A stretch of DNA of 64,000 nt from Exiguobacterium acetylicum DSM 20416 (lineage in GTDB: Bacteria > Bacillota > Bacilli > Exiguobacteriales > Exiguobacteriaceae): NCBI RefSeq assembly GCF_000702605.1, contig NZ_JNIR01000001.1:1602501-1666500 (forward strand). The letters are read 5' to 3'. The notes under the pieces were generated by a model. It did no database searches, had not been told where the DNA came from, and saw only the letters and a list, made by a program, of their open reading frames with translations. Position 1 is the stretch's first letter; every line of letters begins with the position of its first letter. Both the position numbers and the translations under genes were made by a program. Shown one piece after another: positions 1 to 64,000 of this stretch.

Positions 1-424
<424 letters not shown>

Positions 425-434
425 TCAGGTCATG

Positions 435-466
435 AAAAAGGCGCACCTTCTAAGTGAAGGTGCGCC
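435..466 (-). terminator. Intrinsic terminator of the pyrP-pyrB attenuator
   Basis: On the minus strand an 11-bp perfect stem (GGCGCACCTTC / GAAGGTGCGCC) with a 5-nt loop is followed by TTTTT. It lies just before the pyrB ribosome-binding site and downstream of a PyrR-loop-like sequence, as expected for a PyrR-controlled attenuator. Confidence 0.9.
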
Positions 467-515
467 GAAAGAAGGCAGAGTGATTCCCTGCATCTTTTCA
501 TGGCCCTCACTTTAT

Positions 516-530
516 CGTTCTCTCGGAACG
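516..530 (-). promoter_or_regulatory. Candidate PyrR-binding loop before pyrB (degenerate)
   Basis: The minus strand reads CGTTCCGAGAGAACG, a hairpin with a CGAGA loop. It resembles the PyrR recognition loop (consensus about ARUCCNGNGAGGYU), but the loop is one base shorter than in the two other copies in this window. Its position, just after the pyrP stop and about 50 nt before the terminator, fits an anti-antiterminator. Confidence 0.6.
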
Positions 531-532
531 TC

Positions 533-1846
533 TTAAAAGTTGTTAGCTACCGATTGAGTTGTAGAGGTTTCCGTTGTTTCTTCGACCTGCTCTGTCGTTT
601 TCGGAAGGACTAGATTCAGGATGATCCCAAGAATCGTCGCCAGTGCCATCCCTTCGAGAGAGAAGTTGCCGATTTTGAGCGCTGCGCCTCCGATACCCGT
701 GACGAGAATGACGGCTGTAATCGTCAAGTTTCGTTTATCGGCAAGATCAATCTTACTTTCCGTCAGCGTCCGGAGACCGTTTGACGCGATGACTCCGAAT
801 AAGAGGATACTGATCCCGCCCATGACTGGTGTCGGAATCGTCTTGATGAACCCTTCGACATATCCGAGGAAACCGAAACTGATCGCAAGAACCGCCGCAC
901 CACCTAGGACAAAGACACTATAGACGCGAGTGATTGACATGACACCGTTGTTTTCACCGTAGGTCGTAACTGGTGGTCCACCGAGCATCGAAGCGACTGT
1001 CTTCGCAATCCCGTCGCCAAGTACGGTCCGGTGCATCCCTGGATCAAGGAGCGTCTCGCGCCCGATGATGCGTGATGTCACTTTTTGTTCGCCGATGTGT
1101 TCCGTCAGTGTGACGAGCGTCACGGGAACGATCAGTAGCAAGGCTGCTGTATTCCACGATGGTGTGTAACTCAGGAACGGAATCGTGAAGTCCGGCACGT
1201 GGAAGAACGTGGCTTGTTGCAGTGGTGTGAAGTCAATGATTCCGACCGATGCCGCAACGAGATAACCAACCGTGATCCCGAACAGGATCGGAATCGTGCT
1301 CCACATTCCTTTTAAGTACGTCATCGCAAGGAGTGTGACACCGAGTGTGACCATCGCGACGAGGAAGTACAGTCCGTTGTACTTACCGTCCGCTCCGTTC
1401 ATCGCCATGTTGACAGCGGTCGGGGCGAGCGATAAACCGATGACCATGATGACCGGTCCGATGACAACCGGCGGGAGTAAGCGAAGCAACCAAGCAGCTC
1501 CCGTGTAGCGGATGAGGAGTGAGACAAGTCCGTAAACGAGTCCAGCGACCATTCCGCCGATTAAGGCATCCTCGACACCCCACCGTTCACTGACGGCAAT
1601 GATCGGGGCAATGTAGGCAAAACTCGAACCAAGATATGTGGGTACTTTGAAGCGGGTAACGGCGAGGAAAATCAGTGTGCCGACTCCGCTTGCGACGAGC
1701 GCGACCGATGTGTTGAGTCCCGTTAAGAGCGGGACGAGCACGGTCGCACCAAACATCGCGAAGACGTGTTGCAGGCTGAGCATCAGCCAGTTTAGAGGGT
1801 GAGTAGGTACTTCTTGTACATCAAGTACTGCGGCATGTTTTGCCAT
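533..1846 (-). CDS. pyrP: Uracil permease (NCS2 family)
   Basis: Proton-coupled uracil uptake protein of 437 residues in the cytoplasmic membrane, rich in hydrophobic segments. The NCS2 signature is seen in QHVFAMFGATVLVP (about residue 26) and the substrate-site segments TEHIG (about 248-252) and PPVTTYGENNG (about 291-301). It is second in the pyrR-pyrP-pyrB order. Start: ATG at 1846, with AAAGGGAG about 9 nt upstream. A PyrR-type hairpin ends 1-2 nt before that Shine-Dalgarno sequence, so translational control by PyrR is likely. uraA is an equivalent name. Confidence 0.95.
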   Translation of the reverse strand: MAKHAAVLDVQEVPTHPLNWLMLSLQHVFAMFGATVLVPLLTGLNTSVALVASGVGTLIFLAVTRFKVPTYLGSSFAYIAPIIAVSERWGVEDALIGGMVAGLVYGLVSLLIRYTGAAWLLRLLPPVVIGPVIMVIGLSLAPTAVNMAMNGADGKYNGLYFLVAMVTLGVTLLAMTYLKGMWSTIPILFGITVGYLVAASVGIIDFTPLQQATFFHVPDFTIPFLSYTPSWNTAALLLIVPVTLVTLTEHIGEQKVTSRIIGRETLLDPGMHRTVLGDGIAKTVASMLGGPPVTTYGENNGVMSITRVYSVFVLGGAAVLAISFGFLGYVEGFIKTIPTPVMGGISILLFGVIASNGLRTLTESKIDLADKRNLTITAVILVTGIGGAALKIGNFSLEGMALATILGIILNLVLPKTTEQVEETTETSTTQSVANNF

Positions 1847-1862
1847 ATGGATGACTCCCTTT

Positions 1863-1879
1863 CTGGTCTCTCTGGACCA
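1863..1879 (-). promoter_or_regulatory. PyrR-binding loop at the pyrP ribosome-binding site
   Basis: The minus strand reads TGGTCCAGAGAGACCA, a strong match to the PyrR loop core (GUCC-AGAGAG). Stem TGGTC/GACCA closes a CAGAGA loop. It fills most of the 51-nt gap between pyrR and pyrP and ends directly before the AAAGGGAG ribosome-binding site. No terminator hairpin with a U-run fits in this gap. Confidence 0.8.
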
Positions 1880-1897
1880 CCTTAAAGGTTTTGAATT

Positions 1898-2566
<669 letters not shown>

Positions 2567-2651
2567 TTAAAGGTGATATTAGTTTGGTAGGATCGTCGCT
2601 CGGACGACCGAAGTGTCAGTAGAGGATGTCTCGCATCGCTCTCTAGGTGAT

Positions 2652-2680
2652 ACTCTACCGTTTTATTAGAAAAACGTCAA
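2652..2680 (-). promoter_or_regulatory. Probable sigma-A promoter of the pyr operon
   Basis: The minus strand carries TTGACG, a 17-nt spacer, and TAGAGT. The -35 overlaps the stop codon of the upstream pseudouridine synthase gene. Transcription would start near 2645 and give a leader of about 215 nt before pyrR. Confidence 0.6.
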
Positions 2681-3600
2681 GACTCTAATTCAAGTTTTTT
2701 CAATTGACCGATTTCAAATGTCATCTCTTCTGAGAGTGGTGCTTCAAACCGCATCCACTCGCCTGTGCGTGGATGTTCGAAACCGAGAACCGCAGCATGC
2801 AAGGCTTGACCGTTCATTTTCATCGTCTTGCGTGGACCATATTTCGGGTCACCTGCAAGCGGGAAACCGATATAACGCATATGGACACGGATTTGGTGTG
2901 TCCGTCCTGTTTCAAGTTTACATTCAACGACCGTAAAGCCTTCGTACCGATCAAGCACACGGAAATGGGTTACGGCAGACTTTGAATTCTTATCCGTTAC
3001 CGTCATCCGTTGACGGTCGTTCTTATCGCGTCCGATTGGTGCTTCGATTGTTCCGAGTTCGTGCGGGATTTCACCGTGTACGAGCGCGATGTAAAGACGT
3101 TCTGTCGTCTTCTCTTTTAATTGATGCGCGAGCGATTCATGCGCTAAGTCGTTCTTAGCGACCATCAAGAGACCTGACGTATCCTTATCGATCTGGTGAA
3201 CGATTCCTGGACGTTTGACGCCATTGATGCCTGAGAGATCTTGACAGTGGTGTAATAAGGCGTTGACGAGCGTTCCTGAGACATGACCTGCCGCCGGGTG
3301 AACGACCATCCCTTTTGGTTTGTTGACGACGATGACGTCCGAGTCCTCATAGACGACATCAAGTGGGATGTCTTCCGGTAAGATCTCGAGCTCCACCGCT
3401 TCCGGGATATGAACGACAATCGATTCCGTTCCCGATAATTTATAGTTCGGTTTGACAACACGACCATCGACTTCGACACGTCCCGCTTTCAACCATTCCT
3501 GTACTTGCGAACGCGACCAATCGTTTTGTTCTGCGAGCCATTTATCAATGCGCCCTGTCGCTCCATCCGCTTGCACGGACCATGTTTCTACTTCATTCAT
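2677..3600 (-). CDS. 23S rRNA pseudouridine synthase, RluD/YlyB family
   Basis: Isomerises specific uridines of large-subunit rRNA to pseudouridine in the cytoplasm. The 307-residue protein has an S4 RNA-binding domain (about 16-78) followed by the RluA-type catalytic domain. The catalytic motif reads HQIDKDTSG at 135-143, with catalytic Asp at 138. The position before Ile-Asp is Gln136, whereas RluA-family enzymes normally have Arg (HRxD). The downstream motif LETGRTHQIRVHM is intact. The start overlaps the lspA stop by 4 nt (ATGA), so the two are translationally coupled, as in B. subtilis ylyB-lspA. Confidence 0.9.
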   Translation of the reverse strand: MNEVETWSVQADGATGRIDKWLAEQNDWSRSQVQEWLKAGRVEVDGRVVKPNYKLSGTESIVVHIPEAVELEILPEDIPLDVVYEDSDVIVVNKPKGMVVHPAAGHVSGTLVNALLHHCQDLSGINGVKRPGIVHQIDKDTSGLLMVAKNDLAHESLAHQLKEKTTERLYIALVHGEIPHELGTIEAPIGRDKNDRQRMTVTDKNSKSAVTHFRVLDRYEGFTVVECKLETGRTHQIRVHMRYIGFPLAGDPKYGPRKTMKMNGQALHAAVLGFEHPRTGEWMRFEAPLSEEMTFEIGQLKKLELES

Positions 3601-4073
3601 TTATCCATCGTTCCTTTCTTAGTCAACCGTTCTTCGAACATGACGCTGATCAGCATCGCGATGACACCAAACGTCAAACAGACGTCTGCGACATTAAAGA
3701 TCGGAAAATTATAGCCGAACGGGAAGAAGTGGAAGAAATCAACGACTTCTCCTCGTGCCATTCGATCAATGAAATTTCCGATCGCACCACTGAGCAATAA
3801 CGCGATGCTCCAAGCAAATACCTTATTTTTCGTGCCTTCCTTGTAGAGGAAGTAAATCAATCCAATGACGACGACGACTGTAACGATGAAGAAAAAGCCG
3901 AATTTACCTTCGAGCATTCCCCACGCAGCGCCTCGATTCCGATACGAGTTGAGATAAAAGAAATCCGGAATGACCGTGATCGCTTGACCGATCGTCATGT
4001 TTTGAACGACGATCCATTTCGTCAACTGGTCGATTCCAACGAGTAAAGCAGCAATCCCTAAGTAAAGCCACAT
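3597..4073 (-). CDS. lspA: Lipoprotein signal peptidase (signal peptidase II)
   Basis: Cleaves the signal peptide of diacylglyceryl-modified prolipoproteins at the membrane. The 158-residue protein has four hydrophobic segments, the NRGAAWG motif (46-52) and the catalytic Asp pair at about 103 (GNFIDR) and 130 (FNVAD). The ATG at 4073 is preferred because GGAGG lies 8 nt upstream; the open frame goes on to 4094. Candidate lipoprotein substrates in this window include CtaC and the sugar dehydrogenase at 49923. Confidence 0.95.
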   Translation of the reverse strand: MWLYLGIAALLVGIDQLTKWIVVQNMTIGQAITVIPDFFYLNSYRNRGAAWGMLEGKFGFFFIVTVVVVIGLIYFLYKEGTKNKVFAWSIALLLSGAIGNFIDRMARGEVVDFFHFFPFGYNFPIFNVADVCLTFGVIAMLISVMFEERLTKKGTMDK

Positions 4074-4092
4074 CCTATTGTCCTCCGCATCC

Positions 4093-4134
4093 AAAAATAA
4101 TGAGGGACGTCCTGCGAAGTCGCAGTCGCCCCTC
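4093..4134 (-). terminator. Intrinsic terminator after ileS
   Basis: The minus-strand hairpin GAGGGGCGACTGCG ... CGCAGGACGTCCCTC is followed by ATTATTTTT, located between ileS and lspA. Confidence 0.75.
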
Positions 4135-4145
4135 CCTTTGTATCA

Positions 4146-6881
4146 TTATAAAGAATTGACGACTTCAGTACAACGTGGGCAAAGCGTCGGATGAGCCGGA
4201 TCTTGTCCGAGTTCCGTCGAATATGTCCAACAACGTTCACATTTTTCACCGTCAGCTTTTTGAACCGTGATGCCGGTCGTCTCATACATCTTATCTGCCG
4301 TTTCCACGAATTCGAGTTGTGAGACTTGGAGTAACTGCTCAAGATGATCAATCGTACCGAGCAAGGCTTTTGTTTCTTCTTTCGGCGCAAGTAAGAGTTT
4401 CGCTTCGAGTGTCTTACCGACGAGTTTCTCAACGCGTGCTTCCTCGAGTGCTTTTAAGACATCATCGCGGAACGTCAGGAACGCGTTCCATTTCTCGATG
4501 AGGGCAAGTCCTTCTTCTGAGACTTCGACCGTTTCCGGAAGGTCCGTCAAGAAGATACTCTTCGTCTCAACAGCTGGTACGAACTCCCATGCTTCGTCTG
4601 CTGTGTGTGGCAGGACAGGTGCCATCAATTGCAACAAGGCGACGACTGTATCATACATGACCGTCTGAACCGCACGACGCGACGTCGCGTCTGCTTTTTC
4701 GATATACAGGATATCTTTCGTGTAATCGAGGTAGAACGACGACAAATCAAGGACGCAGAAGTTGTGGAGCAATTGATAGACCGACATGAAGTCGTACGCA
4801 TCATATGCCGCTTTTACTTTTCCAACAAGTTGGTCCAATTTCGTCCGCATGAAACGGTCTGACTCTGGTAAGTCTTCAAATGCGACACGATGCGCCGCAG
4901 GATCGAATTGATCCAAGTTTCCGAGAAGGAAACGAACCGTGTTGCGGATTTTCCGGTATGACTCTGAGACTTGTTTGAAGTTATCCATCGATGCCCGGAC
5001 ATCGGCTTGATAATCAACAGATGCGACCCATAAGCGAAGAATCTCTGCTCCGAATTGTTGCATGACTTGGATCGGTGCGATCGTGTTACCGATCGATTTA
5101 GACATCTTACGACCTTGACCATCCAAGACGAATCCGTGACTGACGACCGCTTTATATGGTGCTTTCCCTGTCGTTGCGACAGCTGTCGATAACGAAGAGT
5201 TAAACCAACCGCGGTATTGGTCAGATCCTTCAAGATAGAGATCCGCCGGACGCGTCAATTCAGGACGTGTCGCAAGGACACCGGCATGTGATGAACCAGA
5301 ATCGAACCAGACATCCATGATGTCCGTTTCTTTTTTGAAGATACCGTTCGGACTGGCTGGATGTGTGAATCCTTCAGGAAGCAAGTCGACCGCTTCGCGC
5401 TCATACCAGACGTTTGATCCGTGAGCTGCGAACAAGTTCGCGATATGATCAATCGTTTCTGGTGTGACGATTTCCGTACCGTCTTCAGCGTAGAAGATTG
5501 GAAGTGGTACACCCCAAGCGCGTTGACGTGAGATGACCCAGTCGCCGCGGTCTTTAAACATGTTGTGAAGACGTGTTTCGCCCCACTCTGGTACCCACTG
5601 GACGCCTTTGATCTCATCAAGGATTTCCGCACGGAAGTCTTTGATTGAAGCGAACCACTGTGGCGTTGCCCGGAATATGACCGGTTTTTTCGTCCGCCAG
5701 TCGTGTGGATACGAGTGTTTGATGAACGATAGTTTTAAGAGAGCGCCTGCTTCTTCGAGGGCGAGACCGATTTCTTTGTTCGCATCCTCATAGAACATGC
5801 CTTCAAATCCAGGAGCTTCTGCTGTCATGACTCCTTTATCGTCAACTGGGCAAAGGACGTCAAGACCGTACGCTTGACCGATGCGGAAGTCATCTTCCCC
5901 GTGACCTGGAGCTGTATGAACGACACCTGTCGCTTCTGCTGTAACGTGATCGCCAAGCATGACGAGTGATTCACGATCGTAAAGCGGATGTTTTGCCTTG
6001 ATGTACTCGAAGTCCGCACCATTGAAGACACGTCCGACTGTTGCATCTTCCCATCCGAGTGCTTCGATGACTTCAGGAACGAGCGTTTCCGCTACGATAT
6101 AGCCTTTTCCTTGATATTCGATCCGCGCATACGTCAATTCCGCACTGACAGAGATTCCAAGGTTCGCTGGAATCGTCCATGGTGTCGTCGTCCAGATGAC
6201 GAAATTATCCGTCGGCTCTAAGATGTTTTTTCCGTCCATGACTTGGAACGCGACATAGATGGCAGCTGATCGTTTATCTTGATATTCGATTTCTGCTTCA
6301 GCTAGTGCCGATTCAGAAGACGGTGACCAATAGACTGGCTTCTTCCCTTTATAGATATAGCCTTTGTTCGCCATATCTCCGAATAAACGAATTTGCGCTG
6401 CTTCAAATTCTGGTTGCAGGGTGATATATGGGTTGTCATAGTCACCGAGTACGCCGAGGCGTTTGAATTGCTCGCGTTGGTGATCGACTTGTTCGAGCGC
6501 ATATTTCGCACATAATTCACGGAATTCCGCGACCGTCATCGATTTACGATCAACGCCGGCTTTTTGAAGTGCTGTTTCGATTGGTAATCCATGTGTGTCC
6601 CAACCTGGTACGTACGGAGACTGGAATCCATTCATCGATTTATAACGAACGATGATGTCTTTTAGGACTTTGTTTAATCCGTGACCCATATGGATATCAC
6701 CATTCGCATACGGAGGACCGTCGTGGAGGATGAACGTTGGTTTCCCAGCGTTCTTTTCCTGTACGGCAGCATAGAGGTTCATTTCTTCCCAACGTGCTTG
6801 CATATCTGGTTCACGTTTAGGTAAATTGCCTCGCATTAAAAACTCAGTTTTCATCATCAATAAGGTTTCTTTGTAATCCAT
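4146..6881 (-). CDS. ileS: Isoleucyl-tRNA synthetase
   Basis: Charges tRNA-Ile, with editing of mischarged valine. It is a 911-residue class I synthetase. The HIGH-type motif is HMGH at 64-67, in the segment [14 protein letters not shown]. The KMSKS motif ([10 protein letters not shown]) lies at about residue 590. The C-terminal zinc site CERCW...CPRC is present, the bacterial mupirocin-sensitive type of domain layout. The start at 6881 (MDYKETLL) is chosen by family alignment; the frame is open to 6932. A T-box leader upstream shows control by uncharged tRNA-Ile. Confidence 0.97.
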
Positions 6882-6914
6882 CTGACCATCTCTCACCTTT
6901 CGCTTTAAAAGTAC

Positions 6915-7165
6915 AAAAAAAGCCAAGCTCATCCCTGAGATAGGGACGAGCTTGGCTGAACTCGCGGTACCACCCTACTAATCCTGTTCATCAGTTCGAT
7001 GACACAGGACCGCTTAAGTACTCGATAACGGGAGTGAACCGGCATGGCTTACTGTTCAGCGAACGTTCAGTCATGCACTCTAAGGGGATACCCCATCTTT
7101 TTCGTTGCTCGGGCTCCCACCGTTCCCCGATTCGCTGTCAACCGTCCAAGATGCGACGTGTCCTT
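6915..7165 (-). promoter_or_regulatory. T-box riboswitch leader of ileS
   Basis: The T-box sequence AGGGTGGTACCGCG is at 6963-6976 on the minus strand. It is followed by a strong terminator (AGCCAAGCTCGTCCCT / AGGGATGAGCTTGGCT, then a run of seven T) at 6915-6957. An ATC triplet at 7087-7089, placed before a TTAGAGTGC segment typical of the 3' side of Stem I, is the likely Ile specifier. The specifier assignment is inference; the T-box and terminator are directly visible. Confidence 0.93.
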
Positions 7166-7178
7166 ATCATTGATTTTA

Positions 7179-7208
7179 TTTATACGACATCGTCGTCATT
7201 ATACGCAA
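7179..7208 (-). promoter_or_regulatory. Possible promoter of the ileS leader
   Basis: The minus strand has TTGCGT, an 18-nt spacer and TATAAA, overlapping the 3' end of divIVA. The -10 is good and the -35 is weak. Confidence 0.4.
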
Positions 7209-7701
7209 CTGCCGGAACATCGTCAAGCGCTCCACGAGAAGAGAAATCAAACGCATCCCAGTCGTGGCTCGTCAACAATTCCATCTGTGCATCGATCAAC
7301 ACTTTAAACCGGTTGCGGTAAAGCTCGATTTTCTTGCGCATCTGCTCCACTTCGAAGTCTGTCCGTTGTGCCCGGCGTTGCGCCGCATCTTGCAACTGCT
7401 CTGCTTCACGTTCTGCTTGCTTTAGGATCAAGCTCGCTTCTTTTGAAGCATTGGCTTTGACTTCTTCAGCCGCTTCCTGTGCGACAATGATCGATTTGTT
7501 CAATGTTTCTTCCATCGAACTGAAGTAGTCGACGCGTGCTTGCATATTTTGGATGACTTCCTGTTGTTGACGATTCTCACGTAACAACAATTCAAAGTCC
7601 TTGATGACTTGATCTAGGAATTCGTTCACTTCATCTTCGTCATAGCCGCGAAACTTTCGTGTGAACTCCTTATTATGAATATCGAGTGGCGTTAATGGCA
7701 T
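7180..7701 (-). CDS. divIVA: Cell-division and polarity protein DivIVA
   Basis: Membrane-curvature-sensing coiled-coil protein that marks poles and septa. The 173-residue product begins MPLTPLDIHNKEF and has the conserved RGYDEDEVNEFLDQV segment of the N-terminal lipid-binding domain. A long heptad-rich coiled coil follows to about residue 145, then an acidic tail. GGAGGAGG precedes the ATG. It is last of the ftsZ-pgeF-ylmE-sepF-ylmG-ylmH-divIVA series, the usual Firmicute order. Confidence 0.95.
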   Translation of the reverse strand: MPLTPLDIHNKEFTRKFRGYDEDEVNEFLDQVIKDFELLLRENRQQQEVIQNMQARVDYFSSMEETLNKSIIVAQEAAEEVKANASKEASLILKQAEREAEQLQDAAQRRAQRTDFEVEQMRKKIELYRNRFKVLIDAQMELLTSHDWDAFDFSSRGALDDVPAVAYNDDDVV

Positions 7702-7726
7702 GATGAATTCCTCCTCCGCATTTATC

Positions 7727-8497
7727 TTATCCTTTTAAAATACCGTATTGTAGCTTGATCCGGTCACGTTTTGTTGATCCGAGGATTGCAATCAACTTGA
7801 CACGTCCCGTTCCACGCAAGGAAAGCAAGTCACCTTCTTCTAGCATGAAGCTTGAATCATCCACTACTTTATAATTGACCTTACTTTCACCTTGTTTAAT
7901 GAGCGTCTGTGCTTTTTGACGTGAGAAGCCTAGAATTTCACTCACGACCGTATCGAACCGAAGTGAACTGACGAACCCAAGTGTCTCTTCCCACTCTTGA
8001 TCCTTCACTTTCAAACGGTCTTCCGCCTCAACACGCGAAAGACGAATCTTCGTCTTCCCTGCTCGTTCGACGTTTGCTTCGATATAGGTCGCGACTTCGT
8101 CCGCGACGGCAAATTGTACTTGATCCTGGATGATGACGTCGCCGAATTTGGCTCGTTTCAATCCGACGTTCAATAATGTACCGGTGACTTGACGATGAGA
8201 AAGTTCAACGAATTTAGTAGGATAATGAATGCGATAGATGGAAATGTCAAAGTCATCCGCGTTGTATTCATAATAATCTGGTGCGAGGATTGCCCGTTTA
8301 CGTTCAGCGCCTTCGAAACCGCCCTCAAAAAAGAGGGCGCATTTCGAACCGACGAGTTCTTGTGTGATTTGTTGTTCACGTGGATCTAAGAAATCCGTTA
8401 ATTTGAACGTATAGGTCGCTTCCACATGATCGATCCAGTTCAAGACTGAATCGACGAATTCCCGCTCGCTTCCACGATAATGATCGTATACGCTCAT
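7727..8497 (-). CDS. ylmH: YlmH family RNA-binding (S4 domain) protein
   Basis: A 256-residue protein of the division cluster. The C-terminal third (about 180-250) is an S4-type RNA-binding domain, seen in SRQKAQTLIKQGESKVNYKV and the GDLLSLRGTGR segment. Homologues bind RNA and some associate with the ribosome; the exact role here is not shown by sequence. Its start overlaps the ylmG stop by 4 nt (ATGA), indicating coupling. Confidence 0.88.
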   Translation of the reverse strand: MSVYDHYRGSEREFVDSVLNWIDHVEATYTFKLTDFLDPREQQITQELVGSKCALFFEGGFEGAERKRAILAPDYYEYNADDFDISIYRIHYPTKFVELSHRQVTGTLLNVGLKRAKFGDVIIQDQVQFAVADEVATYIEANVERAGKTKIRLSRVEAEDRLKVKDQEWEETLGFVSSLRFDTVVSEILGFSRQKAQTLIKQGESKVNYKVVDDSSFMLEEGDLLSLRGTGRVKLIAILGSTKRDRIKLQYGILKG

Positions 8498-8769
8498 ACT
8501 AAAAAGATTGCTCGAATGCCCGATTGAGCCAAGTTCAAGACGAGGAAGGCTACAATCGGCGAGATATCCAGCATGCCCCCGATAGGCGGGATGATACGAC
8601 GGAAGGGCGCTAGGAATGGCTCGACTAACATCGCGAGCACTTGTCCGAATTTCGAATCACGGGCATTCGGGAACCACGATAGCAGGATATAAACGATCAT
8701 GACGTAACTGTAATACTGTAATAACGTACTCAATGTACGACCAATTGCGTACATCACTTGAGAATCCAT
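8494..8769 (-). CDS. ylmG: YggT family membrane protein YlmG
   Basis: Small integral membrane protein of 91 residues with two hydrophobic segments in the YggT pattern (YILLSWFPNAR, then PFLAPFRRIIPPIGGMLDISPIVAF). Homologues near sepF/ftsZ are linked to division and to chloroplast nucleoid or thylakoid organisation, but the biochemical function is unknown. Start: the ATG at 8769, with AAGGGGTGG upstream and only 2 nt after the sepF stop. Confidence 0.88.
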   Translation of the reverse strand: MDSQVMYAIGRTLSTLLQYYSYVMIVYILLSWFPNARDSKFGQVLAMLVEPFLAPFRRIIPPIGGMLDISPIVAFLVLNLAQSGIRAIFLV

Positions 8770-8771
8770 AC

Positions 8772-9269
8772 TTACCACCCCTTATGATTAATATCATCTT
8801 CTCCAAGAAGATTCGAGATGCTACCAGCCAACTCGACGTTGTTCGGAACACAGAGGAGGGTATTCTGACTGATCGTCGTAATCGTTCCATCGAGAGCGAA
8901 GACGACACCAGATAAGAAATTGATCATCTGTCGTGATTGATCTTTTGACATACGCTGCATATTGACGATGACAGCACGGTTCTGACGAAGATGTTCCCCG
9001 ATTTCCTGGGCTTCGTTGAAGACACGTGGTTCACTCAAAATGACTTGCGATTTCGTTTTTTTCGTCGCATGAAGCGGCGCGATATTCGATTGTCTCACGC
9101 TGTCCTCCTTTTGAGTAACACTTGGGGTAGATTCCTCGTAATACTCTTCATACTCTTGTTGTGAAGCACCTCTACCTTTATTTATTGTAGCATCATTTTC
9201 ATATTCAAGTTCATCTAAATCGTCGCTGTTGCCGAGAAATAGATTTTGCATTTTTGATTTAAAACCCAT
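8772..9269 (-). CDS. sepF: Cell division protein SepF
   Basis: Membrane-anchored partner of FtsZ that bundles filaments and helps tether the Z-ring. The 165-residue protein has an amphipathic N-terminus (MGFKSKMQNLFLG), an acidic low-complexity linker (about 15-75) and the compact SepF core (about 76-155, with RVFNEAQEIGEHLRQNRAV and LSGVVFALDGTI). The ATG at 9269 is chosen because GGGAG is 7 nt upstream; the open frame is longer. Confidence 0.94.
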   Translation of the reverse strand: MGFKSKMQNLFLGNSDDLDELEYENDATINKGRGASQQEYEEYYEESTPSVTQKEDSVRQSNIAPLHATKKTKSQVILSEPRVFNEAQEIGEHLRQNRAVIVNMQRMSKDQSRQMINFLSGVVFALDGTITTISQNTLLCVPNNVELAGSISNLLGEDDINHKGW

Positions 9270-9291
9270 ATCCATTCTCCCTTCTTCTCGT

Positions 9292-9963
9292 TTAGGTGTG
9301 AACGAGCGTCGTCCCGATTCGGACGAACGTCGCCCCTTCTTCGATGGCGATCTCAAAATCAGACGACATTCCCATAGATAACTCCATACATGGAGCATAC
9401 GACAATTTTTTCGCCTTGACCTCTTCTTGCAATGTTTTTAATGAACGAAATACCTCACGGATACGCGTCGTATCTTCCGTTAACGGTGCCATCGTCATCA
9501 GTCCGATGACACGAATCGCTGGATACTGACCGATTTCATGTAAGAACGAAGGTACATCCTCAGGTGCAATGCCTTGCTTCGATTCTTCTCCGGAAACATT
9601 GACTTGAATGAAACAATCAATGATTCGGTCCGTTCGTTTATTGATCTCTTCCGCCAAATGAAGACGGTCGAGGGAATGCAGCACGTCAATGGCATCAATG
9701 ATTTGACGAACTTTACGTGTCTGTAACGTACCGATGAAGTGCCACGTACATGCCGTTCGTCCGAGCTCTGCCTGTTTTTCGAGTAGTCTATCCGGGCGAT
9801 TTTCACCGAGATGTGTCACACCTGCTGCTAATAATTCAGAAGCAACTTGACTTGAGACTGATTTCGTCACGCCAATCAACTGTACCTGCTTTTCAGAAGA
9901 ACTCTTTTCGCTTGCTTGTTCCATTCGTTTCGTAACCTCTTGTACATTATCAAGAATTGACAT
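9292..9963 (-). CDS. ylmE: YggS-type PLP homeostasis protein
   Basis: PLP-binding alanine-racemase-fold protein of 223 residues. Homologues keep pyridoxal phosphate and amino-acid pools in balance rather than acting as enzymes. The PLP lysine lies in LIGVTKS (about residue 34). HFIGTLQTRKVR and the phosphate-binding SMGMSSDFEIAIEEGATFVRIG near the C-terminus are typical. Its start overlaps the 3' end of pgeF by 14 nt, with AAAGGAG 8 nt upstream. Confidence 0.92.
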   Translation of the reverse strand: MSILDNVQEVTKRMEQASEKSSSEKQVQLIGVTKSVSSQVASELLAAGVTHLGENRPDRLLEKQAELGRTACTWHFIGTLQTRKVRQIIDAIDVLHSLDRLHLAEEINKRTDRIIDCFIQVNVSGEESKQGIAPEDVPSFLHEIGQYPAIRVIGLMTMAPLTEDTTRIREVFRSLKTLQEEVKAKKLSYAPCMELSMGMSSDFEIAIEEGATFVRIGTTLVHT

Positions 9964-10726
9964 CCAATGACTCCTTTACGATCAAACTTGCAAAGCGACC
10001 ACCATGGTCGCCGTGGCGATAAGAGAAGTAATCTTCCGCCTGACAGTGTGTACATAGACCTGAGTCCAGGACATCACCGACTCCACAACGCTCAGCTAGC
10101 GCAGCGTTCGTTTTTTGTAGCGATAACATCGCTTTTCCATCTTCCTTGCGTATGTAAGGAGTCTCATCGAGTTCAAGCGCATCGATTGCATCGATGACGG
10201 GTTGATCGACTTCGTAACAACAATCACGGATTGATGGACCAATGACCATTTGAATCGATGAACGACTCGCACCCGCACGTTCCATTTGCTTGACTGTTTC
10301 CTCGACGATATTGCCGACAGATCCGCGCCAACCGGCGTGCGTATTCGCGATGATTCCTGTCGTCGGATCACAGAAGACAAGCGGAACACAGTCAGCGAAG
10401 AGCATCATCAATAAAACATTCGAATCAGTTGTCACCAATCCATCTGTACCCGGAATCGCTGTTTCGTAATCCAAAGCACCGCGCCCAGAGTCAAGTGTCG
10501 TCACCTGTTCGACGTGATTTCCGTGAACTTGCTGTGCCCAAATCGAGTTCTCGAGGGATAGATCAAGCTGACGTGCGATGACTTGTCGGTTCTGGATGAC
10601 ACCGTCGCGGTCATCGTTGACATGTAATCCTAAATTTCCGTTTTCATGAGGGGCAGCGAACTTCGTCGTAAAGGCGGCACGTACGGTACCTGTCGGTGTA
10701 TCCCATTTGATCCATTGTCCAAACAT
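9950..10726 (-). CDS. pgeF: Peptidoglycan editing factor family / YfiH laccase-domain protein
   Basis: A 258-residue member of the YfiH/YlmD family. Related proteins are purine nucleoside-acting enzymes or peptidoglycan editing factors, and were earlier called multicopper polyphenol oxidases. Family His and Cys segments are seen in order: QQVHGNHV, ADCVPLVFCD, THAGWRGSVGN, CCYEVD and HCQAEDYFSYRHGDHGGRF. The ATG at 10726 is 7 nt after AAAGGAGG; an in-frame ATG at 10732 is too close to it. A terminator separates it from ftsZ. Confidence 0.9.
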   Translation of the reverse strand: MFGQWIKWDTPTGTVRAAFTTKFAAPHENGNLGLHVNDDRDGVIQNRQVIARQLDLSLENSIWAQQVHGNHVEQVTTLDSGRGALDYETAIPGTDGLVTTDSNVLLMMLFADCVPLVFCDPTTGIIANTHAGWRGSVGNIVEETVKQMERAGASRSSIQMVIGPSIRDCCYEVDQPVIDAIDALELDETPYIRKEDGKAMLSLQKTNAALAERCGVGDVLDSGLCTHCQAEDYFSYRHGDHGGRFASLIVKESLDVNS

Positions 10727-10747
10727 GTTCATGCCTCCTTTGATTTT

Positions 10748-10779
10748 AAAAAAAAGAGGCGCCGCTTTCGCGACACCTC
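10748..10779 (-). terminator. Intrinsic terminator between ftsZ and pgeF
   Basis: The minus strand has GAGGTGTCGC-GAAA-GCGGCGCCTC followed by eight T. It lies just after ftsZ and only about 15 nt before the pgeF ribosome-binding site. Confidence 0.88.
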
Positions 10780-10811
10780 ATCGTTTAGCAGTCGTGTCAC
10801 TGGAACATCGA

Positions 10812-11966
10812 TCAACGATTATTCCGGCGAAGGAAAGATGGGATGTCCATCGTTTCTTCGACATCTGGCGCTTTAGCCGGTTCAGGATTCGAGCTGACAG
10901 GTGTTTCTTCGACTTGTGGTTTTGACTCCTCTGTTGGTGGTGGAGTCGCTTGTTTTTTCTTTAGAAGATTCTTCATCATCTCTTGTGCCGATGGAATTTC
11001 GAAATCGAGTGGTTCGTTTTCGAACTCTGTCGCGATGACTGTAACGATGATTTCATCTTCGAGGTTATCGTTGATGACAGAACCGAAGATCAAGTTGACT
11101 TCCTCATCGGCTGCACTCTGAACGATTTGTGCGGCTTCCGTCACTTCGTACAAGCTAAGGTTCGCACTACCCGTGATGTTCATCAGAACACCTTTTGCGC
11201 CTTCGATTGATGTCTCAAGCAACGGACTCGAAATCGCTTTTTTCGCTGCTTCCGTCGCACGGTGTTCGCCTGTTGCGACACCTACACCCATCAATGCAGA
11301 ACCTTTTTCGGTCATGATCGTCTTCACATCGGCGAAGTCGAGGTTGATGAGACCAGGTACGGCGATCAAGTCGGTAATACCTTGTACGCCTTGACGCAAG
11401 ACGTTATCCGCTTCTTTGAACGCTTCAAGCATTGGTGTGTTCCGATCAACGATTTCAAGCAACTTGTCGTTCGGGATGACGATTAACGTATCGACTTTTT
11501 CTTTGAAGTTCTGGACACCTGAAACAGCATGTTGCATCCGTTTGCGTCCTTCAAACATGAATGGTTTTGTAACGACACCGACTGTCAATGCGCCGATCTC
11601 TTTTGAAATCTCCGCGATGACAGGAGCAGCTCCCGTACCCGTTCCGCCACCCATTCCCGCTGTGACGAAGACCATGTCAGCGCCAGAAAGGATTTCCGTT
11701 AATTGCTCACGGCTCTCTTCCGCCGCTTTTTTACCGATTTCCGGATTGGCACCCGCACCGAGACCGCGTGTCAATTTAGCACCGAGTTGCAGTTTTACGT
11801 CAGCTTGTGACATGTTCAATGCCTGCGCATCCGTGTTTACTGCGATGAATTCTACGCCTTGGACACCGTGTTCAATCATTCGGTTGACGGCGTTCGAACC
11901 GCCACCACCTACACCGATGACCTTGATTTTTGCTACTTGGTCCATCATTTCATCAAAATGCAACAT
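10812..11966 (-). CDS. ftsZ: Cell division GTPase FtsZ
   Basis: Tubulin-like GTPase that forms the Z-ring. The 384-residue protein has the tubulin signature GGGTGTG at 106-112, the T7 loop NLDFADVK at about 208-215, a variable linker rich in Pro, Glu and Thr (about 330-370) and the conserved C-terminal peptide [11 protein letters not shown] that binds FtsA and SepF. AGGGGG precedes the ATG. It follows ftsA by 47 nt. Confidence 0.98.
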
Positions 11967-12013
11967 AAAAAGGGCCCCCTAATATTTTTTACTCATTGGA
12001 TTTTTTGTAGGCA

Positions 12014-13318
12014 TTAACCAAAGAATTTCTCAAAGAAACTGCTGAATGACTTTTTCTCTTTTGGAGGCTGTTCACGTGTCGACCGTTCTTCTCGAACAGG
12101 TGTCGCTTGTTCGTTCATGAGCAGTGCATCCTGTTCACGTCCGTGTGCTACGACTTCCTTCTCTTCCGCGCGGTCGAAACCTGATTTCGATACGGCGCTT
12201 CGTGAAAGTACATAACGTAACATACCAGCTGCGACGGCATACTTCGGATGACGAATACCAAGACTAGCAGGTTGATAGACATTGACGCTCTGCTTGAAGA
12301 TTCGTTTCCCGAGCTGGTCAATTCCCGGCAATGAAGAACTTCCGCCACACAAGATTAAACCGCTGTTCATATGAGCGTATCCGGCTTGCGTCATTCGTTT
12401 TTGAATCATCTCGAAGATTTCTTCAAGTCGCGCTTCTAACACGAAACCGATTTCTGATTGTGGCTCGAAACGATGTTCCCCGTTGATCGTGACGTAAGAA
12501 ACTTTCTCTTCCGGATCACCGAGTGCTTCAAGTGCAACACCGTACTCTTCTTTTGCGAGCTTCGCATCTTGATATTTACAATTCATCTTATACGTCAAAT
12601 CACGTGTCAGATGATCGCCACCGTATGGCAACGTCGTCGAGTAGACGAGATCATTCTTTTCATAGATGGAAAGTGTCGTCGTCTCATGTCCGATGTCAAT
12701 GATTCCAACACCGAGTTCGAGTTCATCAATCGATGCTGCGATTCTAGATACCGCTAAACTCTCCAGCACATATCCAGCAAGCTCTAAACCAGCCCGTTCA
12801 ATGGAACGTTTAATGCTATGTAGGATCGTCTTTGCTCCGATGATGAGCTTCCCTGTTACTTCGAGACGATAACCAATCATTCCTCTAGGATCAGTGATCT
12901 CCGTTTGCTGATCGACCGTAAACGTCTTCGGCAGAACATCGACGACACTGAGTTCGTTTGGAATTCGCATGACCATCGCAGAATGCAGAACATCTTTCAC
13001 GTCATCATCCGTGATTTCATTGTCCTCACCTTTGATCGATGTCATCCCCTGGCAATCCTTCACTTGAATGTGTTCGCCAGAAATAGCAACATATACTTCA
13101 CCAATTGGTTCACCAAGTGTACGTTCCACTTCCGTGACCGCTTGTTTAATGGCATGTACCGTTTGATCGATGTCAACGATGACACCTCGTTTAACACCCG
13201 CGGATGGTGCAGAACCTTCAGCAAGAACGTTCAGCGTTCCACCAAGTAGTTCACCGACGATGAGTTTCACCTCCGATGTCCCTATGTCGAGTGCGGCAAT
13301 CGTACCTTTCGTTTCCAT
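12014..13318 (-). CDS. ftsA: Cell division protein FtsA
   Basis: Actin-like ATPase that anchors FtsZ to the membrane and recruits late division proteins. The 434-residue protein has the phosphate-1 segment AALDIGTSEVKLIVG, a 1C/SHS2 insertion domain (about 85-160), the phosphate-2 segment GVGIIDIGHETT and the adenosine segment LCGGSSSLPGI. The C-terminus KSFSSFFEKFFG is the amphipathic membrane-targeting helix. The linker before it is basic and variable. A 229-nt non-coding gap lies upstream. Confidence 0.97.
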   Translation of the reverse strand: METKGTIAALDIGTSEVKLIVGELLGGTLNVLAEGSAPSAGVKRGVIVDIDQTVHAIKQAVTEVERTLGEPIGEVYVAISGEHIQVKDCQGMTSIKGEDNEITDDDVKDVLHSAMVMRIPNELSVVDVLPKTFTVDQQTEITDPRGMIGYRLEVTGKLIIGAKTILHSIKRSIERAGLELAGYVLESLAVSRIAASIDELELGVGIIDIGHETTTLSIYEKNDLVYSTTLPYGGDHLTRDLTYKMNCKYQDAKLAKEEYGVALEALGDPEEKVSYVTINGEHRFEPQSEIGFVLEARLEEIFEMIQKRMTQAGYAHMNSGLILCGGSSSLPGIDQLGKRIFKQSVNVYQPASLGIRHPKYAVAAGMLRYVLSRSAVSKSGFDRAEEKEVVAHGREQDALLMNEQATPVREERSTREQPPKEKKSFSSFFEKFFG

Positions 13319-13547
13319 GGGAGTGACACCTCCACTTTCATAATACTAATCCTTTTTATTCCTAATTATATTCTAGGAACAGGACAGGCTTCTTCTCGTT
13401 TAAGTCTACACTATATAAATACTTACGAAAAGAAGTTATTGCCCGTCTTAGCGTTCGAATAGATTACGATTTGATGACGATTCGAATAACAGTCGACGAA
13501 TGAAAACACACGTTTGTTTTTTTGTTCATCAGCCCTTTACGAATCTT
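13319..13547 (-). other. Non-coding gap between divIB and ftsA, possible ftsA promoter
   Basis: This AT-rich 229-nt stretch has no supported gene. On the minus strand a TATAAT lies at 13365-13370, about 50 nt before the ftsA start, but I see no matching TTGACA-like -35. A TATATAGT stretch lies further up. A promoter for ftsA-ftsZ here is plausible by analogy with B. subtilis. Confidence 0.4.
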
Positions 13548-14327
13548 CTATTTTTTCCCTTTATATGGTTTGAAATAGATACCGCCATCAATTGTAATTG
13601 TTCCCGTCTTTCCTTTCGGTAAGGCAGAAATGACCTTCACGTACTCATTCAAGGAATTTGAAAAGGCAGACGTACTGAGTAATACCGTATTCCCATCCGT
13701 CATGAATAACTTCAGACCGCCTTTGTCCGTCTTATCGTTTGCGACGATTTCGGAAATCCGGCTCCGTACTTTCGGCTCAATTTTAACGAGTTCCTTCGTC
13801 AATCGATTTAATGACTGATCCGTGAATCCTGTCAAGATCGGAGCATCGAATAGTTCTTCCTTCGACTTTCCAGGAATGATTGTTCCGTCCGCAAGCACGA
13901 TCCGGTCTCCCGGTTTATCCTTCGCGTAAGCAATCTCTTTCTCTTCCGTCACCGTCACGCGATATTGATGCAAAAACTGTTTTTGCATCGTCGCTTCTTG
14001 AATACCCGGAACCTTCTCGATTCGCTCAAGAACGTCTTCCTCCGATACATTAAAGGCGTGTGTTTCCTTCACCTTAATCCCGGACGCTTGCAAGATATCA
14101 GCAGACTTCACATTGACATTACCATCGATATCAAATTGAGCAACCCGAGAATAACTCGATTGTAGATAAAAGACGACACCGACCAATAGACCAATCAGAA
14201 TCAGGACATAAATGAGTCTTCGGTTGGCTTTTTTGCGACGTTGTTCACGGATATAAGGTATCTTATCCTCGAGACTACGGACGTTCTCGTCCTCTTGTGG
14301 TCGTCCGACCGCTCTCCGTTCCCTCAC
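13548..14327 (-). CDS. divIB: Cell division protein DivIB/FtsQ
   Basis: Bitopic septal protein that works with FtsL and PBP2B. The 259-residue protein has a basic cytoplasmic tail (about 1-38), one membrane span (about 39-57, [19 protein letters not shown]), a POTRA domain (about 65-135) and a beta domain. The GTG at 14327 is the likely start, with AGGGGGA upstream. The gene lies between murG and ftsA as in Bacillus, but murB is absent. Confidence 0.93.
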
Positions 14328-14387
14328 GTCTCATTCCCCCTCTATACGTAACAGTTCATTTCCCTATCGGTCTTTTCCTGCAATAGT

Positions 14388-15482
14388 TTAGTTTTTTTGT
14401 GCCGTCAATCGTAACAATTCATCAACTAAGTCCCGTGAAGCATTCGGCATACCGAGGGCAAGCGCCGCTTCAGACATCATTTGTTGTTGTGCTAATGCTT
14501 TTTCACATGCCTCAAACAACCGATCACCCGTTAGCTCTTGTTCACGAATCAATAGACTCGCACCTGTCTCGACAAGCGATGAGGCATTGACCTCTTGATG
14601 ATTTTCCGTCACGTAAGGACTCGGGATGAGCACACTCGGTAAGCCGAGTGTCGTCAGCTCTGCCAGTGTGCTTGCTCCCGAACGCGAAATGACGAGTTGA
14701 CTTGCTTTTAAGATGTTTGGTAAATCATATACGAATGGGCGAAGTTGAATGCGTTCTGGTACGGAACCAACGCGTGACACAATCGTATCGTAATGAATTT
14801 GACCAGTAACGAAGAGGAGCGACCATCCTGCTTGCTCGACCTTTGGCATCATATCGACGACTGCTTCGTTGATCGCCGGTGCGCCACGACTACCGCCATA
14901 GATGACGATGAGAGGGCGTCCTTCCTCAAAACCGAAACGTTGTCGCTCTTCAAGCGGATTGATGTTGAGCTCTGCCACTTCAGAAGCACGCGGATTTCCG
15001 ATTAAAACCGTCTTCGCTTCATTCTTACCGAAGTGATGCCCAGATCCTTTAAAAGAGAGTGCAACCCGATCCACATACCGAGCTAAGAATTTATTCGTGA
15101 TACCAGGCAGACTGTTTTGTTCATGAACGAGTGTCTTGAAACCCATTTTTGCAGCCGTATACAATACCGGTCCACAAACGAACCCACCTGTACCGACGAC
15201 GATATCCGGTTGGAACTGGCGCAGTAGTCGACGAACACGCCGGACGCTCTTGACGAATCGGATGCCGGTCTTGACGTTTTCGAATGACAAGGAACGACGG
15301 ATACCAGAAATCTCAATCGATTCAAATGAAATTCCCGCGCGACGGACGATATCCGCCTCGAGACCATTTTCTGTTCCGATATAGAGGACCTCACACGGCA
15401 TGCGTTGTTCGAGCTCCCGAATCATGGCGAGTGCCGGATAGATATGACCACCTGTACCGCCTCCAGAGACGACGATTTTCAT
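14388..15482 (-). CDS. murG: UDP-GlcNAc:lipid I N-acetylglucosaminyltransferase
   Basis: Makes lipid II from lipid I at the inner face of the membrane. The 364-residue GT28 protein has the N-terminal G-loop VSGGGTGGHIYPALA at about 5-19, a second G-loop GGSRGAPAINE near 195 and the donor-binding segment SRSGASTLAELTTLGLPSVLIPSP near 265-288. The start overlaps the murD stop by 4 nt (ATGA), with AGGAGG upstream. Confidence 0.96.
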   Translation of the reverse strand: MKIVVSGGGTGGHIYPALAMIRELEQRMPCEVLYIGTENGLEADIVRRAGISFESIEISGIRRSLSFENVKTGIRFVKSVRRVRRLLRQFQPDIVVGTGGFVCGPVLYTAAKMGFKTLVHEQNSLPGITNKFLARYVDRVALSFKGSGHHFGKNEAKTVLIGNPRASEVAELNINPLEERQRFGFEEGRPLIVIYGGSRGAPAINEAVVDMMPKVEQAGWSLLFVTGQIHYDTIVSRVGSVPERIQLRPFVYDLPNILKASQLVISRSGASTLAELTTLGLPSVLIPSPYVTENHQEVNASSLVETGASLLIREQELTGDRLFEACEKALAQQQMMSEAALALGMPNASRDLVDELLRLTAQKN

Positions 15483-16825
15483 ACTGTTGTTCCTCCTACT
15501 TCATGTACGGCACGAACGAAATGATCGCCGCGCTCTTCATATGTCTTGTATTGATCCCAACTTGCAGATGCTGGTGACAGAAGAATGATGTCGCCGGGTT
15601 GCGATACTTCAAACGCTACTTTCACGGCTTCATCCATCGCCTCAACGACAGTTGACGCATAGCCATTTTCTGACGCAAGCGTTCCGAATCGATGACCCGT
15701 TTCACCAAGTCCGATGACATGTTTGACATGCTTCATTGCATCGAGTAACGGTGTCAAATCCGCTCCACGCTCGAGTCCGCCACATAACCAGATGATGGGT
15801 GCCGTAAATCCGGATAACGCCGCTTCCGTCGCAACATTATTCGTCGCTTTTGAGTCGTTGTAAACTTTTCGTCCAGCAACTTCACCAACGAACTGTGTCC
15901 GGTGCTCTACACCACCGAACGTCCGTAGAACATGTTGAACGTCAGATAATGCTAAGTTAAATGGTTCGACGAGTGTTAAGGCTGCGAGAACGTTCTCGAC
16001 ATTATGCCCACCACCGAGAGCCAGTTCATCAACAGGTAAGATACTCGTTCCATTGATTGTCAACGTATCGTTTATGACTTCTGCATACGCCGATTGACGA
16101 CGAGAGAACAAGAGCGGCGTTACTTCAGCAGTCTTTCCGAGCGCATTGACGGAAACATCATCGGCATTCAAGACAAGACGATCTGTTTCTTTCATGTTCT
16201 TAAAGATCCGGGCTTTCGCTTCGCCATACGATTGAAAATCACCATGATAATCCAGATGTGCCGGTGATAAATTCAAAAAGGCTGCCGTGTACGGTCGGAA
16301 CTGCTCGATCCCCATCAATTGAAAACTTGATAATTCGATGACGATGATATCGTCCTGTTTCGCCTGACATGCGATTTCAATTGCCGGGAATCCAATGTTT
16401 CCTGCCAAATGTACACGCCGAGTACCGGTTTTCAACAACTCATGGACAAGCGTCGTCGTCGTCGTTTTCCCGTTCGATCCTGTGATGGCAATCCACGTCG
16501 CATCTGTTGCTTGATACGCCAGCTCTACCTCTGTCCAAACCGGAATGTCGCGTCGTAGCGCTTCTTGTAGCAGATCGATGTGATACGGAATCCCTGGATT
16601 CTTGACGATCAGATCGATGTCGTCGAGTAGTGTGAGCGGATGCTCACCGTAGACCGTCTTAACGTCGAGTGATGCAAGCGTTGCTTGATCACTCTCGGAC
16701 GGCGTTTTCCCGTCATTGACCGTTACTTCTGCACCAACACTCGCTAAATACCGAGCTGCTGCGATTCCACTTTTCGCCGTTCCGAGAACGAGCACTTTTT
16801 GATCATTCCATTGTCGTTGTTCCAT
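15479..16825 (-). CDS. murD: UDP-MurNAc-L-alanine:D-glutamate ligase
   Basis: ATP-dependent Mur ligase that adds D-Glu to UDP-MurNAc-L-Ala. The N-terminal UDP-binding Rossmann segment is VLVLGTAKSGIAAARYL. The ATP loop is ITGSNGKTTTT, and the central ELSSFQL and C-terminal HRTQFVGE and NDSKATN motifs are present. The product is about 448 residues from the ATG at 16825; a GTG at 16840 is an alternative start with an equally weak ribosome-binding site. It sits between mraY and murG. Confidence 0.95.
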   Translation of the reverse strand: MEQRQWNDQKVLVLGTAKSGIAAARYLASVGAEVTVNDGKTPSESDQATLASLDVKTVYGEHPLTLLDDIDLIVKNPGIPYHIDLLQEALRRDIPVWTEVELAYQATDATWIAITGSNGKTTTTTLVHELLKTGTRRVHLAGNIGFPAIEIACQAKQDDIIVIELSSFQLMGIEQFRPYTAAFLNLSPAHLDYHGDFQSYGEAKARIFKNMKETDRLVLNADDVSVNALGKTAEVTPLLFSRRQSAYAEVINDTLTINGTSILPVDELALGGGHNVENVLAALTLVEPFNLALSDVQHVLRTFGGVEHRTQFVGEVAGRKVYNDSKATNNVATEAALSGFTAPIIWLCGGLERGADLTPLLDAMKHVKHVIGLGETGHRFGTLASENGYASTVVEAMDEAVKVAFEVSQPGDIILLSPASASWDQYKTYEERGDHFVRAVHEVGGTTV

Positions 16826-16858
16826 TGTTGAATCGCTCACTTTCTCTCTTCTTTTTTA

Positions 16859-17821
16859 TTACACGAATAGATAGGCGATGAATGCCATCAAACAGCTGAT
16901 TCCTGCGAATGTACCGACGATCCGCCATTCGCTCCAACCGACCATTTCGAAGTGGTGGTGAATTGGGCTCATTTTGAAAATTCGTTTCCCTGTCGTCTTA
17001 AAGGAGATGACTTGTAGAATGACTGATAATGTCTCGACAACAAAAACGATACCGATTAAGACGAGTAGTAATTCCAGTTTTAAGACAATCGATAGACCTG
17101 CTAGTGCAGCCCCAAGTGCTAGTGAACCTGTATCTCCCATGAAGATCTTCGCTGGGTGCGCATTGAATAACAGGAATCCGATCAATGCACCGACTGCTGA
17201 GAAAGCAAAACAAGCAGCGCCTACTTCATCCGCGATAAACCAACTGTATAATCCGAAGAACAAGAATGTTGGAATCGCTGTGAACGACACGAGACCATCT
17301 AGACCATCCGTCAAGTTGACTGCATTTGAGAAGCCGACTAACCAGAACAAGGCAACGAACGGATAGACGATACCGAAATCAAGCTCAAAATCTGTAAATG
17401 GAATCGATAGATACGTCGCATCACTCGTAAATCCACCACTCAACCAGACGAATAACAATCCGACGACGATTTGTCCAATTAATTTTTGTTTCGAATTCAG
17501 ACCAAGGTTACGTTTCTTGACGACTTTGATGTAATCATCAATGAAGCCGATCACGCCATAAGCAAGTGTTAAAAACAGTAACGATAATTGTGTTGTCGAT
17601 AGATCGCCCATGACGACTGCACCGAGAACGCTGACGATCATCGCGACAAGAATGACGATTCCACCCATTGTCGGTGTTCCTGATTTGACCTGATGCCATT
17701 GCGGTCCTTCTTCCCGAATTTCCTGACCGAACTTCAATTGGTGTAGAAACGGAATCGCCTTTGGCATTATAAGTAGTACAACAAGAAATGCAAGAATAAG
17801 ACTGATGAATAATGTGATCAT
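16859..17821 (-). CDS. mraY: Phospho-MurNAc-pentapeptide transferase
   Basis: Transfers phospho-MurNAc-pentapeptide to undecaprenyl phosphate to form lipid I. The 320-residue protein has about ten hydrophobic segments. The family catalytic motifs are present: the DDY in GFIDDYIKVVKKRN, NAVNLTDGLDGL, FMGDTGSLALG and the HHHFE of SPIHHHFEMVGW. The ATG at 17821 is preferred, with AAGGGTG upstream; a GTG at 17830 is in frame. Confidence 0.96.
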   Translation of the reverse strand: MITLFISLILAFLVVLLIMPKAIPFLHQLKFGQEIREEGPQWHQVKSGTPTMGGIVILVAMIVSVLGAVVMGDLSTTQLSLLFLTLAYGVIGFIDDYIKVVKKRNLGLNSKQKLIGQIVVGLLFVWLSGGFTSDATYLSIPFTDFELDFGIVYPFVALFWLVGFSNAVNLTDGLDGLVSFTAIPTFLFFGLYSWFIADEVGAACFAFSAVGALIGFLLFNAHPAKIFMGDTGSLALGAALAGLSIVLKLELLLVLIGIVFVVETLSVILQVISFKTTGKRIFKMSPIHHHFEMVGWSEWRIVGTFAGISCLMAFIAYLFV

Positions 17822-17843
17822 AGCAGACACCCTTTTTCAAAAA

Positions 17844-19163
17844 TTAGTTTTCGTTCAGATAGGTTAATATCCGTTCGAGCGCCATCCCACGTGACGCTTT
17901 CAATAAGACGATTGTTCGTTCTCCGAGCAGCGAATACAATCGTTTTGCAGCCTCCTCGACAGTTGCTGCGAATTGGATTTGAACAGACGGGTCGCTGATT
18001 CCTTCAGCAATCCACGCGCCTTTCTCCCCTACTAGGATAGCATGCGAAACGGGTAACGCAATCCGCTTTCCGACCGAGGCATGTAATAAGCGTTCTTGGT
18101 CCCCTAATTCATACATATCGCCGAGGACGAGAACTCGTGTCGTATACCCTTCCAGCGCAGTGACGGTCTCTATCGCCGCATTCATCGATGTCGGACTCGC
18201 GTTATACGCATCATTGATGACTGCAGTCTCCTCAAAGAGCAGTCGTTCCATCCGCATCGGTGTCAATTCAACAGCATCGAACCCTTCTTGAATCCGGGCG
18301 TCTGTCACGCCAAGTGCACGTGCTGTCGCGATCGCGTATGCTGCATTTCGGACTTGGTGCTTTCCTAACACTGGCAGATGAAAAGCGGTGCCATCGTAAG
18401 TAAAGACCGTCCCAAAGAATGTTGCTTCCTTCGTTTCGATCCGGTACGTATTTCCGATCTGATAGCCGATCTTCTCCGCTTCGACTTCTGCGAGAAGTGG
18501 TTCGTCACCATCAACGAATAAATGACCACCTGGCTTGAGTCCGGATTGAATCTCAAGCTTCGCTTTGGCTATGCCACTGCGTCCACCGACTTGCTCCGCA
18601 TGCGATTCGCCGATATTCGTGACGAGTGCGATATCTGGCTCAGCTAGATTCGATAGGAATTCAATATCGCCAAATCCGTTCATTCCCATCTCAAGCACAG
18701 CGACTTCCGTATCAGCCGGCATCATGAGAATCGTTAACGGCATTCCGATATCCGAATTGAAGTTTCCTTGTGTCTTATGTGTCTTGAACGTCGTCTTGAG
18801 TACACTTTCGACCATGTCCTTCGTCGACGTCTTCCCATTCGATCCAGTGATGGCGACGATTTTTGGCGCAATCTGCATTAAGTATCGTTTTGCGATTTGT
18901 TGCAGGGCAACCAATGGTTCATCAACTTCCAAGAAAACGACATCGATATCTGGTCGATCAATGCCTTTCTTCCATAAGGTGACGATCGCTCCTTGATTTT
19001 TTGCACCTTCAAGGAATCGATGACCATCAACGCGCGCTCCCTGAATCGGTACATAGAGACCGTCTTCCAGTTGCGCGCGCGAATCCGTTGCAAAGTGCCG
19101 GACGACACGGTCGTCTTTGACATCGAGATGCAACCATTCAGCGAGTTGCGTAATTGTTAACAT
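17844..19163 (-). CDS. murF: UDP-MurNAc-tripeptide:D-Ala-D-Ala ligase
   Basis: Adds D-Ala-D-Ala to the UDP-MurNAc-tripeptide. Identity as MurF rather than MurE comes from QGNFNSDIGMPLT, EMGMNGFGDIEFL and INDAYNASPTSMNAAI. The ATP loop is ITGSNGKTSTKD. The product is 439 residues from the ATG at 19163, with GGAGG 8 nt upstream. In Bacillus, murE occupies this place next to mraY. A hairpin separates it from pbpB upstream. Confidence 0.94.
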   Translation of the reverse strand: MLTITQLAEWLHLDVKDDRVVRHFATDSRAQLEDGLYVPIQGARVDGHRFLEGAKNQGAIVTLWKKGIDRPDIDVVFLEVDEPLVALQQIAKRYLMQIAPKIVAITGSNGKTSTKDMVESVLKTTFKTHKTQGNFNSDIGMPLTILMMPADTEVAVLEMGMNGFGDIEFLSNLAEPDIALVTNIGESHAEQVGGRSGIAKAKLEIQSGLKPGGHLFVDGDEPLLAEVEAEKIGYQIGNTYRIETKEATFFGTVFTYDGTAFHLPVLGKHQVRNAAYAIATARALGVTDARIQEGFDAVELTPMRMERLLFEETAVINDAYNASPTSMNAAIETVTALEGYTTRVLVLGDMYELGDQERLLHASVGKRIALPVSHAILVGEKGAWIAEGISDPSVQIQFAATVEEAAKRLYSLLGERTIVLLKASRGMALERILTYLNEN

Positions 19164-19189
19164 GATATATACCTCCATTCGATGACAGC

Positions 19190-19236
19190 AAAAGAGGACG
19201 AATGCAAAAGTCAACGAATGACTCCTGTTCGTCCTC
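19190..19236 (-). terminator. Nested hairpin between pbpB and murF, weak terminator
   Basis: On the minus strand the outer arms GAGGACGAA / TTCGTCCTC enclose an inner hairpin AGTCA-TTCGT-TGACT. The structure is followed by TTTTGC, so the U-run is short. It sits 27 nt before the murF start. Confidence 0.6.
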
Positions 19237-19271
19237 GTCTTCCTGTAGAAATCAGGAAACTTGCTCTACCG

Positions 19272-21410
19272 TTACTCTTTAGGTTCAGCTAGTTCGACCG
19301 TCAACTTTCCATTTTCCTTCACTAGTGTACCAGTTCGAGCCGATTGTTTGGTTACAAAACCTTTACCGATGACGTCGAGCTTCAAATCATATAAGCTGAC
19401 AAGCTTTTTGACGTCTCGTTGCGACCAACCGGTCAAATCCGGCATCTTAAACGTATTTGATGTTTTCAGCAAGACACGTTCTCCGCTGACAAATTCCTGT
19501 CCACGGGATGGAATCTGCGAAACGACTTCAGCACCATCGCCTAGGATGATCGCAACTGCCTCTTGTTCTTTTGCTAGGTCAGTCGCTTGTCGAGCACTCT
19601 TTTTGATATAACTTGGCGTGATCTTCGCTTTGACATCCACTGAATCCTTTTGCGTTTCCGGTTGGATGCTACGATACTGTAGTGCCGTATTCATGACACT
19701 TTTGAACACAGGACTCATGATGAGCGGACCAGAGACGGATGATTCGTTTTTCGATGGACGATCGACCGCGATGTACATGATCAATTCCGGATCATCTTTT
19801 GGGGCCATACCGATGAACGAGTGAATGAATTGTCCTTGAATATACTTTCCATTCTCAGAAATCTGAGCCGTACCGGTCTTCCCGATGACTCGGTAGTCTT
19901 TCAACTTATACATTTGACCTGTACCAAGCTTACTGTTGACGACACCGTCCAGTGCTTCGCGTGTTGCTTTTGCCGCTTCAGCAGAAATCGGTTTACCGAC
20001 GACTTCTGTTTTCGCTCGGTATGGTGCCTTATCCGTATGATCCGCTTTTTGGATGATATGCGGTTTGACCATCTCGCCGTCTCCAGCGATTGCTGTCGCT
20101 CCTTGAAGCAATTGCATCGGTGTGACCGCAGTCGATTGCCCCCATGAGGTGATGAGCGCATTCAACGGTTTAGACAAGTCAGATTGACTATTTACTTCTC
20201 CCGAGATGTCTATACCCGTTCGTTGGTCAAAATGAAACTTCTTAAAGTAATCTTTATACCGTTCAATCCCAAGTTTTTCTGCTGTTAACTTCGAGAACAT
20301 GACGTTTGAGGAGTGATAGACCCCTTCAATCATCGGGATGGTTCCCCAACCGACATCATTATAATCCTTGATGACCGTTCCTTTGTAGTTATAACTACCC
20401 GATTTATACATCTCATTCGGACGGAACACTCCCGCATCAATCGCCGCTGCGAGCGTAAAGATTTTCATCGTCGAACCTGGCTCGAATCGTGACGAGACGG
20501 CAAAATTCGTGAAATCTTTCATATCACGTAAATTCGGGTTGAACGATGGGCGATCCGCCATGGCGAGGATTTCACCAGTCTTCGCATCCATGACGATACC
20601 TGTCGCATTTTTCGGTTTGTACGTGTTGTACATTTTTTGCATCTCTTTTTCAAGTGACTGTTGGATTCGATGATCGATCGTTAAATAGAGATTCGATCCA
20701 TCCTTTGGTTCGTTCGAGACACGTGACGCGCCTTGAATCAACGGATTACCGCTACGATCCTTTTCAAAGACACGAGCTCCGTAAGATTCACTTAAAGCAT
20801 TATCATACTGCTTCTCGATTCCCATCTGACCTTGTAAAGCGACCCGACCATTTTCCTCGGTGATCTTTTGAACGAACCCAAGTGTATCAGACAAGAAGAT
20901 ACCGTTCGGATAGTATCGTTTCGGCTCTTCAATCATCCGGATGCCAGGAAGCTTCAGATTGTCGATTTTCTCTTTTTGATCAAGCGTCAAATCATTTCCT
21001 TTTTTTCCGAACTCAATTTGAGAACGGTCTTTGTTTTCAATCAGATAGGTCTCCAGTTCCTTTGTCGTCATCCCAAGAATCGGCGCAAGACCCTCAGCCG
21101 TCTTTTTAAAATCGACGATCGTCTCATCTGGATCTTTGACACCACCCAGTCGATAAACGCCAATCAGATGATAGGATGGAATGTTGATCGCAATCGGGGA
21201 ACCGAGACGGTCGAAAATCTCGCCACGTTCTGCTCCAAGCGTTTCTTGAGACTCCCATCGTTTCTTTTCCGCGTATGCAATCATATCTTCACCGTGGAAC
21301 TGTTTTGTCGTTGCTAAATACAAAAATCGACCAATGAACACAAAAAAGAGAGTAGCAAATATCACCATGATAAAGGCTACTCTCCAACGGGATTTTTTCA
21401 GTGGATTCAT
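19272..21410 (-). CDS. pbpB: Penicillin-binding protein 2B, septal transpeptidase with PASTA domains
   Basis: Class B PBP that cross-links septal peptidoglycan. The 712-residue protein has an N-terminal membrane span (about 11-32), a PBP dimerisation region (about 60-220), and a transpeptidase domain with catalytic STMK at 313-316, SSN at 367-369 and KTGTAQ at 511-516. Two C-terminal PASTA repeats lie at about 585-712; the last begins KMPDLTGWSQRDVKKL. Its start overlaps the ftsL stop (ATGA). No second, SpoVD-type copy follows, which suggests a non-sporulating host. Confidence 0.95.
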   Translation of the reverse strand: MNPLKKSRWRVAFIMVIFATLFFVFIGRFLYLATTKQFHGEDMIAYAEKKRWESQETLGAERGEIFDRLGSPIAINIPSYHLIGVYRLGGVKDPDETIVDFKKTAEGLAPILGMTTKELETYLIENKDRSQIEFGKKGNDLTLDQKEKIDNLKLPGIRMIEEPKRYYPNGIFLSDTLGFVQKITEENGRVALQGQMGIEKQYDNALSESYGARVFEKDRSGNPLIQGASRVSNEPKDGSNLYLTIDHRIQQSLEKEMQKMYNTYKPKNATGIVMDAKTGEILAMADRPSFNPNLRDMKDFTNFAVSSRFEPGSTMKIFTLAAAIDAGVFRPNEMYKSGSYNYKGTVIKDYNDVGWGTIPMIEGVYHSSNVMFSKLTAEKLGIERYKDYFKKFHFDQRTGIDISGEVNSQSDLSKPLNALITSWGQSTAVTPMQLLQGATAIAGDGEMVKPHIIQKADHTDKAPYRAKTEVVGKPISAEAAKATREALDGVVNSKLGTGQMYKLKDYRVIGKTGTAQISENGKYIQGQFIHSFIGMAPKDDPELIMYIAVDRPSKNESSVSGPLIMSPVFKSVMNTALQYRSIQPETQKDSVDVKAKITPSYIKKSARQATDLAKEQEAVAIILGDGAEVVSQIPSRGQEFVSGERVLLKTSNTFKMPDLTGWSQRDVKKLVSLYDLKLDVIGKGFVTKQSARTGTLVKENGKLTVELAEPKE

Positions 21411-21793
21411 TTAGGAATCACCTTGATGTTCCCTTTACGCATATCAAGACCCTGTTCTTTTGCAATCTTATAAATCCGTTCCGGAGAGCTTAAGTTCGTG
21501 ACCTCTAGTTGTAAACGTTCGTTTTCTTTTTGGAGTGATTGTGTGACTTGGTTCTCTTTCGCTAAATCACGGCTCACATTATACGCTTCGTTATGCGTAC
21601 TGATCGTCAAACTCCCAAATAACACAAGACCACCAATCATCGCGCTGTATAAGAATTTTTCAAAGGGGTACAAGCGATACTTCGGACGGACGGCGACGCG
21701 ACGCGCGATATCTTCCGTCTTTCGTGGTTCCTGAACAGGTTGTTGACGAACGGGTTGAACCGTTTGGACCGATTTACGAAGTGGTTCTGCCAT
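21407..21793 (-). CDS. ftsL: Cell division protein FtsL
   Basis: Small bitopic septal protein that activates the FtsW-PBP2B synthase together with DivIB. The 128-residue protein has a basic Gln/Arg-rich cytoplasmic tail (about 1-47), one membrane span (about 48-66) and an extracellular coiled coil with leucine heptads (about 75-115). Family members are poorly conserved, so the call rests on this layout and on the position between rsmH and pbpB. AGAGGAG precedes the ATG. Confidence 0.9.
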   Translation of the reverse strand: MAEPLRKSVQTVQPVRQQPVQEPRKTEDIARRVAVRPKYRLYPFEKFLYSAMIGGLVLFGSLTISTHNEAYNVSRDLAKENQVTQSLQKENERLQLEVTNLSSPERIYKIAKEQGLDMRKGNIKVIPK

Positions 21794-21806
21794 TGGAATG
21801 CTCCTC

Positions 21807-22745
21807 TCAAGTTTCTTTCATTTTTTCAGCAACTCGTAATTTTGCCGATCGGGCGCGACGGTTATCATCGAGCTCTTCAACACCAGCCGTAATCGGCTTG
21901 CGTGTGACGAGTCGGAGTTCCGGCTCCATTTCGACGGGAATCATCGGTAACCCCGGTGGAAGCTCGGGTAGTGATGATTTTTCTTTGATTGCTTGTTTAC
22001 ACATGCGATCTTCAAGTGAATGGAACGTAATGACACATAGACGTCCACCGACCCGTAATAAATCAATGGCTTGGTGTACTGCACGGTCAAAGACATTCAG
22101 TTCATCATTGACGGCGATCCGGATTGCTTGGAATGTCCGTTTCGCAGGGTGACCACCTTTACGTCGTGCTGGTGCCGGAATCGCATCCTTGATCAATTCG
22201 ACGAGTTCGAACGTCGTCTCGATCGGTCGCTCTTCCCGCGCTTTTTCGATTTTGCGCGCAATCTGTTTCGAGAACTTCTCTTCCCCGTATGTAAAGAAGA
22301 TACGTACGAGATCATTGTACGGCCACTCATTGACGACTTCGTAGGCAGAAAGTGGAGAAGATTGATCCATGCGCATGTCGAGACGTGCGTCGTGATTGTA
22401 ACTAAATCCCCGTTCCCCTTCGTCTAATTGTGGTGAAGAGACACCGAGATCGAATAAGATGCCGTCCACTTTCTCGACTCCATGTGCTGCCAACTGCTCT
22501 TTTAAATAAGCAAAATTACTCTTTATTAAAGTAAAGCGACCTTCATACGCCGCGAGACGTTCTGCTGCATGAGCGAGGGCGACATCATCTTGATCAAATG
22601 CATACAGATGACCTGTCGTCAGTTGCTTGACGATCTCTTCGCTGTGTCCTGCTCCACCTAATGTACAATCGACGTAAATGCCGTCGGGTTTAATCGCGAG
22701 TCCTTCGATCGACTCCCATTTCAATACTGTTTCATGCTCAAACAT
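21807..22745 (-). CDS. rsmH: 16S rRNA (cytosine-1402-N4)-methyltransferase
   Basis: AdoMet-dependent enzyme that methylates C1402 in the decoding centre of 16S rRNA. The 312-residue protein begins MFEHETVL and has the AdoMet motif [15 protein letters not shown] (about 28-42), [19 protein letters not shown] and [18 protein letters not shown]. It is first gene of the division cluster here; mraZ, which normally precedes it, is absent. The ATG at 22745 is chosen over an upstream in-frame codon at 22757. Confidence 0.96.
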
Positions 22746-22878
22746 GTCCTGCCTCACCTTTCACTGTCCTTGAAGGACGTTACTCTTTTTCAATGTATCA
22801 CATTCTCTCGTGAAAACGTTACGAAAATGAGACAGTTTCCTTGATTTATTTAACTTTTGTGTAATTTTCGCTAAAAAA

Positions 22879-22906
22879 CCGAAAAAACCTGCTAGTTTCA
22901 GCAGGT
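22879..22906 (-). terminator. Intrinsic terminator after bshC
   Basis: The minus strand has AAACCTGCTGAAACTAGCAGGTTTTTTC, an 8-bp stem followed by a T-run. It separates bshC from the rsmH cluster. The following 130 nt carry an extended-type TGTGATACAT that may be the rsmH -10, with no clear -35. Confidence 0.8.
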
Positions 22907-24469
22907 TTAGAGGAAAATCTTCAGTTGATCACTCGCATTCGCTTCATAGGCTGTCCTTAAGTCCCGCACAAAATCAGGACCATGATGATTCAACCACGGG
23001 AGGACAGAATGCATCCGTTCTTGTGGCGCTCCATCAGGAAGGAGATGGTAAGCCGTCTCTTTATATTGCCGTGTTTGTCGATCAAACTGACGTCGATCTT
23101 CTGCTAGCAAACTAGCAATTGCTTGTTCGAGCTGTTTCTTGACCTTCTCACTCTTACTCGACGTCCGCAGTAAATGCTGTTCGAGCGAGAGAAACTCGGA
23201 GACGAAACTGTCTTTTAGCATCGCTGCCGTCTGCATACGTCCTGTCATCTTCTCTTCTGAATAGAGCGGAATCGGAACGCCTGAACGGACGATTTCTTCG
23301 AGCGATACCTCGAGTTTAGCAAGACGCTTTTCATCGCTATGACGCACGATTACCCCGCCCATGCGGGGAATCAATAGCGGCATCGTCCAATTCAGGTGAT
23401 GAAAGAGCGGTCGTAAGCGTGTCCAGTATGCTAACTCCCCCGGACCCCCGATATAGGCAAGCGTCGGGAACAGGTAATCCTGCATCAATGGACGTGTGAC
23501 GACACTGTTGGAGAAACGTTCCGGACTGGCGTACAGCAACGCGATCAATTCAAGCTCCGTATATTGCTTTCCTTGTTTCGTCTCGAATCCGTCTGCTGTC
23601 GGATAAAGCAACTGACGACCATGATCATCGACGAAAAGATGCGCCGCTTCCTCGTTCAAGAACGTATCCGGTAACTCTTGCGTCTGTGAAATACCATCCG
23701 TCAATGCTCGTCTAAATTCCGCATTGTCTTGAATCAACCGTTCAAAGAACGGAATCTCGAGTTCACGGACAGAATGTGTATCCGCATCAAAGAAGACGAC
23801 ATCATAATCGATCAATTCACCGATCAATTGCGAGAAAAACATCCCATAGGATGTACACGCTTCAACGATTTGCTTCAGACGCGCAATTAATCGTTTCGTA
23901 TGAACCGTTTCTGGCATTGCTCGGAATGTCTCTTCGATGATTTCAAGAAGTGTTGCTTGATCAAAAGAGAGTCGACTGACCGAGCGGGCAATCGATTCTG
24001 TAGGTGCAACAGCGATTTTACGCGTTTGATAATCCGCTGTCGGAACGTAAACATGGTTAATCTCATCAAAATCGTGATCTTCGGTCGCGAGCCAAAAAAT
24101 CGGAACGACAGGTCGCCCAAGTGTCGTCTCCGCCTGCTGCGCGACCTTAAGACAGGTCAACAATTTATAGATCGCATATAATGGTCCGCCAAAGATCCCC
24201 GTTTGTTGCCCTGTAATGACAACTTGAGCTTCACCCGTACGAAGCTTCGCGACGCGCTCCCGCAAACGCTCCGTCATGTTCGGATTTTGACGTTCAAGTT
24301 CGTCTGTCAGTGCCGCAAGATGCGGATAATGACGACCTTCGAGCAAGCGGCTCCTTGACGCTAAACCACTCTCACCAAGATGGTCGACATATGTTAAGAA
24401 TTCTTCTCGTGAAGCACGATGCATCAACGAGTTATCATCGTATAAGGCTTCAAATGGTTGTACCTTCAA
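22907..24469 (-). CDS. bshC: Putative cysteine ligase BshC (bacillithiol synthesis)
   Basis: Proposed last enzyme of bacillithiol synthesis, adding Cys to GlcN-malate. The 520-residue protein has a Rossmann-like core with the family segment GQQTGIFGGPLYAIYK (about 87-102), FWLATEDHDFDEINHVY, PTLAYIGGPGELAYW and a C-terminal coiled coil (about 415-475). It starts with TTG at 24469, with AAGAAGGGA upstream. It lies next to the division cluster as in other Bacillales, so the cell probably uses bacillithiol as its thiol buffer. Confidence 0.95.
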   Translation of the reverse strand: MKVQPFEALYDDNSLMHRASREEFLTYVDHLGESGLASRSRLLEGRHYPHLAALTDELERQNPNMTERLRERVAKLRTGEAQVVITGQQTGIFGGPLYAIYKLLTCLKVAQQAETTLGRPVVPIFWLATEDHDFDEINHVYVPTADYQTRKIAVAPTESIARSVSRLSFDQATLLEIIEETFRAMPETVHTKRLIARLKQIVEACTSYGMFFSQLIGELIDYDVVFFDADTHSVRELEIPFFERLIQDNAEFRRALTDGISQTQELPDTFLNEEAAHLFVDDHGRQLLYPTADGFETKQGKQYTELELIALLYASPERFSNSVVTRPLMQDYLFPTLAYIGGPGELAYWTRLRPLFHHLNWTMPLLIPRMGGVIVRHSDEKRLAKLEVSLEEIVRSGVPIPLYSEEKMTGRMQTAAMLKDSFVSEFLSLEQHLLRTSSKSEKVKKQLEQAIASLLAEDRRQFDRQTRQYKETAYHLLPDGAPQERMHSVLPWLNHHGPDFVRDLRTAYEANASDQLKIFL

Positions 24470-24498
24470 ACAAAATCCCTTCTTTCTTACCTAACTGG

Positions 24499-24855
24499 TC
24501 AACTGATGAACAGTTGACGAATACCAAGTACGAACAGTATGAAATGGACGGGTAATGCCAGCAAGATGATGATCCGCCAACTGTGGCGAATCATTTGTCT
24601 CAAATCAACGTCAAGTTGACGAATTCGTTGCCAGAGCGCATTCAACGCAAATACCAACAACACGACGATGACGATCCACCCTAAGTAATTTGTTCCGGTC
24701 AAGGCAATCAATGCAACATGAATCGCATACAGAACGATGAACGTTCCAAAGTCGAGTGCAACTCGAACGGCCTTCCCATGTTTCCGAAATAGAAGTAGAA
24801 AGACGAGATACAACGCAATCAGGCTGAATAAAGGAAAAATGATGAAGACTGTCAC
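24499..24855 (-). CDS. DUF3397 family membrane protein
   Basis: A 118-residue integral membrane protein with four hydrophobic segments (about 1-20, 34-51, 57-74, 92-112) split by short basic loops. Function is unknown. Placement between a ketopantoate-reductase-like gene and bshC matches the position of DUF3397 proteins in other Bacillales, which is the main support for the family call. The GTG start at 24855 overlaps the stop of the upstream gene (GTGA) and has GGGAGGG upstream. Confidence 0.75.
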   Translation of the reverse strand: MTVFIIFPLFSLIALYLVFLLLFRKHGKAVRVALDFGTFIVLYAIHVALIALTGTNYLGWIVIVVLLVFALNALWQRIRQLDVDLRQMIRHSWRIIILLALPVHFILFVLGIRQLFIS

Positions 24856-25661
24856 TGCGGACCCTCCCTCTGTTTGATCTGTTCATAATAAAAAGATAAA
24901 CGTGGCGTCGCAGTCGTCGCCTGACGTAATGCGTATCCAAGTATCGGTTCTACTTCCGTTCGTCGTCCATACTCAAAATCTCGTAACATGGAAGAACGAT
25001 TTTTGCTCGTATTCTTCATGATCCGCTCGATCTCGGAATAAGTAATGTCATGGTGCGGGAAAATCGTCCGCATTTCGTCAAATAATTGATGGGCTTCTTC
25101 TCGATAAGGCATCTCTAACAAGGATCCATTCTCAACACCGTAATAAGCCGTCACTGGATTAATGACGACGTTGATGAATAGCTTCGTCAATAAAACGGCT
25201 TCCATATCTGACTCGAATTCAAAGCACAGTTGCTTTGACGACAAGTTCGCTACCTCTTGATTGCCGTAGCGGATGCGGCCATTTCCAGTATGCTGAACTT
25301 CAAACGGTGCAGTACGCATGGCACCATGTTCGACGACACCAAATAAGACATGCGGCAATTGCTCTTTCCATTTCAAATGATCCATTCCATTTTGCAGGAA
25401 CATGACGGGACACGTCAGCCGTTCGAGGAATGGAATCACACTTTTTATATCATACGACTTTGTCGCGACAAACACCAAGTCTTCTGACTCGAGCCGATCA
25501 ATCTTCCGGATCCGTACGAGACGACTCGCCTGTCCATCACGAATGATTGGTCGTTCCTCATCTTGTTCCTGTCGCACATAAAGCGTAACTGCATGCTCTT
25601 CCGATAAATAAGAGGCAAGCAACAACCCGATGGCACCCGCGCCAATGATTCCAACATTCAT
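24852..25661 (-). CDS. 2-dehydropantoate 2-reductase family protein (PanE/ApbA-like)
   Basis: NADPH-dependent reductase family that makes pantoate for coenzyme A. The 269-residue protein has the N-terminal dinucleotide fold VGIIGAGAIGLLLASYL (about 3-19), VFVATKSYD and FLQNGMDH. The C-terminal helical domain contains the family pattern KLFINVVINPVTAYYGVENG. It is somewhat shorter than typical PanE (about 300 residues), so substrate identity is not certain. coaD at 28768 belongs to the same cofactor pathway. Confidence 0.82.
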   Translation of the reverse strand: MNVGIIGAGAIGLLLASYLSEEHAVTLYVRQEQDEERPIIRDGQASRLVRIRKIDRLESEDLVFVATKSYDIKSVIPFLERLTCPVMFLQNGMDHLKWKEQLPHVLFGVVEHGAMRTAPFEVQHTGNGRIRYGNQEVANLSSKQLCFEFESDMEAVLLTKLFINVVINPVTAYYGVENGSLLEMPYREEAHQLFDEMRTIFPHHDITYSEIERIMKNTSKNRSSMLRDFEYGRRTEVEPILGYALRQATTATPRLSFYYEQIKQREGPQ

Positions 25662-25682
25662 CTATTCATGTCCCCTTTCATG

Positions 25683-25731
25683 AAAAAAGCGACCTTAAAA
25701 CCGATTTCTCGATTCGAAGGTCGCTTTTATA
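25683..25731 (-). terminator. Intrinsic terminator after rpmF
   Basis: The minus strand has AAAAGCGACCTT ... AAGGTCGCTTTTTT with an internal small hairpin in the loop. It lies between rpmF and the ketopantoate-reductase-like gene. Confidence 0.85.
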
Positions 25732-25744
25732 CCGATCAATCAGC

Positions 25745-25918
25745 TTATTTGCTGACGATTTCTTTACCTTTGTACGAGCCACATGCTTTACAAACGCGGT
25801 GTGAAAGTTTCATTTCACCACAGTTTGGGCACTCGACCATACCTGGTACACGGAGTTTGAAATGAGTACGGCGAAGACGTTTGCGTGTTTTCGACGTTCT
25901 GCGGAATGGTACTGCCAT
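25745..25918 (-). CDS. rpmF: 50S ribosomal protein L32
   Basis: A 57-residue ribosomal protein starting [14 protein letters not shown]. The zinc-ribbon form is seen, with Cys at 30, 33, 43 and 46 (CPNC and CKAC), so this is the zinc-binding type rather than the Cys-free paralogue. It is transcribed with the upstream yceD gene, the common arrangement in bacteria. It is too short for a default ORF search; the frame and the 174-nt length are clear. Confidence 0.96.
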
Positions 25919-25964
25919 CGTTGTCCACCTCCTTGAAAAAATACACTCGCCTTTACTTCAGAAA

Positions 25965-26489
25965 TCAGGAATCCTGATCTTTTTTAAAGAACTGAGCGAG
26001 ACCCGCGAGTCGCGGATCGATTTTTGGTTCGGTTTCCTCTGGATCTTCTTCAGAAAGAATCGTCCAGCCTTCCCCCTCAACCAACTGATTCTCTTCATCA
26101 TCCCCATGCACTTGCACTGGCACATGAAGTAAAATCAATTCTTGCACGAGCGGTCGAAGATCGACCGTATTCCCGATCGGTACGTTGATGTCATCTGCTT
26201 CGTTCGAAACAGCATCGACCTCGAGCAGGAATGGCTCGATGGATTCAATCTCGAATGGATAAGCGACGTCACTTAGCGTCCGGGCATCCGGAAGCGTCAT
26301 TTCGCCAGTGATCCGAAGATTGAATATTAATTGATTCGATGTAAACGATGCATTTGCACGAACGTGCACAGGTTGCACCGCCCGGATATCCGGATGGAGG
26401 GCGACTAGCTCATTGAGCTCGATCGTCTCGTTAACCTGAAGTTGACCCAGATTGCGCAATTTATTCAATTGCATCAGGGACCATTTCAT
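25965..26489 (-). CDS. YceD family protein (DUF177)
   Basis: A 174-residue protein beginning MKWSLMQLNKLRN. It is a member of the YceD family linked to 23S rRNA accumulation and to rpmF in most bacteria and plastids. The conserved core GEMTLPDARTLSDVAYPFEIE... is here, but it lacks the usual pair of Cys seen in some members. The C-terminus has the typical DPRLAGLAQFFK segment. Start: ATG at 26489 with TTGAGGTGA upstream. A perfect-consensus promoter drives it. Confidence 0.88.
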   Translation of the reverse strand: MKWSLMQLNKLRNLGQLQVNETIELNELVALHPDIRAVQPVHVRANASFTSNQLIFNLRITGEMTLPDARTLSDVAYPFEIESIEPFLLEVDAVSNEADDINVPIGNTVDLRPLVQELILLHVPVQVHGDDEENQLVEGEGWTILSEEDPEETEPKIDPRLAGLAQFFKKDQDS

Positions 26490-26517
26490 CCGAATCACCT
26501 CAATTGCAACAATATGA

Positions 26518-26546
26518 ATTATAGAGAGGACATCTTGTTTTGTCAA
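26518..26546 (-). promoter_or_regulatory. Consensus sigma-A promoter of yceD-rpmF
   Basis: The minus strand carries TTGACA, exactly 17 nt, then TATAAT, a perfect match to the vegetative consensus at both boxes. The leader would be about 25 nt. The -35 directly abuts the -35 of a divergent plus-strand promoter. Confidence 0.9.
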
Positions 26547-26563
26547 TGTTTTTTCTTTACACT
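26535..26563 (+). promoter_or_regulatory. Probable promoter of tmcAL
   Basis: TTGTTT, a 17-nt spacer and TACACT point toward the plus-strand tmcAL gene. It overlaps the divergent yceD promoter. Confidence 0.5.
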
Positions 26564-26645
26564 GAAATCGCTAGAGAACGAACACTTTTGGACGTCTTTA
26601 TCCATATTACCGCACTTAATTCGGTTTGCAAAGGAGAAAGTTTTC

Positions 26646-27797
26646 ATGAGGATGACAGCTATCATTTCAGAGTACAATCCGTTTCATAACGGACACTATT
26701 ATCAAGCGACGACAGCACGACGGGAAACGGATGCCGACGTCATCGTCGCCATCATGAGCGGAACGTTCATGCAGCGTGGTGAACCCGCCTTTACAGACAA
26801 ATGGACACGTGCTCAGGCAGCGGTCGCGAGCGGTGCCATCGATCTCGTTCTTGAACTCCCCTTCTATTTTGCTGTCCAGCGTGCTGATCGTTTTGCACTC
26901 GGTGGTGTGACGATTGCCGAGACGATCGGCTGTCAATCGCTTTCGTTCGGAAGCGAGTGTGGAGACATCGAACCTTTTCTGCATGCGTCAGCGGAACAGA
27001 TCGAAGAGACACTTGCTTACAAGCAAGCGTTACACGATGGTTTGGCATCTGGTCTCTCTTCTGCTCACGCCGCTAGTCTAGCATTCAAGAGCGTCTCAGG
27101 AACGCTTGATTTGACACAACCGAACAATACGCTTGGCTATTATTACGCTCGCGCCGCAAATACCCTATCGCTTCACACGACGAAACGGATTGGAAGTGGC
27201 TACCACGACTTATCAACCGGAGACATCATGAGCGCCACCGCGATACGCGCCCATCATCAAACGCACGGTCAGCTGCTCGCACTTCCTGAACAAACCGAAG
27301 ACGTCTTAGCAAACGCCTCTTTCGCCAACTTTTCGCACTATTATCCGTGGATTCGACAACGTCTACTGACAACCCCAGTACCCGAGTTGATACGAATCGC
27401 TGGGATCAACGCTTCGTTAGCGCCACGACTCATCGAAGGGGCGAAACAAGCAACGACGTTCGATACCTTTCTGAATTACGTCAAAACACGCCGTTATACG
27501 CGGACGAGCCTGCAACGTGCCCTGATCTATCTGTTGACCTCAACGACAGCAGAGGAGGTCGCACGGATTGATTACGACCATATTGATTTTGTTCGTCCCC
27601 TCGCCTTTTCAGAACGAGGACGACAAGCACTCAAAACCATCAAAACGCGGACTACCGTCTTCAGTACCTTTACGAGTCATCCTTGGCTAACGAAAGAAAG
27701 CCAAGTGACAGCTGCATATGCACTGCCCTTGGCTCGCTACGACGCGTTGCTCGAACACCGTCGTTTCCCTTATTTTGCTGGAAGTTCTTCTAAATAA
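26646..27797 (+). CDS. tmcAL: tRNA(Met) cytidine acetate ligase TmcAL (YlbM)
   Basis: Makes N4-acetylcytidine at the wobble base of elongator tRNA-Met using acetate and ATP. The 383-residue protein has a nucleotidyltransferase-type N-terminus, ISEYNPFHNGH with HNGH at 14-17, then MSGTFMQRGEPAF and ELPFYFAVQRADRFA. Start: ATG at 26646 with AAAGGAG 9 nt upstream; the open frame begins earlier. It is convergent with ylbL and the two coding regions overlap by 28 nt at their 3' ends. Confidence 0.93.
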   Translation: MRMTAIISEYNPFHNGHYYQATTARRETDADVIVAIMSGTFMQRGEPAFTDKWTRAQAAVASGAIDLVLELPFYFAVQRADRFALGGVTIAETIGCQSLSFGSECGDIEPFLHASAEQIEETLAYKQALHDGLASGLSSAHAASLAFKSVSGTLDLTQPNNTLGYYYARAANTLSLHTTKRIGSGYHDLSTGDIMSATAIRAHHQTHGQLLALPEQTEDVLANASFANFSHYYPWIRQRLLTTPVPELIRIAGINASLAPRLIEGAKQATTFDTFLNYVKTRRYTRTSLQRALIYLLTSTTAEEVARIDYDHIDFVRPLAFSERGRQALKTIKTRTTVFSTFTSHPWLTKESQVTAAYALPLARYDALLEHRRFPYFAGSSSK

Positions 27798-28767
27798 TCA
27801 ATCGCATCTTCGACTGTCTTGATCGGAACGAGCTTCATGTTCGTTCCGAGTTTTTTGATGGATGGTTTTGCTTCTATGTAGTTCTCTCCTGCTGGTACGA
27901 ACATGATTTCTGCTTCTGCCTCGTCTGCAGCGACCACCTTTTGCCACGCTCCACCAATCGGTCCTACCTTGCCGCCTTCTTCAATCGTTCCTGTGCCGGC
28001 GATTTTATGCCCTTTCGCCAAATCTCCCGGCGTCAATTGGTCATAGATTTCAAGGGTGAACATCATCCCAGCAGAAGGTCCTCCGACGTCTTCGACCTGA
28101 AACGCAATATCAGGATCCGTCGTCACGTTTGAGATCGGAAGCGGTTCGTAAATGCCGAGCCCGACGCGCTTAACCTCTTTGGATAACTGATCCACTCGAA
28201 TCGTCGTCTTCTTGTCTTCCGATTTACGCGTGAACTGAATCGGAACAGCTGTTTTTGCTTTTTTTGCTTGAATCGTCTTCATGAAACCTTCGAATGACGT
28301 AATCGGTTTTCCGTCAATACTTGTAATGCGATCCCCTGCTTTCAGTTTCCCCTCAGCTGGACCACCGGGAATGACCCCAGAGACGTAAATCCCTTCGAAA
28401 TCGACATCGACCTTTTGATCCGCCAATTCATACGCTTCGATCGTTGCGTTATGTTGCGCTTCTTCCATATACAGCTTCTGACGCGTTTCATACTGCGCGT
28501 CCGACTCGCCGTCGTACAGATAATCACTTACACTCGATGTTTCGGAGAACGGTAGAAATAAGCTTTCAATGAGAAAGTAAGGCGTGGCCCGACGTTGTGC
28601 GATCGTCAGCATCATCAAATCTCCCGGTTCCTTGTCGCCTCCAGATACTTCGATCAAATCTTCTGTCGACGTCGCATCACCTGGATAAGAGATGAAATAA
28701 GGAAGTGGTACGAAAAATACGATCAAGGCAGCAACGATAGCTGCTAAGGCGGGTTTCCAAGCTTTCA

Positions 28768-28768
<1 letters not shown>
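27770..28768 (-). CDS. ylbL: Membrane-anchored PDZ and Lon-type serine protease YlbL
   Basis: Membrane-anchored protease of 332 residues. There is an N-terminal membrane span (about 6-27), a PDZ domain (about 122-190) and a C-terminal Lon (S16) proteolytic domain with the Ser-Lys dyad in GGPSAGMM (Ser about 232) and GGAWQKVVAA (Lys about 277). In B. subtilis the homologue degrades the SOS division inhibitor YneA with CtpA. The ATG at 28768 is 8 nt after AAGGAG and overlaps the coaD stop; a GTG at 28771 is an alternative. Confidence 0.92.
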
Positions 28769-29828
<1,060 letters not shown>

Positions 29829-29849
29829 TTCCTTCATTCCTTTCAACAA

Positions 29850-29876
29850 AGAAGCGACGAGGATGTCCTCATCGCT
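29850..29876 (-). terminator. Weak hairpin between ylbG and rsmD
   Basis: The minus strand has GCGATGAGGA-CA-TCCTCGTCGC followed by TTCTTTG. The stem is long but the loop is 2 nt and the T-run is broken, so termination would be partial at best. Confidence 0.45.
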
Positions 29877-29883
29877 CCATGGA

Positions 29884-30141
29884 TTATGCTTCTTCTGGCA
29901 TTTTACCTTTTTTGTTCGCGAACGTCTCCGTGATGAACGGTCGTTCTGAACGTTTGATCGATTCGACGAACGGGAGAGTCGAAATGACTTCCATCACCTG
30001 TTCATGTTGATCTAAATCGACATATAGATGAACGTATCGTTCACGTTTAGACGTAAAGTAGACGTTCCCGTAACGGCGTAATTGACGGGATGCTTTCATC
30101 GCATTGACATAGACGATGAGTCCCACTCGTTCCTTGATCAC
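29884..30141 (-). CDS. ylbG: YlbG family protein (DUF2129)
   Basis: Small cytosolic protein of 85 residues, unknown function, with the family pattern RVGLIVYVNAMKASRQLRRYGNV near the start and YVHLYVD in the middle. The call rests on this pattern and on the ricF-ylbG-rsmD-coaD-ylbL order shared with Bacillus. GTG start at 30141 with GGGGGTAGG upstream. Confidence 0.85.
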   Translation of the reverse strand: MIKERVGLIVYVNAMKASRQLRRYGNVYFTSKRERYVHLYVDLDQHEQVMEVISTLPFVESIKRSERPFITETFANKKGKMPEEA

Positions 30142-30165
30142 GCCAGCCTACCCCCTTCATCTTCG

Positions 30166-30606
30166 TTATCCGCTACAGCTACAGCTGCCACCGGTCGAAC
30201 AACCTCCAGCGCATCCTTGATCGAAGAAAGGATTTCCCGTCGGTACTTTAATTTGCGGTGATACTTCCCCAGCGAGCTTCAGACTGATTTGTCCGAGTAA
30301 CGTTTCGAGTTGTTTTTCCGCCTTTTTAAACTGCGCGACTTCCTCTTGTAAATCAAGTCGCCGTTTGACTTCGTGGACCTTTTTCGTGATCGTCTGATAG
30401 TCAGGATGGTACCGTCCGAATCGCTGTACGAGTTCGTAGTCCTCCTTGACTTGATGAAAATCGCGAATGACAGCCTGTGCCTCTACTGACTCTTGCTGTG
30501 CTTGTTTCGCACATCTATATGCTTGCCCCGTTTCACTTTGAGCGAGAGATCGAATGAGGTCTTCCGCTGCGTTGATGAGGTCAATCGTCTTATCGGTATA
30601 TATCAC
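30166..30606 (-). CDS. ricF: RicF/YlbF family regulator, Y-complex subunit
   Basis: Subunit of the RicA-RicF-RicT complex, which in B. subtilis acts with RNase Y in mRNA maturation. The 146-residue protein is mostly helical with the conserved core VQRFGRYHPDYQTITKKVHEVKRRLDL and a VPTGNPFFDQGC segment. The C-terminal tail carries four Cys in a Gly/Ser-rich stretch (CAGGC, CSC), matching the Fe-S ligand tail known for the complex. The GTG at 30606 lies 9 nt after AGGAGG; the frame is open to 30633. Confidence 0.88.
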   Translation of the reverse strand: MIYTDKTIDLINAAEDLIRSLAQSETGQAYRCAKQAQQESVEAQAVIRDFHQVKEDYELVQRFGRYHPDYQTITKKVHEVKRRLDLQEEVAQFKKAEKQLETLLGQISLKLAGEVSPQIKVPTGNPFFDQGCAGGCSTGGSCSCSG

Positions 30607-30671
30607 AACGAATCTCCTCCTTAACTTTACCATCTTATCATAACATTTCTCTCCCTCCTAGCCTGTTGAAT

Positions 30672-30681
30672 TGTGTATAAT
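30672..30681 (+). promoter_or_regulatory. Likely -10 region of the ATP-grasp gene
   Basis: TGTGTATAAT contains a perfect TATAAT 26 nt before the start at 30708. No good -35 is seen 17 nt upstream. Confidence 0.45.
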
Positions 30682-30707
30682 TTGTTCAGAAGGAAGGAAT
30701 GAACTTT

Positions 30708-31475
30708 ATGCAACTGCTCTCTTTTAATATGTTCCGGACGATTGGAATCAAGACGGAACATGCCAAGTCAGATTATCACTTTGATTCCTTAAAAAAAATC
30801 GAACAGGCGGATGTCGTCCTGTTCCCGGAATACTGGCAAATCCACTCGATCATCTACGGAATGAAAAAACCGATTTTCCCGTCGGCTGCTACGTTCCACT
30901 TAGGTCATGACAAGATTGAGATGACGCGGATTTTTCAAACCGTCATTCCGGATAACATCCCTCGGACCGGCATCTACGGAAAAAATGAATTCACTGTCGA
31001 ACGTGTCTTACGAGAATTTTCGTTTCCGTTCGTTGCTAAGACAGTTCGTAGCTCAATGGGACAAGGTGTCCATCTCATCAAAAATGAAATGGACTGGAAG
31101 AAATACACGGATACACACGAGACGTTCTACATTCAGGAGTACATTCCGAATGAGAAAGACTTACGTGTCGTCGTCGTCGGCGATCAAGTCCTTGCTGCGT
31201 ACTGGCGCGTCGGTGGTGCTCAATTCTTAAATAACGTCGCTCAAGGTGGTGTCCTTGATTTTGATGATGTGCCACAAGGAGCAATCGACTTCGTGCTCGC
31301 TCTAGCGAAACAGCTCGATATCGATCACGCTGGTTTTGATCTCATCATCCGTGACGGACAGTGGTACGTTCTTGAGTTCAATGTTTTCTTCGGTGGAGAA
31401 GGACTCAATCATCTTGGTATCCACGCACCGGATACGATTCTTGAATATGTCGAACGAAAATATGGAAGTTCATGA
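30708..31475 (+). CDS. RimK-like ATP-grasp protein, substrate unknown
   Basis: A 255-residue protein with an ATP-grasp fold. Visible segments are FPFVAKTVRSSMGQGVHL (nucleotide-binding strand and Gly loop), YIQEYIPNEKDLRVVVVGDQVLAAYWRVGG (RimK-type central strand) and the metal-binding HAGFDLIIRDGQWYVLEFNVFFG (D...E.N pattern). Such enzymes join a carboxylate to an amine or thiol. The N-terminal domain is short and gives no substrate clue. The ATG at 30708 is 9 nt after AAGGA; an ATG at 30699 is also in frame. It is a single plus-strand gene next to a yugN-like gene. Confidence 0.8.
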   Translation: MQLLSFNMFRTIGIKTEHAKSDYHFDSLKKIEQADVVLFPEYWQIHSIIYGMKKPIFPSAATFHLGHDKIEMTRIFQTVIPDNIPRTGIYGKNEFTVERVLREFSFPFVAKTVRSSMGQGVHLIKNEMDWKKYTDTHETFYIQEYIPNEKDLRVVVVGDQVLAAYWRVGGAQFLNNVAQGGVLDFDDVPQGAIDFVLALAKQLDIDHAGFDLIIRDGQWYVLEFNVFFGGEGLNHLGIHAPDTILEYVERKYGSS

Positions 31476-31523
31476 ATTCTTCAAAATGACTTCACATCTT
31501 TTACGTCATCGTTTCGTTCATTA

Positions 31524-31532
31524 TGGTATGAT
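31524..31532 (+). promoter_or_regulatory. Possible extended -10 of the yugN-like gene
   Basis: TGGTATGAT matches the TGN extended -10 pattern, about 55 nt before the start at 31586. A short palindrome CTAGTA-TC-TACTAG follows at 31545-31558 in the leader. Confidence 0.45.
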
Positions 31533-31585
31533 AGTTTGGAAAGACTAGTATCTACTAGCAAACTGGGGTATAGGGGGATTCAAAC

Positions 31586-31936
31586 ATGAAGTTTGAACAA
31601 TATGGTATCGAAGGCAAGGAACTGAAGTTCGGTCTTCTCGAAACAATCATGGAACATCACCGCTTCGTTCGTGAAGGACAGTGGGATTATGAACGCGCGA
31701 TGTACGACATGAAGTACGAAAAACAATCAACAGGTGAAGTATTCTACCTGCGTGTTCCTGTCTATGCGATCCAAGGCGAGATTGAAGATCGCCATGCTGT
31801 CGTTCGTATGATGACACCACTTCTCGGTAAACACTACTATCCACACGGTGTCGAGTATGATGAGACGTTCCCTCCAGAAATCGTCAAAGACTGCGAACGT
31901 CGTTTAGCAGCATTGCTCGAAACACTCGAAAAATAA
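31586..31936 (+). CDS. YugN-like family protein
   Basis: A 116-residue soluble protein of unknown function. The family pattern is QWDYERAMYDMKYE ... YYLRVPVYAIQGEI-type strand ... HAVVRMMTPLLGKHYYPHGVEYDE, which matches B. subtilis YugN as I know it. GGTATAGGGGGA precedes the ATG. It has its own probable promoter and a strong terminator, so it is likely monocistronic or co-transcribed with the ATP-grasp gene by read-through. Confidence 0.8.
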   Translation: MKFEQYGIEGKELKFGLLETIMEHHRFVREGQWDYERAMYDMKYEKQSTGEVFYLRVPVYAIQGEIEDRHAVVRMMTPLLGKHYYPHGVEYDETFPPEIVKDCERRLAALLETLEK

Positions 31937-31946
31937 GACTCACACG

Positions 31947-31978
31947 TAGAGGTTCCAATTAGGAGCCTCTATTTTTTT
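31947..31978 (+). terminator. Intrinsic terminator after the yugN-like gene
   Basis: TAGAGGTTCC-AATTA-GGAGCCTCTA, a 10-bp stem with one wobble pair, followed by seven T. Confidence 0.92.
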
Positions 31979-31994
31979 GTTCTTCATTCCAAAC

Positions 31995-32037
31995 AAAAAA
32001 AGCTAACGACCTCGCATCATCTACGAAGTCATTAGCT
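31995..32037 (-). terminator. Intrinsic terminator of the sco/32084 gene group
   Basis: The minus strand has AGCTAATGACTTCG ... CGAGGTCGTTAGCT with a 9-nt loop, then seven T. It ends the ctaG-ctaM-sco-32084 transcript. Confidence 0.9.
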
Positions 32038-32083
32038 GTTCTGCCCATCTGATTGTTATTCCTTAAAATACACGAAACCGCTT

Positions 32084-32341
32084 TTAACGCGCGACGAATT
32101 GTACGTAGGATACGACATCGTCTCCGAGCTGAATCCCAAGCTGCTCGCGTACATGAAGATAAAGTGCGTGAAGTGACGTTGCCGGTGCATTGACCTTTAC
32201 GCTAAATGCAATCTCTTCCCGGTCCATCCGTTTGATCCGGGAGTGATGGATTCCATAATCTTCGACCGCACAAGCAAGTAATTCCTCGATGGCTTGAATA
32301 GAGACGGTAACATCTCCTTGCATGTACTCTTCATATGTCAT
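32084..32341 (-). CDS. Small conserved-looking protein of unknown function
   Basis: I do not recognise this 85-residue soluble protein. Its predicted pattern is a short strand (DVTVSIQAI), a helix, two strands (IAFSVKVNAPATS) and a second helix. That loosely recalls an Asp23-type fold, but this is only a guess. It starts 6 nt after the sco stop with GGAGTGAAGG upstream and ends at a strong terminator, so it is the last gene of the oxidase-assembly group ctaG-ctaM-sco. Confidence 0.7.
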   Translation of the reverse strand: MTYEEYMQGDVTVSIQAIEELLACAVEDYGIHHSRIKRMDREEIAFSVKVNAPATSLHALYLHVREQLGIQLGDDVVSYVQFVAR

Positions 32342-32347
32342 CTACCT

Positions 32348-32953
32348 TCACTCCTTTGCTAATTGTGTGACCGAAGACATGACCTCTTCTAAGTCGACCG
32401 GTTCATCCGGTGTCTTCGCCATAGACGAAATCGCCCGTACTTTATTCTCACGGTCCAAAATGAACATTTGTGTTCCGTGTGTCACTAAGCCACTCTCGGC
32501 CTTTGAGTAATAGAAGTTCAACTGACGAGTCAGACGATCGATGACGACTGGATCTCCCGTCAATACTTTCCAGCCCTTAGCATCTGCTTCAAAGTTCGAA
32601 GCATACTTCTTCAAGACTGTTGGTGTATCGACTTTTGGATCAACTGTCACTGCGACGAGTTCGACGTCACTTCCATACAATTCTTCACTCCGAAGCTTCT
32701 TCTCAAGCTTACGGTAATCATTTAATGTCAACGGACAGATATCAGGACAGTTCGAGTAGAAGAACGTCAATACTTTGACTTTTCCATCTTCCGAATTGAA
32801 TGATTTTCCGTCTACAGCATTCGTTAATTCAAATGGCGTCGGTTCAGCGATGACAGGTAACTTTTCTTTCATGAAGAAATAATAATATCCCCCGGCTGCC
32901 GCAACTAAGATGAGGACGACGGCAGCGACCGTCAAGTAACTATTCTTTTTCAA
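32348..32953 (-). CDS. SCO1/SenC family copper chaperone
   Basis: Membrane-anchored thioredoxin-like protein that delivers copper to the CuA site of cytochrome c oxidase subunit II. The 201-residue protein has an N-terminal membrane anchor (about 7-27), the copper motif CPDICP (Cys 69 and 73) and the ligand His at about 159 (VTHGTQMFI). TTG start at 32953 with AAGGGGGAG upstream. Next to ctaM and ctaG it forms an oxidase-assembly set. Confidence 0.93.
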   Translation of the reverse strand: MKKNSYLTVAAVVLILVAAAGGYYYFFMKEKLPVIAEPTPFELTNAVDGKSFNSEDGKVKVLTFFYSNCPDICPLTLNDYRKLEKKLRSEELYGSDVELVAVTVDPKVDTPTVLKKYASNFEADAKGWKVLTGDPVVIDRLTRQLNFYYSKAESGLVTHGTQMFILDRENKVRAISSMAKTPDEPVDLEEVMSSVTQLAKE

Positions 32954-32965
32954 GTTGGCTCCCCC

Positions 32966-33427
32966 TTAATGACTCCAGATCGCCCGGAATACGTTCGTCG
33001 TCTCACCTGGATCGTAGACGACATATAATAAGCAGTACACGATCACACCGGTAATGGCTGTCAAAAACCAAACGATCGAGGCAACCGGTCCGATTTTACG
33101 GTGACGTGCAAAGTTCTTCTTATACGCATGATAGAGTGCCATCAAACCGAGCACCCCACCAGATGTCGCAAGAAGGATGTGGAAGATCAAGAATCCTGTG
33201 TAATAGGCTTTGACGGATTCCGGACCGCCAAAGGCTGTGTTACCAAGCAGAATCGTCCGCAAGGCATACATGATGAAGAATAATAAAGCGAGTGCAGCTG
33301 CAATCGTCATCACGGTTTGGTGAGCTTTCATGTTACGACGCGTTTGGGCGATCAAAAACCAGCCAATCGCTACGAAAATCGCACTGATGACAATCAGCGA
33401 CACACAAATCAACGGCAAATAACTCAT
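32966..33427 (-). CDS. ctaM: DUF420 membrane protein, CtaM-type oxidase assembly factor
   Basis: A 153-residue protein with four hydrophobic segments and conserved His residues in membrane-edge positions (HQTVM near 36, FHILLATSGG near 88 and YHAYKK near 104). DUF420/CtaM is needed for heme-copper oxidase activity in Staphylococcus. Placement between sco and ctaG supports that role here. GGAGGAAG precedes the ATG. Confidence 0.85.
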   Translation of the reverse strand: MSYLPLICVSLIVISAIFVAIGWFLIAQTRRNMKAHQTVMTIAAALALLFFIMYALRTILLGNTAFGGPESVKAYYTGFLIFHILLATSGGVLGLMALYHAYKKNFARHRKIGPVASIVWFLTAITGVIVYCLLYVVYDPGETTNVFRAIWSH

Positions 33428-33445
33428 GTTCCAACTTCCTCCAAT

Positions 33446-34351
33446 TTAATCCGCTTTTGGTGTGAAGGACATGCCTTCATCCACGGCAGTACTTTTTGAA
33501 CGGCGCACCCATGTAAAGAAGGTTAATCCGAAGAATAAACCATACACGAGTTCTTGACCGAGCTTCATGAGGACACCACCAAAGCGTTGGTCCTCTAATA
33601 AGTCATCTGTCGTTCCGAGCAATCGTTCCAGGTTCAAGCCGCTCAAATCATTGTTCGGCATACAGTAAGCGAGTACTTTCGCGAACGTCGCCGGATCCTG
33701 ATACGCTTGATACTGAAAACTTTGACTGAAGATCATGAAGGCACAGGCTGGTGTCAACAACACACCATTCGCTACGATGTACACCATCTTCTTTAGGTCA
33801 GAAAGGCTGTCCGCCTCATTGACCGGTGCAATGATCGGATACCACATCGTCATACTCAAGAAAATCAATGTTCCATGGAACAGACGGTGAACGGTATAGT
33901 TCGTTAAGACATAATCAAAAATAAATGGCATGTGATAGAACGTAAACAAGGCATTAAAGACGACAAGTGCAATCAGCGGCTTGATGAAGAAGCGAAGAAT
34001 CCTCCCAAGATACGGTGCATCGAACAAGCGCTTATAAAGCCACTCTGGTATCGCAATCAACAAGAGCGGCGGTGCGACCATATAGACGAATACCATCTGC
34101 AGCATGTGTGCTGAGAACGTGATATGCGCTAGCAGGTCTAACGGACTTCCAAAACCGATGTAAAAAACGATCAATGCTGCGAGCATCGAAAACTTTTGCC
34201 CAAGCGTTGTTTCCGGCTCATCCGGACGACGCAACTTTTCTGTCACGACAGCATATAGGATATACAATCCAACGAGTATCAACGCATAATACGGACTCCA
34301 TAAGACAGTCCAGTCGAATTGCGAAAGTGCTCCCCTTAAATTGCCTAACAT
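33446..34351 (-). CDS. ctaG: Cytochrome c oxidase assembly protein CtaG (caa3 type)
   Basis: Membrane protein of 301 residues with about seven spans, of the caa3_CtaG family, required for caa3 oxidase formation in B. subtilis. Family segments include the conserved His in DLLAHITFSAHMLQM and in VHRLFHGTLIFLSMTMWYP. GGGGTGA precedes the ATG. A terminator separates it from ctaF upstream, so it depends on read-through or its own promoter. Confidence 0.92.
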   Translation of the reverse strand: MLGNLRGALSQFDWTVLWSPYYALILVGLYILYAVVTEKLRRPDEPETTLGQKFSMLAALIVFYIGFGSPLDLLAHITFSAHMLQMVFVYMVAPPLLLIAIPEWLYKRLFDAPYLGRILRFFIKPLIALVVFNALFTFYHMPFIFDYVLTNYTVHRLFHGTLIFLSMTMWYPIIAPVNEADSLSDLKKMVYIVANGVLLTPACAFMIFSQSFQYQAYQDPATFAKVLAYCMPNNDLSGLNLERLLGTTDDLLEDQRFGGVLMKLGQELVYGLFFGLTFFTWVRRSKSTAVDEGMSFTPKAD

Positions 34352-34444
34352 ATTTTTTCACCCCGTTCCTTTCTCTTACAAACTAAGATTACCGTTCCCC
34401 TATTTCATTGTAAAGGTTTCTCATAAAACGATTCCAAAATAAAA

Positions 34445-34475
34445 GACCATCCTGCTAAACGTTAGCAGAATGGTC
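34445..34475 (-). terminator. Intrinsic terminator between ctaF and ctaG
   Basis: The minus strand has GACCATTCTGCTAA-CG-TTTAGCAGGATGGTC followed by TTTTATTTT. Confidence 0.85.
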
Positions 34476-34482
34476 ACATTTC

Positions 34483-34812
34483 TTACCAGATCAACAGACG
34501 GAGTGTCGCAACGATCGTCAAGGCGACGAAAATGCCAAGACCCATCATGACTTTGATCCATGTGTTGCCTTTGTTGTTCATATGCATGAACATGTAAAGC
34601 TGAAGGTAAACCTGAACGATTGCCATGATGATCAAGAAACCACCGGCTGCCCAGTGCGGCATGAGATCAGCCATGACAGCACCGAAAGCGATGAGCGTCA
34701 AGAAAATCATGAGTGCGAAACTGATGAGCTGCAGTTGTGTCTCACGACCACGTTCTGCTTTCATCTCAAGCTCGATTTGATTGCGCGTAAGTTGCGGTTC
34801 GTGTTTTTCCAT
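34483..34812 (-). CDS. ctaF: Cytochrome caa3 oxidase subunit IV
   Basis: Small subunit of the oxidase, 109 residues with three hydrophobic segments (about 27-47, 53-75 and 86-107) of the COX4_pro type (HMNNKGNTWIKVMMGLG). The start is 1 nt after the ctaE stop. It is the last gene before the terminator of the ctaCDEF unit. Confidence 0.92.
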   Translation of the reverse strand: MEKHEPQLTRNQIELEMKAERGRETQLQLISFALMIFLTLIAFGAVMADLMPHWAAGGFLIIMAIVQVYLQLYMFMHMNNKGNTWIKVMMGLGIFVALTIVATLRLLIW

Positions 34813-34813
34813 C

Positions 34814-35443
34814 TTATTTCACCATCCCCATGAGGTAGACGACTGAGAAGATAAAGACCCAGACGACGTCAATGAAGTGCCAGTAAAGACTTGAAACATA
34901 GTACTTCGGCGCATTCACGACCGTGATGCCACGGTTCCAGTTCCGGATGAGCAATGTCGAGATCCAGAGAAGACCGAACAAGACGTGCGCACCGTGGAAC
35001 CCGACGAGTGTATAGAAGGCAGAACCAAATGCACTCGACGTGAACGTATGACCGATGTGGTAGTAGTGATTGAACTCATAGATCTCACCCGCTAAGAATG
35101 CTAGTCCAAGAACAAGTGTGATAATCAACCACATTTTCATCTTCTTCACATCATTACGTTTCATCGCCATCATCGCAAGAACACTTGTTAATGAACTTGT
35201 GAGAAGAAGCATCGTCATGATGAAGACGAGACCCATTTCAAAGATGTCATAACTGCGTAATCCTTCTTTTGCACCGGAGTTATGAAGTCCGATGTATGTT
35301 CCGAAGAGAGAGGCGAACAAAGTCGTCTCTCCTCCAAGGAAGAACCAGAAGGCTACATATTTATTCTTACCCTCAAGTGTTGCTTTTTCAACATGATCCG
35401 GAATACCCGTGATCGGGTTATTCGGTACTGAATGATGACCCAT
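34814..35443 (-). CDS. ctaE: Cytochrome caa3 oxidase subunit III
   Basis: COX3 subunit with five membrane spans, 209 residues. Typical segments are NKYVAFWFFLGGETTLFASL, FYTLVGFHGAHVLFGL and YWHFIDVVWVFIF. The ATG at 35443 is chosen because AAAGGAGG lies inside the end of ctaD, and the gap to the ctaD stop is 1 nt. The longer open frame to 35524 overlaps ctaD and is not used. Confidence 0.95.
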   Translation of the reverse strand: MGHHSVPNNPITGIPDHVEKATLEGKNKYVAFWFFLGGETTLFASLFGTYIGLHNSGAKEGLRSYDIFEMGLVFIMTMLLLTSSLTSVLAMMAMKRNDVKKMKMWLIITLVLGLAFLAGEIYEFNHYYHIGHTFTSSAFGSAFYTLVGFHGAHVLFGLLWISTLLIRNWNRGITVVNAPKYYVSSLYWHFIDVVWVFIFSVVYLMGMVK

Positions 35444-35444
35444 C

Positions 35445-37328
35445 TTACTTCGCCTCCTTTTCTGCTTCAAGGCGTAGATCTTCTTCGACGACTGATTTCG
35501 GGATGTAGTATCCTTCATCGTCAATCCAAGAACGGAAGAACATCGCGATCAATGTCATCGCAAGACCAATCAAGGCAACGACGAGACCAACAGTTCCATA
35601 GTCTAGGCGAAGAATGAATCCGAGACCTGCAAGGAATAGACCGACTGACATGACGAATGGCAAGATCGTGTTATTCGGCATATGAATATCGCCGACTTCT
35701 TCCGATACAGAAACTGTTTTGTTCCCCGCCATTTTTTCGAGCCAATACGTATCCAAACCTTTGACGAGTGGAATTTGAGCGAAGTTATACTCTGGAGTTG
35801 GAACCGGAAGTGTCCACTCAAGTGTACGTCCATCTCCCCAAACGTCGCGTTTCACATATTCTTTTGACATCAATGCTGCTGCAATCGAGATGACGAGAAC
35901 GATCGTCGATACACCCATGAATGCTGCACCAATTGATGAAAGTAAGTTCATTGTTTCCCAGCCTTGGTTTGGCAAGTACGTGAAGACACGACGTGGCATA
36001 CCTGTAAGACCGAGGATGTGTTGTGGGAAGAACGTCAAGTGGAAGCCGATGAAGAACAACCAGAATTGAATTTTTCCCCAGAACTCGTTGAGCTGTTTCC
36101 CGAACATAAGTGGGAACCAGTAGTACAGACCTGCGAAGAGACCGAAGACTACCCCACCAACGATAACGTAGTGGAAGTGAGCGACTACGAAGTAACTGTC
36201 ATGGTACTGATAATCGGCAGGTGCTACTGAAAGCATGACCCCTGTCATACCACCAACAAGGAATGATGGAATGAACGCGACCGAATAAAGCATCGCGACT
36301 GGGAACGTCAACTTACCGCCCCACAGCGTAAAGAGCCAGTTGAAGATCTTGACCCCTGTCGGTACAGCAATCGCCATTGTTGCTACGGCGAAGATCGCGT
36401 TTGCGACCGGACCGAGACCAACTGTGAACATGTGGTGGACCCATACCATGAATCCGAGGAAACCGATCAACATTGTCGCAAAGACCATCGTCGTGTAACC
36501 GAAGAGACGCTTACGAGCAAATGTAGGAATGATTTCAGAGAAAATACCGAATGCCGGTAAGATCAAGATATAAACTTCTGGGTGACCGAAGATCCAGAAG
36601 AGGTGTTCCCAGATGACGATATTCCCGCCCGCTGCCGGGTCAAAGAAGTGCGCTCCGAAGAGTCGCTCGAACGTCAAGAGGAACAATCCAACCGTAAGTG
36701 GTGGGAATGCGAAAACGATCAAGGCAGAAGCAACGAATGCTGTCCATGTGAAGAGCGGCATCCGCATCAGTTTCATACCTGGTGCACGCATGTTCAAAAT
36801 CGTAACGAGGAAGTTAATCCCCCCCATAAGTGTACCGAAACCAGAAATCTGAAGACCTAAAGCGTAGAAATCTACACCAAGAGATTCAGGAACTGTAGAA
36901 AGTGGTGCGTACGCTGTCCATCCTGCGTTCGGTGCAGCGCCGAAGAACCAAGAGAGGTTCAGTAAGACTCCACCGAAGAAGAACAACCAAAATCCAAGTG
37001 CGTTCAAGAATGGGAACGCAACGTCACGTGCCCCGATTTGAAGCGGTACTGCAGCGTTCATGTATCCAATCAACATCGGCATCGCTGCCAAGAAGATCAT
37101 CGTCGTACCGTGCATCGTGATCAATTGGTTAAAGAGTTCACCGCTGACGAAATCGTTCATCGGTTTAATCAATTGAAAACGAATCATTAGGGCTTCTACG
37201 CCACCGACCAGAAGGAAGAACAATCCAGACATGATGTAGAGAATCCCGATTTTCTTATGGTCGACTGTCGTTAGCCAGTCCATGATGCCGCTTTTTTTCT
37301 GCGGCATACCCATAGTATGTGTCCCCAC
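35445..37328 (-). CDS. ctaD: Cytochrome caa3 oxidase subunit I
   Basis: Catalytic heme-copper subunit, 627 residues with about fourteen spans. Low-spin heme His is in TMHGTTMIF. CuB and the cross-linked Tyr are in FGHPEVYILILPAFG, the CuB His pair in VWVHHMFTVG, and the heme a3 and heme a ligands in VAHFHYVIVGG. This is an A-family oxidase by the YILILP and His layout. The GTG at 37328 has AAGGGGGAA 7-8 nt upstream; the ATG at 37313 is possible. Confidence 0.97.
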   Translation of the reverse strand: MGTHTMGMPQKKSGIMDWLTTVDHKKIGILYIMSGLFFLLVGGVEALMIRFQLIKPMNDFVSGELFNQLITMHGTTMIFLAAMPMLIGYMNAAVPLQIGARDVAFPFLNALGFWLFFFGGVLLNLSWFFGAAPNAGWTAYAPLSTVPESLGVDFYALGLQISGFGTLMGGINFLVTILNMRAPGMKLMRMPLFTWTAFVASALIVFAFPPLTVGLFLLTFERLFGAHFFDPAAGGNIVIWEHLFWIFGHPEVYILILPAFGIFSEIIPTFARKRLFGYTTMVFATMLIGFLGFMVWVHHMFTVGLGPVANAIFAVATMAIAVPTGVKIFNWLFTLWGGKLTFPVAMLYSVAFIPSFLVGGMTGVMLSVAPADYQYHDSYFVVAHFHYVIVGGVVFGLFAGLYYWFPLMFGKQLNEFWGKIQFWLFFIGFHLTFFPQHILGLTGMPRRVFTYLPNQGWETMNLLSSIGAAFMGVSTIVLVISIAAALMSKEYVKRDVWGDGRTLEWTLPVPTPEYNFAQIPLVKGLDTYWLEKMAGNKTVSVSEEVGDIHMPNNTILPFVMSVGLFLAGLGFILRLDYGTVGLVVALIGLAMTLIAMFFRSWIDDEGYYIPKSVVEEDLRLEAEKEAK

Positions 37329-37348
37329 TATGATTCCCCCTTAAAAAA

Positions 37349-38374
37349 TTATTGGAGCTTTTTGTCCAATAGATAATCTGCCAATTCGCTCAATTCTTCA
37401 TCGCTGATCTGATCTTCAGAGAATCCAGGCATTTTCGTACCTTGTTTCTCTTTTTGAGGATCGCGAATCCATTTTTCGAGGTTCTCTTTATCATGATCGA
37501 GGTAACCCGCGATACGTTGACGGTCACCGAAGTTCGTCAAGCTAGGTGCGACTTTTCCGCCACCATGACAGCTGAGACAGTTCTGAGCATAGACTTTCTC
37601 GCCAGTCGTCCAGTTCTTTTCATTCTTTTTGTCGAGCTGTTTCGTTTCTGCTTCTTTTGCAGATTTCATGTCTTTCAACCACTGATCGTAGTCATCCTGT
37701 TCCATCGCAACGACTTTAAAGTCCATCAATGCGTGGGAAGGACCACACAACTCAGCACATTTACCGTAGTAAGTGCCTGCTTCTTTTGCTTGTAACCACA
37801 TTTCGTTCTCAAGACCTGGGTTCGTATCTGTTTTACCAGAAAGAGCTGGTACCCAGAATGAGTGAATGACGTCTTTAGACGTCAAGTTAACAGCAACACG
37901 TTTACCGACTGGGATGACGAGTTCTTGTCCTGTCGAAACACCTTTGTCTGGGTATTCGAACTCCCACCAGTAGAGATTTGCTGTAACGTTGATTTGTTCG
38001 TTTTTCTTCGCTTCTTTTGCATCTGCAAGTTCAACCGTTGTTTTGATCGTCGGAATTGCAAGAACGATCAAGAGAAGAATCGGAATGACTGTCCAGATGA
38101 TTTCAAGCGTATGGTTCCCTTCGACTTGCTTCGGAACCGTGTTATCACCTGATTTACGACGGAATTTCATAAGTACGTAAATATAAATGACGGCTACGAT
38201 CGCAAGGACGAACAACATGACCCACAAGCTAAGCTTGATGATCTCAAGTTGCATCTCAGCGCCTTCTCCGCGAGGCTGTAGCGCAGACAATTCCGGAATT
38301 CCACAACCTGATAACATGAGTGCCATCAAGCCGATTGGAAGAAGCCGGAAGAGCATTTTTACTGATTTTTTCAC
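37349..38374 (-). CDS. ctaC: Cytochrome caa3 oxidase subunit II with fused cytochrome c domain
   Basis: Lipoprotein signal ending LMLSGC, two membrane helices, then the CuA domain with ligands in CAELCGPSH and VVAM. A C-terminal class I cytochrome c domain has heme motif CLSCH and a distal Met in KMPGF. The fusion makes this a caa3 enzyme. The start is uncertain: the GTG at 38374 fits a KKSVK signal-peptide n-region and GTGGGG spacing. An ATG at 38380 and a TTG at 38401 are also in frame. The length is about 341 residues. Confidence 0.94.
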   Translation of the reverse strand: MKKSVKMLFRLLPIGLMALMLSGCGIPELSALQPRGEGAEMQLEIIKLSLWVMLFVLAIVAVIYIYVLMKFRRKSGDNTVPKQVEGNHTLEIIWTVIPILLLIVLAIPTIKTTVELADAKEAKKNEQINVTANLYWWEFEYPDKGVSTGQELVIPVGKRVAVNLTSKDVIHSFWVPALSGKTDTNPGLENEMWLQAKEAGTYYGKCAELCGPSHALMDFKVVAMEQDDYDQWLKDMKSAKEAETKQLDKKNEKNWTTGEKVYAQNCLSCHGGGKVAPSLTNFGDRQRIAGYLDHDKENLEKWIRDPQKEKQGTKMPGFSEDQISDEELSELADYLLDKKLQ

Positions 38375-38409
38375 AACCATCCCCACTTTCTTTGTCCCCA
38401 ATTTTGTCT

Positions 38410-38438
38410 TTCGTAATGGTGTACGTGAATTATGTCAA
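38410..38438 (-). promoter_or_regulatory. Possible activator-dependent promoter of ctaCDEF
   Basis: The minus strand has a perfect TTGACA, a 17-nt spacer and a poor -10 TACGAA between ctaB and ctaC. A good -35 with a weak -10 would be consistent with positive control, but no activator site is recognised. Confidence 0.4.
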
Positions 38439-38444
38439 ATCGTT

Positions 38445-39377
38445 TTAGAGAGAAACGAGTACGACCGTCACGATCCAAGCCGTGAAATAAAAGAGTGAGA
38501 AGAAGAACATCTTCGACGCCCATTTGATTTCGGCTTGTTCATCTTGGATCTTCAGACCTTTCAGTCCCATATAGAGCCAATATCCACCGAGCAATGCCAT
38601 GACGATCATGTAGATGATGCCATAGTGTGCTAAGAGGAGTGATGATGGAATGAGTACTGCAATCCACCATACAATTTGTCGTTTCGTGATCGCGAATCCG
38701 TTTACGACAGGTAACATCGGGATACCTGCTGCCCGATACTCCTCTGTCCGTCGCATCGCGAGTGCAAGGAAATGTGGTGGTTGCCACACGAACATGATGA
38801 GGAATAAAATCCACGCATCAATGTGAAGCGTCGGAGTGACTGCCGCAAATCCAATGATTGGTGGCACAGCTCCTGAAATACCACCTACGACTGTATTGAT
38901 CGTGTGCGTCCGCTTTAACCACATCGTATAAATCACGACGTAAACGAATGATCCGATCAATCCGAACACTGCCGCCACATGGTTGACGATCAACAACAAT
39001 ACCGTACCGGTCGCAAGAATACCGAGTCCTAGTGCGAGTATCCGTTGTCCATCCATCTTCCCAGTAACGCTTGGTCTTCCCATCGTCCGTTCCATCTTGT
39101 AATCGATGTCCCGGTCAATGTAGTTATTTAGGTAGCAACTTCCGGCAATGACCAATCCACTCCCGAGAAGCGTCCACAGTAACATCCACTTGGTTTGCCA
39201 TAGATACAACAGGACATCATCCGTTATGTACGATGCCGCTACGACATACCCTGCGAAGACCGTAATCAGATCGGCACGGACAATCCCCATTTTTGCTAGG
39301 GTAATATAGTCCTTGAATGTGGGCTGATCTGCTTGCTCAATCGCCATATCCAGTGCCTCTCCAGTAACTTTCGCCAT
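38445..39377 (-). CDS. ctaB: Protoheme IX farnesyltransferase (heme O synthase)
   Basis: UbiA-family membrane prenyltransferase that makes heme O for the oxidase. The 310-residue protein has about nine spans. The first Asp-rich motif is NNYIDRDIDYKMERT (about residue 93), and the second conserved region is LFLIMFVWQPPHFLALAMRRTEEYRAAGIPMLP. AAAAGGAGGG precedes the ATG. Its product feeds CtaA, encoded divergently. Confidence 0.95.
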   Translation of the reverse strand: MAKVTGEALDMAIEQADQPTFKDYITLAKMGIVRADLITVFAGYVVAASYITDDVLLYLWQTKWMLLWTLLGSGLVIAGSCYLNNYIDRDIDYKMERTMGRPSVTGKMDGQRILALGLGILATGTVLLLIVNHVAAVFGLIGSFVYVVIYTMWLKRTHTINTVVGGISGAVPPIIGFAAVTPTLHIDAWILFLIMFVWQPPHFLALAMRRTEEYRAAGIPMLPVVNGFAITKRQIVWWIAVLIPSSLLLAHYGIIYMIVMALLGGYWLYMGLKGLKIQDEQAEIKWASKMFFFSLFYFTAWIVTVVLVSL

Positions 39378-39702
39378 GCTGTTCCCTCCTTTTCACCGTC
39401 TGCTTCCGTTTAGCACCTAAGCTTCACGTAATTTCTTCACAGAAATAACACAGACATGCCACGAAACGCCCTTTTCTCTATAAAAGATACCACATATTCA
39501 GGACCGTGACGTATGAAAATACTTTCGACATAATGAACAAAATGTGAAATCTATGTGATTTTCATCACAGTTCACCATATTTACCTAATACTAGAATAGC
39601 GTTGTTCTAAAAGATTGCAACCCTTTCAGTACTTTTTGTGCGATACTAGTCCTATGGAAATCCATGTATTTCGTATTTTTTTAGAAAGGTGGTGTCCAAA
39701 TC
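39378..39702. other. Divergent ctaB-ctaA control region
   Basis: 325 nt without a gene. It holds the palindrome at 39554-39569. On the plus strand there is a TGCGATACT extended -10 candidate at 39639-39647 and a TAGAAT at 39592-39597. On the minus strand a GTATCT candidate -10 for ctaB lies at 39485-39490. The ctaA ribosome-binding site AAAGGTGGTG ends about 10 nt before the TTG start. Confidence 0.6.
39554..39569. promoter_or_regulatory. Perfect Crp/Fnr-type palindrome TGTGA-N6-TCACA
   Basis: TGTGATTTTCATCACA is a fully symmetric pair of half-sites of the kind bound by Fnr, ArcR and Crp family regulators. It lies between divergent ctaB and ctaA. A further TGTGA half-site lies 11 nt to the left (39543-39547). 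Confidence 0.75.
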
Positions 39703-40596
39703 TTGAATCGAAAGCTTTCGATGTTTTCAGCCTTCGTCACGTTTACGATGATGATCGTCTTGCTGATGGGTGGGACAGTCACAAAAACGGATTCTGGCGA
39801 TGGTTGCGGAACGGATTGGCCACTCTGTCATGGGGAACTCATTCCGACGAACCCAAGTGTTGAAACGATGATTGAATATAGCCACCGTGCTGTAACTGGA
39901 GTCGTTGGACTCTTAATCATCGCCTTATGTCTCTGGACGCTCGTTGCCTTCAAGGATCGACTCGATACGAAGATCTTCGCGTTTCTCGCCTTCATCTTCA
40001 TGTTGATTCAATCGATCGTCGGCGCTGGTGCTGTCGTTTGGCAACAATCGGACCTCGTCATGGCGTTACATTTCGGTATCTCCTTGATTTCCTTTGCTTC
40101 GCTGTTGATTTTGACGTTGTTGATCATGGAGCGTCCGGGTCAGGAATTCAGGGAATCGGTCCCAGCATTCTTACGGAAACTCTTATACGCTCTACTCATC
40201 TATACGCTAATCGTCGTATATACCGGTGCTTACGTACGCCACGTCGGCGCTACATATGCTTGCGTTGGTTGGCCTGTCTGTTCTCAACCGTCAATGACGT
40301 TCGAAGCTTGGGTGCAGATGATTCACCGGATCATGGCAGGACTATTGTTCCTGTTCACCTTATTCGTCCATGTCGTTGCGATTCGCTTAAAACACCGGAC
40401 GACAACGATTGGTATGGCGTTCGCGACGTTCTTCATCTCGTGCCAAGTCGCCACTGGGGCTTGGATCGTTCTTGGTGGACATGCAACGTATGTCCCGTTA
40501 CTCCATGCTTTCTTGATCACATGTTACTTCGGTGTCTTATCTTACTTGACGTACCATGCATTCCGAACGCGCAAGGCAAACAGTCGTCTTCAATAA
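39703..40596 (+). CDS. ctaA: Heme A synthase
   Basis: Oxidises heme O to heme A for CtaD. The 297-residue membrane protein has eight spans in two repeats, with the conserved Cys pair in CGTDWPLCHGE (first repeat) and the second pair in CVGWPVCSQPS. Heme-ligand His are in EYSHRAV and QMIHRIM. The TTG at 39703 is the start, with AAAGGTGGTG upstream. It is on the plus strand, divergent from ctaB, as in B. subtilis. Confidence 0.95.
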   Translation: MNRKLSMFSAFVTFTMMIVLLMGGTVTKTDSGDGCGTDWPLCHGELIPTNPSVETMIEYSHRAVTGVVGLLIIALCLWTLVAFKDRLDTKIFAFLAFIFMLIQSIVGAGAVVWQQSDLVMALHFGISLISFASLLILTLLIMERPGQEFRESVPAFLRKLLYALLIYTLIVVYTGAYVRHVGATYACVGWPVCSQPSMTFEAWVQMIHRIMAGLLFLFTLFVHVVAIRLKHRTTTIGMAFATFFISCQVATGAWIVLGGHATYVPLLHAFLITCYFGVLSYLTYHAFRTRKANSRLQ

Positions 40597-40602
40597 GATC
40601 GT

Positions 40603-40640
40603 AAAAAAGGATGTTCCTCGCTTGAGGGACATCCTTTTTT
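40603..40640. terminator. Bidirectional terminator between ctaA and the photolyase gene
   Basis: AAAAAAGGATGTTCCTC-GCTT-GAGGGACATCCTTTTTT works on both strands for the convergent genes. Confidence 0.9.
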
Positions 40641-40642
40641 CA

Positions 40643-41998
40643 TTATTTGAATCGAGCAATCGCACGCTTTCGTGCTTCGTCGTGTGCGACGATTGGTTCT
40701 GGATAGCCATAATCCTTGCGTTGCTCAGCAGTCGGTTCATGAATATACTGCTTTGATAAATCCTTGATTTCCGTAACATACTTTCGAATGAACTCGCCAT
40801 CCTTATCGAACTTCTTCGATTGAGTCGTCGGATTGAAGACGCGGAAGTACGGAACGGCATCCGTTCCGACTGATGCAGCCCATTGCCAACCCCCGATGTT
40901 TGATGCCGCTTCGTAATCAACGAGTTTCTGCTGGAAATACTGTTCGCCTTTCTGCCAATCGACTAACAGGTCTTTTGTCAGGAAAGAAGCGACGATCATC
41001 CGTAGACGATTATGCATCCACCCCGTTTGATTCAATTGTCGCATCGCCGCATCAACGATTGGATAGCCCGTCTTGCCTTCACACCACGCTTTGAAGCCCT
41101 CTTCATCTTTCTCCCATTCGATTTCCCGATATTGCGTATTGACGGCTTGTCGTTTTGATTCCGGGAAATGCATTAAAATCATGTAATAGAATTCACGCCA
41201 GATGAGTTCCGTGATGAAGGTCTGTTTTCCTTTTGATTCTTTTGCCTCCTGAACAGCCGCATAGACCGTTCGAATACCGATTTCTCCAGTCCGTAAGTAG
41301 CGGGAGAGTAAGCTTGTACCGTCAACAGCAGGAAGATCACGGTTCTCTTCGTAACCTTCAAGCGATTGTTCGATGAATTTCTTCAAGCGTTGTTTCGCCT
41401 GCTTTTCACCAGGATGGAAGACGGCTTCCGACTCTGCCTTTTTAAAATATGCGTCGATGAAACTATTATCGTGCTGACGCTTTTGATAATGATCCCGTAG
41501 CGTTTGCCACTTGACTTCATATGGTGCAGGAATGTCTTTTTTCATGAATGCATTCTTATATGGCGTGAATACTTTATAGAACTTTCCATCTTGCTTTTTA
41601 ATGTCATGCGGGTGAAGAAGATGTCGGTCTAGTAGTCGCTCCGTCTGACGATCTTTACGCTTTTTAATGATTTTTTCATCTCGCGTCTTAAATGGTTCGA
41701 CATATTCCGCATTAAATAACAAGATGTCCGCATCTTCGGTTGCATCTAAGAACGCCTGTTCATCCCCTTCGATGAAACGGATTGGCATCTCTTTCTCTTT
41801 GCAGGCATCAGAAAATATTTCGAGCGCTTGGAAGAAATATTGTTGGCGTGCTTCATATTCTCCGATGTAATCCGGATTGAGCCAAAAGACGAATTCGACC
41901 GTCGCCTTCGGATTTTCTTTTAGTAATTCAACAGCACGTGCCAACATGTGATTATCTTGTAATCGAAAATCACTTCGTACCCAACAAATAATGTTCAA
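40643..41998 (-). CDS. Deoxyribodipyrimidine photolyase / cryptochrome family
   Basis: Light-driven flavoprotein that splits cyclobutane pyrimidine dimers. The 451-residue protein has an N-terminal antenna domain beginning NIICWVRSDFRLQDNHML and a C-terminal FAD domain with LIWREFYYMILMHFPES, GKTGYPIVDAAMRQLNQTGWMHNRLRMIVASFLTKDLL and NIGGWQWAASVGTDAVPYFRVFNP. These match class I CPD photolyases. TTG start at 41998 with GGGAGAGG upstream. Confidence 0.92.
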   Translation of the reverse strand: MNIICWVRSDFRLQDNHMLARAVELLKENPKATVEFVFWLNPDYIGEYEARQQYFFQALEIFSDACKEKEMPIRFIEGDEQAFLDATEDADILLFNAEYVEPFKTRDEKIIKKRKDRQTERLLDRHLLHPHDIKKQDGKFYKVFTPYKNAFMKKDIPAPYEVKWQTLRDHYQKRQHDNSFIDAYFKKAESEAVFHPGEKQAKQRLKKFIEQSLEGYEENRDLPAVDGTSLLSRYLRTGEIGIRTVYAAVQEAKESKGKQTFITELIWREFYYMILMHFPESKRQAVNTQYREIEWEKDEEGFKAWCEGKTGYPIVDAAMRQLNQTGWMHNRLRMIVASFLTKDLLVDWQKGEQYFQQKLVDYEAASNIGGWQWAASVGTDAVPYFRVFNPTTQSKKFDKDGEFIRKYVTEIKDLSKQYIHEPTAEQRKDYGYPEPIVAHDEARKRAIARFK

Positions 41999-42027
41999 TC
42001 GTATCCTCTCCCACTACGTATTGAATG

Positions 42028-42064
42028 AAAAACAGGCAGCCCGCCGAGCGTGCGCCTGTTTTTC
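42028..42064 (-). terminator. Intrinsic terminator after pyc
   Basis: The minus strand has AAAAACAGGC ... GCCTGTTTTTC with a 16-nt GC-rich loop that can pair further. Confidence 0.8.
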
Positions 42065-42074
42065 GTTGTGACCC

Positions 42075-45000
42075 TTATACGAATTCAATCAGTAAGTCTT
42101 GACTCGCGATTGCTTCGCCTTCCTTGACGTGGACGGCTTTAATTTCACCGTCTTCCGGTGCTTGGATCGTCGTTTCCATCTTCATCGCTTCCGTGACGAG
42201 GAGTTGCTCTCCTTTACGGACACGTGTACCTGTCTCGACGAGTACCTTCAGCACGCTACCCGGCATGGATGCACCGATTTGTTTCGCGTTGCTTCGATCT
42301 GCTTTTGGACGACTTGATGAACTTTCCTTGATACTGATGTCTTTGACTTCGACTTCACGAGGCACACCGTTCATCTCGTAATAGATCGTCCGCATACCAT
42401 GGTCGTCTGGCTGACCGATTTGAATCAACTTGAGGTAGAGTGTCTTGCCTCGTTCGATTTCAACCTCGATCGTCTCACCTAAACGCATTCCATGGAAGAA
42501 TGTATTCGTATCAAGAACAGAAATGTCACCATATCGCGCGACGTACGAACTGTAATCCATGAAGACTTTTGGATAGAGCGCGTAAGCGAGTGCATCAAAC
42601 TCCGTGACTGGACGTTCAAGTTTTTCGAACAACTCATGTTTGACCGCATCGAAGTTGAGTGGTTCCATCATCTTACCTGGGCGTTCTGTCAGCGGAGCAG
42701 CTCCCTTGAGAATAGCCTGTTGAACGTCTTGCGGGAAACCATCTGGTGGTGTTCCGAGCTCCCCTTTCATCAGTTCGACGACTGAATCCGGGAAATCAAG
42801 TCCACTTGCGCGTTGCAAGACATCTTCTTCTGTCAGATGATGTTGAACCATGAAGAGTGCCATGTCTCCGACGACTTTCGACGATGGTGTGACCTTGACG
42901 ATATCTCCAAACAGCATATTGACACGCGCATACATCTCTTTGACTTCAGACCAACGATCCGCAAGTCCAACTGCTTTTGCTTGTTGCTGTAAGTTCGAGT
43001 ATTGTCCACCTGGCATCTCGTGATCATAGACCGTTGGATTCGGTGCGATCATATCGAGTTCGAATGCTTGGTACAGATGACGCACATCCTGCCAATAATC
43101 CGAAATCTGTTCAAACTTCTGTGCTGAGACGAGCGGTTGACGTGGATGACCACTTAAGGCATGAATCAAGCTCCCACCCGCTGGCTGACTTGTCAGTCCT
43201 GACATGCTTGATGCCGCAACGTCGACGACGTCGACACCTGCATCGATCGCACGCGCATACGTGTAAATCCCGTTCCCACTCGCATCGTGTGTGTGGAGAT
43301 GGATTGGTAACGATACCGCATCTTTAAGTGCTGATACGAGCGCATAGGCTGCTTCCGGTTTCAAGAGACCCGCCATATCCTTGATCGCAATGATATGAGC
43401 GCCGCTTTCTTCCAGTTGTTTCGCCAGATTGACGTAATACGGCAGGTGGTATTTTGGTCGATTCGCATCGAATAAATCCCCTGTATAACAGACTGCTGCT
43501 TCCGCGATTTTACCTGTCGGCAAGACCGCATCGATTGCGAGTTGAATCGACTCCGGGTTGTTCAAGCTATCGAAGATTCGGAAGACATCGACTCCTGCTT
43601 GCGCCGCTTCCTTGACGAACGTGTGGATGACGTTGTCCGGATAGTTTTTGTAACCAACGCCGTTCGCACCACGAAGCAACATTTGAATGAGGACGTTCGG
43701 CATCTTTTCACGCAATTTCATCAGACGAACCCATGGATCCTCCGATAAGAATCGGTAGGCGACATCAAATGTCGCGCCTCCCCATGCTTCGACAGAGAAC
43801 AATTCAGGTAGCAGTTTCGCTTCCGCCTCTGCAATCGCGACGAGATCCTTCGTCCGCATCCGCGTCGCAAGGAGCGACTGATGGGCGTCACGGAATGTCG
43901 TATCTGTCAACAAAACGTTTTCCTGAGCTGCCAACCATTTTGCGACGGCTTCCGGACCTTCCGCGTCGAGAATCGCTTTGGCACCTGGTGTATAGTCTGT
44001 CGGGAGATTTTTTGGAATCCGGACGTCACGCGCAAGCGGCTTGTCCAATTTTCCGATTCCCGGGAATCCATTGACGGAAACCTCTCCGATGTACGTCAAT
44101 AGTTTCGTTCCCCGGTCTTGACGTTTCGGGAATATGAATAATTCTTGTGTATCATCAATGAACGATGTGTTGTAATCCCCGCTGACGAACGCATGGTGTT
44201 TCAAGACGTTGCTTAAGAATGGAATATTCGTCTTGATCCCACGGATACGGAATTCACTTAAGTTTCGACGCATCTTCGCGACAGCTTGATCGTACGTCAA
44301 ACCGTGCGTCGAGATTTTAACGAGCAGTGAGTCATAATATGGTGAAATTTCTGCTCCGACATAAGCGTTCCCACCATCAAGACGTACACCAAAACCACCT
44401 GGTGAACGATACGCTTTAATTTTTCCTGTATCCGGCAAGAAGCCATTCTCTGGGTCTTCTGACGTAATTCGGCTTTGGATTGCAAACCCAAGCATCTTAA
44501 TGTCTTCTTGTTGCGGAATACCAACGAGGTCGCTATGTAACGATTCGCCTTCAGCAACACGAATTTGCGTCTGGACGATATCAACGCCTGTGATCATCTC
44601 CGTAATCGTGTGCTCGACTTGGACACGTGGGTTGACCTCGATGAAATAGAACGATTCATCTTGTGTCACGAGAAATTCGACCGTACCCGCATTTTCGTAT
44701 CCGACATGTTTCATCAACGTGACGGCTGCGTCACAAATCTTTTGTCGCCCTTCGTCTGATAGCGTGACACATGGTGCCACTTCGACTACTTTTTGGTGAC
44801 GACGCTGTACGGAACAATCACGTTCAAACAAATGAATGATGTTCCCATGGGCATCACCGATGATTTGAACTTCAATATGTTTTGGTCGTTCGATTAATTT
44901 TTCGACGTAAATCTCATCCGAACCGAACGCTTTCAAGGCTTCAGATTTCGCACGTTCAATCATGTCTGGAAGCTCTTCTTCTGTCCGGACGACACGCATA

Positions 45001-45510
45001 CCGCGTCCACCACCGCCAAGCGATGCCTTGACCATGAGTGGATAGCCTGCTTCTTTTGCGAACGCATACGCTTCATCAATGGATGAGATCGGACCATCCG
45101 TTCCTGGAATGACAGGAAGACCAGCTTCAATCGCCGTCGTCCGTGCCCGTACTTTATCCCCGAATTTATACAGGTGCTCTTCTTGCGGTCCGATGAAGAT
45201 GATGCCTTCTTCACGGCAACGTTTGGCTAGCTCAATATTCTCAGAGAGGAATCCATAACCAGGATGGATCGCATCACATTCGGCTTTTTTTCGCTGTTGC
45301 AATGATATCTTCAATGTCGAGATAGGCTTCGATCGGTTTTTTTCCTTCTCCGATCCGGTACGCTTCATCGGCTTTATAGCGATGAAGAGAACCCATGTCC
45401 TCTCGCGAATAAATGGCAACGGTACGAATACCGAGTTCTGTCGCTGCACGGAAAACGCGAATCGCGATTTCCCCGCGGTTTGCTACGAGAATCTTCTGGA
45501 TTTTAGTCAA
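42075..45510 (-). pseudogene. pyc: Pyruvate carboxylase, frameshifted at an A7 run
   Basis: Biotin enzyme that carboxylates pyruvate to oxaloacetate. The N-terminal 75 or so residues ([20 protein letters not shown] onward) are in one frame and stop soon after AKKSRM. The remaining 1,070 or so residues are in the next frame, beginning [18 protein letters not shown]. The break is a run of seven A (minus strand; plus 45285-45291). With six A, the reading is the expected [13 protein letters not shown]. All other parts are intact: biotin carboxylase, carboxyltransferase (TFRDAHQSLLATRMRT) and biotinyl EAMKMETT. TTG start at 45510 after AAAGGGGGAG, overlapping the ftsW stop. Either a sequencing error, a real mutation, or slippage. 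Confidence 0.9.
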
Positions 45511-46774
45511 CTGATGCTCCCCCTTTAGTTAATGAGCTCGTGGCACTCATCGAACGTGCAGTCTGCACTTCTTTATGATACGCCATCCGATATTTGTTTT
45601 GCATGGAAATGTTCGCCATCACACCAAGCATCGTACTCATGACAAGTAACGATGATCCACCGTAACTGATGAATGGCAAGGTAACGCCTGTACCTGGAAA
45701 CAGGCCAGACATCGCCGCGATATTGATACATGTCTGGATGAAGATGATACCCGAAATACCGAGCGCGAGCATACTCGAGTACAGTGAGACACACCGATTA
45801 GCGATGATTGCCCCTTGAATCATCAAGAAGAACAATAGACCAAGCACGACGAGAACACCCACGAATCCAAGCTCCTCTGAGATGATCGACATGATGTAGT
45901 CGGTTTCAGGCTCTGGCAGATAACCATACTTTTGAAAACTATTTCCAAGACCTACTCCGAATAATCCCCCGTGGGCAATTGATATGACGGAGTTGATAAG
46001 CTGATATCCCTTACCTTCTGCATCAAGGAAGGGATTCAAACTTGCTTGAATCCGTTGCATCTGATTATCCGAAAAATTATTCCATGCGTACAAGAAGATA
46101 ATTGGTACGGTGACGACACATAACATGATGTAACCACTCGGCAATCCAACTGCGAATAAAATCATCGCTGTGATGAGTAACAGAATGAACAATCCACCGT
46201 CATCCGGTTGCATGCGAATGATGATCGCGTAAGGTGCAAGTAATACAATCATCGGAATCAAGATCCAGTCCGAGAAACTAAGTAAAATTCGTCTTCCTGG
46301 AGACGTCGCTGGAATTTGACGATGGATGAAGTGATGGACGATCCCAATCACGCCATCCATTTTCCCTTTGTGCTTTTGATCAAAATAACTCGCAAGTCCG
46401 ACGACGAGCACAAATTTACAAAGCTCGATTGGTTGAATCAAGAAGATACCGAAGTTCAACCATGCGCGAGCCCCGTTTAGTGGTGCCGAAAACAGCGTCG
46501 CCATCAACATCAACCATGTAATCGCGTACAAGAGTAAACGAATCACTGGTCCACGGAACACCTCATGGTTTATTTGCGAAACGAAAAGGAACAATACGAT
46601 AGCCATCGCATCAAACATCAACTGCTTCTCAAAGAAGGACGTATTCGCATAATCTCCACCGTTCCACACGCTCGCACTATAAACCATGACCGTACTGATC
46701 GCCATGAGGATGAGCATCGTAAAGAAGAGACCATAGTCAAAAAATGCTCGTTTTTCTTTAAACTTCGCTAACAT
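45503..46774 (-). CDS. ftsW: FtsW/RodA/SpoVE family cell-wall glycosyltransferase (FtsW)
   Basis: SEDS-family lipid II polymerase partner of a class B PBP. The product has 423 residues and ten or so spans. Key segments are [82 protein letters not shown] and [19 protein letters not shown]. Called FtsW because it lies between ylaN and pyc as in B. subtilis, and no other SEDS gene is in the division cluster. The ATG at 46774 follows AAAAAAGGA. Confidence 0.93.
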
Positions 46775-46799
46775 ATGTACACGTCCTTTTTTCATTTTC

Positions 46800-46839
46800 T
46801 AAAAAAAAAATACCCAAACGCCGCATTTCACGTTTGAGT
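46800..46839 (-). terminator. Intrinsic terminator between ylaN and ftsW
   Basis: The minus strand has ACTCAAACG ... CGTTTGGGT with a 10-nt loop, then TA and a run of ten T. Only about 25 nt remain to the ftsW start. Confidence 0.88.
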
Positions 46840-46845
46840 AGAAAA

Positions 46846-47124
46846 TCAGCACGTCTCCGCATCATGTAAATCAGATAATTGCTGTTCAAGTGATTCGAGT
46901 AATTGTTTCCCCTCACCCGCATCAATCAGTTCAAGACGTACCGCAAAATCAATCTGACGGGATAATCCGAACATTTGTGTATCCAATACTTCCTCGTAAA
47001 GAGGACATTGTGGCATCGTTAAATTCGCAAGCTGGACCTCGATCAACCGGCGGATTTTTTGTGCATCCGCTTCTAGTAGCTCAAGAGCGCGCTGGCGATG
47101 AACTGTCTCGATTTCAGTTGACAA
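46846..47124 (-). CDS. ylaN: YlaN family protein
   Basis: A 92-residue helical protein with the family core [54 protein letters not shown]. In B. subtilis ylaN is conditionally essential and linked to iron handling, acting on Fur in some reports. TTG start at 47124 with AGGAGGGA upstream. Followed by a strong terminator before ftsW. Confidence 0.92.
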
Positions 47125-47180
47125 TCCAATCCCTCCTCATCAAATGACGCGTTCCTGTTATAGCTAAACTTTACCTTACT

Positions 47181-47210
47181 TTCGCCAACAATTCAACGTT
47201 TCGGTATAAT
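47181..47210 (+). promoter_or_regulatory. Probable promoter of the 47248 gene
   Basis: TTCGCC, an 18-nt spacer and a perfect TATAAT, 37 nt before the start at 47248. The -35 is weak. Confidence 0.55.
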
Positions 47211-47247
47211 GGATTTGTTGGACTTACACATTTAGGGGGTAGAACAA

Positions 47248-47709
47248 ATGATTTTTCCGATTAACGGTAAAGTACGGCATCAGTTAACGATTGATCCGAC
47301 AGTCTGGATCTTTGATGAACGAAAGGTGGCAATCGAGAAAATCGGGCAACCAGCCGACACAAGTGAACAAGAAGCTTACTACGCGAAAATGGGGGCTGCG
47401 TGGGATAAAGGTATCATGGAAGGCAGTCGTACGGATCACAATCGTCCGATGACACGTGCTGAAAAAGAAGCCGCGCTTCAAGGGTCATTCGCGATGGCGC
47501 TTGCGCCGTTCATCCGGAATGCTGAACTCTTACCGGATGCGATCGCTATTCGTTTTGAAGGCGAAGAAACGGTTGAACTTCCACTTGAGCAACTCGACGA
47601 AGTGTATTTGCAGTTCTCACAAGACGGCAAAGTGTTAGCAGATGGACCCGTTCATTTGTTGCACGGACAACGGATCGTCAAATCCGTTCATACGGTTACC
47701 GTCATATAA
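47248..47709 (+). CDS. Conserved protein of unknown function next to ylaN/phoH
   Basis: A 153-residue soluble protein. It begins MIFPINGKVRHQLTIDPTVWIFDERKV and ends with beta-strand-like repeats. No catalytic motif is visible. Similar proteins sit next to phoH and ylaN in Bacillus and are sometimes labelled peptidyl-prolyl isomerase, a label the sequence does not support. AGGGGG precedes the ATG. It is convergent with phoH and has its own promoter and terminator. Confidence 0.8.
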   Translation: MIFPINGKVRHQLTIDPTVWIFDERKVAIEKIGQPADTSEQEAYYAKMGAAWDKGIMEGSRTDHNRPMTRAEKEAALQGSFAMALAPFIRNAELLPDAIAIRFEGEETVELPLEQLDEVYLQFSQDGKVLADGPVHLLHGQRIVKSVHTVTVI

Positions 47710-47711
47710 GG

Positions 47712-47749
47712 AAAACGTGGTGCGCCTGATTAGACGCACCACGTTTTTT
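47712..47749. terminator. Bidirectional terminator between the 47248 gene and phoH
   Basis: AAAACGTGGTGCG ... CGCACCACGTTTTTT, a 12-bp stem with a 10-nt loop, serving both convergent genes. Confidence 0.92.
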
Positions 47750-49065
47750 CATAGTAAATCGGCTGCGAGGCGCGCCAAGTTCGAGCGCTCCCCTTTGACG
47801 AGTTTGACGTGTCCCGTCATCTTCTCATTTTTGAGTCGTTCTACGGCGTAGGATAAACCATTGGAATACTCATCTAGATACGGATGATCAATCTGTTGCG
47901 GATCCCCGACTAACACGATTTTCGAGTTTTCACCGACACGTGTCAAAATCGTCTTCACTTCATGTTTCGTTAAATTCTGCGCTTCATCGATGATGATGAA
48001 TTGCCCCGGCATACTACGTCCCCGGATATACGTTAATGCTTCCAGTTGAATCGTCTTCATTCCAGCGAGAATGTTACCAAGTTCATCTCCTGATCCTGTA
48101 TTGAAGAGGTGTTCGAGGTTATCGTAGATGGGTTGCATCCACGGACGAAGCTTCTCTTCCATTTCACCCGGCAAGTAGCCGATATCGTTTCCCATCGGTA
48201 CGACGGGACGAGCAACGACCAATTTTTTATATTTATGCTCGTCTTCTACTTGCAAAAGACCCGCGGCGAGTGCGAGTAACGTTTTCCCGGTACCTGCCTT
48301 ACCAACGAGTGTTACAAGTGGTACATCGTCACGTAATAACAATTCAAATGCCATTCGTTGTTGGACGTTTCGTGGAATGACGCCCCAAACTTGATCGACA
48401 TCGATCGAAAGTGCCCGGATAATTGGCAGGTTCTGATCAACGACGGCGATGGCTGAAGCTTTCGACATGTTACTTTTTAAGATGACGAACTCATTCGGTT
48501 GCACTTTTTCTGGCAAGACATCAACCGAAAGCCGTTTATCCTGATAAAAGGCATCAATATATTCCTGATCGACAGTCACTTCGATAAATCCTGTATAAAG
48601 ACCGGTCAGATCAGCGATATGATCCGTCATATAATCTTCAGCGACTAATCCATACGCATCCGCTTTGACGCGGACTAAGATATCTTTTGAGACGAGAATG
48701 ACATCTCGTGGTGTCGCTTCAGTTTGTTGTTCACGGTGAATCGACCACGCCAGTTCAATAATCTTATTATCGTTTGATTCATGCGTAAACGGCGAACCTT
48801 CATGAATAGAATCTCCAATATCGACGCGAAGAATGCCGCCGTTTCCGAGTGGCACTCCCGCATGAAGCTGCCCCGTTTCTCGTAATTGGTCTAAGATGCG
48901 AGCTGTTTCTCGTGCATTACGTCCAACTTCATCCATGTTGCGTTTTTTTCCATCCAGTTCTTCTAGTACGATCGCTGGTATGACGACATCATGCTCCTGG
49001 AATTGAAAAAGAGAAAGTGGATCGTGAAGCATGACATTGGTATCAAGTACGTATATTTTTTTCAT
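47749..49065 (-). CDS. PIN domain plus PhoH-like ATPase
   Basis: Two-domain protein of 438 residues, of the PhoH2 type known as RNA helicase plus nuclease. The N-terminal PIN domain (about 1-140) has the acidic site in VLDTNVML (Asp 7) and in DNKIIELAW. The PhoH ATPase follows with Walker A GKAGTGKTLLA (about 255-265) and Walker B IIIDEAQN. It is the YlaK equivalent by position. GGGGCGAACG precedes the ATG. Confidence 0.92.
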   Translation of the reverse strand: MKKIYVLDTNVMLHDPLSLFQFQEHDVVIPAIVLEELDGKKRNMDEVGRNARETARILDQLRETGQLHAGVPLGNGGILRVDIGDSIHEGSPFTHESNDNKIIELAWSIHREQQTEATPRDVILVSKDILVRVKADAYGLVAEDYMTDHIADLTGLYTGFIEVTVDQEYIDAFYQDKRLSVDVLPEKVQPNEFVILKSNMSKASAIAVVDQNLPIIRALSIDVDQVWGVIPRNVQQRMAFELLLRDDVPLVTLVGKAGTGKTLLALAAGLLQVEDEHKYKKLVVARPVVPMGNDIGYLPGEMEEKLRPWMQPIYDNLEHLFNTGSGDELGNILAGMKTIQLEALTYIRGRSMPGQFIIIDEAQNLTKHEVKTILTRVGENSKIVLVGDPQQIDHPYLDEYSNGLSYAVERLKNEKMTGHVKLVKGERSNLARLAADLL

Positions 49066-49105
49066 TCCATCGTTCGCCCCTTTAGAGTCGAGTTTGTGAT
49101 GAATG

Positions 49106-49558
49106 TTACGCTTTTAGGATGCGATGAACGAGTTGATCTAACCGTTCGGCTGCCTGTTCATCGTATGTTTTTTCAATAGTCGGTCGTTGTGTGACAGCTG
49201 CTCCGTAAAACAAGATGTCACGTACCTCCTCAACGCGTCCCTCATAAAAAGCGAGTGGTAACGGAAGGTCTTCTTGTGGCGTAATCGCCTTGACGTCCGT
49301 ACACGTTAAGCTGTACGTCGACTGATCAGCAAAAAAGATCAACGTGAAGACCGGATGCTCTCGTAATGTTTTAACGAGATGAGAATCTGCTTCGATTGCA
49401 AAACGAACCGTTTGCGAATCCGTCGCATGTACCCAACTGATTGCATGTGTGATGGGCCAATGTTTGGATTGATCATGCGTAATCAAAAAAACGAGTGGTA
49501 ATTGCGATAATGCTTCTAGTTGACCTGAGTTGAGCTGTTGTTCAACTTTATTTGCCAT
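49106..49558 (-). CDS. Pyridoxamine 5'-phosphate oxidase-like split-barrel protein
   Basis: A 150-residue protein with the flavin-reductase-like split-barrel pattern: a long N-terminal strand (LPLVFLITHD...HWPITHAISWVHA), TVRFAIEADSHLVKTLREHPVFTLIFF, then VEEVRDILFYGAAVTQRPTIEKTYD. Members bind FMN, F420 or heme, and the ligand cannot be told here. AGAGGGGGTGA precedes the ATG. It is transcribed in the same direction as phoH downstream, with a 40-nt gap. Confidence 0.8.
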   Translation of the reverse strand: MANKVEQQLNSGQLEALSQLPLVFLITHDQSKHWPITHAISWVHATDSQTVRFAIEADSHLVKTLREHPVFTLIFFADQSTYSLTCTDVKAITPQEDLPLPLAFYEGRVEEVRDILFYGAAVTQRPTIEKTYDEQAAERLDQLVHRILKA

Positions 49559-49643
49559 GACATCACCCCCTCTGCGACTTAGTGATGATATTTCGAGATA
49601 TACTTCTCGTTTCCCTTTTTTACATCTGAATAATCTTCTAATA

Positions 49644-49652
49644 TGATATACT
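49644..49652 (+). promoter_or_regulatory. Extended -10 promoter of the ylaI-like gene
   Basis: TGATATACT matches the TGN-TATACT extended -10 pattern, 24 nt before the ATG at 49676. No strong -35 is seen. Confidence 0.55.
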
Positions 49653-49675
49653 AAGAAAAAAAGGGAGGACCTGAC

Positions 49676-49879
49676 ATGCGAGTGAAATGTACGATTTGCG
49701 ATAAGCGTGAAACGATTGATGATTGGTCCTTCACGGCGAAGCGATTACGCAATAAACCTGTTCGTGTCCATATCTGTGATGAGTGTCGATCACGCGTAGA
49801 AGAACGGACACTTGAACGCCACGCTTCTGGACAATTCCATTTATACCCGACTTGGGAAACAAAACGAAAACACTGGTAA
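49676..49879 (+). CDS. YlaI-like small zinc-ribbon protein (DUF2197)
   Basis: A 67-residue protein with two CxxC pairs (CTICDK near residue 5 and CDECRSR near residue 38), which likely bind one zinc. The family core KRLRNKPVRVHICDECRSRVEERT is clear. Function unknown. AAGGGAGG precedes the ATG. It is a single gene with its own promoter and a bidirectional terminator. Confidence 0.85.
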   Translation: MRVKCTICDKRETIDDWSFTAKRLRNKPVRVHICDECRSRVEERTLERHASGQFHLYPTWETKRKHW

Positions 49880-49881
49880 AC

Positions 49882-49919
49882 AAAAGGTCTGCGGGAAAAT
49901 TCCCTGACAGACCTTTTAT
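49882..49919. terminator. Bidirectional terminator after the ylaI-like gene
   Basis: AAAAGGTCTG-C-GGGAA ... TTCCC-TGA-CAGACCTTTT, with short T/A runs on both sides, for convergent genes. Confidence 0.85.
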
Positions 49920-49922
49920 TGT

Positions 49923-51017
49923 TCATCGATTGATTCGAACGAGTCGATCATCATCTGCCGATGGATTCCCTCTTCCGTCCGTATTATTTGTAATATAGTA
50001 AATCGATGTCTCGTCAATCCAGACATCTCGAATCCGACCTTGGTTTTCGACAACCGTCTTGACTTGCTTCGTCTCTAAATCAATCGTTTGTAATCGCTGT
50101 CCGACAAGTGTTGCAAAATACAGTGTATTCTCTGCTGTTGCCACTCCACTTGGTGCAACAGATTGTTCTCCTACTTCATACCACGGCGTCACCAGTCCTT
50201 CAGCTTGTTCTTTCCCTTCAATCGTCGGCCATCCATAATTCTTTTGTTCGATTCGGTTGATTTCATCGTGCCCACTTTGTCCATGTTCGCTTGCATACAG
50301 TTGATCATCGACGAAAACAAGTCCTTGTGGATTCCGGTGACCGAGACTGTAGACGTATCCTTTTTGATTCCCCTCGAACGGTTTCCCTTCAGATGTGATG
50401 CGTAAAATCTTTCCTGCCAACGAATCAATGTCTTGCGCCAGTTCGGGATTCGCTGCGTCTCCTGCTGTGACGTAGAGTGCGCCCTCTGGTCCCCACTCCA
50501 GCCGTCCCCCGTTATGAATCGTAGCTCCGGGAATATCATCGAGTAAGACACGTTCTTCCGTCCACTGGTCGCCCTCTTCTTTTATCGCGATGACGCGATT
50601 CGTCGCTTGTCCTTGTTTGGCGTACGTATGGTAGACGTATGCTGTCTTATTGTCCTTAAAATCAGGATCGAGTACCATCCCAAGCAATCCACCTTCTCCT
50701 TCAGCGAGGATATCCTCTTTCAGCTGAAGGCGCATCCGTTCATAATCATCTTGTTCTCCTTTGACAATCGTTCCTTCACGTTCCGTGATGTAAAATACCT
50801 CTCCTTCTCGGACGATATTCCACGGAGCGTTTAGCTCTTTAAATACGACGCCTTCTTGCGCTTGAGATGATTGCGTCGCTTCTTGATCACCTGAATCCTG
50901 TTGATTGTTTTCTTGTGTCGTCTGATTCGTTTCCTCTGTTGACGATTCTTCTGACGTTTGCGTACAGCCCATCAGAATACCCGTTAACAGTAGGGGTATG
51001 ACATACCTTATTTTCAC
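49923..51017 (-). CDS. PQQ-dependent sugar dehydrogenase-like lipoprotein
   Basis: Soluble glucose/sorbosone dehydrogenase family, anchored outside the cell. The 364-residue protein has a lipoprotein signal ending LMGC (Cys about 18), a Ser/Thr/Glu/Gln-rich linker (about 20-55) and a six-bladed beta-propeller with family segments LGMVLDPDFKDNKTAYVYHTY, IHNGGRLEWGPEGALYVTAGD, SLGHRNPQGL and EHGQSGHDEINRI. The sugar is unknown, and the host may lack its own PQQ. GTG start with AAAAGGGGGAG upstream. LspA at 3597 would process it. Confidence 0.88.
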   Translation of the reverse strand: MKIRYVIPLLLTGILMGCTQTSEESSTEETNQTTQENNQQDSGDQEATQSSQAQEGVVFKELNAPWNIVREGEVFYITEREGTIVKGEQDDYERMRLQLKEDILAEGEGGLLGMVLDPDFKDNKTAYVYHTYAKQGQATNRVIAIKEEGDQWTEERVLLDDIPGATIHNGGRLEWGPEGALYVTAGDAANPELAQDIDSLAGKILRITSEGKPFEGNQKGYVYSLGHRNPQGLVFVDDQLYASEHGQSGHDEINRIEQKNYGWPTIEGKEQAEGLVTPWYEVGEQSVAPSGVATAENTLYFATLVGQRLQTIDLETKQVKTVVENQGRIRDVWIDETSIYYITNNTDGRGNPSADDDRLVRINR

Positions 51018-51082
51018 TGTTTTCTCCCCCTTTTAGTATCATTGTTCCCGCTCCGCTTTAAATCATGCATCTGAATTGGCTC

Positions 51083-51120
51083 AAAAAAAAGAACGAACCT
51101 CCGAAGAGATTCGTTCTTTT
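51083..51120. terminator. Bidirectional-looking terminator after the ylaH-like gene
   Basis: The minus strand has AAGAACGAATCTC-TTCG-GAGGTTCGTTCTTTTTTTT, ending the typA/ylaH-like transcript just before the sugar dehydrogenase gene. Confidence 0.88.
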
Positions 51121-51139
51121 GATTCATGACACGCTTCCG

Positions 51140-51493
51140 TCAAGAAGCTGTCCGTTCACGTTCACGCTTGACCATCCACATCCGGAAGCGATAAATACCA
51201 AGTACGAAGACCATCGCAAGAAGTACTTCAGGAATCGGCCATGTCCAGAAGACAAGCGTCAATGCTGCCGAGAAGACGGCGAGCAAGAGATAGACGATCA
51301 GTGATTTCCACCATGCCAGTTCCTTAGCAAATCCTAACTTAAAGACGACAAGCGTCAAAATGACAACGGTAATCATTAAAGGATAAAATCCCGCTTCGAT
51401 GTTATTCGGATCACTTCCGATACCGAGAAGTTTCGCGATGAACGGAATATCGTATTTCGAGAAATCAGAAGCAACGGCAGCTTGTGCATTCAT
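51140..51493 (-). CDS. YlaH-like membrane protein
   Basis: A 117-residue protein with three hydrophobic segments (about 35-55, 62-80 and 84-103) and a basic C-terminus (RMWMVKRERERT). Function unknown. The YlaH label rests on size, layout and position directly after typA (26-nt gap), as in Bacillus. The ATG at 51493 is chosen over an upstream in-frame codon because AGGGGGA is 7 nt before it. Confidence 0.78.
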   Translation of the reverse strand: MNAQAAVASDFSKYDIPFIAKLLGIGSDPNNIEAGFYPLMITVVILTLVVFKLGFAKELAWWKSLIVYLLLAVFSAALTLVFWTWPIPEVLLAMVFVLGIYRFRMWMVKRERERTAS

Positions 51494-51519
51494 TGCCAGT
51501 CCCCCTATTCGTTCAAGAC

Positions 51520-53367
51520 TCAATCTTTACCTAGACGACGACGTTTTTCTTGCTTTTCACGTTCGTTCTTGTTCAAGACTTGTTTACGGAGACGAACCGA
51601 TTGTGGTGTGATTTCACAGTACTCATCTTCGTTCAAGAATGTCAACGACTCTTCAAGTGAGAAGACACGTGGACGTTTAAGAACGTTCGTTGAATCTTTT
51701 GCAGATGCACGCATGTTCGTTAATTGTTTTGCTTTAACGACGTTGACAGCGAGATCGACATCACGGTTACATTCGCCGATGATCATACCTTCGTATACTT
51801 CGATACCAGGCTCGATGAAGATCGTTCCGCGGTCTTCAAGAGCTGAGATCGCGTAAGCAGTTGCTTTACCTGTTTCGATTGAGACCATAACTCCACTGCG
51901 ACGTCCACCGATATCCGCTTGGATGAACGGACGGTATTCTTCGAATGTGTGGTTCATGATTCCGTATCCGCGTGTAGCAGAAAGGAATTCGTTACGGTAA
52001 CCAATCAAACCACGTGAAGGAACGATGAATTCCATTTTCGTTTGACCGTTGTCCATTGTTTGCATGTTCGTCAATTCACCTTTACGGAGACCGATCGATT
52101 CCATGACAGAACCTGTGTACTCTTCTGGTGTATCGATGACGACGCGTTCGAATGGCTCGACTTTGACGCCTTCTTCTTCTTTGATGATAACTTGCGGTTT
52201 TGATACTTGGATTTCGTATCCTTCACGGCGCATGTTTTCGATCAAGATCCCGAGGTGAAGTTCCCCACGACCAGAAACGATCCAGCGGTCCGGTGAGTCC
52301 GTGTTTTCGATGCGAAGTGAAACGTCTGTTTCGAGTTCTTTTTCAAGACGCTCTTCGATTTTACGTGAAGTAACGAGATCCCCTTCACGACCAGCGAATG
52401 GCGAGTTGTTGACGATGAATGTCATTTGAAGCGTTGGCTCATCGATACGTAATAATGGGAGTGGATCAACGTGTGAAGTCGGGCAAACCGTCTCACCGAC
52501 GTTGATATCTTCCATACCAGCGATCGCGATCAAATCTCCAGCTTTTGCTGTTTCGATTTCGACACGTTTTAGACCGAAGTAACCGAACAACTTCGTAACA
52601 CGGAAGTTCTTCGTTGAGCCGTCAAGTTTCGAAAGCGAAACGCTATCGCCAACTTTGATTTCTCCACGGAAGACACGACCGACACCGATCCGTCCGAGGT
52701 AGTTATCATAGTCAAGCATCGTCACTTGGAACTGAAGCGGCTCCATTGTGTTATCGACAGGTGCTGGTGTGTGCTCAAGAATCAAATCAAGAACGTTCGT
52801 GATTGTATCTTCTTGTTTTTCTAATTCAGGTTCAAATGAACTTGAGCCGTTGACTGCCGATGCATAAACGACTGGGAATTCGAGTTGATCTTCGTCAGCT
52901 CCGAGGTCGATCAAGAGATCAACGACTTCGTCGACGACTTCAAGAGGACGGACCATCGGTTTGTCGATTTTGTTGACGACGACGATTGGTTGAAGTCCTT
53001 GCTCGAGTGCTTTTTTCAAAACGAAACGTGTTTGTGGCATACAGCCTTCACGTGCATCGACGACGAGGATGACGCCATCAACCATACGCATGATCCGCTC
53101 AACTTCTCCACCGAAATCGGCGTGTCCTGGCGTATCAACGATGTTGATGCGTGTGTTCTTGTAGTCAATTGCAGTGTTTTTCGCAAGAATCGTGATTCCA
53201 CGTTCCCGCTCGATGTCATTTGAGTCCATTGCGCGTTCTTCGACTTGTTCGTTCGTACGGAACGTACCAGACTGTTTTAAAAGCTCATCGACTAATGTTG
53301 TTTTACCATGGTCAACGTGGGCGATGATCGCAACGTTGCGTAAATCATTTCGTACTAATGTTGTCAT
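51520..53367 (-). CDS. typA: Translational GTPase TypA/BipA
   Basis: Ribosome-associated GTPase for 50S assembly and stress growth. The 615-residue protein has G1 [10 protein letters not shown] (about 14-23), G3 DTPGHADF, G4 NKID and the EF-G-like domains. The C-terminal domain has [20 protein letters not shown] and [16 protein letters not shown]. The ATG at 53367 ([11 protein letters not shown]) is the family start; the frame is open to 53391. A probable promoter lies at 53429-53459. Confidence 0.97.
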
Positions 53368-53428
53368 AGGTGTGTACCTCTTTCTATTCATTTAAATAAA
53401 TCTTATCATACTTTCGGTCAACTTTAAG

Positions 53429-53459
53429 AGTATAGCACAGGTAGAGTCCTAATTGGCAA
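53429..53459 (-). promoter_or_regulatory. Probable promoter of typA
   Basis: The minus strand has TTGCCA, a 19-nt spacer and TGC-TATACT, an extended -10. The spacer is long, so the extended -10 probably dominates. Confidence 0.5.
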
Positions 53460-53489
53460 TGACTAAGATTCGACATCACTCCGAAAGCC

Positions 53490-53518
53490 TTTTCATTATC
53501 CTTCATTCACGCTACACT
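53490..53518 (+). promoter_or_regulatory. Possible promoter of the 53552 gene
   Basis: TTTTCA, a 17-nt spacer and TACACT, 33 nt before the ATG. Confidence 0.45.
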
Positions 53519-53551
53519 GTTAACGTACTCACGGGTAGAGGGGGAAAAAAC

Positions 53552-53722
53552 ATGCGTCTGCTATTTTTATTACTCGCTATGCTTGCCGTAGGATCCATGG
53601 CAGCCATCGGCATCTTCATCGCGGAACAAAACGTTCCGATGACGATTGCTTCTGTCATCTTGATGATTGTTGCGATGGGTGCTGGGTTCGTCTTAAAGGC
53701 ACGTTTACGAAAACAAGCATGA
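53552..53722 (+). CDS. Small two-span membrane protein (YlaF-like)
   Basis: A 56-residue protein that is almost all membrane: spans at about 2-22 and 28-48, ending LKARLRKQA. The YlaF-like (DUF5325) label comes from its size and its place next to typA; function unknown. The ATG at 53552 follows AGAGGGGGA, and the longer upstream open frame has no ribosome-binding site. Confidence 0.75.
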   Translation: MRLLFLLLAMLAVGSMAAIGIFIAEQNVPMTIASVILMIVAMGAGFVLKARLRKQA

Positions 53723-53725
53723 CCG

Positions 53726-53764
53726 AAAAGGTTCCTTTCGTTTAAAACGAAAGAAACCTTTTTT
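53726..53764. terminator. Bidirectional terminator between the 53552 gene and suhB
   Basis: AAAAGGTTCCTTTCGTTT-AAAACGAAAGAAACCTTTTTT, a long stem with T/A runs on both sides. Confidence 0.9.
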
Positions 53765-54549
53765 CAATCTTCTTGTGTTTGTACGAATGTCAAAACATCT
53801 TTAACGAACGTCTGGCTCCCTGCTAGCACACTCGTTTGTTCGAGAAATGACATCGATTCACCTGTGATCGTTCCGACACGCCCACCGACCTCTTCAATCA
53901 ATAACTGACCGGCTGCGTAATCCCAAGGCATATTACGCATCGTGATATACCCATCAACACGTCCTGCAGCTGTCCATGCAAGTTCAAGTGATGCTGCACC
54001 GATCGCTCGCACTCCGACGGCATGTCGCACGAGTGGTGCAAGACGATCCGTATTGATCCGACGATTTGGTGTCACCCAGGTCGCATTCATACAGATGATT
54101 GCTTCTTTAACACTCCGCTCCTCGATTTGTGGTAATCGTATGCCGTTTTGATAAGCACCATGCCCTTTGATGACATGGAACAACTCGTCAGCCATGACGT
54201 CGTAAACGAAACCATAACGTAACTCACCATCTATCATGATCGCGATCGAGATGGCAAACATTCGTTTTTGACGAATGAAGTTCATCGTTCCATCAATCGG
54301 ATCAACGAACCAGATCGTGCCTTCGAGTGTATCAGGTCGAGCGATTCGTCCCTCTTCCCCATAAATATGATGATTCGGATAGCGATCTAAAATACCTTGA
54401 ATCAATAAATCCTCGACGGCTTGATCAATCTCCGTCACTAAATCACTTTTTCCGGTTTTTTGTTCGACGTGATACGAACCATCAATTTTTTCGCGAATGT
54501 ACTTTCCCGCTCGTTTGATCAAATCTATCGCATCCAACTCAATCTGCAT
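53764..54549 (-). CDS. Inositol monophosphatase family protein
   Basis: Mg-dependent phosphatase of 261 residues with the three metal motifs: GEEG (about 68), DPIDGTMNF (about 83-91) and the C-terminal WDYAAGQLLIEEVGG (about 209-223). The substrate may be inositol phosphate or another sugar phosphate; B. subtilis YktC is the equivalent. AAGGAGTGA precedes the ATG. It lies between typA and the yktA-like gene, as in Bacillus. Confidence 0.92.
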   Translation of the reverse strand: MQIELDAIDLIKRAGKYIREKIDGSYHVEQKTGKSDLVTEIDQAVEDLLIQGILDRYPNHHIYGEEGRIARPDTLEGTIWFVDPIDGTMNFIRQKRMFAISIAIMIDGELRYGFVYDVMADELFHVIKGHGAYQNGIRLPQIEERSVKEAIICMNATWVTPNRRINTDRLAPLVRHAVGVRAIGAASLELAWTAAGRVDGYITMRNMPWDYAAGQLLIEEVGGRVGTITGESMSFLEQTSVLAGSQTFVKDVLTFVQTQED

Positions 54550-54594
54550 TTGAGTTCACTCCTTCATCGTTGTTTCCAGCTTCTTCTATAGTAA

Positions 54595-54628
54595 CAAAAA
54601 AAGAAAACCAGCGAACAGTTCGCTGGTT
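54595..54628 (-). terminator. Intrinsic terminator before suhB-like gene
   Basis: The minus strand has AACCAGCGAA-CTG-TTCGCTGGTT followed by TTCTTTTTTT. It ends the short 54674 gene. Confidence 0.88.
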
Positions 54629-54673
54629 GAAGAGTTGATATTTTATTATAAGGTAGAGATCGGAACGTTGAAA

Positions 54674-54862
54674 TCAAGCTTCAAGACGTACCATCTCTTG
54701 ACGATATTTTTCGAGGCGCTCTTTACTTGCGCCAACAGCTTCTGCGTCACTTGCCACCATCGCATCGTGTAATGTAGCAAGCTCATAATCGATTTCGAGA
54801 CGCAATACAGGAATGCGTTTTTCTGCATCTTTTCTCTTGTATGCTTCTATCACTTGTTTCAC
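54674..54862 (-). CDS. Small charged protein of unknown function
   Basis: A 62-residue protein that I do not recognise, almost entirely helical and highly charged (KQVIEAYKRKDAEKR ... KERLEKYRQEMVRLEA), so probably a small helical hairpin or coiled coil. The GTG at 54862 is 10 nt after AAGGAG. It has a terminator directly downstream and a 280-nt non-coding stretch upstream, so it is probably a single-gene transcript. Confidence 0.65.
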   Translation of the reverse strand: MKQVIEAYKRKDAEKRIPVLRLEIDYELATLHDAMVASDAEAVGASKERLEKYRQEMVRLEA

Positions 54863-55094
54863 AGTAACCACACTCCTTCGCGGGATAAACAGAGGTTTAA
54901 CTTGTCAGACAATTGCGACTTATTAGTGGATTGAATCTATAATAGTACGATTCAACTTAGATGTAAAGCATCTAATTTTAAAAAATACAGTTTCACATAT
55001 TTGTAAGGTCAACGTCTTGTATGTAGTATATAGCCGCTTCCTTTCCACTTTAAACAAATGTTGATCATTTCCCGCACATTTCCAGTCGGATTAA
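54863..55094. other. AT-rich non-coding stretch before the 54674 gene
   Basis: About 230 nt with no convincing reading frame. The left half probably holds the promoter of the 54674 gene (TATAATAGTACG-like sequence near 54940 on either strand), but I cannot place both boxes. No hairpin stands out. Confidence 0.4.
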
Positions 55095-55134
55095 AAGATA
55101 AGACTCCCACGCGTTCGCACGGGAGTCTTATCTT
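55095..55134 (-). terminator. Intrinsic terminator after the yktA-like gene
   Basis: The minus strand has AAGATAAGACTCCC ... GGGAGTCTTATCTTTTAATC, a 14-bp stem with a 12-nt loop. Confidence 0.85.
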
Positions 55135-55144
55135 CATGGTCTAA

Positions 55145-55417
55145 TTATTTCTTCATACGAACGATTGATTCTTCTTGACGTTTCGCCTGCTGCATCGTCC
55201 GATAACTCGAGCAACCTGTCTCTTCCGCATAAAACTGATCCCATTGCTTCTCCTCGGATTTCGAGGTGACGATCTGTTTGAATTCACGATATGCTTCGAG
55301 CAACCGCTGTCGTTCAACGCCTGATTCATACGCTTGTTCGACTAAATTAAAGAAGTCGATGACTTTCACGATTTCTTCAGTCGACCAATCGGAATTGAGC
55401 GGATAATTCAATGCCAT
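55145..55417 (-). CDS. UPF0223 family protein (YktA-like)
   Basis: A 90-residue helical protein. The family pattern is YPLNSDWSTEEIVKVIDFFNLVEQAYESGVERQRLLEAYREFKQIVTSKSEEKQWDQFYAEETGCSSYRTMQQAK (split across the protein). It is a small cytosolic protein of unknown function. The start is MALNYPLN at 55417, with an ATG one codon earlier; AAAGGAAG lies upstream. It stands before the inositol monophosphatase-like gene, as in Bacillus. Confidence 0.82.
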   Translation of the reverse strand: MALNYPLNSDWSTEEIVKVIDFFNLVEQAYESGVERQRLLEAYREFKQIVTSKSEEKQWDQFYAEETGCSSYRTMQQAKRQEESIVRMKK

Positions 55418-55474
55418 CATTCCCACTTCCTTTCTGCACTTTTCTATTTTACACGGAAAAGAAGCATAAAACAG

Positions 55475-55502
55475 TTGCAACCGTCCGAAAACTTGTTATA
55501 GT
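55475..55502 (+). promoter_or_regulatory. Probable promoter of speA
   Basis: TTGCAA, a 16-nt spacer and TATAGT, 48 nt before the GTG start at 55550. Confidence 0.6.
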
Positions 55503-55549
55503 TAGCTTGTTTGATTGTATTTTTATTCGGTTTTAAGGGGGGAAATCTG

Positions 55550-57037
55550 GTGCAAACAAAAAGCTTAACACAGCTCGATACACCTTTATTCGATGCGCTA
55601 CTCGCGCATGCGAAACGTCAACCAATTCAATTTCATATTCCCGGTCATAAAAATGGTCAAGGAATGGATCCAGCCTTTCGATCGTTCATCGGTCAGAATG
55701 CGCTCGATATCGATTTAATCAATATCGCTCCCCTTGATGATCTTCATCATCCAAAGGCAATCATTAAGGAAGCTCATCAATTGGCCGCTCAAGCCTTCCA
55801 CGCCGACGAAACGTTCTTTTCCGTACAAGGAACTTCAACGGCAATCATGGCAATGATCATGAGTGTCGTCGGACCTGATGATAAAATTCTCGTTCCTCGG
55901 AACGTGCATAAATCGGTGATGTCAGCTATCGTTCTTTCTGGTGCGCATCCGATTTTCATTCACCCTGAATTTGATGAGACATTCGGAATCGCGCACGGCA
56001 TCACACCAAGCGCGGTAGAACGTGCCCTTGCACTTCATCCCGATACAAAAGCAGTTCTCGTCATCAACCCGACCTATTTCGGCGTTGCTGGCGATTTAGA
56101 GAGTATCGTCAAGCTTTCCCATAGTAAAGGTATTCCGGTACTCGTCGACGAAGCACACGGCGTTCATATCGCATTCCACGAAGATATGCCATTGTCTGCG
56201 ATGCAAGCAGGAGCTGATCTTGCCGCAACCAGCGTGCATAAGCTCGGTGGGTCACTCACTGGAAGCTCTGTCCTGAACGTTCGTCGCGGACTTGTTTCTC
56301 CAGATAAAGTTCAAGCGGTGCTCTCGATGTTGACGACGACATCGACATCCTACCTATTGCTCGCATCTCTTGACTGTGCACGACGTCATCTTGCGATCAA
56401 TGGTGAAGCGATGAATCGTCGGGCACTTGAACTTGCGACACGGATGCGTTTTGGATTAGCGAAGCTTCCTTATCTCGCTGTTTTCGGCGAATCCGATCTT
56501 CATTCGAGTGCGACGTTTGCCTTTGATCCTACGAAAGTGCTCGTTTCCGTTAAAGGACTTGGTATTTCCGGTCACCTTGTTGAAGAGTTTTTACGTGAAG
56601 AACATCGGATTGAAGTTGAACTTTCAGATTTGAACAACATCCTCGTCATCATTACGTCTGGTGACTCGGAAGAGACGATTGATGCCTTTCTCCATGCGAT
56701 GTCATTACTGGTTGCACGTTATCAAAATAATGGCGCTGAAACGACTGATCATTCGATTGTTCTTCCAGACATCCCAGCACTCGCTCTCAGTCCTCGTGAT
56801 GCATTCTATGAAGAGACAGAGACGATTCCGTTGATTGATGCGGTCGGGCGGATTTCAGCTGAATTCATGATGGTATATCCACCTGGCATCCCAATCTTCA
56901 TTCCAGGCGAAATGATTACGGCAGACAATCTTGCCTATATTAAAGAAAACATCGAAGCTGGTCTTCCGGTTCAAGGCCTTGAGGACCATTCACTCGAGAC
57001 AATCAAAGTCATTCAACAATCGAATGCGATTCGGTAA
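55550..57037 (+). CDS. speA: Orn/Lys/Arg decarboxylase family, arginine decarboxylase SpeA type
   Basis: PLP-dependent decarboxylase that opens polyamine synthesis (Arg to agmatine in B. subtilis SpeA). The 495-residue protein has the fold-type I core: FHIPGHKNGQG, LVDEAHGVH (Asp-Ala-His contact) and the PLP Lys in TSVHKLGGSLTG. The C-terminal PPGIPIFIPGE is typical. Substrate (Arg, Lys or Orn) cannot be fixed by sequence alone. The GTG at 55550 is set by AAGGGGGGA 7 nt upstream; the frame is open to 55511. Confidence 0.92.
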   Translation: MQTKSLTQLDTPLFDALLAHAKRQPIQFHIPGHKNGQGMDPAFRSFIGQNALDIDLINIAPLDDLHHPKAIIKEAHQLAAQAFHADETFFSVQGTSTAIMAMIMSVVGPDDKILVPRNVHKSVMSAIVLSGAHPIFIHPEFDETFGIAHGITPSAVERALALHPDTKAVLVINPTYFGVAGDLESIVKLSHSKGIPVLVDEAHGVHIAFHEDMPLSAMQAGADLAATSVHKLGGSLTGSSVLNVRRGLVSPDKVQAVLSMLTTTSTSYLLLASLDCARRHLAINGEAMNRRALELATRMRFGLAKLPYLAVFGESDLHSSATFAFDPTKVLVSVKGLGISGHLVEEFLREEHRIEVELSDLNNILVIITSGDSEETIDAFLHAMSLLVARYQNNGAETTDHSIVLPDIPALALSPRDAFYEETETIPLIDAVGRISAEFMMVYPPGIPIFIPGEMITADNLAYIKENIEAGLPVQGLEDHSLETIKVIQQSNAIR

Positions 57038-57046
57038 AAACAAGAC

Positions 57047-57086
57047 AAAGCAGTAATCCTTATTCAATGAGGATTACTGCTTTTTT
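57047..57086 (+). terminator. Intrinsic terminator after speA
   Basis: GCAGTAATCCT-TATTCAATG-AGGATTACTGC followed by six T. Confidence 0.92.
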
Positions 57087-57093
57087 AGTCATT

Positions 57094-57399
57094 TCATTCT
57101 GCGTACTCATCATTTGGTGAACAAGGAATGAATGCTGCGAGTGCTTCACCAATTACTTCGACATCCTCTCGTTCAATCGCAAATGTACGAACTAAGACAT
57201 CTCCATTCAACACATCCTGTTGATCGAGTAACGCTGACTGACCACCGGTTAAACTGACGACGAGTACTTTCCCGAAGAATTGTCCTGTACAGACGACAGC
57301 AAAATCATAGCGGGCGAGTGCAGTCGTCCAGCCGACAAAACGAACCTTATCCATCTCTGATACGTAATACAGCTCCTCCAAGGTAGTCACGGATTCCAT
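57094..57399 (-). CDS. DUF3055-like small protein
   Basis: A 101-residue protein with the pattern KVRFVGWTTALARYDFAVVCTGQFFGKVLVVSLTGGQSALL, which resembles the DUF3055 family of Bacillales as I know it. Function unknown. The ATG at 57399 is chosen because GGAGAGGGTGG lies upstream; the open frame to 57456 overlaps the terminator region. It is downstream of the pdh operon terminator on the same strand. Confidence 0.72.
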   Translation of the reverse strand: MESVTTLEELYYVSEMDKVRFVGWTTALARYDFAVVCTGQFFGKVLVVSLTGGQSALLDQQDVLNGDVLVRTFAIEREDVEVIGEALAAFIPCSPNDEYAE

Positions 57400-57458
57400 G
57401 TGCGTCCACCCTCTCCAATTTTTACTTTTCCTTTTCCTTTTTTGAATCAAGCCCAAAC

Positions 57459-57501
57459 AAAAAACACCTCATTCACGGTCGGCTCCCCGCGAATGAGGTG
57501 T
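57459..57501 (-). terminator. Intrinsic terminator of the pdh operon
   Basis: The minus strand has ACACCTCATTC ... GAATGAGGTGTTTTTTG with a GC-rich loop, just after pdhD. Confidence 0.9.
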
Positions 57502-57508
57502 TTCAATA

Positions 57509-58921
57509 TTATTTAATGATGTGGATTGGGCTGCCGATTGCAACTTCAGCAGTTTCCATTGCGATTTCACCAAGTGATGGGTGCGCGTGGATTGTGAGTG
57601 CGATATCTTCAGCTGTCATACCAGACTCGATTGCGAGTCCCATTTCAGCGATCATATCAGAAGCGCCTGTACCAGCGATTTGCGCGCCGATCAAGAGACC
57701 ATCTGATTTACGAGTGATCATTTTCAAGAAGCCGTCTGGCTCGTTGAGTGCAAGTGCACGACCATTCGCAGCGTAAGGGAATTTAGACGCGATGTAGTCG
57801 AGTCCTTCTTCTTTTGCTTGTGCTTCCGTGTAACCGACTGTAGCGAGTTCTGGGTCTGTGAAGACGACCGCTGGAATCGCGCTGTAGTCGAGGTATGCAG
57901 GGTGTCCTGCAGCTGCTTCAGCAGCGATTTTAGCTTCGAATGAAGCTTTGTGTGCAAGTGGTGGTCCGGGAACGATATCACCGATTGCGTAGATGTTTTC
58001 GTTTGAAGTACGGCACTGATCGTCGATTTCGACAAGACCACGGTCGCTGACTTTAACTTCTGCCATTTCAAGACCAAGATCACCAGTGTTCGGACGGCGA
58101 CCAACAGTAACGAGGACGTAGTCCGCTTCAACTGTTTGTGCTTCACCGTTGACTTCGAATGTTACTTTAACGCCATCTTCCGACTCTTCCACACTTTGAG
58201 CAAGTGCTTCGTTGTGGATTGTGATGTTACCTTTTTGTTTGAGCTTTTTCTTAACGACTTGCGTCATAGCAGGCTCGAAACCAGAAAGGATGTCTTTTGT
58301 TCCTTCAAGAATGACGACTTCTGTATCGAAGTTCGCATACGCTGTACCAAGCTCCATCCCGATGTATCCGCCACCGATGACGATGAGTTTTTTCGGGATT
58401 TCAGGAAGGTTCAATGCGCCTGTTGAAGAAAGAACGCGTTTTGACCATTTGAAAGCTGGAAGTTCGATTGGAGTCGAACCTGTCGCGATGATACATTTCT
58501 TGAATTTGTAAGGAGTCGAAGAATCTTCGTTGATGATACGAACTGTATCTTCTGATTGGAAGTAAGCTTCCCCAACGACAGTCTCAACTTTGTTCCCTTT
58601 AAGAAGACCACTAACGCCGCCAGTCAATTTGTTGACGACAGATTGTTTCCAAGATTGAACTTTCGAGAAATCGACAGTTGCATTCTCAGAAGTGATCCCC
58701 ATATCGCTTGAACCTTTAGCATGCTGGAAGTTGTGTCCTGCAGTGATCAAGGCTTTTGACGGGATACATCCAACGTTTAAGCAGACACCGCCGACGTTTT
58801 CACGTTCAACGATTGTTACTTTCATACCGAGTTGCGCGCCGCGGATTGCAGCAACGTAACCACCAGGGCCAGCCCCGATTACGAGTAAATCTGTTTCTTG
58901 TGCGAATTCACCTACTACCAT
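57509..58921 (-). CDS. pdhD: Dihydrolipoyl dehydrogenase (E3)
   Basis: FAD enzyme that reoxidises dihydrolipoamide, making NADH. The 470-residue protein has the FAD fold [12 protein letters not shown], the redox disulphide in [15 protein letters not shown] (Cys about 47 and 52), the NAD fold [12 protein letters not shown], the second FAD segment [18 protein letters not shown] and the catalytic HAHPSLGE at the C-terminus. It is last gene of pdhABCD, 3 nt after pdhC. Confidence 0.97.
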
Positions 58922-58924
58922 TGC

Positions 58925-60217
58925 TTATCCCTCCATGATGAGAAGTTGTGGGTCGTTCAATAGACGTTTAACTAAGTTAAGCGCGTTTTGTGCAGTTGCA
59001 CCATCGATGAGACGGTGGTCGAAGCTGAATGAAAGTGCAAGAACTGGTGCAGCAACGATTTCGCCGTTTTTAACGACCGCTTTTTCAGCGATACGACCGA
59101 TACCGAGGATTGCAACTTCTGGGTGGTTGATGACTGGTGTGAACCACTGACCGCCAGCAGAACCGATGTTAGTGATCGTGATTGATCCACCTTTCATCTC
59201 GTCGCCAGAAAGTTTTCCTTCGCGTGCTTTACCAGCAAGGTCATTGATGTCGTCAGCGAGTGAGAAGATCGATTTACGATCTGCATCTTTAACGACTGGT
59301 ACGACAAGACCGTTGTCTGTATCTGCAGCGATACCGATGTTGAAGTAGTTTTTGTAGACGATTTCTTCGTTTACATCGTCGATTGATGCGTTGATTGCTG
59401 GGTATTTCTTAGCAGCAGCAGTCAATGCTTTTACGACGAACGGAAGGTAAGTCAATTTCGTACCTTGAGCAGCCGCAACTTCTTTGAAGTTTTTACGGAG
59501 TGCTACGAGGTTCGTAACATCAACTTCGTCCATGAGTGTTACGTGTGGAGCTGTATGTTTCGAGTTAACCATTGCTTTCGAAATCGCTTTACGGATTCCT
59601 TTGATTTTCTCGCGTGTTTCAAGTTCAGGTTGAGCAGCAACGTAAGGCTTAACTTCTGTTTTTGGTGCAGAAGCAGCTGCAGCTGGTGCTTTTTCTTCTG
59701 TTGCTGGTGCTTCAGAAGTTTGTCCACCGTTTGCGAATGCATCGATGTCTTCTTTAACAACACGACCGTTGTCGCCAGAACCTTGGACTTCACGGATGTC
59801 GACACCTTTTTCACGTGCATATTTACGGACAGATGGCATCGCGATGACGCGTTCTGATTTATGGATTTGAACCTCGTTTGGTTTGTCTTCCACTTTTTGA
59901 TCCGTATCTTGAACGTCTTTCGCGTTGTCTTCAGCTTTTGGTTGCTCTGCTTCTTCAGAAGGAGCAGAACCTTCGCCTTCGACTTCGAATGTGATGAGGA
60001 CGTCGCCAACGACAGCTACGACACCTTCGTCAACTTTTACTTCTTTAACAGTACCATCAACTGGTGATGGGATTTCAACGACTGCTTTATCGTTTTGTAC
60101 TTCAAGAAGAACGTCGTCTTCCTTGACAGTGTCGCCCGCTTTTACGAACCACTTTACGATTTCACCTTCATGAATACCCTCACCGATATCCGGCAATTTG
60201 AATTCAAATAAACCCAT
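58925..60217 (-). CDS. pdhC: Dihydrolipoamide acetyltransferase (E2)
   Basis: Core of the pyruvate dehydrogenase complex. The 430-residue protein has one lipoyl domain (about 1-78, lipoyl Lys in [11 protein letters not shown]), an Ala/Glu/Pro-rich linker, the E3-binding domain (about 128-165, [23 protein letters not shown]), a second Ala-rich linker and the acyltransferase with [12 protein letters not shown] hairpin lies in the 101-nt gap before it. AAGGAGGC precedes the ATG. Confidence 0.97.
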
Positions 60218-60272
60218 TTGAATATGCCTCCTTTTAGTTCACTCTTCTAGTCGATTGTTATCTGTAAAAACG

Positions 60273-60301
60273 GAAGCAAGGAGAGAATGGAACCCTCTCC
60301 T
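60273..60301 (-). other. Stem-loop in the pdhB-pdhC gap
   Basis: The minus strand has AAGGAGAG-GGTTCCATT-CTCTCCTT, an 8-bp perfect stem with a 9-nt loop and no T-run. It may be an mRNA processing or stability element; it is not a terminator. Confidence 0.6.
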
Positions 60302-60318
60302 TATTTTCCGAAATGCTC

Positions 60319-61296
60319 TTAGAAATTGTAGACAGTTTTGACTTTCTCAACGATATCTTTGTGGTCTGGGATCCAGACGTCTTCACCTTGTGCGAATGGG
60401 AAGATTGTATCTGGTGCAGCAACACGAAGGATCGGTGCTTCAAGGTCAAGGATTGCACGTTCTTGGATTTCAGTAGCAACCATTGCAGCAATACCCGCTT
60501 GTTTTTGTGCTTCTTGAACGACGACGACACGGTTTGTTTTCTTGACAGAAGCAAGAATCGTATCGATATCAATCGGGCTGATCGTCATCAAGTCGATGAT
60601 TTCGACGCTGATGTTTTCTTTTTCGAGCTCTTCAGCTGCTTTAAGTGAAGCGTGTACCATCGCACCGTAAGTGACGATTGTTACATCTGTACCTTCACGT
60701 TTTACATCAGCTTTTCCGAGTTCGATCGTGTAATCGCCCTCTGGCACTTCACCGCGGAATGAACGGTAGAGTTTCATGTGCTCGAGGAATACGACTGGGT
60801 CATTGTCGCGGATTGACGCGATCAAGAGACCTTTTGCATCGTATGGTGTTGAAGGAATGACAACTTTAAGTCCTGGTGACTGAGCCATGAGTCCTTCGAG
60901 GTTATCTGCGTGAAGTTCCGGTGTTTTAACACCGCCACCGAATGGTGAACGGATTGTTACAGGTGCACTGTACGTACCACCTGAACGGTAACGGAGACGC
61001 GCAAGTTGTGCTGCGACTGAATCAAATACTTCGAATACGAATCCGAAGAATTGGATTTCCATGATTGGACGGAATCCTGTCAGACTGAATCCGACAGCAA
61101 GACCACCAATACCTGATTCCGCAAGTGGTGTATCGAAGACGCGGTCTTCACCGAGCTCATCTTGAAGACCTTCTGTCGCACGGAATACCCCACCGTTTTT
61201 ACCGACGTCTTCACCGAACATGAGAACTTGTTCGTCGCGTTTCATCTCGACGCGCATTGCGTCAGTGATCGCTTGGATCATCGTCATTTGTGCCAT
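60319..61296 (-). CDS. pdhB: Pyruvate dehydrogenase E1 component, beta subunit
   Basis: Binds and orients thiamine diphosphate with the alpha subunit. The 325-residue transketolase-like protein has [21 protein letters not shown] (about 24-44), [14 protein letters not shown] and [13 protein letters not shown]-type strands, and ends [14 protein letters not shown]-like. It is coupled to pdhA upstream (3-nt gap). GGAGTCG precedes the ATG. Confidence 0.96.
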
Positions 61297-61299
61297 GGG

Positions 61300-62391
<1,092 letters not shown>

Positions 62392-62571
62392 TCATCCTTT
62401 CACTGCGTTCAGCGAAATATTCCTCTGACTGATTTGCTCACATGACAATAGTGTCCAAAAAACGAAGTCCCGTGTGACTATCCTTTGAACATGTGTCTGT
62501 GTACCTATTCAGTTGAGTAAACTGTATTATCATGAATCGACACGTAATAGTGTCTTGTTCATTACGTTACA

Positions 62572-62600
62572 AGTATAAATCTGTAACACCTTAAAATCAA
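62572..62600 (-). promoter_or_regulatory. Probable pdh operon promoter
   Basis: The minus strand has TTGATT, a 17-nt spacer and TATACT. An alternative weaker pair lies downstream (TTGTAA / TATTAC, also 17 nt). Confidence 0.6.
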
Positions 62601-62631
62601 AGGAAATGTTTTATTTTTTTCACGTTTCATA

Positions 62632-62649
62632 TTGTGAATTCAATCACAA
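62632..62649. promoter_or_regulatory. TTGTGA-N6-TCACAA palindrome upstream of pdhA and def
   Basis: TTGTGAATTCAATCACAA is symmetric over 18 nt, except nothing needs to be excluded in the arms. It fits a Crp/Fnr/ArcR half-site pair and is also one base away from the Rex consensus TTGTGAAN4TTCACAA. It is centred about 75 nt upstream of the predicted pdhA start point. Confidence 0.75.
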
Positions 62650-62724
62650 AACTAGAATATTCCATCTTCTGTATCATTCGATATTTTCCTACTGTGTTAG
62701 TTGTCATCATTCCCCACTTTCCTA

Positions 62725-62733
62725 TGCTATACT
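62725..62733 (+). promoter_or_regulatory. Extended -10 promoter of def
   Basis: TGCTATACT is a TGN-TATACT extended -10, 27 nt before the ATG at 62760. A TTGTCA lies upstream at a spacing of 21, too long to be a normal -35. Confidence 0.6.
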
Positions 62734-62759
62734 TTTTGTAGACGAAAGGAGTGTTGTTC

Positions 62760-63299
62760 ATGATCACCATGAATGAAATCGTACGCGAAGACGTTCCTGC
62801 TCTTCACGAACGGTCAGTAGAAGTGACCTTCCCTCTCAGCGATGAGGATAAGGAAACGATGCGACTCATGCGCGAGTTCCTCGCCAACAGTCAAGATGAT
62901 GAAATTGCGAAGAAATACGACTTACGAAGCGGTATTGGACTTGCAGCACCACAGATCGGTGTCAACAAGCGCATGTTCGCGATCCGCTTACCGGATGGTG
63001 ACGATTTATTGGAATTTGGTATCTATAATCCAAAAATCATCAGTCATTCCGTCGAGCAGACGTATTTAACTGGCGGTGAAGGATGTTTGTCCGTCGACCG
63101 TGAAGTCGAAGGACATGTACCGCGCTATATGCGTATTACCCTAACTGGCATCGATCATAACGGAAATCCTATAAAATTACGTTTAAAAGGGATGAAAGCA
63201 ATCGTCTGCCAACATGAATACGACCATCTAGATGGCGTCATGTTTTACGATCGGATTGATAAAAAAGAACCGTTCAAGGAATACGGTCCTGCTACGTAA
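62760..63299 (+). CDS. def: Peptide deformylase
   Basis: Removes the N-formyl group from nascent proteins. It has 179 residues with the three family motifs: [10 protein letters not shown] (about 58-67), EGCLSV (about 106-111) and the metal-binding HEYDHLDG (about 150-157). The insert and the length fit the type 2 enzyme of Gram-positive bacteria. The ATG at 62760 is 8 nt after AAAGGAG. It is divergent from pdhA and convergent with rnjA. Confidence 0.96.
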
Positions 63300-63302
63300 T
63301 AC

Positions 63303-63341
63303 AAAAATCCTCGTTTCCGTTTTCGGAGACGAGGATTTTTT
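63303..63341. terminator. Bidirectional terminator between def and rnjA
   Basis: AAAAATCCTCGTTTCC-GTTTTC-GGAGACGAGGATTTTTT, with A and T runs at the ends, for the convergent pair. Confidence 0.92.
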
Positions 63342-63344
63342 GAA

Positions 63345-64000
63345 TCAGACTTCCATGATGATCGGCATGACCATCGGATGACGTTGTGTTTTTTCTGTTA
63401 AATACGGTGTGAGCGTATCATTGATGACTTGTTTGATATCCGTCCATTTCGTATTCCGGTTCGCAAGCGATTGATCAAGTGAGCGCTTGAGTAGACGTTC
63501 AGCATCTTTAATCAAATTACCCGACTCACGCATGTAGACGAAACCACGTGAGATGATGTCCGGTCCTGAGACGAGACGATTCGTCTTCGAGTCGAGCGTC
63601 ACGACGACGACGACGACGAGTCCCTCTTCCGAGAGGATACGACGATCGCGTAAGACGATGTTTCCGATGTCTCCGATCCCTTTTCCGTCGACATATACCG
63701 CATTCGCTTGAATCTTCCCGGTGATAGCGGCTGCATTCGCATCTAATGCGAGTACTTCACCGTTATCCATGACGAAACAGTTTTCTTCCGGTACACCAGC
63801 ATCCATCGCAAGCGACATATGCTTCTTCAGCATCCGATATTCACCGTGAATCGGCATGAAGTATTTCGGATTTAATAGACGTAACATGAGCAACTGCTCT
63901 TGTTGACTACCGTGACCTGATGTATGGATATCATTCAGTTTACCGTACATGACATCTGCGCCAGCTTTATATAGCTGATTGATCGTCTTTCCGACAGAAA
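63345..64000 (-). CDS. rnjA: Ribonuclease J1, C-terminal part (cut by window edge)
   Basis: Metallo-beta-lactamase/beta-CASP ribonuclease with endo- and 5'-exonuclease activity in mRNA turnover. The visible 218 residues include the beta-CASP end [13 protein letters not shown] (motif C region), [18 protein letters not shown]-like and the C-terminal domain ending [13 protein letters not shown]-type. The reading frame continues open across base 64000, so the N-terminal metal-binding half lies outside. It is rnjA rather than rnjB by context next to def and close match to the B. subtilis J1 tail. Confidence 0.92.

Follow-up and report, generated by a model that had tools for sequence, protein, structure and literature searches.

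A genus-wide palindrome upstream of pdhABCD in Exiguobacterium is a putative redox operator, most likely read by Rex

The palindrome upstream of the pyruvate dehydrogenase genes of Exiguobacterium is a real cis-element that is kept across the genus, and is, on balance, probably a genuine pdhABCD operator whose putative reader is most likely Rex. Such an operator would subject the main aerobic step from pyruvate to acetyl-CoA to a redox regulator throughout the genus, and would offer a simple test system. The palindrome is the 18-mer TTGTGAATTCAATCACAA, at positions 62632–62649 of the window (the whole 64-kb stretch of E. acetylicum DNA that was analysed; no strand is assigned to the site), and lies between the divergent genes def on the forward strand and pdhA on the reverse strand. 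It is the sole match to this sequence in the window with up to three mismatches allowed, and a sequence-only reading of the same DNA had given its letters and coordinates exactly.

The left half of the palindrome is the Rex-type TTGTGAA, the right half supplies TGTGAT, and both TGTGA cores are intact. The arms had been described as fully symmetric, which holds for the outer 6 bp, as these are perfect complements, but not for the seventh pair, an unpaired A/A, so that the TTGTGAA half is present once only. For comparison, Rex operators have the form TTGTGAAW4TTCACAA in S. aureus (PMC2883068), and the B. subtilis Rex consensus is WWTGTGAANTNNTNNNCAAW, as quoted in an excerpt of PMC3441419. The palindrome differs from TTGTGAAN4TTCACAA by exactly one mismatch, at position 12, and the remark that it stands one base from the Rex consensus is borne out; with the W4 spacer of the S. 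aureus form it agrees at 16 of 18 positions in the window and at 13–16 of 18 over the genus. Its inner half-sites had also been equated with those of the site between ctaA and ctaB (TGTGATTTTCATCACA, 39554–39569, no strand assigned, Fnr/CRP-type by motif); the two share the core TGTGA/TCACA, but the base that follows differs (TGTGAT..ATCACA at ctaA).

The predicted σA promoter of pdhA (TTGATT-17-TATACT, 62572–62600, reverse strand, start near 62565) is kept in 19 genomes, with the −10 TATACT ending at 62572 and a spacer of 17 in nine genomes and 18 in ten; the scan that gave this prediction found two promoter-like sites where 1.8 were expected from shuffles. The centre of the palindrome lies 75.5 bp upstream of the predicted transcription start (75.5–78.5 over the genus), and the distance of about 75 nt proposed earlier for the pdhA start is right for this position, but not for the start codon at 62382, which is 250 nt from the palindrome. 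An A/T-rich stretch (62601–62631, reverse strand) separates the site from the −35 and may act as an UP element; its promoter-proximal part is strongly conserved, and its operator-side part is variable. The genes downstream, all on the reverse strand, are pdhA (pyruvate dehydrogenase E1 alpha, 61300–62382, TIGR03181 above cut-off), pdhB (E1 beta, 60319–61296, NF006667 above cut-off), pdhC (E2 dihydrolipoyl acyltransferase, 58925–60217, named from its best match NF008814, below that model's cut-off, and from its operon position), and pdhD (dihydrolipoyl dehydrogenase, 57509–58921, TIGR01350 above cut-off). On the other side, def (peptide deformylase, 62760–63299, forward strand, TIGR00079 above cut-off) has a predicted extended −10, TATGCTATACT, at 62723–62733 of the forward strand (TATGCTATAAT or TGTGCTATAAT in relatives), whose TATACT (62728–62733) begins 79 nt beyond the palindrome edge, in agreement with the earlier figure of about 80 nt. 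Gene names were taken from NCBIfam models; ctaB matches TIGR01473 above cut-off, ctaA is a weak model match, the names coxB, ctaA, and nox stand on matches under the curated cut-offs, and the scan of adhE and pflB used fragments of these genes.

An alignment of the def–pdhA intergenic region comprised 19 genomes of the genus, the window's own among them. All 11 arm columns of TTGTGA/TCACA are invariant in 19/19 genomes, and position 18 is A or T, whereas none of the six spacer columns and only one of the 29 neighbouring flank columns (12 before, 17 after) is invariant. The difference between arms and surroundings (11/11 versus 1/35) corresponds to a Fisher p of about 9e-10, which is indicative only, given the relatedness of the genomes and an alignment that takes the site as its anchor; nine of the 19 genomes are near-identical here (at least 97%), and the number of independent cases is accordingly smaller than 19. 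Every genome has both TGTGA/TCACA cores intact, W on both flanks, and exactly one TTGTGAA half. Position 12 is not T, the Rex optimum, in 17/19 genomes; it is T in the remaining two, G007 and G015, where position 7 is C, so that the TTGTGAA half has switched side and the other half reads TTGTGAC.

A chance palindrome without function would be expected now and then in a window of this size, since TGTGAN6TCACA with at most one mismatch occurs at four sites (two exact) where 3.55 are expected, an absence of excess on account of which conservation, and not the window scan, was used as evidence. That such invariant arms should stand by accident in 19/19 genomes within a fast-changing stretch is hardly credible, and the outcome that would have told against an operator, loss of the palindrome while the promoter is conserved, is not what is seen within the genus.

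Over the whole 3.28-Mb genome, exact TGTGAN6TCACA occurs ten times and the reversed control pattern not at all, and TGTGATN4ATCACA with at most one mismatch likewise gives ten sites, the pdh site among them, versus none for its reversed control. The Rex-type pattern WTGTKAAN4TTMACAW shows next to no enrichment genome-wide (17 versus 13 for the reversed control), and the loose form WTGTGAWN4WTCACAW with at most two mismatches gives 157 versus 95. With this much background, the genome-wide Rex-type patterns do not delimit a regulon, and the comparison was therefore made between orthologous sites. The upstream regions of 11 genes from 11 further genomes and the window's own yielded 17 operator families in 12 genomes; the DNA sequences recognised by Rex and by Fnr are almost alike, and these families allow the specificities of the two proteins to be compared.

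Eight families were classed as Rex-type (ldh-77, ldh-54, adhE-103, pflB-59, cydA, ywcJ/FNT, rex, and fnr), and five as Fnr/CRP-type (ctaA/ctaB, coxB, nox, adhE-244, and pflB-267), the latter labelled by motif only and the former by motif together with homology to known Rex targets. The Rex-type sites sit before homologues of the Rex-bound genes of S. aureus (ldh, adhE, pflB, nirC), and before cydA, rex, and fnr. They have W flanks in 96/96 cases, A as the seventh base of one or both halves in 96/96, and both cores intact in 0/96. This A7 half is WTGTGAA in seven of the families; in ldh-54 it lies on a TGTTA half in 11/12 genomes, with G after TGTGA in 11/12. A single A7 half is the rule in 5/8 Rex-type families. 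The Fnr-type sites, in contrast, have A7 in 0/60 cases (T, C, or G instead), W on both flanks in 16/60, and both cores intact in 37/60. In 12/12 genomes, the pdh site has W flanks and both cores together with a single A7 half, and the same mixed design is found in 12/12 genomes at the ndh-like/yumC site, while ldh-105 and adhE-162 are intermediate between the two types. The ndh-like/yumC site of the window's genome (TTGTGATTTTCTTCACAT, in L006 at 1975.6 kb) lies between an ndh-like pyridine nucleotide-disulphide oxidoreductase gene and a TrxR-like gene, and is identical in 9/12 genomes. Both adhE (L021) and pflB (L020) have a near Rex-type site and a far Fnr/CRP-type site (at about −244 and −267, respectively), recognisable in 12/12 genomes.

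Because the class labels are partly motif-based, matrix scoring of these families is partly circular, and ranks the possible readers without proving one. In leave-out scoring, 12/13 training families are assigned to the class from which they come, the exception being cydA (mean −1.0 bits), which we take to be a Rex target. The held-out pdh site scores as Rex over Fnr in 12/12 genomes, by a mean of 4.2 bits in the oriented comparison and 5.0 in the symmetrised one, and four other training sets favour Rex in 10, 12, 11, and 9 of the 12 genomes. Against the B. subtilis Rex consensus, the pdh site has a mean of 10.5/12, within the range of the Rex-type families (10.0–12.0) and above that of the Fnr-type (7.3–9.8); it is the only place in the 64-kb window with at least 13/14, and reaches 11–12/14 in ten more distant genomes. 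The CRP consensus TGTGATN4ATCACA points the other way, as the pdh site scores 10.6/12, where the Fnr-type families have 9.7–11.9 and the Rex-type 8.0–10.0. The S. aureus Rex consensus gave no separation of the two types here. The ambiguity between Rex and Fnr noted earlier is thus real, and the W flanks, the single TTGTGAA half, and the matrices lean towards Rex, while the CRP consensus leans towards Fnr. Against a Rex site speak the intact cores in 12/12 pdh sites versus 0/96 Rex-type sites, the grouping of pdh with the Fnr-type families by the CRP consensus, and the genome-wide enrichment of the CRP-type rather than the Rex-type pattern.

Each of the two regulators has one candidate in the window's genome. 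The single Rex gene encodes a protein whose best PDB match is 2vt2/2vt3 (named Rex; E 5.7e-95). Five proteins match the cNMP domain, of which one, encoded at 209 kb, is Fnr-type, with the C-terminal sequence CHCEGCPAGVC and the helix RETVNR; the C-terminal C-x-C-x2-C-x4-C motif and this helix occur in 30/30 Fnr sequences compared. The cysteine spacing is that of the residues which ligate the cluster in B. subtilis Fnr, and an RE-x-x-x-R helix is taken by us to read TGTGA. The other cNMP-domain proteins (L012, L013, L014, L016) have a TSYRHxNR helix in place of the RE helix and were set aside as likely readers. In 5/8 further genomes, there is only one cNMP protein besides Fnr, yet both site classes are present. 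A Rex-type operator, WTGTGAANNNNTGAACAA, lies before fnr itself (L036, 1501–1518, at 209 kb) in 19/19 genomes (18 exact, one with a single mismatch), while a search over 160 nt met no such operator in 11/11 sister-genus loci; a cascade from Rex to Fnr is possible in view of this site. As an observation on the assembly, a Crp-family gene occurs with its neighbours in three near-copies (L012, L013, L016; at 5.5, 3155, and 3161 kb of contig C1), one of them with an internal TGA and all close to contig ends, and these are possibly an artefact of assembly at the ends of a circular contig.

The pdh site resembles the operators of Crp/Fnr proteins such as B. subtilis Fnr and S. aureus ArcR (TGTGA-N6-TCACA) in its two intact cores, and an Fnr with a C-terminal Cys cluster is seen in 30/30 sequences compared; it differs from them by the A after TGTGA on one half in 19/19 genomes, by its W flanks, and by a position other than −41.5. 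Control by Fnr alone, in which [4Fe–4S] Fnr would bind when oxygen is absent and lower pdh transcription, or activate it from upstream, is rather unlikely. In its favour are the symmetric cores and the CRP score of 10.6/12, the place of pdh among the ten genome-wide CRP-type sites found against none in the control, and the 30/30 conservation of the Cys cluster and RETVNR helix in the one Fnr-type protein, and repression of pyruvate dehydrogenase (PDH) under anaerobic conditions makes physiological sense. Against it stand the A7 half, found in 19/19 pdh sites but 0/60 Fnr-type sites, the W flanks and the matrices, and, where activation is concerned, the position. B. subtilis Fnr activates from −41.5, and the predicted centre of −75.5 to −78.5 is neither at this position nor in class I phase, falling between the usual class I helical positions; its distance to the start also varies by 3 bp within the genus, which speaks against phased activation.

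The fit of anaerobic Fnr repression to PDH physiology, the best of any proposed here, leaves appreciable but minor weight with a hybrid operator, which Rex would recognise through the TTGTGAA half and W flanks and Fnr through the two intact TGTGA cores. Rex and Fnr would compete or alternate, so that pdh would answer NADH in air and the loss of oxygen through Fnr, which would repress PDH once pyruvate formate-lyase takes over. The joint occurrence of W flanks, a single A7 half, and both cores at the pdh and yumC/ndh-like sites in 12/12 genomes is consistent with such a design, as is the place of pdh within both class ranges (10.5/12 for B. subtilis Rex, 10.6/12 for CRP). In G007 and G015, where the TTGTGAA half changes side, one half is still TTGTGAA and the other TTGTGAC, and the Rex-type operator before fnr in 19/19 genomes connects the two regulators. 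Intact cores alone, on the other hand, do not demand Fnr, as a well-matched Rex site also contains TGTGAN6TCACA, and membership of the Fnr-type class is decided here by motif alone. For S. aureus, an excerpt of PMC2883068 describes upstream regions of certain genes that Rex and ArcR, a protein of Crp/Fnr type, both bind in vitro, although ArcR had no significant influence on how these shared genes are transcribed. The kind of palindrome found at pdh is ordinary, and a hybrid design would be new if shown, as a case of two sensors sharing one operator.

Rex remains the likeliest single reader. Like the Rex operators of Bacillales, the pdh site is an 18-bp inverted repeat with a TTGTGAA half and W flanks, redox and fermentation genes are among the other targets, and a Rex homologue is present. 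Unlike them, it lacks T at position 12 in 17/19 genomes, sits about 75 bp upstream of the predicted start rather than in the promoter, and has an NADH-producing enzyme as its target; a symmetric Rex operator, moreover, has both A7 and T12, whereas the pdh site has one TTGTGAA half only in 19/19 genomes. In the S. aureus operator, changes at positions 1, 4, 5, 6, and 7 lower binding, and at three genes whose transcription starts are mapped, the Rex sites are inside the promoter or a few bp away from it, as given in excerpts of PMC2883068. The pdh site does not show this repressor geometry, as it neither overlaps nor abuts the promoter elements and its edge lies 31 bp from the predicted −35, and direct occlusion is unlikely at a site so far from the −35 and −10. 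NAD+-rich Rex would instead occupy the region about 67–84 bp upstream of the start, beyond the A/T-rich stretch, and may tune the promoter from there through contact or interference with the C-terminal domains of the RNA polymerase alpha subunits, and a high NADH/NAD+ ratio would release it from the operator.

Rex is classically a repressor that is released by NADH, and PDH under such a repressor would rise with NADH, which is positive feedback. The sequence-only reading had proposed direct feedback on NADH by Rex; this has the wrong sign if Rex represses, as negative feedback needs Rex as an activator. A Rex-repressed PDH that rises with NADH is physiologically odd. Repression by Rex is nevertheless slightly favoured over activation at pdh, on the ground that pdh genes are over-expressed when rex is mutated in two streptococci: expression of pdh is up in a rex mutant of S. 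mutans, and that of pdhAB in one of S. agalactiae, as stated in excerpts of PMC3441419 and PMC8376106, respectively. These cases resemble the present one in linking pdh expression to Rex, but are known from expression statements in those excerpts, which place no operator at the corresponding position. If Rex represses, PDH would be tied to the ldh/adhE/pfl/cyd group and released as NADH builds up, an arrangement other than product feedback. A role of Rex as activator has been proposed in S. mutans for genes other than pdh (an excerpt of PMC3441419). On the other side, the S. aureus table of Rex sites does not contain pdh (PMC2883068), and a search by term of papers on Rex in B. cereus (PMC4162614) and Listeria (PMC8389512) met pdh in a reference title only. 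Among the papers listed for Exiguobacterium and Rex, no title concerned Rex in this genus.

The position of the palindrome between divergent genes also admits an operator that serves def or belongs to an unrelated regulator. Two more conserved blocks, CTTCTGTA and CTGTGT(T/C)AGT, lie between the operator and def at 62666–62701, and would suit such an arrangement. It is nonetheless improbable, as about 100 bp separate the centre of the palindrome from the predicted def start and the coherence of the regulon points to pdh. A further protein that reads TGTGA is unlikely, since the other cNMP-domain proteins have the TSYRHxNR helix and five genomes encode, apart from Fnr, a single protein of this kind. 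Part of the CTTCTGTA block has TACAGA as its complement, and this is kept in 11/11 sister-genus loci as well.

The palindrome is a lineage-specific element, gone beyond the genus boundary while the TATACT −10 stays: it is missing in 11/11 pdh loci (11 of 19 loci) of the sister genus, the family's other genus, and TATACT is still there. Fnr homologues occur in 38/38 genomes of both genera (58–100% identity) and the Rex gene (PF06971) in 37/38, one each in 19/19 of the own genus and with the single miss in a sister-genus genome, so gain or loss of a regulator does not explain the distribution of the palindrome. The sister-genus loci (L297–L307) have a cre-like site, ATGTAAGCG(T/G)TTTWW, which matches 9/10 letters of what we take to be the cre consensus and has its centre 61 bp upstream of the predicted pdh start in 11/11 loci. 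A cre-like match at that slot is found in 0/19 genomes of the own genus, one of which (G005) has a match 93 bp upstream. Set beside the sister genus, this promoter hints at a way in which one regulator can be exchanged for another. The fuller proposal that an operator selected for two sensors, through a Rex half and Fnr cores, arose in one genus, while the sister genus uses a cre-like (CcpA) site in a similar slot, and that the mixed design recurs at ndh-like/yumC and less cleanly at ldh, is tentative, and a shade less likely than the hybrid operator taken by itself.

The pdhA 5′ leader (about 183 nt, 62383–62565, reverse strand) contains long invariant blocks over the 19 genomes, for example CAGTTTACTCAACTG, then ATAGGTACACAG. 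The pieces TAATACAG and TTTTTGGACA are common to the sister genus, with TTTTTGAACA in place of the latter in part of the own genus. In a consensus RNA structure from 11 of the 19 leader sequences, double changes affect only 2/51 pairs, which is weak covariation, and a search of Rfam with 62300–62800 gave, with E values of at most 1, three matches that fall well short of the gathering scores.

Among named genomes, the exact core is present in 9/10 Exiguobacterium loci (all except E. aurantiacum) and in 0/70 loci from elsewhere within the best 80 of 403 pdhA loci, the ten named Exiguobacterium loci, which match at up to 100%, probably overlapping with the 19 genomes. Eight of the 70 other loci (L130, L161, L164, L170, L178, L182, L183, and L186) have at least 9/10 core letters within 500 nt, whereas 50 simple shuffles gave 0.88 on average and 4 at most. 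Rex-like control of pdh may have more than one origin.
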